Source: Simmondsia chinensis
Lineage: Eukaryota; Streptophyta; Magnoliopsida; Caryophyllales; Simmondsiaceae
Direction of reading: 5' to 3'
Length of the DNA: 64,000 nt
NCBI GenBank assembly: GCA_018398585.1
Contig: JAGTTD010000005.1
Location: forward strand, 8,301,355 to 8,365,354
This document shows positions 1 through 64,000 of this stretch, one piece after another (position 1 is the first letter of the stretch; each line of letters begins with the position of its first letter). A program made the position numbers and the translations under genes. The notes beneath the pieces were generated by a model that was not told the origin of the DNA, did not search any database, and saw only the letters and a program-made list of their open reading frames with translations.

Positions 1-336
1 TTCTATTGGTTAATGGACCACCTCTTCAAGGCTATTAACAGAAAATCTTACTATCATTAAGATATATATGATCTTTAGGTAGCACAAGATTACAACATTT
101 TGCAAATTTAAACCAGAAATCCGGGAAGACACTGAGCAGTTCTATTGTTCAATGTTAGACAAGACAGCACCCAAACACACAAGTTTCAAATATCCTTCAT
201 TCTCTAAATCACTCAGTGTCCAAGTGCCAGCTTCTCAGATACTTATGTGATTGGCACAGTTGCAACACAATCACTAACTACTAACTTAACTGTCTCAAAC
301 AAGAAACTAGTAAGTAACAAATTATGTCCAGAAGCA

Positions 337-369
337 TCAGCATTCAATCAGCCAAACTAGAAATTTCAG
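337..369 (-). CDS. possible short last exon of the R3H-SUZ gene
   Basis: Exon 3 ends in phase 0 at donor CAG|GTGACA (497). The best acceptor to the left is TTTCTTGTCTAG| at 370, preceded by a pyrimidine-rich tract on the minus strand. Joining it gives ten residues (LKFLVWLIEC) and a stop at 339-337. I cannot compare it with a homologue, and another acceptor (ACAG| near 409) would give only four residues. Positions 1-336 hold nothing else I can call; they may be 3' UTR. Confidence 0.3.
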   Translation of the reverse strand: MKFLVWLIEC

Positions 370-496
370 CTAGACAAGAAACAATTAAAAATCAGAAACA
401 TGAAATCTGTTCGAAAGGAATGATAGAAGCCAAGACTGCTGTAAATAGCACCACAAAAACTATCCATACAAAGATCAGAAACTTTATGTTTGTCAC

Positions 497-3400
497 CTGT
501 CCATATTGCTGATGAATGTGATCTTGAGGATGAACAAACGGCATTCCAGGACGTTGAAATGGAAACTGGGAAGAATGCAGATATATTGCAGAAGCAGAGC
601 GTGCACCAACATGATTGGGACCATATGCAGCCATTGCAGTCTCTGGATGGCCATATCCTATAGTTGCAGAACTGGACGGAGAAGCCCATGGCCCAGGTAG
701 ATGTTGAGGAATGGGCTGTGGGTGCTCAGTAGGAATATGAGGCCCATGAGTTGGTGCAAGTTGCGGAAATTCAGTGTTGTAATTTACAACAGGGGTGTAC
801 ATAGGTTGGATGGTGTATGGACCCGCATTAAATCCAAACCCAGGATCAAACCTTTGCATATACCTGCAATGAATTCATTCACAAAGTTAGGTATGGAAGG
901 TAGAAACAATCTCTGCTCTATTTTTGAGGAATGTTCGTTGCACATAAGACTGAATATTGAACCATTCAGAGACAGCATATTAACTTCCAAAAATGCGAAA
1001 ACAGTTTCCATCTTTATGATTAATGAAAATTTGGCAAAAGCATTTCAGAATCAAGCCAAAGAACAAATAAGGCTAAAAAGCATTTCCAAAGAACAAGAGC
1101 TAAGAGTAAGAAAGACTATAAAATACTGTAATAACACAAGCAGCAATCAAACCAAAGAAAAATAAGGCTTAAGCATTTCTAGAGAACAAGAGCTAGACTG
1201 AAAAGAACAATAAAATAATTTACTAACACAAACAGCAGTGAAGTCATACACACTCCAGATGACCACATCAGAACTGTTATGCTCAACACAAAATTCATCC
1301 TTCACTAATCATGAATAAGGCTACTTATTCTCCTACGCACGTACATTGATGACCCCAATCAATAATGGGCTGCAGATAAGTGAGGGAGGCAGAAAGGGAG
1401 AGCATGTGAGACTACCAGTGGGATGGGGAAGAATCCAAAAGACAAGTGGACAGAACTGCAACAAGAAAGCAGCAAAAAACAGCCACAACTATATAACAAG
1501 AAATGGATGGACAGGATACCTGTCATAGCTCCTGTCATAGTCAGGATCCTTGCGGTCAATGTCATGGTCCCTAAAGATAGCCACCTTATTACTGTGGTTG
1601 TGTCTGTTCACAGGGTCCTTCTCTACCCTACCTCTAGCTGACCTACTGCTACCTGAAGACGAATCAATTATACCACGGCCAATGCTCAATTGAGAAACCC
1701 CAGGAGCAGGTCTCTCCTGTGACTTTGGCATGACCACAGAACTATGCCGCAAATTATCTTGCTTCTTAGCTTCACTCTCTGGTTTGGGACCAGAACCATG
1801 ATGATTAGTAGAGTTGAAAATCCTTGCACGAGCCTTGTTGTATTCCTCTTTCCTCTCCTCCACACTTTTGGAATTATTCATCTTTGCAGAACTGGAAGGA
1901 TTGCTAGCAACAGGAGAATGTTTATGCGGTCGCTGTTTGATTGCAAACATGACAACACCGCTATCTTCTTGAGGCAAATTTACAGGTATATCTGCAAGGC
2001 GAATACGTGGGAGCCGGCACTCGGTTGAAGTTTTACGAACAATTATTCTAGAGCCAGATCCATCAGGGAGATTATTGTCTAATAAGACCATGGACTGCAG
2101 GAAGTAATGCTGAGCCACACGGTGTGCAGCCAATCGTAAATAGGAAGTGGGCAGCTGCTGAAACTCCATCTGATCTCGCGTGGGATCACGAATGAATTGT
2201 AGAACATCTTGTTCCATCCGTAAAACTGAAAATGCAAAGCATCATGGGGTAAATAAATTTTAAATGACAAAACAGTATGGAAGAAAGGTAACGAAAAAAG
2301 CACACAAGTCTACTGATAACTGAGACAGAAAATGCAGAGGCAAACTCCATGACATATAAACCTTCCTCCAACATACAGCTCAAGTAGAGAAATCATCAAG
2401 CACAGCTCACTTTACTCTCATGTTTGATGTTTGATAATAACTTATGTTAAATGTTACTTAATACATCAATACCCCCCGCTGCATAAGTTAAGACAATAAA
2501 TAGCCATAGCCAAGCTGAATTCTCCACATTAAATATCTTTGATAAAGGTCATCCAAATTCATGTCCAATCTTAACTTTTGTTGAATTATTCTTCATACCA
2601 ATCGGTAATTAATTATTTCTTTCATAAGCTGAAGCACCCCACACGCCTTGGGTGAAAGTCATTCAAATACAAGGAAGTTGGTTCCCGAAATCTAAGCAGT
2701 CAATAACTTACACTGAAGAGTAGTTGGTTTTTGACAGAAAATATAAGATGTGTCGTCCAAAAAGCAAGATTTGCTATATGGGATGTGAAAAACGCATTTT
2801 AAAAATCAATACAACCAAACACATCATCCTATTTCATTCATGCTCCGTGATTTTAAGCCTGTGGTATCAAAACGACACCTATTGATATGCCATGTAATTA
2901 ACATTCACATGTCTTCTAACATTTAAAACAATGCCATGCCATTAAACTCTTTTGCCACATCATCATGCCAGCCGCCAAGTCATCATGTGGGATGTACACA
3001 TCAACACTGGTTGTCACGTCATCACGCTGGTAGCCGGCAACATACCTGAGGCCCGTCTTATTCCTTTTCAAAAAAATGTCAATCTTTCTCCCAAACATAT
3101 TACTCTTCTTATGTATATTGTCAACATGTTTCCTTTCTTGGTCTTTGTTTTCAAACATAATGCCTCATTAGATATTTCTGTTTAAATGATCAATAGCTTT
3201 TGCCTTGTTCTAGCAACAGCAACATACCAATGCCCCAAGGACTCCCACCTAAGCAAGGTCCGCGCCGGGGGGGGGGGGGGGGAGGATTTCCCCCTTCAGG
3301 GTATTATCCCTGAAGAGAGGCTATTTCCGAGTGCCCTCAACCTAAGGGTGAGGATTTCTCAAGAGATCACCCATCCTGGTACTGCTCAGTGTATAAAAAA

Positions 3401-6400
3401 GCGCGCCTAGGCATTGAGGCGCACCTCCATCGCCTCAGGCAAGGCAACTTCAGTGAGGCGCGCCTTTTGTTTTTTGGGTATATTTTGCCTTAAATTTTAC
3501 ATATTATTATATTATGTGTGTTTTTGTTGTGTTACATAATTTTTGTAAAAAAGTTTACATTGATATATTTACAATTTTTGTAAAAAAGCTTATGTTGATA
3601 TGTATAATACAACACCTTTTGATGAATATCAATATTTTTTAGTGGTATTTTTCTTAAGCACTATATAGATTTTTAATTAGAGTTGTTATATTAAATAATT
3701 AATTAATTTTTTAGCTTATGTTCATAAAATATTTTATAAATATAGAATATGAATGCAAATTACGAAACCGTGCGCCTCACTTCGCTAAGGCACGCGCCTT
3801 CGCCTTGCGCCTAGGCATTAGGACCCCCTATCACCTCAGTGCGCCTTGCGCCTTTTTATACATTGGTATTGCTCTCGGCCAAGTACGCTTAACTTCGGAG
3901 TTCTAATGGGATCCGATGACGACGTGTTGGTACCCTCTTTGGTGCCTTGTTCTAGCACACAAAACAAATTATTGATAGTTCATCCAAGATTTGAATGGGG
4001 TGTAAGAAAAGATGGCTCTACTAAACAAGCGCCAATCAATTTTTTGTTTTCTACCGAAAACAAGAGCGCACACAAACAAATTAAAAGAACACACTCATTA
4101 CCTAAAAGCATGGACCCGGAAACAAAACAAAACATAGATCAAAACACATATACAATGAAAAGCGAGCACGGTTACAACCTAAAAGCAAGCAGGCAAGCGT
4201 GCATACATTAATGGATGCTAAATTCAACATCAAATACTTAAAACTCTGGAAAGGCAGAGGAGAGAGTAAGGGGCATATATAAATCGAGCCAAGCCTAAGC
4301 TTAATAGCCGTAAGGCTCAACTTGTCAACATTTTCTCAGATTGAAGGTTATCGAACCTGGAGACTTCGAGCACCTGCATGGCTCATCGTGAATCTAACCT
4401 CAGAAGATTTGGTCCAAGTTTGGCTTGCTTATGCTCATTTAGATTAAAGATAAGCTCATCTAGGCTTATTTAGACTAGAGTTGGGCTCCTTCCAGATCAA
4501 ACTTTTGGCTTGTTTGGGCACATTTCAGCTCATAATTTAGATCAATACTGGTTCATTTAGAATAATTTAGGCTCGTCAGCCACCAAGCCTGAGCTTTACA
4601 AGGCTCAAGTTTGTCTTGCTTAGCTAAATGAGCCAAATCGACTAGGCTTGAGCTCAAAAAAGCAAAGCCTCTCAAGATCAATAACAAGCCGGATCATGAA
4701 GGCAGACAAGCTGCCTTGGCTTATTTACAAACCTAGGGAGAACAAAGGACATCCCCACCTACATTTGCTCATTTTGCATGTACACAGACACAAATTTAAG
4801 AAACATTTTCTCGATACTAGTCAAATGTCCAACCAGACATGTATATGCCTATCTGCATTTATTTTGATTTGGGTTTTATCTTGCACAACCCACTCTTTTG
4901 GATAAGCAGCTCGAGAGTAGGGGATTTGAACATGTCTAGGGCTTCAACCTATCTCCCCGGATCTTCCCCATAAGTAAAGCGTATTATGACAATGAGCACA
5001 AGTTGGTAAATGAGAAAGTGACATCCAGGTCTAGGCAATAAACATTCATGACATCCAACCCTAGCCAGCTCATCTATTACAGAGTGCGTATGCACCATGG
5101 CAAATAAACACCCTCCAATATTCTCAGTAGCGGTTTCCTTTTTCCACAGTTCACTCAAAACCTTCGAAGCCCGTACTGTAGTTACAAGAAACTCCTAAAA
5201 TACTAACATTTCACACTTCAGCATTTCACAGTCAAATTCACGTTTCCAATGCGTATCAAACTCAATGGAAACACGTTCAAACAATCATGGAATCATTTTG
5301 ATAAGAAGATACTTATTACATTATTTGTTAGCTAATTATATCACTCGATTTCAAAGAATGATTAAAGTGTGTGGACATATTGAAGTCAATGTTCTAGATC
5401 TCATTCATTTGAGTGCTTAATTTCTTGGTTATTACTTAATATGGGTTTTGTTTTAAAATTTATGCTTTAACAACTCAACTGATAACATTTCATTACTTTT
5501 TCTTTTATATCTAATCTATAGTAATATAACTACTTCCTCCACACTCCCAAACTTAGAAACTTCTATGACTTTCTGCTCCCTCATTCCAGCTTCCATTTCC
5601 ACTCCCGCCCCTGCTTCATGCAACTATAGCCCATACAACTTTCTAGCATCCGCATTTTTCACCAATAGGCCTCTCCAAAAACCAGTAGATCAGAATAATC
5701 GCACTAAGATCCCCAGACTAATCCTTACCATCCAGAAGATCATATTTACAGTGAACTCAGACAAGCTCAGCACAAAATGCATTTGAACAACAAAAGTAAT
5801 CGAAACCGACAAATACTTACAGAAAACTTGTCACTTAGGTACCTAGAGGTTTGGGCATTTATCATATGGGTACCCCGGCATTTCAATATATATAAGAAGA
5901 TGCCCTGAGATTTCAAAAATTTATCATTTAGGAACTCTATATCGAATTTTGGAAAATGACACCTAATTAATAAAATTTTGAAACTTTAGGATACGTGAGT
6001 GATAAAATCTTTAAACTTCAAGATAACTCATTATATATATTAAAACGTCAGGTCACTTAGAAGATAAATCCTCAAACCTCATGGTACCTAAGTGATAAAG
6101 TCCTATACTTAATCCGCAAAAACTCGTGAGGGTTATGTAAAGAATCACGAAGGAGCTCATCAACCTGATTAATTGCATCCTCATACAATCCCAAAGCCAA
6201 GTTTTCGAAGCTGGAAAACTCCCACGTTATGCCTGTTTTGTGTTCGTTATTGGAGCTAAATCGCTTATCGAACTGAGTTTGAGTAGGGGGTGCTCGACTC
6301 GTTAACGTTCACAAAAAGTTTGCTAAAGGCTCATTAAGTCTTATTAAAAGCTCGTCAAGAACTCGTGAGGCCTTCTCAACAGTTAAGATTAGCTCAACAA

Positions 6401-6961
6401 TGGTTCAATAATAACTCGATAGCAAGTCAAATAGTTTAACTCAATAGCAAGGGTGACTACATAACGAGCTCAGCTCGGCTCATTAGCCACTAACGAGCCG
6501 ACCCAAGTATAAAATATACTAAAATCTTATTGAACCGAGCTCAATTAGAAAGCTCAATAAGAACCCAGCTCGAGTCAAAACAACGGGTGCTCGACCTGTC
6601 TCGTTTACACCCCTATCTCTTATCTTCGACATCGGATTCCTTAATGTTCACAGATGTGGATCGAAATCAAGAAACACTCACTCGACAAACGCTCACGAGG
6701 GTTCTGCAAAGCCTCACGAAGGAACTGATCAACGTGGCTAATCGCATCCTCATACAATCCGGAGGCCGAGTTTTCGGAGCCGGCGCCAGAATCATCGGCT
6801 CCGAGCTCCAAAGCCGGAGCATTACCAGAAGAAGAAGAGGTTGAGCTATTCTTAGAAGAGGAAAGCATGAGCCTTTTCATGCTCTCCTCTACATCCGCCG
6901 CCTCCCATGACTCCGGCGCCGCCACCGCATCCTCAACAGAGCCAGAGCCGCGGCGTTCCAT
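497..6961 (-). CDS. R3H domain and SUZ domain protein, spliced, 3 clear exons
   Basis: Predicted nucleic-acid-binding protein. Exons on the minus strand are 6961-6682, 2225-1520 and 863-497. The first donor is CGA|GTGAGT and the acceptor TTTTCAG|TTTTACGG, joining in phase to read RLS-ILRMEQDV. The second donor AG|GTATCC and acceptor TTGCAG|GTATATG give DR-YMQRFDP. The start is the ATG at 6961-6959; no in-frame ATG lies just upstream. The three exons give 451 codons. Exon 1 is a Ser/Ala/Glu-rich head. Exon 2 opens with the R3H motif (LRLAAHRVAQHY), then a SUZ motif (SVEERKEEYNKARARIF), then a Ser/Arg-rich linker. Exon 3 is Pro/Gln/Tyr-rich low-complexity sequence. Family knowledge says R3H binds single-stranded nucleic acid and SUZ binds RNA; the target here is unknown. 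Intron 1 is 4.45 kb and full of transposons. The exon 3 reading frame continues past donor CAG|GTGACA into a hydrophobic tail, which I take as intron. Confidence 0.88.
2226..3200. other. left part of R3H intron 1, no gene seen
   Basis: AT-rich intron sequence between exon 2 of the R3H gene and the 5S-derived SINE. I see no coding frame, RNA gene or bounded repeat in it. Confidence 0.6.
3267..3282 (+). repeat. poly-G tract, 16 nt
   Basis: Sixteen consecutive G inside the body of the 5S-derived SINE. The length may be unreliable if this region was hard to sequence. Confidence 0.9.
3387..3865. mobile_element. hAT-like MITE inserted in the 5S-derived SINE
   Basis: The ends are CAGTGTATAAAAA and, inverted, CAATGTATAAAAAGG. 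The interior is an AT-rich core between GC-rich arms with repeated GCGCC and CTAGGC motifs. The 8-bp target duplication is GTACTGCT (3379-3386) and GTATTGCT (3866-3873), one mismatch. CARTG ends with 8-bp duplication are typical of hAT elements. No transposase is encoded. The target is the 5S head of the SINE, between the box A and box C parts. Confidence 0.8.
4380..4665. repeat. GCTCATTTAGGCT-rich degenerate repeat
   Basis: The stretch is rich in repeated GGCTTG, GCTCATTTAG and AGCTCA words. It resembles the interiors of the 530-bp hAT-like family elsewhere in the window (25759-26294, 37616-38148), but no bounded ends are visible here. It is probably a decayed fragment. Confidence 0.35.
4666..5821. 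other. R3H intron 1, no gene seen
   Basis: AT-rich intron sequence. The open frames in it are short and look random. Confidence 0.55.
5822..6104. mobile_element. Mutator-like MITE (CACTTAGGTACC ends)
   Basis: The ends are inverted repeats: GAAAACTTGTCACTTAGGTACC at the left and, inverted, AGGACTTTATCACTTAGGTACC at the right. The flanks ATACTTACA (5813-5821) and ATACTTAAT (6105-6113) look like a decayed 9-bp duplication. There is no coding potential. Related fragments occur near 14610-14710 and 18530-18690. It lies in R3H intron 1. Confidence 0.6.
6122..6214 (-). pseudogene. decayed duplicate of R3H exon 1 inside intron 1
   Basis: The minus strand reads ENLALGLYEDAINQVDELL followed by RDSLHNPHEFL. 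The true exon 1 end reads ENSASGLYEDAISHVDQFL followed by REALQNPRERLS. At the position of the real donor GTGAGT this copy has TTAAGT, so it cannot splice there. The similarity runs about 93 nt and stops where GTTTTCCAG precedes it. The copy is open through this stretch, but I infer that it is a relic of a local duplication. Confidence 0.7.
6262..6615. mobile_element. truncated hAT-like GTGTAAAC element
   Basis: The right end is TCGTTTACACCCCTA at 6615, the same as the right end of the element at 25759-26294. The interior has the same CTCGNNAAGCTC word structure, including TTGAGTAGGGGGTGCTCG. The left end is missing. Confidence 0.55.
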
Positions 6962-7117
6962 GGTAGAATAGCGCAAGGACGCGCGTATCAATCGCTAGGG
7001 TTTTGGAAGCCAAGCGATCATCAAAACATCATGGTGGTTGAGATGGAGATTGGAGAGATTTCAAGATTTCATCGAAAGTCAGGGTTAGGGTTTGGAGAGG
7101 ATGGGGCAAAGAATCGA

Positions 7118-7118
<1 letters not shown>

Positions 7119-7140
<22 letters not shown>
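7119..7140 (-). repeat. (GA)n microsatellite, 5' leader of the R3H gene
   Basis: An uninterrupted GA run lies about 160-180 nt upstream of the R3H start codon. On the coding strand it is CT-rich, as is common in plant 5' UTRs. Confidence 0.8.
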
Positions 7141-7148
<8 letters not shown>

Positions 7149-7270
7149 GGTTGAAATGAAAGTTGAGGAGATGGGATTTTTGGCGAGTGCTATATGGGCT
7201 GGGCCGAGGGGCAGTGGTGTGACAAGAGGGGTCCACTTGGGATGACTTTGTTTTTTTAGACAAAGGGGAA

Positions 7271-7982
7271 TAAGGATCGCAATGGATCGCGTTTGGATCG
7301 AATTTATTTTTATTCAGATTTAAGTCACAAAAATCTTGACCCGATTTAAATCCATAAAAAACCAATTTATTTTATTAAAGTTCAATCCAAATTCAAAACT
7401 ATTGGATAGCATGGATATCTAATCTAAATTTATAACTTATTATAATCATATAACAAATTGTAATATTTCAATCTAATATTAATATATGTAACATTAATAA
7501 TGTAATAATAGTACCTTAAAAGCTAATATTTGGACAAATTGCTACACCTTTTATTTTATAATATTGATGATGAAGACAATGCCGTTGATTCTCGACAGTG
7601 GCAGCTGGCAATTGCTTAAAGACCTTTTAACTATTATCTTCATATATGTATTTGTTATATCATAGTTTTTACCAAATAATATTATAGTGCCAAATCAAGC
7701 TCCAAAATGTTGACACAAAAAAAAAAAAAAATACTGAAATCTAGTTTAACACATTAAAGACTCAAAATTTAGTAACAAAATTTTATCTTATATTAAATAT
7801 AATTTTAGGTCGGATGTAGGTTGGGTTTGGATTGGATTTGATGTCATTCAAATCTAACCCGACCCAAACTCATTTATCAACATCCAAATTCAAATCCACT
7901 TAAAACTCATTTTGTACATCCAAATCTATTATAAGAGATTGGATTGAATATCCAATAGATTCAGGTGAAATTACCATTCCTA
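7271..7982. mobile_element. possible hAT-like non-autonomous element
   Basis: The left end TAAGGATCGCAATGG and the inverted right end TAGGAATGGTAATTTC form imperfect terminal repeats. The interior is AT-rich with repeated ATCCAAATTCAAATCC and GGATTGGATT words at both arms. The flanks share GGGAA but no clean 8-bp duplication. Confidence 0.4.
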
Positions 7983-8292
7983 GGGAAGTATCACCTGCCT
8001 ATTTGATATTGGTGTGGAAAAATTATCTTTTTAAAAGTATTTTTTATTTAAGCACTTTTATTAAAAGTATTGTTTTAAAGAAGCATTCTATATTTGACTC
8101 AACGAATGAGGAAGTGTTTATGATGTTATTGTATTGTTTGGTAAGTGTTTAAGAAAAATGTTTTTTCCCGTCAATTTATAAAAAAAGGGACAATAATTTT
8201 GTGACGGATATTTTTTGAAAATTAACATAAAAATCATGAAAACTCTACAGAAATTATACAAAGAAATATAAAAGTCACCCTAAAATCATACC

Positions 8293-8638
8293 TGTTGAAA
8301 TTATTTCATAGTATTTTACTTGTATTTTTTTGTATTTAGTATTGTACTTAGTATTCAACATATTTACTAGGGTAGACAACAATTAAATTTCCCCCATTAG
8401 TACCCCATGGTAACCAGCCCAAGCTCATCAAGAGGGAGAGGGAGAGTTTTGCTTTGCCTTTATTTCTTTATTTACTTTCATTATTCATGTAATTAACTAT
8501 CTTAGGATTCCCTTTGCTAGTAGTCTCTTCACTTGTCCTTAGAATTAGTATAAGTAGGAGGTTGTTTTGTTAATGAGATTTATCCAATTCAATTCTCCCA
8601 ATATTGTTTCTAGTAATTTTCATTCTTGTTTTTCTTCA
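8293..8638 (+). repeat. 5' LTR of copia element 8293-13522
   Basis: It begins TGTTGAAATTATTTC and ends TTCTTCA. Compared with the 3' LTR it lacks three bases (ACA) at its right edge, next to the primer-binding site. Confidence 0.9.
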
Positions 8639-8716
8639 TGGTATCAGAGCGGGTTTGAATCGGGATCATCAAAATTTTTATCAGAGCGGGTTTGAATCGG
8701 GATCATCAAAATTTTT
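8639..8716 (+). other. primer-binding site followed by a 37-bp tandem duplication
   Basis: TGGTATCAGAGC at 8639-8650 is the complement of the initiator Met tRNA 3' end. A 37-bp unit starting ATCAGAGCGGGTTTG is repeated (8643-8679, 8680-8716), so ten of the twelve primer-binding bases occur twice. Confidence 0.85.
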
Positions 8717-8825
8717 TTTTTCTTCCAGCCGTGCGCCCCCTTTCAGCAGTGCACTCCCAGAATTCATTTAGTGAGTCTCCACTTGATATCTTGTTTTTAC
8801 TTGTGTTTTTCGTGATTATTTCATA

Positions 8826-11800
8826 ATGGCGGAAGAAAATACAAATGAAATCATTGCACCGAGTGTTGAATCAAGGGGTGTTCCAGATGTGAACTCACCT
8901 TATTACTTACACCCTTCCGATCATCCAGGTCTCGTTTTTGTACAAGACATTTTAACGGGTCCTAATTTTCCGGCCTGGAGGCGTTCTATTTTTAAAGTTC
9001 TTAAGGCTAAAAGAAAACTCGGGTTTCTTGATGGAACCATTGTCAAACCGGATGAGTCTTCACCGGATTTTGAAAATTGGAGCGCTTGTGACTCCATGGT
9101 CTCTTCGTGGCTCACCAATTCTGTTTCTAAGGAAATCAATGCTAGTACAGCGTATTTTGAAACCTCGCGTGACATTTGGTTAGATCTAAATGAGCGTTTC
9201 TCTCAAGGGAACACTCCTCGTCTCTATGAAATCAAACGCGAAATTTCACTTTTAAAACAAAAAAATAAGTCAATTTTTGACTATTTCACAAAATTAAGGG
9301 CTCTATGGGATGAGCTTTACACTCTAGTAGCCATTCTTCCGTGTACGTGTGGACCGGGTCAGGCTTTTGCGGCCATACGAGACATGGAGAGGTTACTAGA
9401 TTTTCTAATGGGTTTAGACCCATCTTTTTCTACTGTGAGGTCTCAGTTGATGAATTCGAAACCCTTACCCTCGGTAGCTAGTGCCTATTCAACACTTTGT
9501 CAAGAAGAAAAACAACAAAGTGTTGCATCCGGTAGCGTTGTCATACCCGAGGCTGCTGCCCTCGTTGCTAAAGGGACTAATATGAATTTTGGGGGTGGTT
9601 CGTCATCAGTAAACGGACCACAACCCAAACGCAATAATCGTCCAGTTTGTTCTTATTGTAAGAAGCAGGGACATACACGAGACAGGTGCTTTCAGCTCAT
9701 TGGTTACCCACCGGGATGGACGCAGCCACGCCGCAGTAACGGGAAGCCCGCTGCGGCTGCAACGCAACAGGCTCCCGACACCGCAGACCAGCAGCAGCCG
9801 CTGTTGCTGCCAGCACCGGGAGACCAACAGGGCAGAGGTCATGATGCAAGCCCGGTTGGTGGTCTTTCAGCAACACAATATCAACAATTGTTGGGTCTAC
9901 TCAACACAGGAAGTAGTGCCCCTTGCGTTAACTTAACAGGTCAGGATTCGTTTGGTAATAATTGTTGGATTATTGATACGGGTGCAACGGACCATATGGT
10001 GTCATCCGATTTTCTTTTACTTGATAGAAGGGTTAATACCGAGATTCGTCCCGTTAAATTGCCTAACGGCACTTGTTTACCGGTCACACACGTCGGGCGT
10101 GCCAAGGTCACGGACGACATCACACTTGAGAACGTGTTACAAATTCCGGGTTTTCATTGCAATATGCTATCAATGAGCAAGTTAACTAGAGATATAAATT
10201 GTGCATTAACATTTTTCAAAACATTTTGTGTGATACAGGACTTACCATCGAGGAGGCTGATTGGAGCGGGTAAAGAACGAGATGGGCTATACATGATGGA
10301 AAGCGTTGTTGTTCCGAAGTCCGCTCAAGTTGTTGGGAGTGCTAATAACGGAATATTGTGGCATCGTTGGTTGGGTCATGTTCCGTTTAATAAATTGTCT
10401 AGTCTTTCCGGTTTGAACATTGGTGTTGTTTTGGATAATGTTTGTGACTCGTGTCATCGAGCTAAACAAACTCAGTTGCCTTTCCCAATTTCTGTTAGTA
10501 GATCTGTTGCTTGTTTTGATTTGCTTCATGTTGACATTTGGGGCCCATAGCGAACATTGTCAATGACAGGAGCTCGTTTTTTTCTCACTATCGTTGATGA
10601 TTATAGTAGATGTACTTGGATCTATTTGATGCGTGACAAGTCTCAGTCACACAATTTACTCATGAATTTTTGTGAAATGGTACAAACTCAGTACAATTCA
10701 CGGGTTAAGGAAGTTCGTAGTGATAATGGTGCGGAGTTTCTTTTTGGACCATTACTTGATTTTTATGCAGGAAGGGGCATACAAGTGCAAAATTCTTGCA
10801 ATGATACACCTCAACAGAATGGGGTAGCGGAGAGAAAGCATTGTCATCTTCTCGAAGCGGCTCGAGCCCTTAGATTTGAAGCAGGTCTTCCCGTTCAATT
10901 TTGGGGAGAATGCGTGTTGACAGCGGCCTATCTCATCAATCTCATGCCCACTCCCCGTCTACAAAACAAGAGCCCATATAAAGTACTACTTGGTAAAATT
11001 CCCTCATATGCAGATTTACGTGTTTTTGGTTCCTTGTGTTATGTTCATAATAAGGATCGTAGCAAAGATAAGTTCGGAAGTCGAGCGATTCGTGGTGTTT
11101 TTGTTGGTCATCCTCATGGCAAAAAGGGGTACAAAGTGTATGACTTAGACAACAAAAAGATTGTAATTTCACGTGATGTAATTTTTCACGAAAATGTCTT
11201 CCCATTTGTTGAAGAGATGAAAGACAAAGGGTCACATGACGGTGTGTTTGATTTTATACGTTACATTGACGAGGGGGGTGTGGCACAAAGACGGAGCATG
11301 GAGCCCGTAAGGGGTCCAGCAGCACCGTCAGGTGACGGTGCTGCAGAGCCTGACCGAACACTGTTCGGTCAAAACAGTGACCGAACAGTTCTCGGTCAGC
11401 CAAGGGAGAGGGAGGATGTGGTTGGTGAAGCGGGGAGGCCGATCCGTGCTCGTACCATGCCTAAAAAATATCGAGATTATGTGGTTGATGTTCCACCTTC
11501 TATAGCCCAGTCTCATGATACCCCTTCATCGGCTAACTCAGGTACGGTTTATCCTATTTCAAATTATGTTTCTAATGCACAATTTACTAACTCACACGCT
11601 AATTTGCTACAAGCCATCACATCGTGTGATGAGCCAAAGAACTTTGCACAGGCGGTCAAGTCACCTTATTGGAGAGAAGCAATGGAAAAGGAGATTTCGG
11701 CGTTAGAATGAAACAAGACGTGGACATTAGAGGAATTGCCCCCGGGAAAGCGAGCAATAGACTCGAAATGGGTTTATAAAATCAAATGTGAATCTGACGG

Positions 11801-13166
11801 AAGCATTGAGAGGTATAAGGCAAGGCTAGTTGCCAAAGGTTATACCCAGGTAGAGGGCATAGATTATCATGATACTTTTGCTCCCGTTGCTAAATTGGTT
11901 ACCGTTCGTTGTGTACTTGCAGTTGCGGCAGCAAGGAATTGGATAACACACCAATTAGATGTGAATAATGCGTTCCTTCATGGTGACCTCGATGAGGAGG
12001 TCTACATGAAATTACTGCAAGGTTTTTAAAGACAACATGCCGGTAAAGTTTGTCGTTTACGAAAATCGCTATATGGTTTAAAACAAGCCTCACGTAATTG
12101 GAATCAGAAATTCACTAACTCGCTCACTGAAATGGGTTTTGTCCAATCGAAGTCCAATTATTTGCTTTTCACTTATACCAAGGGGACTGTATATACTGCT
12201 ATCCTAGTGTATGTTGATGATGTTGTAATTACCGGGAACAATTTGAGTCATATTGAAGAGGTAAAGTCAAACCTTAATGTCTCTTTTGGCATTAAGGATT
12301 TGGGTTCTGTCAAGTATTTCCTTGGGATAGAGGTGGCACGCTCTCCAAAGGGGTTAATTTTGAGTCAACGAAAGTATGCACTCGACATCTTGAGTGAAAC
12401 CGGGCTAATAGGTGGGAAACCAGTTACTACACCAATTGTTCAAAATCACCATTTGAGTGATGAAGTGGGGGAGTTAGTTAAGGATCCAAGTCAATACAGA
12501 AGACTCGTAGGGAGACTTCTTTATCTCACCATTACCCGTTCTGACATTTGTTATGCCGTTAGCATACTTAGTCAGTTTATGCATAATCCCCGGGTTCCGC
12601 ATCTCGAAGCCGCCTTTCGAGTACTTCGATATATCAAGGGGACACCGGGTCAAGGAATTTTTCTTCCACATGACACTGATTTTAACATTCGTGCATATTG
12701 TGATGTTGATTAGGCAGGTTGTCCTATTAGCAGACGTTCTACTACAGGGTTCGTTGTTTTCTTGGGAGGAGCTCCCATATCATGGGGTTCTAAGAAACAA
12801 TCAGTTGTTTCCCGTTCCTCTGCCGAAGCAGAATACCGTGCAATGGCCACTGTTACTAGCGAACTGGTTTGGTTGAGACGTTTACTTGTCGATCTTGCAG
12901 TTGATGTTCAAAAGCCCGCCATTTTATTCTGTGACAATCAAGCGGCACTTCACATAGCCTCGAATCCAGTTTTCCACGAAAGGACCAAAAATATAGAGAT
13001 CGACTGTCATTTTGTTCGAGAGAAGTTGATGACCAAAGAAATCTCGACTTCATTCGTGCGGTCATCAGGACAAGTGGCTGATATCTTCACTAAAGGGCTT
13101 TCTTTTCCATCCTTTTCTTCTCTCCTTTTCAAGTTGGGCATTGTAAATTTACATGCTCCAACTTGA
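8826..13166 (+). pseudogene. copia gag-pol polyprotein with four in-frame stop codons
   Basis: One reading frame runs from ATG 8826 to the stop at 13166, about 1447 codons, with no frameshift. Stops interrupt it at 10548 (TAG), 11709 (TGA), 12027 (TAA) and 12711 (TAG). Domains in order: gag; zinc knuckle CSYCKKQGHTRDRC near 9650; protease WIIDTGATDHM near 9966; GAG-pre-integrase HHCC region near 10360-10480; integrase with SDNGAEF near 10726 and TPQQNGVAERKH near 10806; reverse transcriptase with YVDD near 12210; RNase H with AEYRAMA near 12830 and FCDNQAALH near 12928. The TGA at 11709 could be a CpG decay product of CGA and the TAG at 12711 of TGG. Catalytic motifs are otherwise kept. It is a retroelement, not a host gene. 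Confidence 0.93.
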
Positions 13167-13173
13167 GGGGGAG

Positions 13174-13522
13174 TGTTGAAATTATTTCATAGTATTTAAC
13201 TTGTATTTTCTTGTATTTAGTCTTGTACTTAGTATTCAACATATTTACTAGGGTAGACAACAATTAAATTTCCCCCATTACTACCCCATGGTAACCGGCC
13301 CAAGCTCATCAAGAGGGAGAGGGGGAGTTTTGCTTTGCCTTTATTTCTTTATTTACTTTCATTATTCATGTAATTAACTAGCTTAGGATTCCCTTTGCTA
13401 GTAGTCTCTTCACTTGTCCTTAGAATTAGTATAAGTAGGAGGTTGTTTTGTTAATGAGATTTGTCCAATTCAATTCTCCCAATATTGTTTCTAGTAATTT
13501 TCATTCTTATTTTTCTTCAACA
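13174..13522 (+). repeat. 3' LTR of copia element 8293-13522
   Basis: It begins TGTTGAAATTATTTC straight after the polypurine tract and ends TTCAACA, 349 bp. It is nearly identical to the 5' LTR. Confidence 0.9.
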
Positions 13523-14345
13523 AAACCGGAAAATAAAACCAAAATCACACAAATTGATGAAAAAACCGCACTAAAATGGAAAAAAAGGCCGAATGGAGAA
13601 ACCGATGGCTGCCCATCGATGTCGAGTTTCGAAGGTCGACAGATGGTTGAATGCACGAGGTTGACCTTCGAGCACATCTTGTTCGACAGTGTCGCATGTG
13701 TGCAACGTTTGGATGTGTTCATTAGACGATTGATGACAAACGGAGGCAGTGGTCAACTAGCGGTGCTCCGAAGAGACAGGTTAGGGTTAGGTTTCGGATT
13801 TTGGAAGAGTGGTTAAAGAATGTATAGATATGAGATGTAATTTCAGTATTGGCAAAAGGATAATATTAACATACAAAATTCTAATTTTTATTTATGTTTC
13901 TACATAAAAAGAGAGGCACCACATTTCCAATTTTTTTTTTTTTTTAAAGTACACAAATAGTTTCTACTTTTAATAAATAGCGCTTTTTGTTTTGCAAAAC
14001 ACTTTTCAATTTCCAAAGATTTGTTAAACCACCCCACCGGCACTCGAAAAAAAGCAACCCAACATAGGCCCTACGAGACCCTTCTATAGAAAGATCTGCC
14101 TAATATGTTAGTATACAAAATGGCGCCTAGATCCATCTACGCATTGAGGACCAATGAACCACCAGTTCAATGTAATGACCAAACTCTGTCTCCTAATCAG
14201 CAACCACATTTGCTTTCTTAAAATAGTGATTGAATGTTTGTCTTTCACTGCCTTTCAACAACAAAATATCCTCCTTATGGATGACATATAAATATGACAA
14301 AATTGATGAAAGCCATTGTTATTGTTCGGGGAGAAAATATTATTT
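13523..14345. other. intergenic, no gene seen
   Basis: The flank of the copia element contains an open frame of 122 residues (13448-13816) that starts inside the LTR and resembles nothing I know. The rest is AT-rich. Confidence 0.5.
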
Positions 14346-14348
14346 TTA

Positions 14349-15108
14349 GGCTCCGTTTGTTTTGCAGAAAAAGTGGATTTTAGGAAATAGTTTTCCGTTG
14401 GAAAAGATTTTCCAAGGAAAATTGAAATCCAAGTGAGGTTTTCTCTCGTTTGTTTCAAAGGAAAACTTGCTTCCACATTAATGTTTTCTTATATGGTTTA
14501 AAAAAAATAGTATTAAAAGATAATATAAGTAGCAATACAACATATAAGAAAAGTAATTGAAAAATAAAATTAACTATCAAAGGCATATAAAATAGAAAAA
14601 TTATATCTTGTGTACCTTAAAGTTTGAGCATGTATTACCTAAGTATTCTATCATTTTAATATAAATAATAAGATACCCTGAGATACGATAATCTATCATC
14701 TAAATATGCTCTTCGTTTGAATCGGTGAATTCTCGTTAATGTGTCATGCTAGCATTTTCTGACAAAATAAATCACCCGATTATGATAGGCGATATGTTGT
14801 TGAAATTTGTGTTCCACGTCAACAATTTTTTATTTAAAATCTACCAAAATTTGACGAAAAATACCTTATTTACCTTTCAATTCGGTTCATTTCGGTTCGA
14901 TCCTTATCCGCATGATAATTACTGCGAAGGCTCTTGTGCCACTTGGAATCATGATTTCCCTCGTTTTATAAGGGAAGTCATTTTCCTTCCATTAGGGGGA
15001 AAATATTTTCCGTAGGAAAAACTTTTCTGTTAAAGAAAGCGCGCCAAATGATGGAAAATATAAAAACTATTTCCTAGCATCTCATTTTCCTCCAATACAA
15101 ACGGAGCC
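14349..15108. mobile_element. PIF/Harbinger-like (Tourist-type) MITE, 760 bp
   Basis: The terminal inverted repeats are GGCTCCGTTTGT at the left and the same, inverted, at the right. The target duplication is TTA (14346-14348 and 15109-15111). The interior has inverted TTTTCC/GGAAAA-rich arms. TTA duplication with a GGCTCCGTTTG-type end is typical of this superfamily. There is no transposase. Confidence 0.78.
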
Positions 15109-15111
15109 TTA

Positions 15112-15406
15112 AAGTAATAATATGATTTGAAATCAATAATAGCCACTAATTTTCAAAAAGTTATCTGTGATATATTATGTCATGTTATTATATAGGTTAT
15201 ATTAGGGCATTGTGATGGGTTAACAAAAATCTTCAATAGTGAAAGTTTTATAATGTAATTCTAATAGTCAAAGTTTTCATTGGGATAATAGTTCCTCTTT
15301 GTTACAAGTTAAGTCAAAAGACTAATGAGTTGATCACGAGTCAACCTCATGAGTCAAGAACACTATGTAGACATTACAGGTATTCGGTGAGATAATCCAT
15401 GTCTAG
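15112..15406. other. AT-rich spacer, nothing seen
   Basis: No coding frame or bounded repeat is visible between the Harbinger-like MITE and the TRIM copy. Confidence 0.5.
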
Positions 15407-16625
15407 TGTTAAAGGAACTAACTCTCCCAAAACTTAAGCCTATAAAGTTTAAAATTGGTTTTATACTCTAACATGCCCCCTCACTAGGGGTGAACAAAAA
15501 TCGGTCCGGACCCATGAATCGGACTGGACCGGGTGTTTCGGTCACGGACCGGACCGGATTGAGTGAAGTTCGGTCCGGTCCACGGTCCATATTTTACTAG
15601 ATATTCGGTTTTTGGTCCGGTCCGGTCCAAAACCGAAAAACCCGAGGACTGGACCAAAGATCGATAAAATATTTACAATAATAATATAATTTAAATTTGA
15701 ATCATAATAATTTTTTTAAAAAAATATTTGAATGCAAAGTATTAAGGAAAAAATATTTAGTTAACATTAATAACTTATTTATGATGATATGGCCGTCCCT
15801 CTTCTTGCCTTTTCAAATTCCTTTCCTTATTTTAATTTTTTAATTGATTCTTCCCCATTTAGCTAACTGTTTGCAGCATTAAGTCAAAAGCAAAGAAGCA
15901 AAGAAGTTTACATTTAGTTGATTTTCTTCTAGGCTTTACGTCTTTGAAATTTTAAAACAGGTATGTATTCTCTCTCAATTTTTCTTATGATATTGAATTA
16001 TTGTGGCTTGTTTTCGTTGTTAGATATATAAAGTAAAAATAAAATAGTTTTGTATATTTGTTTTATTTATCTTGTCATTGTTCTATATATAGTTAAATTA
16101 ATTATGCTATACTATAAATTCTTTTAAGATATGTTTGAATATATTGGACATGAATGGAGTAAAAAAATGTTTTGAATGCTTAATGTAATTGAGTGTATGG
16201 TTACTATAATTTTCAAAGTTCAAGACATTAAAATAGATTTCTTTCAATTCTGTCCATAATCGGGTCGGTCCGGTTCAGACTGGTTTTAAATCGGTCTTGG
16301 ACCCTACTTACCCGATTCAAATCGGTTCAGTCAGCAGTCCGCCATTTTAGTGTTATTCGATCCTCGGTCCTGTCCGGCCCTGTCTGGTTCGGTCTTGAAC
16401 CGATGTGCAGCCCTACCCCTCACGCAACTTTGGGCTTGAAGCATAGATATTGCACAGGCCCACCTTATATCTTGTACTTAATTGTATTGATATTGAAATT
16501 GGGCTATTGGGATTCAAACTCCGGATCTCTTGGTCAATAAACCTTTGATACTATATCAAGAAACCATCTCTTCCAAAAGTTTAAGTAGATGGGTCAAGGC
16601 CCGAGAATGGTTTTATACACTAATA
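15407..16625 (-). mobile_element. TRIM LTR mini-retrotransposon, split by a hAT-like element
   Basis: Read on the minus strand, a degenerate 5' LTR (AGTGTATAAAACCATT near 16620) is followed by ATAGTATCAAAGG, a decayed initiator-Met primer site, then a TTTGAATCCCAATAGCCC stretch and GTGGGCCTGTGCAATATC. The polypurine GTGAGGGGGCA and a 3' LTR (TGTTAGAGTATAAAACC to CCTTTAACA) lie at 15473-15407. It is the same family as 47311-47598. No clear 5-bp duplication remains. A 931-bp hAT-like element sits inside it. Confidence 0.65.
15485..16415. mobile_element. hAT-like non-autonomous element, 931 bp
   Basis: The ends are TAGGGGTGAAC and, inverted, TAGGGCTGCAC. A perfect 8-bp duplication, CCCCTCAC, is at 15477-15484 and 16416-16423. 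Both subterminal regions are packed with CGGTCCGGTCC-type words, presumably transposase-binding repeats. The centre is AT-rich and I see no transposase frame. It is inserted in the TRIM copy 15407-16625. Confidence 0.85.
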
Positions 16626-17285
16626 AGGGCAACCCATGCCTACCATTATGCATATTCATGTGGTATTGACTACGTGTGAAAAGATAAAAATTTCCAACAC
16701 AGTACTAGTTTGACTCAAATTGACTCAACACATTCATCTATTCGACCCAACTGGGTTGAATCCACCCATAACACAGTTTTTGACTACCCTTAGGTGCAGC
16801 ATTTACCATATATTAGGTTAAAAGTGTTGCTTTTAACACTAAATAGGAGAAAGTTTTCATGTTGTTTTGTACCGTGTTGTGTTTTCATCCCACAAGTTCT
16901 TGATGTTGTCCCATCCCCCCACCTGCCTGTGTTGTTTTGTTAATTTTTTGGTGATTTGCTTTTGAATTTTGTGAGAAGATATATGGACAGTGTCCATTTT
17001 TTCTTTTGCGCACATTGTAAATGTGAAATATCAACCCAATTACCAAAACAATTGTTTTCATTTGCTCACCAAGCAGGATAAATGATACATTTTTCTAAGA
17101 AATTAATTTGTACCCCTTTTAATCCTATGCTAAAGATATCTTTATATCAATAGGTTAGAAGGCCATATAGCAAAAATGAAGGGCTAAGAATATAATATAT
17201 TTTTTTTTTAATCAAAGAAAAGCCCGAAGGCCCAAAAACTAAAATTGAACAACCAAATCCAAACATAGTATAAATACAATATCAT
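16626..17285. other. AT-rich intergenic, no gene seen
   Basis: No coding frame, RNA gene or bounded repeat recognised. Confidence 0.5.
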
Positions 17286-17289
17286 GTGA

Positions 17290-18010
17290 GGGATACTGCC
17301 ACCACATTTGATTGCACCTATAGCATGACACTCGCAAGAGGAACTAATGACAATTTTTTAAGGTGGCGCCTTGTAATACATGGGCATTATGATTTTGGGT
17401 TAACAAAAATCTTCAAACTCGCAGGGGATAAAGTCACCTACATTAATAGTTCTAGCAACGAACTCAGAATCCGAGCATATCAAAACTTTTCTCCAGCCTT
17501 GACTAATGCAGAATGGTATAATCGTCCACACCGCAAGAGCTTCCACCATAGGAGCACTTCTAACCTAGGTAGAGCCATAAACCCCCAGCAAGAAAGCCAT
17601 CTATGAAAGCTCCTACCACTGCTACAACCGAGAGGAAGGACCTCTAATCCCATGAAGCGTCGCAAAAAATACCAAGGATTGAAGCTCCTGATAAAGCATA
17701 TCCTGCACTTGTTCCCGAGGCATAGGGATCCATTTCCAGATATGAATAATGACAAATTTTCCTGAAGTTCAGCCCACAACATGTCCGCTTGTCAAGACAA
17801 AATCAGGGGGTCTAGGCTCTTGCAATGGAAGAAAGCCGAATTTCTATCCTTCCAAATCCACCAACACAAACATGCAACTCTATCTTGAGTGCTCGAATTC
17901 AAAGAGAATTGAGAGCATAATTCAACCCACTAATGCCAAAAACCACAAAACTCGACACAATCAATGACGACACCCAAGGAAGAAGAAAACCAAGAGGCAT
18001 GGGCATGGCG
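17290..18010 (-). pseudogene. decayed LINE-type C-terminus: zf-RVT/RNase H-like fragment
   Basis: On the minus strand, frames broken by shifts read a zf-RVT-like end (WRIWKDRNSAFF near 17850) and then an RNase H-like segment (AEALAVWTI-type region, with GWRKVLICSDSEFVA near 17480). Such pairs occur at the C-terminus of plant L1-type LINEs and RVT_3 proteins. There are several stops, no start and no intact catalytic set. It is likely an old LINE relic, and the family call is by motif only. Confidence 0.5.
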
Positions 18011-18059
18011 GCAGAAAAAGAGTAAGTGATCAATCGACTCATTCTCTGGGGTGCCTTAT

Positions 18060-19960
18060 GTTAATTTTTTCATGTAGAGGTTCTTTAAGCGCTAAAAATA
18101 ATTCAAAGAGTACGACTTTGTTCCCATCATCCCATGTATTACACGGATGTTGTTTATATATTTTAAGTAGTTGTAAATCGTGTATGATAAGTGTTATGAA
18201 AAATGCTTTTAAAATGATTTTCTACAGGCTCCATATGGAATTTAAAAATTTAAAGGAAAAAAAATACTAGGAAAAAACTTAATGAGAAAAAAAAAAGTGA
18301 AAAATTGCTTTTTTCCCCTTATTTGAAAGACGAGGAGCCTGAAGAATACAATACCAAACATCAGGGCACCCGAACCAAATTTTCTCCATAAAAAAAAAAC
18401 AAGGAAAAATAAAAATTTTAAAATATTTAAATGTTTTTCTAACAACTTCAAATATTTTAAAAATGTTGAAATTATTCTAAATATAAATACCAAATATTTT
18501 ATGTATTTTCTTCTTTTTTATCAGTATAATCTAACGGGACCCTAATATATTTATATGTAGCGTGCTTAAAAACATTACAAAAATCTAAGGTACCTGAAAA
18601 ATACAACACCAAACATCAGGGCATTCAAGTTAAAATTTCTCAAAACTTTATCACTTGGGTGCCCTAATGTTTAAATATTATGCCAGTCAGGTATCTAAAT
18701 AATAAATATTATATTCGACTTATACTTTGTATATATATCGAACATACTTAAATATACCCAATGAACTTATGTGACAAGCAAAGCGGACCCTATTGATGGA
18801 ACATGAAGTTAAGATTAAGTCTAATGCATATCAGGTCGACATCGTTTGGCCGAGATTTTTTTCCCAATTTTCCTTCAAATTTCAAGAAGAAAATGGTTTT
18901 TCTCAAATTCTATTGTAAGTTCTTTTAACTTCCATTCAATAGTTTTTCTTTAATTTTTTTTCTTGCATTCAGAACACGAGAAAAATACTTGCCTTCATAT
19001 TTCTTTTCCATTCGCGACATTTCCCGAGTTCCAAAGTGACCTATAAAGTTTTAAAATGAAAGTTATATCGAATTTTAAGGCTTGTGCATTCAACTTGTGT
19101 AGCTATCCACTAGAGAAATAATGTGTTAGTATCTTTCTTTCTTTTATGTATTTATTTGAGATTATGGTTTATTTTATGAGCCGGTTTCGAAAATAATGTC
19201 AGAAAATAAAAACATAAAAAATTAATTACTTTGATGCAATCCACGTGTACAATGGGCTGACGTGGCGTGGGTAAGGCCATGATATAAAATGCCTTTGCCA
19301 TGAAGTTAATGTACATGTAAAACTCATAGAGAAAACATGCATATTTTTAAAGTAAAACTCGTCATGGGGACACAATAAACATATAAGTAAAACGCATAAA
19401 GAAAACACGCATAACTTTGTTACAAACGGTGTCATGGAGATACGGTTATATAGAAGGTAAATTGCGTCTCCAAGACGCAGTTTACTTGCAAAACCGAGTC
19501 ACGGGGACAAGGTTTTAAAGAAGCTAAACCTCCTGCTTATATAAAAATCCCCATTTTCTCCCTCACCCTCCACTTCTAACAAAACTTTTTGACTCCCACG
19601 CTGCCGCTGTTGCTCGCACACACGTTGTTGTCGCCGATTATGTCGCCCGCTGCCGCCGTTCTGCCGCTTCGCATGCCAATGGTCCTGTAAGGTCACCATT
19701 GCTAGAGTATTCGACCACCACTGCATTCTTCACCGTGTTCATAACTACGGTGATTTTAAGTCTTTTCAAATATTGTTTTCTCTAGTTCTAAAAATACTTA
19801 TGGTTATATTATAATTGGTATTCATTTAGTTTTCTAGGTTTATTTTACTTTTTTAGTTAATGTTTGTATTGAATACGTTTTGCTTAGTTGAATGTTGTTT
19901 AAATGTTATTCGTTTCACCTACATTAAACTTTCTCTAATTGTTATTTTTGTCATAATATA
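18060..19960. other. AT-rich intergenic, no intact gene
   Basis: A decayed fragment of the CACTTAGGTACC-type repeat is at about 18530-18690. From about 19030 to 19510 there are loosely repeated GTAAAACTCATAGAGAAAAC words. The segment 19540-19740 is C-rich and could be the leader of the MuDR-like pseudogene that follows. I see no host gene. Confidence 0.4.
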
Positions 19961-19966
19961 GCTTCT

Positions 19967-20355
19967 TTGCATCCTCTAGTATGTCATTGGGATCGAATTG
20001 CTGAGAAAAATGGAGAGCATATCAATTATATTGGGGGTTATAGCAGTATGATGTGTGTTAGAAAAGATGTTAATTTTTGTGTATTGATAAATTTGTTGCG
20101 TGAACATTGTAATATTGACCGAAATATTGTTAATCTGAAAGTGAAATGGGGTATTCGTTCTGCATATGGGAATCAAATGGTTGATCTTCACAATGACGAT
20201 TCATTGGAAGTTATGTGGTCATACGTAAAGCTATAAAAGGAGCCTACAACGGATTTTTATATAGAAAATGAGCCGAAAAATTTAAATGTTTATACGGGAA
20301 ATCATCTACCAGTATATCACTCAACTTACATGTATCCATCACTCGACTTAAATGT
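19967..20355 (+). pseudogene. MuDR-like transposase N-terminal part (PB1-like)
   Basis: The frame reads RKDVNFCVLINLLREHCNID and then a KVKWGIRS and LEVMWSYVKL segment, a PB1-like domain as found at the N-terminus of plant MuDR transposases. It ends in a stop at about 20236. The rest of the protein appears after the LINE, from 23881. No ATG or flanking terminal repeat was found. Confidence 0.55.
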
Positions 20356-22322
20356 TTATAAGGTAAGTCTCTACTAGACTTTGCCATCACTTATGAGTTA
20401 ACAGTGGCCAACACCTTCTTCAAAAAGTGTGAAGACCACATCATCACGTATTGGAAAGATGGAGCAGAGACCCAGATTGACTACATACTACTAAGGAAGA
20501 GAATTCAAAAAGATTGCAAGGATTGCAAGGTTATCCCTAGGGAAGATCTCTCAACACAACACGGGGTAGTGTATGCTGAGGTCAAGGCCCAAAGAAGGGG
20601 CAAGAAAACCAGGAAACCATCACAGCCATGCATGTGTTTGAGGGATCGGAAGGGGGAAAAGGCTCGAGCTTTTAAGGAAAGAGCCGTGCCTGAGCTTGGA
20701 GGGGAGTGTGAGGGAGATGTAAATCTTTTGTGGAACCAAGTAGCCCAAAATATCATAGATGTGGCACGCGAAGTCCTAGGCGTATCAAGGGGTCAAGCAC
20801 CAAACAACAGAGAGACTTGGTGGTGGTGTAGGGAGGTCCAAGAAAGGATTAAAGAGAAATGAGCTTGCTTCAAAGAGTGGGATCAAAGTAGAGATGGGGA
20901 AAAGAGACAACAGTACAAACAAGCCAAGAACGAAGCTAAGATAGCAGTAACAAACAGACAATCTAAAGCCTTCGAGGACTTCTATAAAAGGCTAGACACA
21001 GTTGAGGGAGTTAGGGATCTCTATAGAATTGCAAAAGCAAGAGAGAGGAGGACTAGAGACCTGAATCAAGTAAAGGTGCATAAAGGGGGCGGATGGACGA
21101 GTGCTCATGGACGAGCAACAAATTAAATCTAGGTGGAAATCCTATTTTCATGATCTGTTCAATGAAAATGGAGATACGGATGCATCCCCAGGAGAACTAC
21201 AAGCACCACCAGAGCAAAGGACCGACTACAACTGCACAATAATTAGACCCGAGGAAGTTAGGGAAGAGCTAAAGAAGATGGACAGGGATAAAGCAGTTGG
21301 CCCAGATGAAATACCCATTGAGGCATGAAAATGTAATGGAGAAATGGGTGTTAGATGACTAACCAAATTATTCAACCAAATCCTCCAAGGGAAGAAGATG
21401 CCTGATGAATGGCGGAAGAGCACATTAGTTCCCGTGTATAAGAATAAAGGCAACATTCAGAGTTGTGTCAACAACACAGGAATCAAACTAATGAGCCACA
21501 CCCTGAAGCTTTGGGAGCGGGTCATAGAAAGAAGACTGCGACAAAGAGCAAGGGTTTTAGAGAATCAGTTTGGATTTATGCCAGGAAGGTCGATAACAGA
21601 AGCCATCCATCTCTTGAGGAGGTTAATAGAGTACTATAGAGATAGATAAAAGGACCTCCATATGGGTTTCATTGATTTGGAGAAAGCATATAATAGAGTA
21701 CTGAGACAACTCCTATGGAGGGTCTTGGAGGGAAAAGACATCCCCCAGCCCTATATACGAGTTATCAAAGACATGTATGAAGACGCCCCAACTAATGTGT
21801 GCATAACGGAAGGGGATACAAATGCTTTTCCCATATGAGGTACACTAAGGACCAGCCTTGAACCCCTTTCTGTTCATTTTAGTTATGGACGAGCTCACAA
21901 GGCACATCCAAGGGGACGTGTCTTGGAGCATGCTCTTCGCGGATGATATAGTCCTAGTGGGAGAATCTAGGGAGGAGGCGAATGAGAAACTTGAACTTTG
22001 GAGGATGGCCTTAGAATCGAAATGTCTAAGACGTAGTAGATTTAAGACTGAGTATATGGAACTCAAGTTCTTCACCTCTACCATGCTAAGCACATAAGTC
22101 GTCAAGATTGGAATTGAGTGTATACCACAGAAAGCTTGCTTTAAATACTTGGACTCCATGGTTCAACAAGACGGCGAAGTGGATGCAGATGTCAATAATA
22201 GGATTAAAGTGGGGTGGCATAAATGGAGGATGGCCTCTCCTATACTGTGCGATATGAAGTTCCCGTTAATGTTAAAGGGTAAATATTATAAGACAGTAGT
22301 GAGACTGGCTATGTCCTATGGG

Positions 22323-22822
22323 ACAGAGTGCTGGCTAGTTAAATGTCATCACAAGCAGAAGCTGAAGGTGGGCGAGATGAGGATGTTGAGATGGATGTAT
22401 GGATATACAAGGAAGGTCAGGATATGAAATGACGTTATAAGAAGTAAATTAGGTGTCTCCTTGATAGAGGATAAGAAGAGGGAGCAACGCTTGTGGTGGT
22501 TTAGGTATGCTAGGAGGAGACCCATCGCTGTCCCTTTCAGGAGATGCGAACAGCTCCATATTACAGATGGGAACAGAGTGCTGGCTAGTTAAATGTCATC
22601 ACACGCAGAAGCTGAAGGTGGGCGAGATGAGGATGTAGAGATGGATGTATGGATATACAAGGAAGGTCAGGATATGAAATGACGTTATAAGAAGTAAATT
22701 AGGTGTCTCCTTGATAGAGGATAAGAAGAGGGAGCAACGCCTGTGGTGGTTTAGGTATGCTAGGAGGAGACCCATCGCTGTCCCTTTCAGGAGATGCGAA
22801 CAGCTCCATATTACAGATGGGA
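22323..22822 (+). repeat. 250-bp tandem duplication inside the RTE C-terminus
   Basis: Two adjacent 250-bp units (22323-22572 and 22573-22822) begin ACAGAGTGCTGGCTAG and differ at about three positions by eye. The junction has ATGGGA on both sides, consistent with slippage or unequal exchange at short homology. Confidence 0.88.
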
Positions 22823-23099
22823 AAAGAGGGAGAGGCCGGCCAAAGAAGAGTTGGGAAGAGACGATTCAACGGGACCTTATCTATCTCAACCTAAATGAAG
22901 AGATGGCCCTAGATAGAGCTTAGTGGAGGATTAGTATAAATGTGATCGATATAGCGGTGTAGGAGCATCGACCACTCGTAGGATGGTTCTAATACCATGA
23001 GGATGCTTGTATGCCTAGTTGTATAGATGCAGTCATGGCATCTATTGGTCGCTTAGTGCTCCTGGGGTTGGATGGAGACTATTCGACATATGAGAAGAG

Positions 23100-23440
23100 A
23101 GGAAGAGGCCGGCCAAAGAAGAGTTGTATGGAGAACCTCCACTGCCCTTGTAAGGAGATGCAAACAACTCTATAATACAGATGGGAACAGAGGAAGAGGA
23201 TGGCTTAAGAAGAGTTGGATGAAGACAATTCGATAGGACCTCGCCTTCCTCAACCTAAATAAAGAGATAGCCCTAGATAGAGCTCAGTCGAGGATTAGTA
23301 TAGAGGTAATCAATTTAGCAGTGTAGGAGCATCGACCACCCGTAAGCTAGTTCTAGTACCACGAGGCTGCTTGTATGCTTGTTTGTATATATGCAATACT
23401 GGCTTACGTTGGTCGCTTAGTGCTCTAGGATTTGTTACCT
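23100..23440 (+). repeat. second, diverged copy of the RTE 3' end
   Basis: The segment repeats the region 22790-23060: GAGGCCGGCCAAAGAAGAGTT, the CTCAACCTAAA motif and GGAGCATCGACCAC, all with many changes. The LINE therefore carries two successive 3' coding and UTR copies. Confidence 0.65.
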
Positions 23441-23471
23441 TGGGGTGTAGTGATATTCGCTGCTGATACAC

Positions 23472-23496
23472 ACTCTCTCTCTCTCCCTCTCTCTCT
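23472..23496 (+). repeat. (CT)n microsatellite
   Basis: A CT run with one CC interruption in the 3' UTR region of the LINE. Confidence 0.8.
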
Positions 23497-23795
23497 AGAC
23501 AATCTGGATGCTCTACTCTCTCTATATGTTTGCATTTTGTTATATGTATGATCTTTCCTCTACATGCTTCTTTGCTTTTACTGTTTGCTCTGGCTACTAT
23601 GCTTCCATGCGTACATGCTTACTTATTTATTTACTTACATGCTTACATGCTTCACATGATCTCTATACTTCACATGTTTTTCGTTTAGGCTCTTCATAAA
23701 TATCAATTATTAGGTTGGAGATCCTCGAAAATAGTCTCTCGTTAGAGTCTCACCCTAATGGGGTAAGGCGACATACATACTTGAAGCACTAGGAC

Positions 23796-23817
23796 TGTTG
23801 TTGTTGTTGTTGTTGTT
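23796..23817 (+). repeat. (GTT)n tail of the RTE LINE
   Basis: Seven GTT units directly follow the LINE 3' UTR. Plant RTE elements commonly end in TTG repeats rather than poly-A. Confidence 0.85.
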
Positions 23818-23880
23818 ATTGTATCACCTTATTTAAATTTGTTATCATTTTTTGAATCTCAATCTTACTAGCTGAACATA

Positions 23881-24702
23881 ATGCATTATCCTTTCTTTTA
23901 CATGGGGTATAGGGTTGGTCCAAGTATCCCCAAAAATTATGTGACTAATACTCGTATTTCAATTCGTCTGACTCCATTATTGGAATTTCCTGCCAATAAC
24001 TCAATTCCATGTAATTCCAGAGTGGGTCGAGTTGGTGCATTAATTAACCATAGTAGGCAAGATCGTATTTCGGTTCATCTAACTCCATTATTGGAATGTG
24101 CTCTCAATAACTCAATTCCATGAGATTCTAGAATGGATCGAGGTGGTGCATCAAGTACCCATATTGGGTAAGCTGTGAGTATCCCTAGTGAAAGATTCTC
24201 AATGTCACAATCTAATCCCGTGATGGAATATATAGAACAAGGTGATGATGGTGACAAAGTATTTGTTAGTACTGCTTATGATGATAGTGATTAGGGCTAT
24301 TCGATCAAAGATGAAGACAATGAACAAATTGATAAAATCGAAAGGGAGCTTGAATATGACAATGGGGATGACGATCCCGTTGATGAGTGAATTGATGAAA
24401 TTGAAAGGGAGTTTGAACGTGATGACGGGGATGAAGTTCCTATTAGTGCTTGTGCTCTTATCCCTGAATTTGCTCATATTGATGGAAATCCCTAAGTCAA
24501 GCCTGATGAATTTAATTTTCAATTTGATGATGTGGGCGAGTTTGCAATAGGACAACTTTTTCATACCAAAACAGATTTGATAAACATTGTGAAAGAGTAT
24601 TCCATAAGAAGAAATCAATTTTATAAGATAGTTGAATCAAATCTAGGTTTGTTGGCATTGAAATGTAAGAATAGTTCTTCCTATCATAGCCCATCTCCCT
24701 GA
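23881..24702 (+). pseudogene. MuDR-like transposase, continued after the LINE
   Basis: The frame is broken by stops. It contains an acidic stretch (DEDNEQIDKIERELEYDNGD) and then FQFDDVGEFAIGQLFHTKT and EYSIRRNQFYKIVES, the conserved N-terminal MuDR segment. It stops at about 24702, and the catalytic DDE and SWIM parts are absent. At its start a 37-residue unit is tandemly repeated (period 111 nt, RISIRLTPLLE and RISVHLTPLLE). Confidence 0.6.
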
Positions 24703-24960
24703 CTACAGCCCATACATGTCATAATACTAGCGCATCACAAGGTTGTAGATAACCTCCTACTGAACATCCACGAGACGACTATCTCCCAATTCAGTCAAAT
24801 AAAAAGTATAGTATCTAGTAAGTATTTTTACTATATTCTTATAAATTTAAAAATTAATACTGAAAACATATTCTAATATTTGTTTCTTATATTTAACAAC
24901 TAATGACTATAGCCTGGATGGTCTATATAGGTAGAGGGTGAAGATTTGAAAATCACTGAA

Positions 24961-25335
24961 ATGGAAGCTCAAATGATGAGACTCACTGTACATGAGTTGA
25001 GGACATGTGCAATTCAATGCCTAGAGCATTTTGGACAAACTGATATGCTCCATGTGCTTGCTTCTGGTAACTTCTCATCATGTCCTGCCACTTTTACTTA
25101 TGAAGTTGGAGCATTGTCGAGAGAGATTCGGGATCAAAACGATGAGGATCATCAACAGTTTCAGGATGCGCCTTTTGAAAATGTTGATGAAGATCTTATT
25201 CATCAAGAAAATTTATCTCTCAAGAAGATCTTATTCCCCGATAGGATCATGCGCATGAAGATAGGGGTAGAGGTGGAGTAGAGGTAGCGATAGAGACAGA
25301 GGTAGGGACAGAGGGAGAGATAGAGGCCTAGCATA
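24961..25335 (+). pseudogene. unrecognised coding-like fragment with RG-rich end
   Basis: From ATG 24961 a frame of about 107 residues reads MEAQMMRLTVHELRTCAIQC and onward to a stop at 25281. The same region in another frame ends in SDRDRGRDRGRDRGLA. I recognise no family. It follows the MuDR-like pseudogene and could be a further part of that element or of a captured gene. Confidence 0.3.
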
Positions 25336-25758
25336 AAACAAAGACGTTTATTTTTGCCTTAGATTTGATATGTATATAATTTTAGTTTAAATATTGTTTT
25401 TGTACGTTGTACACATATCTTTTATTAGAATGAGAGATGTCTTTTTCTCTACAATTCAAATGTGTGATAGTTTTTATTAGAGTATATCCTCCATATATAC
25501 ATATCTTTTTCTCAACAACATAACACGTGACCTAGTGCACCAACCCATATGGAGCATCTACCTCAACCACACAAATCAACAAGGAATGCCTCATTTAACA
25601 ACACTGGGATCCTTAGGCCTGCACAGCCACGTTGCCAAATTTGCAACCAACATGACCATGGTGCTATATCCTCTCCTCATCGCTTTGATTAAACCACCTT
25701 TTCGGATCCTTCTCATTTCCTTGCAGCCACGTCCATCCACAACACTCAAGATTACAGC

Positions 25759-26294
25759 CAGGGGTGTAAACCAAATATTCAATGAACTACTCGTGTTCGA
25801 AATTGATTAGGGCTTGCTCATGTTCATTATAAGGGCTTGTTCGCTTATTGAGTCGAGTTCGAATAGAGGGGTTCTTGGCTCGTTAATGTTAGCGAGCATT
25901 TTGAGAAGAGCTCGTTAAGGGGCTCGATAAGATCTCGTTAAAAGCTTATTAAGAGCTTGTTAACAGTTGGTATTGGTTTGAAAATAGTTCAGTAATGGCT
26001 CAATAATAACTTGAAAAATTGGCTTAGTAGCAAGCTTGGCTTAATAGCAAGCTAAGATTCGGTTTTGAACTCAATTAGGCTTGATAACGAGCTTAAGTTG
26101 GCTCATTAGCTAGCTCAACTCGGCTTGATAAGCCTAATGAGCCGAGCCGAGCATCAAACGCACTAAAATCTTATCGAACTGAGTTCAAACAAGGGTTTGA
26201 AATGCTCGATAAGAGCTCGGCTTGAACGCAAGCTCGATAAAACTTATCGAACTTGAGTTCGAACAAGGGGATGCTCAGCTCATTTACACCCCTA
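25759..26294. mobile_element. hAT-like GTGTAAAC element, 536 bp
   Basis: The ends are CAGGGGTGTAAAC and, inverted, TAGGGGTGTAAAT. The 8-bp duplication is ATTACAGC (25751-25758) and ATTACAGA (26295-26302), one mismatch. The interior consists of many AGCTCG, CTCGATAAG and GAGTTCGAA words in both directions, and no coding frame. It is inserted between the gag and protease parts of the copia element 25475-29806. Confidence 0.82.
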
Positions 26295-29200
26295 ATTACA
26301 GATGGTATCCCAACTCAGGAGGCTCAAATCATATGGCTCCAATGTAGGTATTCCTCATGCTCTTCTTCCTTATAATGATGTCAAACATGTTTTTGTTGGA
26401 AATGGGGCTTGACTACATGTAACATATTTGGGTTCTTCCACACTTAAAACCAAACAAAGACAACTTCAACTCAAAAATGTCATGCTTGTATCTAAACTCA
26501 CACATAATCTTTTTTACCAATTAAACGCTTATGGCAGGATAGTGGATATGCTTTTGAATTTGACTCAAGATTTTTCTTTGTAAAGGATTCGAGTTCATAG
26601 TAATGGAATGCTTTACGGTTTATTGCCTCACTCCCTTGGACATATGGCCCACACACTACCCGGTGATCCGTGGCATCATCGGTTAGGACACCTAGGATCC
26701 CCTATGTTAGATGCCCTATGTACTCGCAAACTTATCCCTAGATCTTGTTTTGCTAAATTTTGTCCACCATGTAGTTTGGGCAAGTCTCATCGGTTACCTT
26801 TTTCACGTGCTTTAGATTTAGTTAATTATCATTTGCATTTGATTCATACTGATGAATGGCAGTCCTCCATTTCCTCTTATTTATGCAATAAATACTATGT
26901 TACTTTTGTTGACGATTTCACAAGATTCTGCGCTTTATCTAGTGCAACGTAAATATGAGGTTTTTGAAATATTTGAAATTTCAAAACACTTGTCGAAAAC
27001 CAATTTTCTATGAAAATCAAAATCATTCATAGTGATGGTGGAAAAGAATTTGAACACCACCAAATGCATCAACTATGTCGTCAACATGGCATACATTTTC
27101 GCTTTTCGTGTCCTGATACCCACAATAAAATGGGGAGCTAGAACGAACCCATCAACATATTGTTGAAATGGCACAGACGCTCTTAATACAATCACGCTTA
27201 CCTTTTTGCTTTTGGGATGACGTGGCCTGTATTGGCTGTTTTTTCTATAAATCGACTCCCTACCCCTGTTCTCAAAATCTCACCCCATTTGAAAAACTTT
27301 TTCAAAAATACCTCGACTACTCGAGTTTCCATGTGCTCGGCTGTGCAGGTTACCCTAACATCACACCTCGTGCTCCTCACAAATTGGCACCTAAATCTAT
27401 TTCATGCATTTTTATAGGTTACGCTGCTCGTTATAAGGGCTACCGATGTCTTGACCCTAAAATTGGCAAAGTTTATGTAAATCGTCGTGTTCAGTTTAAT
27501 GAGTTTTCCCTATTCTGAACTCATAGCTCAAAAAAAGTTCTTAGCCCCAGGCATCACAGCCACAGTTGTCGATCTCCTCTTTCCCCTGACCCTTACGCCA
27601 GCCCCAATACCTGCTCCTGCACCACCTTTGGGCAGACATCCGGTCATGGCATCGAAACCACCGACAAAACCTCCTGTCTCTTCCACTATTATCCCCCCAC
27701 CGTGACCCAACCCCTATCCCAACCGTAGCTACAGGACCAAATGGCCCTACCCCCCACTGTCGGACCTTCTCTTGCGCCAACACCACCCACGGGTGGCCAC
27801 CTAACTGTGTGTGCCTAAATCTTACTGGCCCCAATTGAACAACCCTCTGCTAATTCGAACAACACCCCACTGCAGCAACCTAACCCAACATACCTACTAT
27901 CGATGAGCCTAGATTACCTAACTGTCCTCCTGTTCCCCAACAAGTAACTAGAATTAATAATCATCCAATGCAAACTCATTTTAAAAGTGGTATCCGTAAA
28001 ACTAAACGTCCTCTCTCATTGTCATGAATAACTGTAATACAAGAACCCACTTGTTATTCTCAGGAAATTTAAAACCTAAAATGGCAAGAAGCAATGACTG
28101 ATGAATTTAATGCCTTAATTCAAAATAACACTTGGGATCCCTTCCCTTCCAATCCAACTGACAATGTCGTAGGTAGCACTTCAAAATATTGGGTTAAGTA
28201 TAAAGCACATGGATCTTTGGACTGCTTTAGTGCTCACCTTGTGGCCCAAGGCTTCCATCAATATGAAGGGATTGATTTCAAGGAAACTTTCAACCCTGTT
28301 ATCAAACCTTCCACCATTCGCTTTATCCTTACACTTGCCATCACCAATATCTAGTCCATCAAGACAATTTTATGCTAAAAGTGCCTTACTACGTGGTTAC
28401 CTTAAAGAAGAAGTGTATATGCGATAACCAAAGGGTTTCATACATCCTAAGTTCTCCAATCACGTTTGTAGACTTCACAAAGCCCTCTATGGTCTCAAAC
28501 AAGCCCCTAAAGCCCAATTTCATTGTTTTAGCACTTTTCTCTATAGCCTTGGTTTCACCTGTTGCCACACTGACCCCTTGCTTTTCCTCTTTTGAAAACA
28601 TAAAGACATCATTTGTCTTCTTCTCTATGTCGATGACATTATACTAACTAGTTCCAACTCGCACTCCCTTGATGCTCTTATTCGCAATCTCTCCACATAA
28701 TTTGCCATGAAAGACCTTGGCCCACTCCATTACTTTCTAGGTATTGAAGTTCATCGAACCAAAACTGGACTCTTTCTCTCACAACACAAATATTCCATTA
28801 AGATTCTAACAAAACATCAAATGCACGATGCCAAACCCATTAAAAACACCGCTCTCGGCTGGACCCATCTATCGTTGACCATGATTTACTCCCTAACCCT
28901 ACCTAGTATGAGAGTGCTACTGGGGTAGTTCAATATCTCATCATGACCCATCCTAATATATGTTATACTATTAATCTTGTCTCTTAGTTCATGAATGCCC
29001 CTAGGACCAGTCATTACTAGGTTGTAAAGCGCATCCTTTGGTACCTCAAAGGCTCCCCCGACCATGGGATCACCATCCTTCTTGGTTCCTGCACATTTGT
29101 CGTAGTCTATACTGATGCTGATTTGGGTGGTTATACTAACACTCGACGCTGAACCACTGGCTATGCATTGTTCCTTGGATCCAACCTCATCTCTTAGCAA

Positions 29201-29582
29201 GCAAAGAAACAAGCTACATCTCCAAATCCTTCATCGAATTTGAATATCATGCTATTACCCAAGTTGCTACTGAAGCTGACTAGGTAAGGTACCTCATGAG
29301 AGACATCGATCTCTACGACTCTGGTCCTGTACTTATCTACTATGACAACGTTTCTACTTCTTACCTTGTTGCCAACCCTATCTCCAATGACCGTAGCAAA
29401 CGTGTCGATGTTGACTTTGACTACGTTTGCAAAAAGGTTCTCAAAGGTGATCTCCAATTCTGGTACACCCCTACATATAAACAAGTTGCAAAAAAATTCA
29501 CAAAAGGCTTGGGCAACGATCTCCTTCACTACCATAAAGCCAATCTTCATGTTGTAGCACCCACATTCTGATTGGGGGGGCC

Positions 29583-29806
29583 TATCAGAGTATATCATCC
29601 ATATATTAGAGGATATTCAACATTAGGAAAGAAAACTAGGATTTGTACGTAGCACCATAACACCATCTCTATCCCTATTATATGCGTATATAGGAGGCCA
29701 TTTATGTCTTTTGTCTTTACATTCTAGCTATATGTAAAGAACTCCATTGTAACCTTTTACATTATCAATTGAAGTACAATTTATTCTTCGTTGTTCTTTC
29801 TTCACA
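29583..29806 (+). repeat. 3' LTR of copia element 25475-29806
   Basis: It begins TATCAGAGTATATCATCC after the G-run and ends TTCTTCACA, 224 bp. The start resembles the LTR of the small element at 47895-48708. Confidence 0.65.
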
Positions 29807-30097
29807 TTTTCTTTTCATAAACTGCTCTATTGATATTGTGCAACTACTTGTGTCAATTGTCATTGTCGATATATTATAATTAGGGTAAAAGGCATCAATA
29901 AAATCATTGATGTCTAAGACATTGAGAACCCTGTGAATTGCATAAAAGTAGGATACTTCAAATCCTGAGGTCAAAGAGTTTTACAAAACGGCATTGGATG
30001 AAGAAATTGTGAATAAAATATTTCACTGAATTGAACTAAGTCCCTTAATTCAAGAAATAGTGAAGATTCTTGATCTTTCTCAATTTAAAAAAAACCA
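29807..30097. other. short spacer, nothing seen
   Basis: AT-rich sequence between two copia elements with no recognisable feature. Confidence 0.5.
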
Positions 30098-30102
30098 AGA
30101 TT

Positions 30103-30829
30103 TGTTGATGTATTTTCAAAATAGAGTAATTAATAAATTGTTTGAGATTTGTCCCATACTTGTTTTTAAGTATTTTTGGCTTGTATAGGGTGTGTGTTGA
30201 CACACAGGTACCGTGTGTTGACACACAATCCTGCAGATTCATCACAAAGCATTTGTGTATCGACACATAGATCTTATATAACCGATGTGTGTTGAAGTGA
30301 GTGTCGACACTTACTTCGACACACAATTGTGTAGTACCCTATGTGTTAAAGCAAGTGTTAATACTCACTTCGACACACAGCTTTACAGTGAGCTATGTGT
30401 TGATGTGTGTCGACACACATGATCTGTATCTCGACACATAGCTTTAACACACGGCAGTTTTGGCCATTATTTGACGTGGTTTTTTGGGATTGGCGGTTTG
30501 TTTTGGTTAAGTTTTGGGACGTCTCTTTTACTCTTTTGTAATAAGTATATGCCCCCATCTTGGTTGATTAGATACACGAGAAAGGATTTACAAAAAGACT
30601 TGTAGTAGATTGCAACAAAGCATTGTGAAAGTCTTGAAAAGTGTTTACAAACTTCATTCTCTACATCTCTATCTATTCCTCCTCATAAACATCCTCACTT
30701 CATACATTTGATTGTCGTTGTATCCACTAGACTATTTAGATGTGCCAAACTAAGTCTTAAAAAAAGTGATGACACAGTCTCGACACTTGAGATATTTGGT
30801 TACCTGTTTGAAAGGAGTATGCACCAACA
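30103..30829 (+). repeat. 5' LTR of copia 30103-36439, with palindrome array
   Basis: It begins TGTTGATGTATTTTC and ends ACCAACA, 727 bp. Positions 30190-30450 hold repeated palindromes related to TGTGTCGACACA. The matching 3' LTR has a TATA-like CTATAAATATA near 36160, downstream of the array, which places the array in the promoter-side U3. Confidence 0.85.
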
Positions 30830-30856
30830 ATCTTAAGACTTAATTTTTTGTTTAAT

Positions 30857-33800
30857 ATGGCTTCATCATTGGGCAAGATGACAGCATACTTTGTGAAGTT
30901 GGACCGATTTGATGGCGGTAACTTCCACCAATGGCAGAGGAAGATGTACTTTTTGATCACAACATTGAATGTGGTGTATGTCCTAAATACACCATTCCCC
31001 GAACCCGCACCTGAGACGGAAGAGGAGACATTGGCTGAGCCATGTGCCCGTTTGAGGTGGGAGAATGATGATTACATCTGTAGGGAGCACATTCTCAACG
31101 TTATAACCGATGCCCTTTTCGACATCTACTCTAACGTGCGTACCTCAAAGGAGTTGTGGAACGCTCTTGAGGCACGTTACATGGCAGAGGACGCAACAAG
31201 TAAGAAATTTTTAGTTAGTCAATTTAATAATTAAAAAATGGTAGACAATCGCCTGGTAATGAAACAATTCCATAAATTAGAGAGAATATTGAACAACTTT
31301 AAACAACATCATATGAATATGGATGATTTGATTGTTGTGTCGTCTTTTGATAGACAAACTTCCGCCTTCGTGGAGAGATATTAAGAAAAGTCTCAAACAC
31401 AAGAAGGAAGATATGTCTACAAAGAATTGGCCAACCATTTACATATTAAGGAAGGATACATGTTACAAGACGACAACAAAGATCGCCTCAATGACATTAG
31501 AAAAACCAATGTCATGGAAGAAGGACAGTCGAGTAAAGGACCGAAATGAACTGGACACTACCAAAAGAAACGAGATGACAAGAGGCCAAAGTTGGTCTGT
31601 TGGGAGTGTCAGAAGCCCAGTCACCTGAGGAGGGACTGTTTTCATCTTAAGAGCAAGAAAGGCAAAGGGTTGGGTCATCACGCCAAAAATTCGAATAATA
31701 ATTTCGTGGTGATGATATCAAAGATCAACCTAGTCCAACATGATAACTCTTGGTGGGTTGACTCCAGGGCCACGAAACATGTATGTAAAGATAGGTGGCT
31801 CTTCAAAGTGTTTGAACCCATAAACGACGGAACTGTGTTGTTTATAAGTAATGGAGCAACCATGTTGGTCAAAGGTAAGGAAAAAAATTGATTTACTTTT
31901 CACTTCTGGAAAAACCCTTACCTTGACCAATATGTGTTATGCTCTAGATGTAAAGAAGAACCTCGTGTCCGGTGGCTTGTTAAATAGGTTCGGGTTCAAG
32001 TTACCCCCTGTTTGGCAACAGGATAATGGGGGTAAAGGGGGGTAAATCCTTACCCTCGTTTGGCAAACTATTAATAGGGGTAAAGGGGGGTAATTCTTTA
32101 CACCCCTTGACCCCCCATTACCCCTCTTTACCCTCAATTTCTTTAACCTCCAAATTGGGCGGTAAGGGTAATTTTTTAAAAAAATTTGACACTTTTACCC
32201 TTATTTTAACTATAACTCTCTTTACCCTTACCCCTTTACCCAATTGCCAAACAAGGATAACTTATTTACCCCTTTTTACCCTTACCCCTCTTAATTTGAC
32301 ACATCCAAACAAGGGTAGAATAGTACCTTACCTTCCCTCTCTTCACCCCTCTTTACCCTTACCCTCATTTACCTCTATTTACCCTCCTTTACCCTGTTGC
32401 CAAACAAAGCATTAGTCTTTGAAGCAGACAAGTTTATACAGTCAAAGGGGGAGATATTTGCTAGAAAAGGTTACCTGTACGAAGGGATGTTCAAACTTAA
32501 TGTTAATAATAAAATTGTTAGTTTGGTTTATACGCTTGACTCTTCATTTTTATGGCATCAAAGATTAGGTCATGTAGACTTCTATAGAATGCATGAAATG
32601 GCTAACTCATTGTTTATACCGCATATTGATAAAGTTGATGATAAATGTAAGACATATATGCTAACGAAAATAACGAGACTACCATTTCCTTTGGTCCAAA
32701 AGGAAACTAGTTTAATTGACTTGGTTCATAGTGATTTGTGCAATTTTAAAAGTACTCCGACTTTAGGAGGAAGGAGATACTTCATAACCTTTATAGGTGA
32801 CTGTTCTAGCTTTTGTTACGTGTATCTAATAAACCACAAAGACGAATCACTAGATAAATTTAAGGCATATAAAGTTGAAACCGAACTATATTGTGAGACC
32901 TTCCTCAAACGACTTAGATGGGATCATGGTGGGGAATATTATGATCCCAAATATTTTGAAACCACGGTTATTGTACATGAGGTCATGGCACCTAATACGC
33001 CACAACAAAATGGAGTGGCTGAGCGAAAAAATCAGACTCTAACTGAGATGGTGAATGCTATGTTATCTTATTCCAGACTCAGTGATGAATTTTTGGGTGA
33101 GGCCATGCTTATGGCTTGTTATATTTTGAATCGTGTTCTTAACAAGAAAAGTAAGATCATCCCGTACAAACATTGGAATAAACGAGCCCCGAATTTAAAA
33201 CTATCTTAAGGTTTAGGGGATGTAGGGTAGTTGTTAAAATCCCTAAACCTAAAAAGAAAAAAATTAGGTGAAAGAGACATTGATTGTATTTCTGTTGGAT
33301 ATAGGCCTCATAGTAAGGCATATTGGTTCTATGTAATTGAATCAAACAACAACATTAATGTGAACACTACAATAGAATCGAGAGATGCCTTTTTTGATGA
33401 GAATCGATTTACCTCTATTCCTAGACCGAGGGATTATGTACTGGTTGAGAATGAGATTCCTAGGTCATATGATGGAGACCATCATGAGAGGGAAGAAATC
33501 CCTGATATTGCTCTGGACTCCGAAGGAGTAAAAAAGCGAGGGAAGAGAAATCTTTCGTACCGGACTTTACGCGTTTTTGATAGAAGATACTAGGAACAAT
33601 ATGGACTTTGTAACTCCTAGTTAGTTTGTCATGGAATTGGATCCTATGACGTTCGATGAGGCTATGAGGTCTCATGATGCCTCCTTTTGGAGAGAACCGA
33701 TAAATGATGAGATGGATTCCATCATATGGGTAACAATACCTAGGTTTTATTGGATCTTTCACGAAGAAACAAGCCCATCGGGTGTAAATGGATCTTCAAA

Positions 33801-35190
33801 AAGAAGATGAAAGTCGATGGAACTATAGACAAGTTCAAATCCCGATTGGTGGCTAAAGGATTTACCTAAAAACATGGGATAGACTACTTTGACACGTATG
33901 TCCAGGTGGCAAGGATATCGACGATAAGAGTTCTAATCGCTCTTGCATCAATTTATAAGCTAGTGATTCACCAAATGGATGTAAAAACAACATTCCTAAA
34001 TGGTGAGCTAGAAGAAGAGGTGTTTATGGAACAACTGGAAGGGTTTGTTGTTCCAGGCCAAGAGAGGAAAGTATATAAACTCATAAGTTCTCTGTATGGG
34101 CTAAAGCAAGCCCCGAAGCAACGTCATCAAAAGTTTGACCAAGTTGTTTTAAACAACGGATTTATAATAAATGAATCGGACAAGAGTGTCTATAGCAAGT
34201 TCGAAAATTGCAAAGGTGTCATTATTTGTTTGTAAGTCGATGACATGCTGATATTCAGTACTGATTTGGAACAAGTAGAGAAAACTAAACAATTTCTCTC
34301 GATGAACTTTGCTATGAAAGACATGGGTGAGGCTGAGGTTATCCTCGGTATAAGGATTGTAAGGAGCAGTGATACACTATCCTCGACGTAGTCTCACTAT
34401 ATTGAAAATGTGTTGAATAGATTCAACTTTAGTGCTTATGCACCGATGTTCATTCCAATGGATCCTAGTGTGAAGCTTGTACAGAATGAGGGAGCTCCAG
34501 TGTCACAGTTGGAGTGTGCCTGAGTCATTGGATGTCTTATGTACGCCACGATTAGCATAAGGCCTGATATAGCCTTTGCTGTGGGAAAGCTAAGTAGGTA
34601 TACTAGTAATCCGGGTGAATTGGCATTGCAGTGTATAGAGTACTGAAGTATCTTAAGAAGACCATGGACTATGGTATTTCTTATGTGGGGTATCCTCCCA
34701 TTTTGGAAGGATCCTCTTATGCCAGCTGGATCTCCGATGTTTAAGATCATGCATCCACAAGCGGATGAGTATTCTTGCTTAGTGGGGGTGCAGTTTCTTG
34801 GGATTCCAAGAAACAGACATGTATATCAAATTCTACTATGGTGACGGATTTTATAGCTTTTGTGTCTGCGGCTAAAGAAGCCGAGTGGTTAAAGGATCTC
34901 TTGTATGAGATACCTTTGTGGCCAAAGCCGATCTCGCTGATATTTATCCACTATGATAGTTACGCTACACTTTCAAAAGCATACAATGAGGTGTATAGCG
35001 GAAAGTTCAGACACATTGGTGTAACACATAGTATAGTGAGGCAACTCATTCGAGAAGGCATCATCACTGTGGACTCTGTGAGAACAAGTTAGAATCTAGC
35101 GGATCCGTATGCGAAAGGCCTAGCTAGAGACTTAGTTCTGAAAACAAGTGAAGGGATGAGATTGAAACCTGTCAATTTAAGTTGCCCATG
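30857..35190 (+). pseudogene. copia gag-pol, decayed (element 30103-36439)
   Basis: Gag starts at ATG 30857 and is open for 126 residues with FDGGNFHQWQRKM. The zinc knuckle is CWECQKPSHLRRDC near 31595. The protease site reads WWVDSRATKHV near 31754, so the usual glycine after DS is arginine. A MITE interrupts the frame at 32004. Integrase follows (DLVHSDLC near 32718, PNTPQQNGVAERKN near 32992). Reverse transcriptase has HQMDVKTTFLNGELEEE near 33970, and VDDM follows a stop near 34237. RNase H has SGGAVSWDSKKQTC near 34780. Stops and shifts in every domain make it inactive. Confidence 0.88.
32004..32411. mobile_element. PIF/Harbinger-like MITE, 408 bp, TACCCC-rich
   Basis: The ends are CCCCCTGTTTGGCAACAGG and, inverted, TGCTTTGTTTGGCAACAGG. 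The duplication TTA lies at 32001-32003 and 32412-32414. Removing it restores continuity between FGFKL and VFEADKF in the surrounding copia frame, which confirms both boundaries. The interior repeats GGGGTAA and, inverted, TTACCCC many times. Confidence 0.85.
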
Positions 35191-35740
35191 ATGGATCCTC
35201 AGCTCAACACCTGGTATGACGCCAGCTCTCAGGGTCAATGAGAGAGATCTATCATCTGTGTGACTGCAAGCACTAAATGAGAATTTTTCTATCCCATATG
35301 TGAAGTGCTTGGTAACCTTCGTTAGGGATATTAAGAGGATGAGCTTATGCTCTTAATGGACCCAACTACATTTTATTATTGAATATCGCGTCGCAGGGAC
35401 ATGATCAATTGGGTCCACCTTAGCGAGTGTGAAGTTTGGCCACTTCAAGGAGTGATTTTTGACAAAGGGTTTGGCTCTAAAACACTCACGAAGGGTACAT
35501 GACACAAAGGCCATAAATGTGTCGATCTGGGAGTTGTAGGGCATGTATATGTATTCGGTTAGTCAAATGGGATGTATGGTTCAAAGCATGATCTACCATT
35601 TTCGTTCCGATTAATTGTAACATGTCTTCACTAGGTGGGGGTTCAATCAAAAGGGACCCTCATTGATGCACAATAAGGCTTCTTGTTATTTTGAGATGTT
35701 GTAATATGAGAATGATTGTATTTTGAAAAGGGTGGGGGAA

Positions 35741-36439
35741 TTTTCATGTGTTTTCAAAATAGAGTAATTAATAAAGTTTTGAGATTTGTCCCGTACTTGT
35801 TTTTATGTATGTTTGGCTTGTATAGAGTGTGTGTCGACACATAGGCACCGTATGTCGACATACAATCCTGCAGAACCATCACAAAGCATCTGTGTGTCGA
35901 CACACAAATCTTACAGAATCGCTGTGTGTTAAAGTGAGCGTCGACACTCACTTCGACACACAATCTTACAGTACCCTGTGTGTTGAAGCAAGTGTAGACA
36001 CTCATTTCAACATACATCTTTATAATGAGCTATGTGTTGATGTGTGTGTTGACAAATAGCTTCGACACACAGGGTAGTTTTAGCCATATTTGGCACGATT
36101 TTTTTTGGTATTGGCCGTTTGTTTTGGTTAAGATTTGGGACATCTGTTTTACTCTTTTTCTATAAATATATACCCCCATCTTGGTTGATTAGAAACATGA
36201 GAAAGGATTTACAAAAAGACTTGTAGTAGATTGCAACAAAGCATTGTGAAAGTCTTGAAAAGTGTTTGCAAACTTCATTCTCTACATCTCTCTCTATTCC
36301 TCCTCATACACATCCTTACTTCATACATTTGGTTATCGTTGTATCCCCGAGTTTATTTCGATACGCCGAAATAAGTCTTAAGGAATGTGATTACACAGCC
36401 TCGATACTTGAGATCTTTGGTTACCCGTTTGCACCAACA
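35741..36439 (+). repeat. 3' LTR of copia 30103-36439
   Basis: 699 bp, following GGTGGGGGAA and ending ACCAACA. The palindrome array is at about 35829-35960. A TATA-like CTATAAATATA is near 36160. Confidence 0.85.
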
Positions 36440-36444
36440 AGATT

Positions 36445-37138
36445 TAAATTGATTTCTTTTAATGTGCATTCATTTATCCTAAAAGTTTCATTTCAGTTGT
36501 AGTTTTGTTACTCACTAAAAATAATATATCATTTTGCCATCAAACATACAATATACTAGAAAAAAACAAATTTTTGGTTATACTGGTGGTAAATCGAGTT
36601 CTTGGCTCTCGGTTTCACCACTGTAAAACTGCATTTCCAAAACGTGGTTGACTAGCAGGCGCTCTCTGCTACTAAACCACACTCCAGGATATTGGTTTAT
36701 AGGAGAAAGAGCCCTATCAGAGAGTCTCGTTTTAACTGTGCGCAACCGTGATTTGGTAATGCAGTTTAGTCCTACAACCACAAGCCCCTCCTATGAACCG
36801 AATTCTTGAAATGTGGTTGAGTCCCTGAACCACTAGCCCCTCCTATGAGCTGTGTTGTGAGAACCCGGTTTACACATGCCGCTTGGCATCATCCCCGTTT
36901 TACACGTGAATCCCATCAAAATAATTATTTTTTTATTTTTGACTTTATTTTTGAAACTGACTCTTATTTTACTATGTTACTAACTTTTGAGATGGTCAAA
37001 CTTACATTTATAAGTTAACTTTGTCAGCAAATGTAAATTAGCGCCTAGCTAATACATGGATTTTTTATGTTATAAACATATATAATACAAGGAAAAAAAA
37101 AAGAAAAGAAAAGAAAAACAACGTATGACAACATTAAA
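36445..37138. other. intergenic with a short direct repeat
   Basis: ACAAGCCCCTCCTATGA (about 36781) recurs as ACTAGCCCCTCCTATGA about 51 bp further on, within a GC-richer patch of 36590-36900. I see no gene, and the origin of the patch is unknown. Confidence 0.45.
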
Positions 37139-38373
37139 GGGCTTATTCAGTAATAGAGAATTTTCCAACTTTCCAGGAAAATTTTCCTGGAAAACTGAAA
37201 AACATGCTTTGTAGTCCAGTGTTATAATTCCAGATGTTGGAAAACCATTTTCCAGTTTTCCCTATTCCTTCACAGATTTAGAAAATAGTTTTAGACTGTT
37301 TTTCAAATTTTTTTAACAAAATAAGGATCTTGTTTTCCAACTTTTCCCCAACCCCCCCTTTTCACATTTTCATACTACTCACCCATTTTATAATATTCTT
37401 TATATACCCCAATCTCCTCTTTTTACGTAATTAATTTTGGAGTACTTAAGGTTAGGTTCTCAATTTTAAAAGCGATAAATAATGTTCAAAGCAGAGGACA
37501 AATAAGAGGATCATGCCAGTTATTTAATTATAGACACTTATCCTTGTAAAATGTGATGGAGTGGGCTTTAGGCTCTGTTCCTTTTTTTTAAAGTGATACC
37601 AAACTACTGCTAAGGTAGGAGTGTAAACAAACTGAATGTTCAATGAACTATTTGCATTGGAAATGGATCAGAGCTCGTTCATGTTCATTATGAGGGCTTG
37701 ATAGCTTATCGAGCCATGTTCGAGCAGGTTCGATAAGCTTAACAAGCTGAGTTCGAATAGGGGGCGTTCGGTTCATTAACAGTCACGAACAATTTGATAA
37801 AAGCTTGTTAACATTTGATATTTGTTTGAAAGTGGTTCAATAATGGCTCAATAGTAATTTGAAAAGCGTCAATAGCGAGCTTAACTCAATAGAACGCACG
37901 ATTTTAAGCTTCATTGGGCACGACAATGAGCTCAACACTGCTCAATAACAAGCTCGACTTAACCTTATAAGCCTAACGAGCTGAGCCGAGCTGAGTGTCG
38001 AACATACTAAAATCTTATTGAATCAAGTTCGAAGAAGGGTTGGAAAAGCTTGATAAGAGCTCGGCTCGAACTTGAGCTCGGTCAGCCTTATCAAGCTCAA
38101 GTTCGAACAAGGGGGTTCTTGGACCGGTTCATCTCATTTGCTCCTCTATATTAAGGCGACAAATGTTGATTCCTATATCACGTTGTACACTATTTATGAT
38201 TCATTCTCAATTTTTAGAAAATTGGAAAACAAAGATTACTTGCATGCATTTTATCAGTTTTTGTATGTTATGAAATTGGAAAAGGAAAACTGGAAATGAA
38301 AAGAAAAACCAGAGATGAAAAGAAAAACTAGAGATAAAAAAAAGAAAACAATTTTCTGTTACCAAACAGTCCC
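37139..38373. mobile_element. Harbinger-like element holding a hAT-like insertion
   Basis: The left end GGGCTTATTCAGTAATAGAG and the inverted right end GGGACTGTTTGGTAACAGAA are imperfect terminal repeats. The flanks are AAA on both sides. The interior arms are rich in TTTTCC/GGAAAA. Removing the 533-bp hAT-like element and its duplication leaves about 694 bp. Confidence 0.5.
37616..38148. mobile_element. hAT-like GTGTAAAC element, 533 bp
   Basis: The left end TAGGAGTGTAAAC and the inverted right end TAGAGGAGCAAAT match the family at 25759-26294, and the length is almost the same (533 against 536). Flanking 8-mers TGCTAAGG and TATTAAGG agree at six positions. The interior has the same AGCTCG/CTCGATAAG words. 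Confidence 0.7.
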
Positions 38374-38913
38374 AAAACTTATCGGTGTGCGCATCGCTGT
38401 TTGCAAGTCACTTCCCGCAAACTCCTAATTCTATGTGATGAATAAACAATGTTAAAAATATAAACAAAGAAAAAGATCATACCAGTGCTCAAAAAGAAAA
38501 AGATCATACCAATTGATCATATGTCCATATTTTTTTATGATAGCATCTCAATGTAAACCAGGCAGCCGGAATGCACAATTTGTTAAAAGCTCCTTTTAAA
38601 CATTAATTTTATAATAAATATTTTTTCTATAATATATCATATTTGTAATTAAAGAAATAAAAATTTATGTAGAATACATTATAAACATATAGAATAAGCA
38701 ACTTAAATATCAAAGTTATTAGCCTGCCATAAATATAAAAAATAAATAGATAAAATACAAGTCAGGGTTACTAAAGAAATAAGACTAGAGTAATAGACTT
38801 ATATCTACTATAATATATAATATAAATGACTTACATACTAGCTGACATTACATTGTAACGTGGATTATTTGACTTCGGTTCAAGTTGTCTTAAACACCTA
38901 TGTTATCAATAAA
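38374..38913. other. AT-rich intergenic, nothing seen
   Basis: No coding frame or bounded repeat recognised between the Harbinger-like element and the next copia insertion. Confidence 0.5.
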
Positions 38914-38918
38914 CAGTT

Positions 38919-39854
38919 TGTTGTATAATTGGTCCCTATATGACTTAACTATGTCTTTTATTAAATTAGTCAAGTGGTGTTTCAAATATTATAGATCAAA
39001 AGTTGTATTATTGAGTGGCATGTATGGTAAATATTAATATGTAAAGGGGTAGATATTAAAATGTTACAATCAGGTCATAAATTGTGTTGACAAACTTGCC
39101 CCTGCCCGGTTGATTTATTTTCCTTCCCGTGCCCCTGCCCGTGCTGCCCGAAGCTTCCTGAGGAAGCTTCCCAAATTCAGTTAAGTGACGGCTGACAAGC
39201 GTCAGCCATCGGGAGCGTCACTTTGTGTTTCTTTTGGACAAATCTGGACCGTCGATGTGTTGCTGTTGAGTGGCTGAGATTGGCTTGGGAGCCTTGCCAC
39301 AGATTGCCTTGTGTGTGCCTATATAAGGGCACCCATTTTAGGGTTCCCGGGCGTCATTCTTCATTTTCACCTTTTTCATCAGCCACCGCTTCTCTCTCTT
39401 GATCTTGAGGCGATCGAAGGCGATCTTGCTAATCCGTGGGTGTGAAGGCTTCCTAGTCTGATTCTTGGTAGTTTGAAGCATTTAGAAGCCCTTGTTGGCT
39501 TCGGTTGTGAGTATTTCTCTCCTTACTCTTTGTTCTTGTTTCGGTTAGGGTTTCTACCTTAGAAGCTTGAAAGATCTGTCTGTATTAAGTTGTATTTGCT
39601 GTTCTTTGGTCTGTAATATCTTGAACTTGACTAATAGTGGATAGACTTCCCTAGAAATAGGGAGCCGTGGAGTAGGTCCTTATTATAAGGCTGAACCACG
39701 TAAAATCTTGGTGTTGTCATTGTGTGTTTGAGCATATTTTCGTTGTTTGATATTTTCTATACTGCGGTTACAGGTTCGAACTTAGATCTGAAGTCTTACA
39801 ACATATTGTCGAAATTTTCTTGAAGGTCTAAAAGTTTATAACTAAAACTCAACA
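38919..39854 (+). repeat. 5' LTR of copia 38919-44526
   Basis: 936 bp. CCTATATAAGGGCACCC near 39318 is a TATA-box candidate and would divide U3 from R. Confidence 0.9.
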
Positions 39855-39896
39855 ATTGGTATCACAGCATCAAGTTCTTTACCTTAAAGAAATAGT

Positions 39897-42800
39897 ATGG
39901 CGTCTGCTAGGGTCGATATTGAAAGGTTTGATGGTAGGAATTATTTCAATCTATGGAAACTAAAAATGAAAGCAATCCTTATGGAACAAGGTGTTGGAAC
40001 TGCACTTTTGCCTGAAAAGATCAACCCACTTATCTAACTAAAAAGGAGAAATTAGAAATTGAACATAAAGCTTATGCTTCTTTATTACTTAGTCCTGATA
40101 ATTCAGTACTTAATCGGATTCGCTCTGAAAAGACTGTAGCAGATATCTGGGCTAAGTTAGAGGAAATTTATAAGTCTGAGTCGTTGTCCAATAGAATGCT
40201 GTGCATGGAAGCCCTTTTTCACCTTTAAGGTGAGTGAGACTAAACCCCTAGAGGACTATATAGATGAGTTCCATAAAATCTGTCAAGATTTGGAAAACGT
40301 TAAAGTTACTGTTGCAGATGAATTGTTGGCTGTATTGTTGCTATGTGCCTTACCTAAATATCTTAGGTCCTTTAAAGACACACTAAGTTATGGACGTGAC
40401 ATTGTAGCACTAAAAGACGTTACAAAGGCCCTAAGATCCAAGATCTTAGAACTTAGGAAGGAAGGGAAGTACCCACCAACCAGTAACAGTGGGGAAGGAC
40501 TGACAGTTAGGGACAGGGTCAGTTAGGGTTAGAGGGTCAAATGGCGTTGACTTCACCCTAGAAGGAGTTAGGCATGTGCCTGAACTTAGAAGGAACCTGA
40601 TCTCTCTAGGACAATTAGATCTAGCTGGTATGACCTTAAAGGCACAACAGGAGGTAATGAAGGTCCTTAAGGGTTCCCTTGTAATGCTAAGTGGGGAGGT
40701 CAAGAATGGTCTATATATGCTTAGAGGTGACGTAGTTCCTGCTGGCTGCTTTGTCGCAGAAAAAGCCGACCTCACTAACCTTTGGCACAAAAGATTAGGA
40801 CATGTTTTAGAGAGAGGCCTAAATGAATTGAACAAAAGGGGGCTGTTGGGGGGTGGTTATGTATCTAAACCTAATTTCTGTGAGTCATGCATATTTGGAA
40901 AACATCATAAACTATATTTTAAATCTGAAATCCATATAACTAAGTCACCGGTAGATTACATTCACTCTGACCTGTGGGGACCAGCAAGGGTACCCACTTT
41001 AGGTGGAGCATACTACTTCCTATCTATGGTAGATGACTTTTCTAGGAAGGTTTGGGTTTGCTTACTTAAAACAAAAGATGAATGTTTTAATGCTTTTGTT
41101 AGGTGGAAGAACCTTATAGAAAATCAAACATGTAGGAAGATTAAGGTGCTTAGAACTGATAATGGACTCGAATATATGAACTCTGAATTTGATAGTTTAT
41201 GTGCTCAAACTGGCATTAAAAGACACAGCACCGTTAGGAAAACACCCCAACAAAATGGACTTGCTGAGAGAATGAATCGTACGCTCTCAGATAGGGTAAG
41301 ATGCATGTTATTTGCATCAGGACTTGGTAAGAACTTTTGGGGGGGAGGCTGTAGTTACTGCATATTATCTAATCAATAGAACTCCCTCCTCTGCAATTGA
41401 CTTTATAACCCCTGAACAAAAATAGACAGGAAAAACAAGCGACTATTCTATTTTAAAAGTTTTTGGATGTGCTGCGTATGCACATCAATCAGAAGGAAAT
41501 CTTGAACTTAGGGCTGTAAAAGGTGTTTTTCTAGGCTATCCGGATGGTGTAAAGGGGTATAGGGTGGGTGTTAGGGATGGAAACAGGACCAAAATTATAA
41601 TTAGTAGAGATGTGACCTTTAATGAAGAGGAAATGCCCTACTTGGAGAGAACAGCAGCCACTTCCTCCAACCCTAGGAAGTTTGATCCTGAACTCTATGA
41701 GTTCGAGATTAGCCCACCAGAGCCTACATACTGGGAAAACTAGACCTTAGATCCTGAAGAAGAGGTAACTGACAGTGCTGAAGGGAGCACTGAACCTCAA
41801 GAAACCATTGAACATATGGACCTATCAAACTACCAACTAGCAAGGGATAGGGAGAGGAGAGAAACTAGGGCACCAGTTAGGTTTGGGACTGCTAATTGTA
41901 TTGCATATGCCCTAAACACTGCCCTAGAGTATGTAGTGTCAGAACCTCTCACCTATTCATAAGCCATTAGAGGGGCTGCCTCTGAATAGTGGCTCAAAGC
42001 CATGATAGAGGAAATGGAGAGCCTAAAAAGGAACAAAACTTGGGTTTTGGTTCCTCAACCTATGGGTAGGAAGTTGGTAGGTTCTAAGTGGATCTATAAG
42101 GTAAAAGAACCTGATACATCATCTGGACAGCTAAGGTGCAAGGCTAGACTAGTTACAAAAGGTTTTTCACAAAAGGAAGGGGTATATTATAATGAGATTT
42201 TTTCTCCCGTTGTTAAACACACAACTATAAGAATACTTATGGCACTAATGGCTAAGTTTAGCCTATTTCTAGAACAAATGGATGTTACAACAGCTTTCCT
42301 TCATGGTGAGCTGGATGAAGAAATTTTCATGGCCCAACCTAAGGGTTTTATTGAACCAAACTGTGAAAATCATGTTTGTCTACTTAAGAGGTCTTTGTAG
42401 GGCCTTAAACAATCCCCTAGGCAGTGGTACAAACGTTTTGACCAATTTATGAGAAGTAGGGGCTTTAGTAGATCAATACATGACATTTGTTTTTACTTTA
42501 AACATGCTGATACTGTTGATGCATTGTATTTACTGATCTATGTTGACGATATGCTCCTAGGTAGTAGATCTATGAACTATATTAATGATTTAAAGCTAAT
42601 TCTTTCTGCTGAGTTTGACATGAAAGATCTAGGAAAGGCCAAGAAAATACTTGGTATGGAAATCACTAGGGGCATTGCTGCTAGAACAGTGCATCTATCA
42701 CAACAAAGGTATTTGGAAAAGGTATTATATAGGTTTAACATGTCTGATTGTAAACCTGTGAAGTTGCCCTTAGCAAGTCAGTACAAATACTCAGTTGAAC

Positions 42801-43530
42801 AGTGTCCTTCGAATGAAAATGATAAGAAACAGATGGAAAGAGTCCCATATGCTAATGTTATAGGTTCTTTAATGTATGCTATGACTTGTACGCGTTCAGA
42901 CTTAGCGTTCCCTTTAAATGTTTTGTCTAGGTTTATGAGTAACCCAGGAAAGGAACATTGGGATGGGGTTAAGTGGCTGTTAAGGTACATTAAACAGACC
43001 TATAAACTGGGACTTACTTTTGGTAGGTCAGAAACAGACCTTAGGCTGATAGGTTACACTGATTCTGATTTTGGGGGAGACTTAGATAAAAGAAGGTCAA
43101 CTAGTGCTTACCTTTATACTCTAAATGGTGGAGCCATCTGTTGGAAGTCTAAGTTGCAGCCTATGACAGCTCTGTCAACAATAGAGGCTGAATTCGAGGC
43201 CCTAACAGAAGCCATCAAAGAGGCTAGCTGGTTGAGGGGCCTGCTGTCAGAAATTAACCTTGATTATGGGCCTCCCTTGCTGTTTTCAGATAGTCAATAT
43301 GCCCTTGCTTTGTGTAAGAACCCTGTTTTTCATGATAGGACTAAACACTTAGCTATTAAGAGGAATTTTGTTAACGATATGCTTGAAAAGAACACTGTTG
43401 AACTGAGAAAAATTTGTGACTTTGGATATGGGCACGAAAATTATGACTTTGGACAAGTTACTCAAATGTATTAACTTGGTTCAAAGTGATTGGGATCATG
43501 GATGACCAATCAAGTGAGTTTGCTCCTTAT
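39897..43530 (+). pseudogene. copia gag-pol lacking zinc knuckle and protease
   Basis: Gag starts at ATG 39897 (MASARVDIERFDGRNYFNLW) and is frameshifted near 40030 and 40228. Near 40505-40540 the gag frame (GEGLTVRDR) runs into GSNGVDFTLEGVRHVPELRR, so the zinc knuckle and the protease DSG site are deleted. Next come GAG-pre-integrase (LWHKRLGHV near 40786) and integrase (HSDLWGP near 40968, RTDNGLEY near 41153, TPQQNGLAERMN near 41246). A frameshift in a G run near 41340 and stops at about 41424, 41741, 41961, 41988 and 42398 follow. Reverse transcriptase has YVDDMLLGS near 42540, and RNase H has STIEAEFEALTEAI near 43177 and SDSQYALALCKN near 43288. Confidence 0.9.
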
Positions 43531-43580
43531 TACTAGGGAATGATTAGTGGTTGGCTCATATAGGTACCAAGGTGGAGAAT

Positions 43581-44526
43581 TGTTGTATAATTGGTCCCTA
43601 TATGACTTAACTATGTCTTTTATTAAATTAGTCAAGTGGTGTGTCAAATATTATAGATCAAAGGTTGTATTATTGAGTGGCATGTATGGTAAATATTAAT
43701 ATGTAAAGGGGTAGATATTAAAATGTTACAATCAGGTCATAAATTGTGTTGACAAACTTGCCCCTGCCTGGTTGATTTATTTTCCTGCCCGTGCCGCTGC
43801 CCGTGCTGCCCGAAGCTTCCTGAGGAAGCTTCCCAAATTCAGTTAAGTGATGGCTGACACACGTCAGCCATCGGGAGCGTCACTTTGTGTTTCTTTTGGA
43901 CAAATCTGGACCGTTGATGTGTTGCTGTTGAACGGCTGAGATTGGATTGGGAGCCTTGCCACGGATTGCCTTGTGTGTGCCTATATAAGGGCACCCATTT
44001 TAGGGTTCCCGAGCGTCATTCTTCATTTTCACCTTTTTCATCAGCCACCGCTTCTCTCTCTCGTCTCTGAGGCGATCTTGAGGCGATCGAAGGCGATCTT
44101 GCTAATCTGTGGGTGTGAAGGCTTCCTAGTCTGATTTTTGGTAGTTTGGAGCATTTGGAAGCCCTTGTTGGCTTCGGTTGTGAGTCTTTCTCTCCTTACT
44201 CTTTGTTCTTGTTTCGGTTAGGGTTTCTACCTTAGAAGCTTGAAAGATCTGTCTGTATTAAGTTGTATTTGCTGTTCTTTGGTCTGTAATATCTTGAACT
44301 TGACTAATAGTGGATAGACTTCCCTAGAAATAGGGAGCCGTGGAGTAGGTCCTTATTATAAGGCTGAACCACGTAAAATCTTGGTGTTGTCTTGTGTGTT
44401 TGAGCAGATTTTCGTTGTTTGATATTTTCTATACTGCGGTTACAGGTTCGAAGTTAGATCTGAAATCTTACAACATATTGTCGAAGTTTTCTTGAAGGTC
44501 TAAAAGTTTATAACTAAAACTCAACA
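43581..44526 (+). repeat. 3' LTR of copia 38919-44526
   Basis: 946 bp, nearly the same as the 5' LTR, with about 10 extra bases in a GAGGCGATC repeat region near 44065-44090. Confidence 0.9.
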
Positions 44527-44531
44527 CAGTC

Positions 44532-46455
44532 CATCTATCAAATTTTGCTTTTCATCTCAAAAATCTCGAGGCTGGCCCCCAAACATCTCATTTGATCTAT
44601 CTATCTAATTTTTTTTGTTTTTTTGGTTTTTTTCCCTTTGACTCATTTGATGATGTCAAATAGCATAAAAACAAAGGATGCACGGGGTAGCCCGAATTAT
44701 TGACAAAGTAAAGATAGGATTGTAGGTGTTGTTCAAAAAAAAAAAAGATAGGATTGTAGAATACTCTGCCCTTCAACTTGGATTGGCCTTATCGTGGGCT
44801 GCCCTGCTGGAGGGCATAGCTTTGCCACCTCAGCAATACCTGATGATGTGTCTGCCATGTCATTGCTTTGGTTTTGGCTATTAGCTGCTTTTCATGAATG
44901 GGTGTTTTGCACTTCTGACTGTCAAAGAATTAATTATATCTCTCTATTGACGTTTTAGTGCTTGTTACATGTTAAACTTATAGACAGTGGAAGCCTGCTT
45001 AGCAAACGAGTAAATCTCATCAAAAAAAAAGTTTAACTGTTAAATATGAAAGAAAATTCATACTTAATTGAACAATCACACTTCAACACCAAAAGAAATA
45101 CCATATTTAGTAAAAGAACATGATTCCTTTCTAAAACTCAAAAACCGTTGAGTTAATATCATTTTTCTCTATATACTTTTAAAAACATCCACCACTTTTG
45201 TTGACATAAGTATCAAAAACATTCTATGTAAAATTTATAAAATAACCGAAAAGCAAGAACAAATTTGAAGAGTAAGTCTTCACCCTTTTGATTGAATCAA
45301 TGCAAATGATACAACCTTTCAACTTAAATAAGAAACAAGAAAGAAAACTAAAAGTCATAAAATCAAATCTAAATCTAGAAGTTACAAGAATAAATTTGCA
45401 AATAAATAGGAAATTAACCCCCTAAGGGCCAGTTACCCCATACTAAGGAAGAAGGAGAAAAGTCTTTGGTCACTTAAATTGGAGCCTTGAATGATGTCTT
45501 CAATGCCTTGTCTTGAATGATGATTGCAAAGACTAAAGAATATTCCTAACTATGTACTTGTAGTAACAAAATATATAAAAGAATAAATAATAAAATAATA
45601 CATGAAAATACATACTAGTATTCAACATTCTACTTATTTAAATTCGTTCAATAAGGTTAATCTATTCTATTCATCAACTTACTTTTTGCCCTGGCATTTT
45701 GCTGCTCCGGACATGTGATTACTTGTATTTTTTGTCCGTTTTGTTTTGTAGACTATATCTGATACACCTTTTATCTTTGACATTGTAGTGAAATATCCCT
45801 CGGGGCAGGGACTACACCTACCAAACTTGCCCTTAACTAGTAGTCAAGTAATTGGATTGAAATTTTGTACATCATGAGTTTTAATGGCATGACAAGAACA
45901 TGTATGACCCATGAAAGTGACCCACCCCTCAAGTATCCTCTTTTGCTTGCAAAGAAGTGCCTTTGGGGTCCTAAATTGGGATGGTTCATGCCAAATATTC
46001 AAAGTCAACATTCGTTTTGGCTTCATTTTGCTCAAAATCAAGCGCCTTTTTTCGGTAATTAGGGACAAAAGTGGTCATGTAAAATGTACCTATAAAAATG
46101 AAGTTTGAGTGTTTACACAGAAAAGCGAGCAACAAAATAGACCAACACAAAACAAGTCCTTATCTATGTTAGAAAAAACACCTCGCTCATTTTAACACCT
46201 TATTAGAAACAGGCCCAACCCGATTTATGGCCACCACTACTCTTATACTTCTAGCCTTATATATTCCATCCATACTTGCTATCTATCTCATTTATACCCA
46301 TATTTATCACAAACAAAATAAATATATATAAATAATAGATTTTATCCGTCGTATTTTCATTCCTACCTGAACACAAATCTTTACATTTTGGAGTTTCACG
46401 AGAGCGTACTCCAGCGCGTTGAAATCCCACGCTAACCACTATCCTTGGCGCCTTC
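44532..46455. other. upstream region of the MFS gene, no other gene seen
   Basis: AT-rich sequence with short random frames. GATAGGATTGTAG occurs twice near 44710-44760 around a poly-A run. Confidence 0.5.
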
Positions 46456-46462
46456 TCCCCCA

Positions 46463-46470
46463 CTATAAAT
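46463..46470 (+). promoter_or_regulatory. TATA box candidate of the MFS gene
   Basis: CTATAAAT lies about 160 nt upstream of the start codon. CT-rich sequence 25-60 nt further on suits a transcription start and leader. An (ATC)n-type run at about 46529-46560 lies in the presumed leader. Confidence 0.6.
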
Positions 46471-46625
46471 TCCTCCCCCGTTCTTCTCCCCCTCTCTCCC
46501 CCCTCTTCATTCTATCCTCTATCCTCTGATCATCTTCACCATCATCATCACCATCACCACCTCCGCCGTCGAATTCTAGATCAATTCTAGGGTTGTGATT
46601 GAACAACAATTGTCACAGTGATCAT

Positions 46626-49600
46626 ATGGAGTGCTACAAGAATCTAAGGGATTTGCGGCCCTTGATTCATCTACTTGTGGCGCTGTGCGCGCACTGGATC
46701 GCCGAGGAGATGACGGTTTCCGTGCTGGTTGATGTCACTACCGCCGCTCTCTGTCCCGGTCACTCTACTTGCTCCCAAGCTATCTACCTTAGCGGCCTCC
46801 AGCAAACTGTATACTTATTTACTCTCTCTCTCTCTTACGAGCAATATAGAAGAAGCAGGACCGACCCTAACAATTTGGGTCTCATGCAAACGAGATAGAT
46901 GGAGCGCTTTATATATATTAACATTTTTCTTAGTAACACAATACTAATACACGGGATTATAAAATTTTAATCATAAAACTTGTTATTATTAACAATTGAG
47001 ACTTAAAAAATCACAACCCCTAAAATATGGGATCCATAAAGTTCAGGGATCTCAAGCAGTTGCTTGGGTTATGTTCGCTCCTGAGAAGAAGAAAACCCGA
47101 TAATTTTACATGATACTTCAAGCTAAATTTTTACAAGAGGGATGAAGATGAAAAGATGTTTAGGATGCTATAAGGCTTTAACGGCCGGCCAATTGATGAA
47201 GAAAACATTTGGTTCTCTCATGTGCTTTATTCTTCACTATTGGCTAGTAAACTTAGTTAACTGGTCAATAATTTTTACAATAATGACCCCTATACAAAAT
47301 ATAAGATACATGTTGACTATAAAATCATTTAAGATCTTCATCCATTAGGTTAAGTTTTTGGGATAGATGAGTTCTTGGTATGTTATTAGAGCCTTGTTGA
47401 TTAAGAGGAAACAAGTTCAAATCCCAACAATCCACTTTTAACATTATCTAAATTCAAGCACAAGGTATAAGGTGGGTCTGTACATTATTCATGCTTTAAG
47501 CCCAATTGCCATTTGAGTGAAGGGGCATGTTGAGTATAAAACCATTCAAGAATTTTCAGCCATTAACTTAAGCTTTTAGGACAGATGGTTCCTTGACAAT
47601 ACAAAATACAACATACGAGATACAAACTAAATCGATTCTCAACACATTGTTTTTTTTTAATTGGTAAAATCATAACGAGGATTCTTAATGGGATTTTATT
47701 GAGGAAATCTTCCAACGTAACCGGCCATGGAGATGACTATCAAGTGAAGCATAAAGGAATTAGTTTTCCCAGAACTTAAGTTTATGGATGAAGGGTCAGA
47801 AATTGTTTTATCCTTAAACATATGCCCCTGACACAAGTAGATGTTGGATTTGAAGTGTGGATATTGTACAGTTGTCCTCTGTTGTGGAGTTTTGTGTGAA
47901 ATAAGGAGATTATATTTGATTGAATAAATATAATGAGGTTACAATATAACTATATATAGAGAGTACAATAGTAGATAAAAGACTAAAGTAACCCTAACTA
48001 GATAGTACAAATATAAATTTGAATATAGAAGCAGAATATAAGTCACAATCAATTACTCCAACAAATGTAGATCTAGATACTTTAATATGCCTCCTCAATC
48101 TGAACGGGGTGGGTCCACGTGAAGATTGCTTTTATGCTAGTGGAACCTTTCAGAGGAAAGACCCTTGGTGAAGATATTAGCAATTTGACGAGTAGTTGGC
48201 ATTTATCGAACTTGGAGATTGCTTTTGAGAACTTTCTCCTGTACATAGTGGAAATCCACATCTACATGCTTACTTCTATCATTAGACACAGGATTTGCAG
48301 CTAAGTAAGAGGCAGAGACATTATCACATAATACCATAATAGGACCAGAATGGCAAAGGCCAAGGTTTCTCATTAGATATCGAACCCAATCACTCTCAGC
48401 TGTAGCTTGAGCTACAACACGATACTCAGACTCTATAGTGGACTTGGCAACAGTGTGCTGCTTCTTGGCACGCCAGGAGATAAGACTGGAACTAAGAAAT
48501 AGAGCTCTGATACCATGTGAAATAAGGAGATTAGATTTGATTAAATAAATATAATGAGGTTACAATATGACTATGTACAGAGAGCACAATAGTAGAGAAA
48601 AGATTAAAGTAACCGTAACTAGATAATACAGATATAAATTTGGATATAGAAGCAGAATATAAGTCACAATCAATGACTCTAACTGACGTAGATCTACATA
48701 CTCTAATATTTTGTTCACTTTGGTCTATTTTTCATCGCGGCTTGTACCGTAACTTATTGCAAGACCTCATAGATTAAGCATTTACTCGAGGAAGGCGAAC
48801 AATACCTGGATCCCATGAATCTGATTACAACAGTGATCACTTACTACTTCGTATTGACTAAAGGGTGAGTGATTTCAGTATTCATTACCGACGTCTGGGA
48901 TGGGGAAATTGGAAGGAGGGGGGGTTGGAATTAAATGTGTATTGATTCTGCAAGATAGATCTATCAACATGTAGTTTCTTGTTTCCAAGATACGATGGTT
49001 TATATGTTGGTGCCTTATTTAGGAATATATATTCAAACAAAAACCTTTGCATGTTTGAAGTTGTATACTAATTAAATGTATGATTATGTCTAGTCGCATC
49101 TCATAGAAAACCCTTGTTCTTATTTCCAAATTCATAATCATATCATAACTTCTATTATTAATGTTTTTGAAAGTGAGTGTTTTTGACCTGCAGGTAGTTG
49201 GAATTTTCAAAATGGTTGTGCTGCCAATACTGGGTCAGCTTGCGGATGAGTACGGGCGGAAACCACTTCTGCTTCTTACTGTTTCGACAACGATTTTCCC
49301 CTTTAGTATGTTGTATACGTTGAATATCTTTCTCTTTTAGGCTCTATTTGGCTTTTATGGAAAATTTTTCTTCACAAAATATTTTCAATTAAAAATTTTT
49401 TCTTCGTAAAAGTCATTGTCTTCTAGTTGAAGAAAATGATGGCATCATATAAATTTGTACGAGGTTCATACTTGGTCGAGTTAAGGTTGATATAAAGCAT
49501 ATGACGTGACATTACCGTTAATGTATTTTCAAAATGTGAATTGGAAAATATGTAAAACGTTGTTTGACATATGTATAAGATGCGTTTGAGATAGTCCCGG

Positions 49601-52600
49601 TATTGGTTCACGTGTTTAAAACATATTACGGGTGTGTGTCGACACATGGGCCATGTGTGTCGACACACAATCCAACAGTACCACTTGGGAATAGGTGTGT
49701 GTTGACACACATAGCCCGTGTGTCGAGACACAGCCTTACAGAAGCGCATGACAGAATGTTGTGTGTCGACACACGGGGACTGTGTGTCGACACACAGGGC
49801 AGATTTTCTGATAGTTCGCGCGGTTTTTTCCCCGAACGTTGTGGCCCTTTTTACTTGTTTTTAAAGGGACGTCTCGTCTCATGTAATACATATATATTCC
49901 CCATATTTCATTCTTGTGGATAAGACTTGAAGAACAAAAAATCTTTGAGAAAAAGAATTTGAGGAACAACTACAAGTGTTCTTATGTTTTTGTGTGAAAT
50001 TCGAGTGTTTGGTTTGTTAAACTTGATCAATCTCTCTATATCTTTGTCAATCTCTCCCTTTACACATCTTTATTCCATATTTGGTTGTTATTGTATGCCC
50101 GAGGATATTTCGTATACCGAAATAAGCCTTTAGGAAAGTGATTACATAGCCTCAACACCTGAGATCTTTTGTTTACCCGTTTGCAAGAATTTTGCAAGTA
50201 TTTGTGAGATTTACACCAACAATCTTAAGGCTTAGATTCGTTAATTGAGAATGGCTTCTTCACTTTCCGTAATTTGATGGCGAACCATGTGTGAGATTGG
50301 AGAAAAGATGAATGGAGAGAATTGGCACATCTTGTTGGATCTATCTCTTGTATGAATTTCTATGGACCAAGGTATGTCGTTTAATTTTGAAAATTATGAA
50401 ACCATGATGCACCAAGATGAATGGGAATTTGTGTGTGCTTTTTGATGATGCATATGATTAATTTGCATATGGTTTCATAACATAATTCAAGATCTCATGA
50501 TGATGGTCAATTTGTGCATGTATAAGGATAAATCTCATATATTTGATTTGGGATAAAATCATGAAGTTTTGTAATGCCTAAGAAGGAGTGGTAGATGCAT
50601 TGTTATTTATGTATGGAAGTATAATTACTCGTGGGGTTGAAATTCCAAAGATAAAGCTCCTAACTTTTCGATTTAGGCATTGTTTGATGATTTGGGATGA
50701 GATCATGAGAATCGTGACAATTGATGTGCATTCGTTGATAAGAGTATACTTGTGATATCATAACATAAGGAAAAATGAAATTAAAGTCAGTGGATGGTTT
50801 CTTTGACAATTTCATATGATTGTTTTGATCACGAACTTATGATCGATTGCCTTTGAATTGATGGTAGTTGTGAAGCACGAATTTGATCTAATAAAATTGC
50901 AGTGTAATAATGCAATGAAAAAAAGAAAATGGTGCTTGTTATTAAACCACTTGTGTTCATTGATGGCCTCGGAAACTTTAACGAAGAAAGGCATATTTTC
51001 AGTTTTGATGTTGGTGGCCGTGCAAGTAAATTTGAACCTGCATTTCCCAAATAATATAATGAGGGGGTCTTGACCCATCAATTCACATGATATGTTGTGA
51101 ATGATTAACAATGTAAAAAACTATACATTAGTTTAACATTAAATAAAAGGAAAGTGGGAATAATGGCGTGAATCCGACATGCTCTATTCTTACTATTTTA
51201 CAAACCACCAAAAGTTTTGTAATTCTCACTAGTCGCCAAAAATTTATGCGTTGCTTTAAAGCGGTCATCGCATAAGTTCATCGTAATTGTGCGTTTACAC
51301 GTATACATTAATTTTATTATGATTAAAATAAAATGCTGTGTTGAAGCATAATGTGAAAATATTTACTTCATGATAAGATACGGGTTGTGTACATTCATGT
51401 AATCAAGGATATGTGTTTAAATATGAAATTCATGTTTTGGATGGTTGTTGAAACCAGGCATCGAGGCGATGCTAAAAGGGAAATCCTTGTCTAACATGGT
51501 TGTTGAAACCAGACGCTGAGATGATGCCAAAACTAATAATAATAAATAAGTGAATAAAGTAAGTTGATAATGGACGCATGTGGTTTTCAAGTTGAAAGAA
51601 CAACGAGTTTTTCATGAAATATGAAAATGTATCCATCGTTTGGAACTAATGGGAAATTGTGCACCGTGAATGGTAAATTCATTGATTTATGAATTTGTAA
51701 TCTGAACGACAATTAGATTGAGGTTTAATGCACGTATGTGAACAACTATGTGGAAATAAACCAATAATAAATATGGGTATGTTGATTCATAATTGCTTTG
51801 ACGGTCATTGATTTAGTCTCCAGTATGTATTGTTCAGTGACGGGATTTATATTGACGAACAATGGAGTGAACAATAGTGGAGTTGGAAAATCATGAAAAG
51901 CAATGTTTATATGGTCATGATCATGAAATGAGTTTGAGTATGATCATATATGTATATTGATAGAGTTACAAGGTTGATGTATGTTCAATCAATATTATGC
52001 ATGGATGCTTGTGTAGTGATGCGATTAATGCTTATATGCATGTTGGTATGATTATGAATGTATGATTACATTAAATTGAAGCAGATGCTTCATAAAATGC
52101 TTGTGTAACCATATATGCTGATGTGGTTATGAGGTTCTTGTGCACGTGATCATAATTGCGATTGTGAATTTTACGGCTTTGTTGTTTATGAACATGAATG
52201 CTGTTAGTATGCTTGATAAGTGAAAGTGATGTGAAATTGAATGTATTAGTGGATCATGAAGTATATAATAATATTACATGTGTTGATCCCTAATGTGATT
52301 GATAAAAAGATATTCAAATTGAGGTACATGACTAAGGATGATGCAATACGTTGTATAAAAGTACTTGGAAATAATGATTTATGATTTCGTGATTGACCAC
52401 ATATCTCAAGTGGGTTTTCTAATATTATTGGATGTAATGTCTCATTGGAAACTGACATCATCATGATTAATGCGATTGAAGTAAATGATACTTGCTCTTT
52501 AGGGGCATGTGTATATGATGATTGTGTAGTTGGTCAAAAAGAAGTGCATTATACAATGAATGCTAAAATACTCGAATAGAGTGGTTATTATATGCAGTTG

Positions 52601-55600
52601 TTGAATGGTGAATAAAGTTATTGAGTGATGTGTGATAATATATTCACATGTTAGGATGTTGTTAGTCATTAACGTGACAAATTTAAAGAGTATGTATGTA
52701 CTGAATTTTGATGACTCCTTTATTATCCATAAGTTTTGATTCATATAAATGGCAAGTAAATTCGTATGAATGAGTTATGGGTGAATTGAACATCCTGAGA
52801 TATAAATGTTAATGAATGCATACGAAGTGACGTCGAGTCTTTCATTGATCTTGAATTATACATTGTCATAATGTTAAGTAAAGTATAGGTGATGAAAATC
52901 ATGTTTGAGGCTATATCTCTGGAAAGACTCTAGAACTTTGAAAGAATAAAAGTGTGAAAAGAGAAGTCCTAGCGATTAGACTTGTATATTTCTAGAAGAA
53001 TGAACTAGAGATAATATGAACATCAAAGTTCAATATTGTTGTGTCATAGATTGTGATTCTATGACGTGACTATGAAGTCTTGCGATGTGGCCTCTTGAAA
53101 GAGGTAGTTAATGAATCCGAAAAGTGTAAATGAATAGTCTGATAATGACAGTGGATTCATTGTGTGAATGTACGTTGATTACATGTTGAACTTTAGTATG
53201 AATACTTAGAACTAAATGAAAGTGTTCCAATGGTATAATTGGAAATTGAAAAGGTTAGATGTAGCCTTTGTTGTTGGATAACTAGCTATGTAAGTAAAGG
53301 TAAATGGCATGGAGTACACAAGGTACTGGAATGACCACGAGTTGTGGTGTTATTTTAATGAATACTCTTCTATTTAGAAGAATCCGATGAGGATGACTAT
53401 GCTTTTAAAAGCTAGTAAATGTTATAAGTGGTGGGGGTGTTGTTCCTTGAATTTCAAGAAACTAACACGTGTTATAAATTGGACTGTGATAATAGAGTTT
53501 ATTGCTCTGGTTTCTGCTTGTAAAGAAACATAGTGATTAAAGGATCTTGTGGTTAAGATTCCTCTTTGGCGCAAGCCAATGTTGTCTATTTCTATCCGTT
53601 GTGATAGTGAGATGTGTTTTAAATGTGGAAAAGTGAGATGTGTCACTGAAAGTCTGGACACAACAGTGTCAAATATTATGAAGTGAAATAACTCATGAAA
53701 GATTGAGTGATCACTGTGGACTTTGAAATGTAACTCTGAAACTAGTGGATCTCTTGTTTGAGAACATTGCTAGAGACTTGATAATTAAAGGGATGGTGTG
53801 AAACCTGTCATTATTAGTCACCCATGATGGGCCCTCAACTCGATGCCTAGTATGACTCTAGGTCTCGGGTTCAATGAGAGAGACTTGTCATCCCGACGAT
53901 GAAGTGCTTGATACCTGCATCTGAGATTCTAAGAGGATGAGCTAATGCTCTTAATGGACCTAGTTTTAGAACTTATTGAATGTCGCGTCGCAGGGACATG
54001 ATCAATGAGGTCCACCTTAGTGTGTGTTGAAGTTTGGCCGCTTCAAAGGGGTGATTTTTGACTAAGGGTTTGGCCTTGAAACACTCATGAAGGGTACAGG
54101 ACACAAGGCCACAAATGTGTCGATCTGGGAGGTGTAGGGTGTGTACGGGGAGTACACCTAGTGCGTAATTGGATAGTCGGTTAGTCAAATGGGTTGTATG
54201 GTTCAAAGCTTAGTCTACCATTTTCGATCCGATTGACTGTATGGTCTTTTCATTAGCTGGGGGTTCAATCGGGAGACACCCACATTGATGCACGACGTGG
54301 CGTCCTTTATTTGAGATGTCATATTGAGATTGATTATATTTTGAAAATGGTGGGGGAATGTTGATGTATTTTCAAATCGTGAATTGGAAAATATGTAAAG
54401 CGTTGTTTGACATATGTATAAGATGTGTTTGAGATAGTCCCGGTATTGGTTCACGTGTTTGAAACATATTAGGGGGGTGTGTTGACACACAATCCAACAG
54501 TACCACTGGGGAATAGGTGTGTGTCGACACACATGGCCCGTGTGTCGACACACTGCCTTACAGAAGCGCACGGAAAAATATTGTGTGTCGACACACAAGG
54601 ACTATGTGTCGACACCCAACCTTGCAGTAAGCTGTGTGTCGATACAGAGCCCCTGTGCTTCGACACACAGGTCATATTTTTTGATAGTTCGCGCGGTTTT
54701 TTCCCCCAACGTTGTGGTCCTTTTTACTTGTTTTTAAAGGGACGTCTCTTCTCATGTAATACATATATATTCCCCAGATTTCATTCTTGTGGATAAGACT
54801 TGAGGAGCAAAAAATCTTTGAGAAAAAGAATTTGAGGAACAACTACAAGTGTTCTTGTGTTCTTGTGTGAAATTCGAGTGTTCGGTTTTTTAAACTTAAT
54901 CAATCTCTTTACATCTTTGTCAATCTCTATCTTTACACATCTTCACTCCATATTTGGTTGTTGCTGTATCCTCGAGGATATTTCGTATACCGAAATAAGC
55001 CTTAAGGAAAGTGATTATATAGCCTCAACACCTGAGATCTTCTGGTTACCCGTTTGTAAGAATTTTGCAAGTATTTGTGAGATATACACCAACAATTACA
55101 GAGGAAAATGTTTTCCCTTTCGCGAAGGGAAATGTTTTCCTCTTTTGTTGAGGGAAAGTCAATTTCTTCTCAATGGAGGAAAACTTTTTCCGTATTTTTA
55201 ATTGTTCCAATAATTTTACAAGCAAAAGAATTGAGATGGAAAATGCAGTCGGTCAAAATAAACAAATCCTTAGTTCCATTTAGTCTCTTCGTAAGGATTG
55301 TTGCACGCACCACCCACTGTAAGTTTCTTTATGTGCAACATGATAAGTTGGGAACAACAGATCTAATGAGTGGCTCTTAGGATTTGTTTGCAACCAGTAA
55401 CATTCGTCTGCTTGAGCTAGGCCCTCACATTTGACTGTTGAGATTGTTGCCCAAAGCGGTTTAACAACATATTCACAGTGTTCTTTCTTACTCTTTTTAC
55501 AGCTTTACTCGCAATTAACCAGTCTAAGGGGTTCGTCTACGCATACTATGTGCTTCGTACAATTTCTTACATAATAAGTCAGGGGAGTATTTTTTGCATC

Positions 55601-58600
55601 GCTGTTGCATACACGGTAAGCCTTCACCCTCCAAATGACAGGGTGAGAGGAACACTTGACTGCAAAAATTAACGGAATCATCACTTTCTCGTATAGGCAG
55701 ATGTGGTCGAGGACAGGAAAAAAGCGGCAGCATTTAGTTGGATTACGGGTCTCTTTTCGGCATCGCATGTGCTAGGAAATGTGTTAGCACGGTTTCTTCC
55801 TGAAAAGTACATTTTTGAGGCATGTTAGAACTCTGGACATGGTGTGCATTGTTTGCTCTATCATTCATTCATGTGGTTCTAACTTAGCTGATTAGGGAGC
55901 TGCACCACAATCTGCAGGTATCAATTGCACTTTTGATCTTTTGTCCTGTTTATATGCAACTATTTCTCAAAGAGACCGTCAAGCGAGCACCACCACAGGA
56001 GCAACAATCAACAATCCTGTACAAGTTTTTAAAAGTCCTCAAGGATCGCTACAAGTCTATGAGATATGCTACAACTATAGTTATCAGCAGGTTCAAGGAC
56101 CACATACTTGGAAAAGGATACTTTGTTCTCTTTTCTTAGTTTTCACATTTATGTTAAATCTCCAGTTTCATCTATACATCTTAAATATATAGCTGAAAAT
56201 CTCAGAGAATTTCTTATGGTGTTATTCATGATATCTGCTTTTACCCCCACAGTCCAGCATTGAAGGGCATTTCTCTAGTTTCCTTCTTCTATGAGTTGGG
56301 CATGTCTGGCATCAGCAGTGTCTTACTGGTATGTTCCTTGTCAATCTAGTCGAGCTGTGTATGTCTATTTCTTAGAAGCCACTTAGGATTGAATCCCACT
56401 AGTTACAACCCCCATCCCCTCCTTACCAACTTGAAATGAAAAGAATATATGTCTATTTCTCTGTTTTAGTTGTTTTGAGCCTTCGTTTAGGGTTCTTCGG
56501 ATTCAAAATGTTGAATAAACTACTCAAACTCATCTGGACCTAGTTTCCTTTTCGCCCTAAAGTAACCATGTCAGAAAAGGATATTTGGACATTATTATGA
56601 CATCAATTTCATTTTTGGAGGGAAAACATAAGAAAATGTCTAGGAATAGCAAAACCTGACCTCTAGGCACGTGTTTAGCTCTCATACTTGAGTCTGGGTT
56701 AACATGGCCTAGCAGCCCCTCCTATTTGCATGATCAAACTCCATTTTTCATTTAATGTCTTCCCTGCTTCTTTAAATGCTCTCCTGGATTCAACATGGTC
56801 AAAGGTCATTTAAACTGCCAATTTCCATTTCATCTAGATCAGATAATTATTGAATGAACCACTACCGAATTGTATCAGAAGTCTGGTTTCCATCTATCCA
56901 CTTATTATGTAAATCCTACTTTGCAGTACTATCTGAAGGCAGCTTTCAGTTTCAACAAAAATCAATTTTCAGAAATACTGGGGGTTGTAGGAATCGGTTC
57001 AATTGTTTCTCAGGTATATCTTTCTACACCATTTTCCCCCTTACCTCTGAACCAAATCAGTAGTATTTTTGATAATTTACTAGCTTAATTGTTCTTTCTT
57101 TGTGTTTGTTGTGTGATGAAGCTCTTTCTTGACGAGATTTCTGAACGATTACTTCTAAACTCGCGTTGTCATTTTGCTGTTTGTCTTTAGCTCTTGGTAC
57201 TCCCTCTGGTTAATCCATTGGTAGGAGAGAAAGTGATACTATGCATGGGCTTGCTTGCATCAATAGCTTATGTAAGTAGCCTATACCAATGCGTCTGTTT
57301 TCTTGTTATGTTATGTACTCTGCTGAAGAAGATGTCCGAATGCCAATGATTTTTTTTCTTTATTGACTGCTATCCTATCTTACAGGCATTGTTCTATGGA
57401 TTTGCATGGGCATCTTGGGTAAGTACATCTTAATCTCTTCACTCCAACTGTCAAATATTATACTGCATAAAACCATGGAAGGAATAGATTAAAGGGTATG
57501 CAGTCTAAGTTGAAAGTATGACCTTTTCACCTAGGAGTGATCAAAACTATAATCCACCGAATTCCTGGGGCAGGGTGATCTGTTTGAGATTAGGTTCTGG
57601 TTATACCTACAGACTAATCTCAATAAATTTTCCCCTTTTTTTGAGTGTTGTCTATGAAACTGGGAAATTGAGGAACAATTGCAAAATTTTGAAAAATGGG
57701 AAAAAGATGGCTTATCAATTACAAAAGGAAAACAGGAAACAAGGAAATAGAGTATCTAGCTTTCAAAACAGAAGGGAGAAAATGGAAACCAAAATCTTAT
57801 GAAAGCAACTTTAAGAAAATGTAGTTTTCATGGAAAATCGTCGGGGAAAACTAGGTATTTTTCATGGATTGGAGGCATCCCTTATTTCTCAATCATGTAT
57901 TATGTTATGACAATGATAGCGATTCAACATTCTGTGCCTAATTTAGAGGGTTCCTAGGCATAGTGCCTAGGAGGACGGTTGAATAATCTTGTGCCAAAAT
58001 TGAGTGTCCCTATAATTAGTTTTATATAGCTTTGTGCTTAAGGAATAGAAATTATTGAATTATTCAAAATAGTCTAATGATCTACTTTATACTTTGGTTA
58101 TATTGGTATTTATAGAGATGAAACGAGAGTCCTAATAGAAAGAAACTTCAAACCTGATAATGGCAAATTCATCTAAAACTAATATGATGAAATTCAAATA
58201 AATAGAATTTTTGATCCTAATGCAACTCTATTATGATAATAAATCCTAAAAATACAAAAACTTACTATGATTAAAATTGTCATCAGATGTCTTAAATGTA
58301 GATCTTGATCCTTACTCTTCTATCTCCATCAGACAATCTACCTTAGCAGCTGCAGACTTCGTGGTCATGTTCTTGATTATGCAGGTTTCATAAGCACCCA
58401 CTTTTGACATTGATGATTTGGCCACATTGCAGGTGCCATATTTGAGTGCTTCATTTGGAGTTATATATATTCTTGTAAAACCTTCTGTAAGTAACACTGC
58501 GACCAAGCAATTTTGATATGAATGTTAACAACTTAGCTATTGTCTATTGATTGTCGAACTTATGTCTGCTCATGTCTGTACTTGGATCCCCTAATTTGGC

Positions 58601-59102
58601 AGACTTATGCTATCATCTCAAAAGGATCGAGCTCGAATGATCAGGTTTGTATAAACTCCTTGAGTTCATTTTGTCTTATAGCGTTATCATTTCTATTTTA
58701 CGCCAAGGCTATTTCTTGGAAGAGAGATGATGCAAAGCAGAGAGGTAGATTGAGAGACAGAGATAGGGAAGTGAGTGTTGAGAACTTTACATGTGATCGA
58801 ACACTGGAATTGTGACAAAGAAGAGTCAATATAAGCCCGGTAGGCTACTTTAGCTAATTTCAATTGATTTTAGGATGTTACTTCATTTGGACTTCTATGT
58901 GAACCTTACATGCCAACTTAGTAACTGGGGCCGAAGGCCTAATGAAGTTCAACAGAGTCTCAAAGTAGCTAGATGATTATGGACTCTAATTTAGTGCACT
59001 GAGAGTCTCAAGGTGTGGGTTTCACTTGTGCAGGGGGCACAGACCTTTTTATTTAGGTTGGGTTGTACCCGGTTTCTCAGTTTTTAGGGTTTCTCTATGT
59101 TG

Positions 59103-59148
<46 letters not shown>

Positions 59149-60654
59149 TTTTCTTCTCGTTTCTTAGGGTAGAGCCGTTTTTGAACTACAGAGAGAGAGA
59201 GAGAGAGAGAGGGAGTGAAGAATCCTCTTGTAATACTCCACAATTTCAATCAATAAAGTTCTTTACCTTTGCCCGTGGTTTTTCCTTCTCTTTAAGGGTT
59301 TTCCACGTAAATATTGTTGTCTTTGTTGCTCGTTCTCCTTTACCTTATTGTTTGCTTTTCAGATTTCATTTTAGTACCTAAATCGAACCCAGATCTTGGG
59401 TTTTTTCACCTTACAAATGCGTTTGGAAGAAACTTGACATATGACAAGAAGTGCTGTGAACTACACATGGAAGTTTAATATCAATGTCCCCCTTTGGAGT
59501 TATGACATACACACATTTTTGGTGTCTGACTTATCTAACATCAAGCAGTTTTGAAATGGAATCTCATTTAAGCCTATGTGATCTAACATGTCAACTAGTT
59601 ATTTATACGTGCTAGTGTTAGCTCCAGCAGTAGCATGAACTTTTAGGCTTATTTGGTGCTCCCTTTGCTACAGGGAAAGGCACAAGGGTTTGTTGCCGGC
59701 GTACAGTCAATCTCAAGCCTGTTATCACCACTGGTCATGAGCCCATTAACCTGTGAGTTTTATTCTTTAAGCTTTCTTTTAATCGATGACAAATTCAGAA
59801 ATTTTGACATTCAGCGCACAATGGCAGCTGGGCGGGCAAATAAATGGTCATTAGCTTAATAAGATACTAGATGGAGACTCAAATGCAAATGGGTAGTAAT
59901 AGAGGAGGGGCAAGAAGAGGGAAAAAGTGAAAGAATCCAGTGAGATGATTTTCTAAATAGACTAGTTAAAAGAAAATAATGTCAATCTTATGACTGTATT
60001 TGAAGGATTACTAAGGATCTTGTAATGAATCCAACAATAATAAACACAAAGGGCAAACTTGAGGTGGACATGAGAATTACATCAAATTAATTCAAGGGTT
60101 CTTGCTCTTGACGAAGATTTTGGTAGGAACTATGGCCCTAAAGCTTACCACACCAGATTTTCCTATCCTTTAAGTGCACCGATGAATTAGTTGAACCATG
60201 CATGTTAGTTACTTGTTGCTATGTTTCTGTCAGCATGGTTCTTGTCTAGCAATGCCCCGTTTCACTGCAAAGGCTTTAGCATCGTCTGCGCATCGTTGTC
60301 CCTGGTACATCTTTTCCCTTCTCCTCATGTGGATTCCTTTTTGCCCGCTTTCCACGATTTTGTATCCGAGTGTAGTAACATAAAGGTCCCATATCAGTGG
60401 TGATAAAGAGATCAACATATAAGCATAATGGCCTATTTTAGCTTATGTCAATTAGTATGGACAAGACTTGGGCTTATATGTGTTTCTTACCTGCCTACAC
60501 CCTATGAAAATTTCACACTGAATATATCTTCTAATCCCGGGTATCAAAAATTTCACAGATGGTTGCATTCGGATGTGCTTTGACATTGAAACCGGTATCC
60601 CCTTCAGAGCGCAATGACGACGTAGAGAATATAGAAGCCCCACTATTGTCTTGA
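46626..60654 (+). CDS. major facilitator superfamily transporter (HIAT1/MFSD14-like), 14 exons
   Basis: Exons: 46626-46808, 49194-49305, 55503-55615, 55697-55819, 55918-56090, 56253-56328, 56927-57013, 57191-57271, 57386-57418, 58433-58486, 58603-58644, 59674-59752, 60234-60304, 60559-60654. They sum to 1323 nt, 440 residues, and all phases match. The start is ATG 46626 ([17 protein letters not shown]). The MFS motif [14 protein letters not shown] is in exon 2. The protein resembles the plant group that includes Arabidopsis MEE15, annotated as tetracycline-transporter or hippocampus-abundant-transcript-like. It is a multi-pass membrane carrier whose substrate is not known to me. The C-terminus is acidic with a dileucine (EAPLLS). 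Intron 4 (55820-55917) has a GC donor, GAG|GCATGT. Introns 1 and 2 hold retrotransposons, yet all coding joins are intact, so the gene is probably functional. Confidence 0.92.
47311..47598 (+). mobile_element. 288-bp TRIM (mini LTR retrotransposon), TSD ATACA
   Basis: The LTRs are only about 70 bp: 47311-47380 (TGTTGACTATAAAATC to TTCTTGGTA) and 47528-47598 (TGTTGAGTATAAAACC to CCTTGACA). After the first is TGTTATTAGAGCC, 11 of 13 bases matching an initiator-Met primer site. Before the second is a purine tract, GTGAAGGGGCA. A perfect ATACA duplication is at 47306-47310 and 47599-47603. It encodes no protein. It lies in intron 1 of the MFS gene. Confidence 0.88.
47895..48708 (-). mobile_element. 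copia deletion derivative, 814 bp, TSD TTTTG
   Basis: Two 193-bp LTRs (47895-48087 and 48516-48708) flank about 430 bp. On the minus strand a primer site TGGTATCAGAGC (48515-48504) is followed at once by RNase H coding sequence ([20 protein letters not shown], then [20 protein letters not shown]), and then a polypurine GAGGAGG. Gag, protease, integrase and reverse transcriptase are all missing. A perfect TTTTG duplication is at 47890-47894 and 48709-48713. The RNase H resembles that of the decayed element at 25475-29806. It lies in intron 1 of the MFS gene. Confidence 0.9.
49516..50221 (+). repeat. 5' LTR of copia 49516-55094, with 21-bp palindrome lattice
   Basis: GTCGAC-like centres lie at 49638, 49659, 49701, 49722, 49765 and 49786, so the steps are 21, 42, 21, 43 and 21 bp. 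Each centre sits in a longer palindrome of the TGTGTGTCGACACACA type. A TATA-like ATACATATATATTCC follows at about 49887, so the array is in U3. Confidence 0.88.
50222..53200 (+). other. internal region without recognisable gag-pol
   Basis: It lies between the 5' LTR and the reverse-transcriptase remnant. The text is rich in ATG, TGA and TTG words with G clearly more common than C on this strand, and no frame exceeds about 100 residues. A gag-like start is recognisable only at 50250 (GAGAATGGCTTCTTCAC). The rest could be very old pol sequence or foreign filler. Confidence 0.5.
53240..53800 (+). pseudogene. copia reverse transcriptase end and RNase H remnant
   Basis: With several stops and shifts the sequence reads RLDVAFVVG, then SGGGVVP, then [15 protein letters not shown] and [15 protein letters not shown], then IRCDSEMC. 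These line up with SGGAVSWDSKKQTC and LKDLLYEIPLWPKPI of the sister element at 34780-34930. Confidence 0.75.
54359..55094 (+). repeat. 3' LTR of copia 49516-55094, with palindrome lattice
   Basis: 736 bp, following GGTGGGGGAA. GTCGAC-like centres lie at 54481, 54523, 54544, 54587, 54608, 54638 and 54659, so the steps are 42, 21, 43, 21, 30 and 21 bp. Confidence 0.88.
59106..59146. repeat. (TA)n microsatellite in MFS intron 11
   Basis: About 20 uninterrupted TA units between exons 11 and 12. Confidence 0.92.
59191..59211. repeat. (GA)n microsatellite in MFS intron 11
   Basis: A GA run of about ten units, 45 bp after the TA run. Confidence 0.9.
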
Positions 60655-62227
60655 AAGAGTTCAACACAATTTCTTTCAGTTATCTTAGCTTGTTAATTGA
60701 TTGGACTATCCAAAGAGTAGAAGCCATGTGAAACCCCTTTTTCTCTCTGTTTTCTTCTGCTATTTCTTGTTCCTTTTTTAGAAAATGTGGAAATGTTTTT
60801 TCGTATGAGGTTTTTTTTTTTTTTTTTTGGAACAAAACTCTCGTATGAGTTAATGTTTATGCATTCATGCCATTTTGACATATTGATTGATAACTGAGCG
60901 TAATGATGTATGTTAGTTCATATAGCTACCCCAATGACTGAGAAAGAATTTCAGATAATTACCATTGTTGTGTCATTTTAACATATTACAAGTGTCTTCT
61001 TCCTACTTCATATGGATATGTTTATCCTTTCATGACCTAAGTGTAAATAGCGTCTTGTCTTGTTATTTAGCTTAATTGATTTGACATTTTTTTAGCTTGA
61101 GCGGAGTTGAGTTAGCTCGTGTGGCAGGGTGAACCAAGCTGAGTCTAGGGGTGTTGGGCTCAACAAATTGTGAGCCTCCTTGAACCATTCTTGAGCTAAA
61201 TTATGTGTCTGAATATGCATAAACACATCCAAGTTTGAATATAAATCAGTGAAATTCGAACCTAAATGAATTTACACAAATGGAGTTGATCTTGGAGCTT
61301 ACCGGCTTGAGCTCATGCTCTAAAGTCTCTGGGTTTAGCGGGCTTTGAGCTTATTGGGCTACCATTCCAATCCACCACTATTTACTATGCTGCAAATGAT
61401 AAGTCTCCTTGATGAACATTATTCGAAAATTCAATAAATTTTTGTGCCTAAATCTTCAGTTTTGTAAAGTAAATGCGAGTTGGACGCAGAGCACTTCTTC
61501 GTCTATGCATTTGTAAGCATTAAGGGTGTAAAGAAGCTGAACTTGAGTACGATGTTGAGCAACAATGGCTGTTATGGGGGGTGTGGTTCCTGCAGCTTCA
61601 CATGGAATGTTTTATATCAATTTTGAAAACTATTTACAACAGGGGTTCCCATATCAAATTGTGTGCGATGTGCCGGGTTTGGTGTTATGATTATGCTACC
61701 CTACCCCCTAAATATGAGGTCTTAGATTCAAATTTATTTCCCCCTTCCCCATATAATGATCCTTCTTAAATAAATACTGTACTTTCTATAAAATTAAAAT
61801 GAGCCCATAAGTAATAAAATTTTTGAATCTTAAGTATTCTATTATATATTTGACATGTTAAAATACTTAAATAATAAATTATCAAACCTTTCCTAACCAA
61901 GTTATAAATTCCCATGAAATTATACTGAAGTTAAGATTTAAAACCCACAATATAATTAAAAACTAGTGCTTTAAACTCCAAAACATAAAAAAGGAAACCC
62001 AAAAAACAGAGTAACATTTATAATTTTACAGAGCAATTGAACTTTATTTTGGTAAATAATGAAAGGGATTGTTATTATCAGGATAAAAGTTGTTATTATC
62101 AGAGCAATTATATGACTTATAAACAACGAGAGCTATAAAATTGTCTTGAAAACTAAAATGTTGCTTTTTCAATGACAATTTTTCTCTGACAATATCATTA
62201 CCCTAATAAAAATTGACACATTCACTC
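60655..62227. other. intergenic between convergent MFS and germin-like genes
   Basis: The MFS 3' UTR presumably starts here. About 61085-61370 has repeated TTGAGCT and AGCTTGAGC words like the hAT-like family, but no ends. A T run of about 20 is at 60811-60830. No gene seen. Confidence 0.5.
62043..62048 (-). promoter_or_regulatory. possible poly-A signal of the germin-like gene
   Basis: AATAAA on the minus strand lies about 180 nt after the germin-like stop codon, a suitable distance. It is unconfirmed. Confidence 0.4.
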
Positions 62228-63675
62228 TCACAATTCTGAGTGATGCTCTGTTTCAGAAAACCCAACCTTGCCGCCACCGTCAGAAGCACCCTGGTGGCCG
62301 GTGTAATCAAAATCCGTCTTTCCCATGCTCTCCAATCTCAACTTCATCTTCTTCGCATCATCCACATCTGACCCAAAAATCACCCCAGAAATATCAACCA
62401 ACCCAGGATTCTGACTGTTGTGAAACGAGAATATTGTAGCAAATTCAAACCCAGAATTTAAGCAGAAATGCATCAGTCCTCTTGGCACCACGAACACATC
62501 CCCCGCCCGGAGCAGCTTCTGAAATACTTGTCCTGCGGTGTCGATGAATCCGGCAACGATAGAGCCCCTGGCATTATTGAATTCATCTCAAGAACTTGAT
62601 CAATAATGGATGAAAAGAGAGCTTGGACAAGAAAGGACAATGGAAGAGAAGAAAGTCTCAATTGTAGTTGGTAAGTAAGAAAAAATTCAACTTTGTTTCA
62701 CTTATTTCTGTGCACTTACATATGACAGAGTCATTTTATGATCAGGGGCTCTTTGGAAATAGTCTTTTATATAAGGTATAAAACTGTGTACATCTTACCT
62801 TTTCGGACCTTAATGTTAACGGCAGCATCTTTTGAAGCACTGGGCTTTTGTTATATACAACAGGGTATGACTCATACATGTAGAGAAAAAAGGGTGGCAA
62901 GAAATCTATGTAAATTAGTTGGCAGTTAAGGCCCTCCAACCAAAAATAATCAAAAGCAAACTAGATCACTTATAATGGTTGTAGTATAAAACTAATTCTG
63001 GGCATCACCATTAGCTTAAGTTTTTTGATAGTTGATTCCTTAACATGACATCAGAGCCTTGAAGAACAAGAGGTTATGAGTTCGAATCCCAATAACCCCT
63101 ACTTTTAATATTAATATAATTTAAACATATGACATATGAGGTGAACCTGTATAATATCTATACTTTTAAGTCCAATCAGCATTTGCTTGTGGGGAATGTT
63201 GGATTATAGAACTAATCCTGACTGGTTATCCATTAGGTGGGATAGTTGGTTCCTCGACAATAACAACCAGAAAATACATATAGAAAGAAACATATAAAAT
63301 CTGATACCTGGCTAGGAACAGCATCTCGGAGGAGCGAGGATGAGAGTGGGCGAGTACAATGCCATCAATATCAATGTCGATACGAGCCGGGGCGATCCCC
63401 AAGGTGTTGACACCGGGGAAACGGGAAACATCGGTGATGACGGTGGCAGAGAGAAGGATGTTGTGAGTGTCCCCACGGCGGGAGAGGAGGGTGGACTTGA
63501 AATCCGATGCCAACACAGTGGATGGGTCCTTGCAGGGGTAGCCATTGACAAAGATGGGGTGGTGGGGTGGCGCGGCTGGGCAGAAGTCCTGGAGGTTGGG
63601 CTCGTCGGAAGCCAAACCGGGGGCTAGTGAAGTGAAGAGGAGGAAAGAGGAGAAGAGGAGAGAAGGGTGAAACAT
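62228..63675 (-). CDS. germin-like protein (cupin), two exons
   Basis: Exon 1 is 63675-63308 and exon 2 is 62567-62228. The donor AG|GTATCAG and acceptor GCCAG|GGGCTC join in phase to read LFLARGSIVAGF. The total is 708 nt, 235 residues. It starts with a signal peptide (MFHPSLLFSSFLLF then TSLAPGLAS), so it is secreted. Two cysteines (DFCPAAPP, GYPCKDP) match the germin disulfide. Cupin motif 1 keeps its ligands in LAHSHPRSSE, and motif 2 keeps them in GDVFVVPRGLMHFCLN (two His, Glu, then His). Family members are apoplastic manganese proteins, some with oxalate oxidase or superoxide dismutase activity; which applies here is unknown. The last 40 or so residues (from GSDVDDAKKMKL) are charged and longer than usual. 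The intron holds a TRIM-like element. Confidence 0.88.
62975..63259 (+). mobile_element. TRIM copy in the intron of the germin-like gene
   Basis: The LTR-like ends are about 62976-63049 (GTAGTATAAAACTAATTC to CCTTAACA) and 63199-63259 (TGTTGGATTATAGAAC to CCTCGACA). Between them are TGACATCAGAGCC, a near-match to the initiator-Met primer site, a GAGTTCGAATCCC stretch and a purine tract GTGGGGAA. The flanks ATAAT and ATAAC differ by one base. It is the same family as 47311-47598. Confidence 0.7.
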
Positions 63676-63742
63676 TGTTGAAATTTGAAGTGTGGGTTTG
63701 GGTTTGGGTTTGGTGGAGGAAGATGATGGGGAACTGCATGTG

Positions 63743-63748
63743 TATATA
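63743..63748 (-). promoter_or_regulatory. TATA box candidate of the germin-like gene
   Basis: TATATA lies about 70 nt upstream of the start codon on the minus strand. The leader between them is CT- and CA-rich. Confidence 0.6.
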
Positions 63749-63759
63749 GAGGAAGGGAT

Positions 63760-64000
63760 TGTGGTGTGTGAATGATGTCGTTTTTAGCGGTTTTTTGTTT
63801 TTTGGCGGGGTGGATTAGGGGGCAAGTGTTGTGGATGGCTTGCTTCCAAGGCAATGAAATATGGTGGAGCTACAATGAAAATGCTATATCATAATAAGTA
63901 AAAATGGCAATGGGGTGAGTGAAACCCGTCAAACAGGGCGGGTACGGTTATAAGCGAGATGCTTAGCGGTATGGTTTGAATGGTGGGTACGGGGGCGATT
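63760..64000. other. upstream of the germin-like gene, window end
   Basis: Presumed promoter sequence. No further gene or bounded repeat is visible before the window ends. Confidence 0.5.

What the first reader, a model, noticed from the sequence alone, without database searches (positions are those of the whole stretch)
3216..3942. A plant SINE with a 5S rRNA head
Seen: about 100 nt of 5S-like sequence, with internal promoter regions A and C, heads a roughly 240-bp element (after removing a nested MITE) bounded by a perfect 15-bp duplication TGCCTTGTTCTAGCA and ending in a TTG-type tail. Known: most plant SINEs are tRNA-derived, and 5S-derived SINEs (SINE3 class) are best known in animals. 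Inference: this is a 5S-derived SINE family of this plant lineage, distinct from Cassandra LTR elements.
Basis: partly seen in the sequence, partly recalled or inferred. Interest (0 to 1): 0.86.

Follow-up and report, generated by a model that had tools for sequence, protein, structure and literature searches.

The report
Plant SINE with 5S rRNA head
This plant genome carries thousands of copies of a short copy-and-paste DNA parasite whose front half comes from the plant's own 5S ribosomal RNA gene and whose back half is the tail of a larger mobile element, a combination known from animals but not one we found described in plants.

Summary
Window 3216-3942, sense strand minus, is a SINE: 240 bp without a nested 479-bp hAT-like MITE, flanked by a perfect 15-bp duplication. 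It belongs to a large dispersed family in the 831-Mb host genome: 6,627 matches to a SINE-specific 35-nt 5' end and 2,847 to an older 5S/LINE junction, reversed patterns 0. The head matches the host's own 5S gene (consensus A 83/94, B 84/93). An older subfamily runs 5S nt 12-119, to the 5S 3' terminus (100/108), and then switches directly into the next part. That part, about 125 nt, is the 3' end of RTE-type LINEs of the same genome (80-87% identical, five of five complete ends read). Copies have their own 11-25 bp duplications in 64 of 83 cases, against 10 of 2,367 mismatched pairs; 5'-truncated copies have them too, as target-primed reverse transcription predicts. It is not Cassandra. The window copy is probably dead: the MITE splits the internal promoter. 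The tail is T-rich, not (TTG)n. My nine paper searches found no 5S-headed plant SINE. Transcription and host species are untested.

The parts
3201..3215 (.). target site duplication, copy 1 (TGCCTTGTTCTAGCA)
   Evidence: perfect 15-nt repeat with 3943-3957
3943..3957 (.). target site duplication, copy 2
3933..3942 (-). SINE 5' end, 10 nt that are not 5S (CCAAAGAGGG)
   Evidence: present unchanged in 37 of 39 head-selected copies (biased by selection); part of the pattern used for the genome count
3874..3932 (-). 5S-derived head, first piece (SINE nt 11-69), with box A (3881-3895) and intermediate element (3875-3880), box limits recalled
   Evidence: ungapped match to own 5S gene nt 12 onwards; Rfam 5S_rRNA
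3352..3386 (-). 5S-derived head, second piece (SINE nt 70-104), with box C core AGGATGGGTG (3368-3377)
   Evidence: box C motif as
3216..3351 (-). LINE-derived body and 3' end (SINE nt 105-240)
   Evidence: the consensus of this part matches the 3' ends of RTE-type LINEs of the same genome at 80-87%
3387..3865 (.). nested hAT-like MITE, 479 bp, inserted between the intermediate element and box C
   Evidence: 8-bp duplication 3379-3386 / 3866-3873 with one mismatch; inverted termini; hAT assignment by these two features, rule recalled
20362..23820 (+). decayed RTE-type LINE with RT fragments and a (TTG)n end; a diverged relative of the SINE's partner
   Evidence: RVT_1 in three of five fragments scanned, all below the Pfam cut-off; 3' piece 23712-23778 70% identical over 67 columns to the SINE body; body score 45 reached by 0 of 2000 shuffles

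Best explanation
A SINE of the SINE3 kind (5S rRNA head), born in this plant's lineage and moved by an RTE-type LINE. Shown: the head is derived from a 5S rRNA gene like the host's; an older subfamily is colinear with 5S to its 3' terminus and then continues directly as the last ~125 nt of RTE-type LINEs of the same genome; copies are dispersed, mostly carry 11-25 bp duplications and are often 5'-truncated. Inferred: RNA polymerase III transcribes it from the 5S internal promoter (boxes A, IE, C) to the T-run at its 3' end; the LINE's reverse transcriptase recognises the shared 3' end and copies it into the genome by target-primed reverse transcription. Inferred birth: while copying LINE RNA, the reverse transcriptase jumped to the 3' end of 5S rRNA. 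Later subfamilies lost about 8 nt at the junction and expanded. The window copy is a relic with a split promoter.
For: 6,627 and 2,847 matches against 0 for reversed patterns. 5S identity: consensus A 83/94, B 84/93, C 100/108, all ungapped. Ten of 10 full-headed copies that I chose reach Rfam's 5S gathering score (56.5-76.3 bits), and ARAGORN finds no tRNA in those 10 loci. LINE 3' ends match the body at 80-87% over 118-129 columns in five of five complete ends read; in four of them the scores are 126-166, against 27-50 for the antisense strand (the 50 is a nearby SINE end). Duplications: 30 of 39, 23 of 29, 11 of 15 copies, against 4 of 958, 3 of 703, 3 of 706 mismatched pairs. 10 of 29 body-selected copies begin after consensus nt 13, 8 of them with a duplication score of 12 or more. 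A precedes the 5' end in 36 of 39 copies, which puts the start 11 nt before the 5S match, as in the 5S gene. No T-run of 3 or more lies inside the three consensuses before their end. No LTR-sized repeats in the flanks of 38 loci.
Against: No transcription or mobility data. LINE clade rests on the (TTG)n end rule and RVT_1 fragments below the cut-off, not on a tree; the endonuclease-region fragment gave no meaningful Pfam hit and one unnamed homologue. LINE tail identity is 80-87%, so the exact partner may be another copy or extinct. The origin of the 10-12 nt 5' end is unexplained. Subfamily C, read as older, has the host's present AAGATGGGTG in box C while A and B have AGGATGGGTG, which is not a simple ladder, and by body identity to the LINEs C is no closer than A or B. 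A T-run of 4 or more at the 3' end is found in only 17 of 29 and 16 of 39 copies. 19 of 83 copies show no convincing duplication.
Confidence: 0.94

Rival explanations
1. It is part of, or derived from, a Cassandra TRIM: a 5S-bearing LTR (solo LTR) rather than a SINE.
For: Cassandra is the known plant element with a 5S-like promoter, 5S lying mid-LTR. In 15 of 38 loci of about 3 kb a second SINE-like piece lies near the main one, in 9 on the same strand.
Against: In all nine same-strand cases the main copy has its own 13-22 nt duplication at its ends, and no repeat over 42 nt lies in the two flanks of any of the 38, so these are neighbours, not LTR pairs (in L001 the second piece is the other half of the MITE-split window copy). 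The 5S part is at the 5' end; copies are 5'-truncated; the 3' half is a LINE 3' end; subfamily C reaches the 5S 3' terminus. The head could still have passed through a Cassandra copy long ago: Cassandra copies of this genome were not looked for or aligned.
Confidence: 0.02
2. A one-off 5S/LINE chimera or a 5S pseudogene in which chance flanks look like duplications.
For: Single 5S retro-copies and template-switch chimeras exist (recalled).
Against: Thousands of copies with the same junctions and individual duplications far above mismatched-pair controls.
Confidence: 0.01
3. The 3' half is not from an RTE LINE; the LINEs' 3' ends only share a widespread plant retroposon 3' motif such as the Angio-domain, and the true helper is another LINE.
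For: The 3' end resembles the Angio-domain as I recall it; SINE tails are T-rich while the LINEs end in (TTG)n; identity is 80-87%.
Against: The match spans ~125 nt, begins at the 5S junction, ends at the LINE's own 3' end, and is seen in all five complete LINE ends read.
Confidence: 0.12

Closest known systems
SINE3 (5S-headed SINEs of vertebrates and some insects; e.g. zebrafish SINE3, AmnSINE1, HaSE3)
   Same: 5S-derived head, LINE-derived 3' part, many copies (passages; target site duplications as a SINE hallmark)
   Different: Plant host; head like the host plant's 5S gene; tail from a plant LINE. The SINE3 hosts named in the passages read are vertebrates and some insects; 5S-related SINEs are also reported from a fungus (start of abstract)
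HaSE3 (moth) and Ped-1 (springhare)
   Same: 5S head joined to an RTE-clade 3' end (HaSE3; Ped-1 with BovB)
   Different: Another kingdom, so presumably an independent birth; their sequences were not compared here
TS SINE of tobacco and other plant SINEs
   Same: Tobacco TS shares ~100 nt of 3' end with an RTE LINE, both ending in TTG repeats
   Different: Plant SINEs are given as tRNA-derived; here the head is 5S and the tail T-rich
Cassandra TRIM
   Same: 5S rRNA-derived promoter in a plant retroelement
   Different: [quoted passage not shown] here no LTRs, long duplications, LINE tail

Membership tests
SINE3 (5S-headed SINE) | 5S rRNA-derived 5' head | tested here: met
   ungapped match to own 5S genes; 10 of 10 chosen full-headed copies over Rfam gathering score; the window copy itself is below it
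SINE3 (5S-headed SINE) | 3' part shared with a LINE of the same genome | tested here: met
   five of five complete LINE ends read, 80-87% over 118-129 columns; a sixth end was cut off at the edge of the stretch but begins to match
SINE3 (5S-headed SINE) | dispersed copies with own target site duplications | tested here: met
   64 of 83 copies, against 10 of 2,367 mismatched pairs; one duplication is shared by L009 and L012, probably a segmental duplicate
SINE3 (5S-headed SINE) | RNA polymerase III transcription | not testable with these tools
   promoter boxes present in consensus (box limits partly recalled); no expression data
Cassandra TRIM | LTRs and 5-bp duplications | tested here: not met
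   no repeat over 42 nt between the flanks of 38 loci; duplications of 11-25 bp in 64 of 83 copies
tRNA-derived plant SINE (SINE2) | tRNA-derived head | tested here: not met
   ARAGORN finds no tRNA gene in 10 loci (a strict gene finder, weak against decayed tRNAs); the head is 5S
Angio-domain SINE superfamily | 37-bp conserved 3' Angio-domain | not tested
   the domain's letters were not available (paper not held); resemblance is recalled only
RTE-clade LINE as partner | RTE clade in an RT tree | not tested
   indirect only: (TTG)n end (rule) and RVT_1 fragments below the Pfam cut-off

The most novel reading that the evidence does not exclude
This is the first 5S rRNA-headed SINE of a flowering plant: an independent, recently active SINE3 lineage with about 9,400 pattern matches, born by a jump of a LINE reverse transcriptase from LINE RNA to the very 3' end of 5S rRNA, with the birth junction still readable in an old subfamily. 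It would show that plants do make the kind of element that has been proposed, without any plant example in the passages I read, as the source of Cassandra's 5S promoter.
Probability: 0.65. Interest if true: 0.8.

Novelty: new variant of a known kind. Interest (0 to 1): 0.73.

Why it matters
[quoted passage not shown] A plant SINE3 shows that the combination arose in plants too, again with an RTE-type tail as in HaSE3 and Ped-1. The old subfamily preserves the fusion point at the 5S 3' terminus, which makes the template-jump model of SINE birth directly readable. Cassandra is speculated to have arisen by a SINE3 insertion into an LTR; a plant SINE3 makes that idea testable by comparing 5S variants. 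Plant SINE finders that look for tRNA-type boxes A and B (SINE-Finder inside AnnoSINE), or that drop candidates very close to known RNAs, could overlook such elements.

Tried and rejected
Terminal helix: the SINE 5' end looked complementary to the junction in a fold, but shuffled 5' ends reach the score in 182 of 20,000 (subfamily C) and 1,157 of 20,000 (B) trials, and other windows of the element score as high; dropped as unproven. Fold z-scores were weak (-0.84, -0.44).

Copies outside this genome: no match to three patterns in viral contigs; two matches in prokaryote contigs look like chance, with no 5S sequence seen in the 150 bases on either side; a protein search with one translated consensus frame found nothing. 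Slower decay of promoter boxes was not used as evidence because the sample was chosen by head similarity.

Not done: Cassandra copies of this genome were not looked for; tRNA-headed SINEs with the same tail were not searched for beyond the 30 body-matched loci; LINE clade was not tested with a tree.
Full report
WHAT IS THERE. The interval 3216-3942 is bounded by a perfect 15-nt direct repeat, TGCCTTGTTCTAGCA, at 3201-3215 and 3943-3957. The 5S-like sequence reads on the minus strand. Inside it sits a 479-bp MITE (3387-3865) with hAT-like features: CAGTGTATAAAAA.. and CAATGTATAAAAA.. termini and an 8-bp duplication with one mismatch (GTACTGCT / GTATTGCT). Taking out the MITE and one 8-bp copy in a script gives a 240-bp element with an uninterrupted 5S-like stretch. 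The MITE lies between the intermediate element and box C, so the internal promoter of this copy is split. No other copy was found in the window by blastn. The window copy is 92% identical to consensus A over 225 columns.

A LARGE FAMILY. The host genome is held as G000 (831,394,711 bases, 35 contigs). A search with the head gave 40 scored matches of 1,861 candidates, at 94-100% identity. A SINE-specific pattern of the 5' end (35 places, up to 3 mismatches) is found 3,321 + 3,306 = 6,627 times; the reversed pattern is found 0 times. A second pattern across the junction of the older subfamily is found 1,426 + 1,421 = 2,847 times, reversed 0. The consensuses of A and B fit the first pattern and miss the second by 15-16 places, and that of C fits the second and misses the first by 4, so the two counts should hardly overlap. 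They omit 5'-truncated and strongly decayed copies.

HEAD. Of 47 scored 5S matches (51,838 candidates), 46 lie on C8, most of them in arrays. Against one of these genes, consensus A matches 5S nt 12-105 in 83 of 94 positions without gaps, consensus B 84 of 93, consensus C 5S nt 12-119 in 100 of 108, and the window copy 79 of 94. The 20 array genes fetched first are identical; that sequence and four others compared all carry CCCATTAG, as the SINE consensuses do. Of ten full-headed copies chosen by me, ten reach Rfam's 5S gathering score (56.5-76.3 bits) and none of the ten loci gives a tRNA. An A precedes CCAAAGAGGG in 36 of 39 copies. It makes the element start 11 nt before the 5S match, the same distance as in the 5S gene; this fits Pol III initiation (inference).

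TAIL. Plant RTE LINEs end in (TTG)n or (TTGATG)n and tobacco TS SINE shares its 3' end with one (Ohshima 2013, PMC3747384; passages read). The window holds a decayed LINE with reverse transcriptase fragments and a (TTG)n end near 23,800; its 3' region resembles the SINE body (score 45; 0 of 2,000 shuffles reach it). In the genome, 150 of 6,364 candidates for that reverse transcriptase were scored. I fetched six 3' regions next to long open frames. Five contain a complete end; all five carry the SINE body as their last ~125 nt, at 80-87% identity over 118-129 columns, followed by TTG-type repeats, regular in some and broken in others. The sixth was cut off just where the match begins. The SINE copies themselves end in T-rich tails, TTGCT(T)n or TTCCT(T)n, though a run of four or more T was found in only 17 of 29 and 16 of 39.

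JUNCTION. One fetched LINE region (L104) also held an older SINE. It runs along 5S to the last 5S nucleotide and one T and then continues with the LINE tail. A search with it gave 40 scored of 927 candidates; the 14 best after L104 itself were fetched and, with L104, define subfamily C. Its consensus reads ..GTGTTGCACCCCT|CAGGTTGGGGG.., where the left part is the 5S 3' terminus and the right part is LINE. Subfamilies A and B lack about 8 nt there. I infer that the SINE was born when reverse transcription switched from LINE RNA to the 3' end of 5S rRNA. Against a simple ladder from C to A to B: C shares box C AAGATGGGTG with four of five host 5S sequences compared, while A and B have AGGATGGGTG, the canonical form (Maiwald 2024, PMC10853983; passages read); and in the body C is not closer to the LINEs than A or B.

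INSERTION MECHANISM. Duplications with score 9 or more: 30 of 39 head-selected copies (4 of 958 mismatched pairs), 23 of 29 body-selected copies (3 of 703; one of 30 dropped because it was already in the first sample), 11 of 15 subfamily C copies (3 of 706). L009 and L012 share a duplication and are probably one insertion. Nine, six and four copies respectively gave none at that score. Ten of the 29 body-selected copies begin after consensus nt 13, and eight of these have a duplication score of at least 12. Twenty-six of the 29 retain at least part of the 5S head; three begin at the 5S end or in the body; no other head was seen. This is what target-primed reverse transcription leaves. In 38 loci of about 3 kb the flanks of the SINE share no repeat longer than 42 nt; 15 hold a second SINE-like piece, 9 on the same strand, but in these nine the main copy has its own duplication of 13-22 nt, so they are not LTR pairs. 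The 19 near-full-length body-selected copies, one of them A-like, are 94.5-99.6% identical to consensus B, which suggests recent activity, but the sample was chosen for similarity.

COMPARISON WITH WHAT IS KNOWN. Nine full-text searches turned up no 5S-headed SINE of a plant in titles, abstract starts or the passages that I read. Only open-licence papers are held; Repbase was not available, and the Angio-domain and SINEBase papers are not held. [quoted passage not shown] passages). AnnoSINE, a plant SINE annotator, has a 5S class in its scheme; the passages I saw name no plant SINE in it (PMC8825457). SINE3 is described from vertebrates and some insects, HaSE3 with an RTE partner (PMC7245038; passages), and Ped-1 of springhare joins 5S to BovB (PMC3747384; table passage). 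A 2024 paper repeats the speculation that Cassandra arose from a SINE3 insertion into an LTR (PMC10886601; passages). So the element works like, and by its tested features belongs with, SINE3; the plant host and the plant LINE tail are what is new. The resemblance of its 3' end to the Angio-domain is recalled, not tested.

LIMITS. Pol III transcription, mobility and the LINE's clade are inferred. The host species was not identified. Distribution beyond this genome could not be tested with the collections at hand.

Noticed in passing
window 20362-23820: Decayed RTE-type LINE with an internal ~250-bp tandem duplication (about 22330-22580 and 22580-22830, seen by eye) and a (TTG)n end.
   Followed up: partly
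L098: A SINE copy inserted into what looks like another copy of the same GCGCC-type MITE that interrupts the window SINE: its duplication tagaatatgaatgcaa is MITE sequence (by eye).
   Followed up: partly
L029-L048, L120-L123: Four of five host 5S sequences compared carry AAGATGGGTG in box C (the fifth ACGATGGGTG) instead of the canonical AGGATGGGTG; SINE subfamily C mirrors it, A and B do not, reminiscent of Cassandra's promoter mirroring.
   Followed up: partly
window 392-2217, minus strand: R3H/SUZ-domain protein gene exons; the 1489-2217 piece is at most 71% identical to any of the 120 listed homologues (of 768), so the host is not close to a well-sampled species; the SINE lies about 1 kb beyond that exon.
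   Followed up: partly
L001, L008, L074, L079, L082, L087, L094, L097, L099 and six others: 15 of 38 three-kilobase loci hold a second SINE-like piece (L001 is the MITE-split window copy itself), suggesting clustering of SINEs or of the LINE tails that share their body.
   Followed up: partly
window 8826-12713 and 40576-43474: Open frames that look like pieces of Copia-type retrotransposons (by eye).
   Followed up: no
L049, L066, L018, L024: Tails of several copies show partial repeats such as ATGTTCCT or TATG, perhaps slippage by the reverse transcriptase at the 3' end.
   Followed up: no
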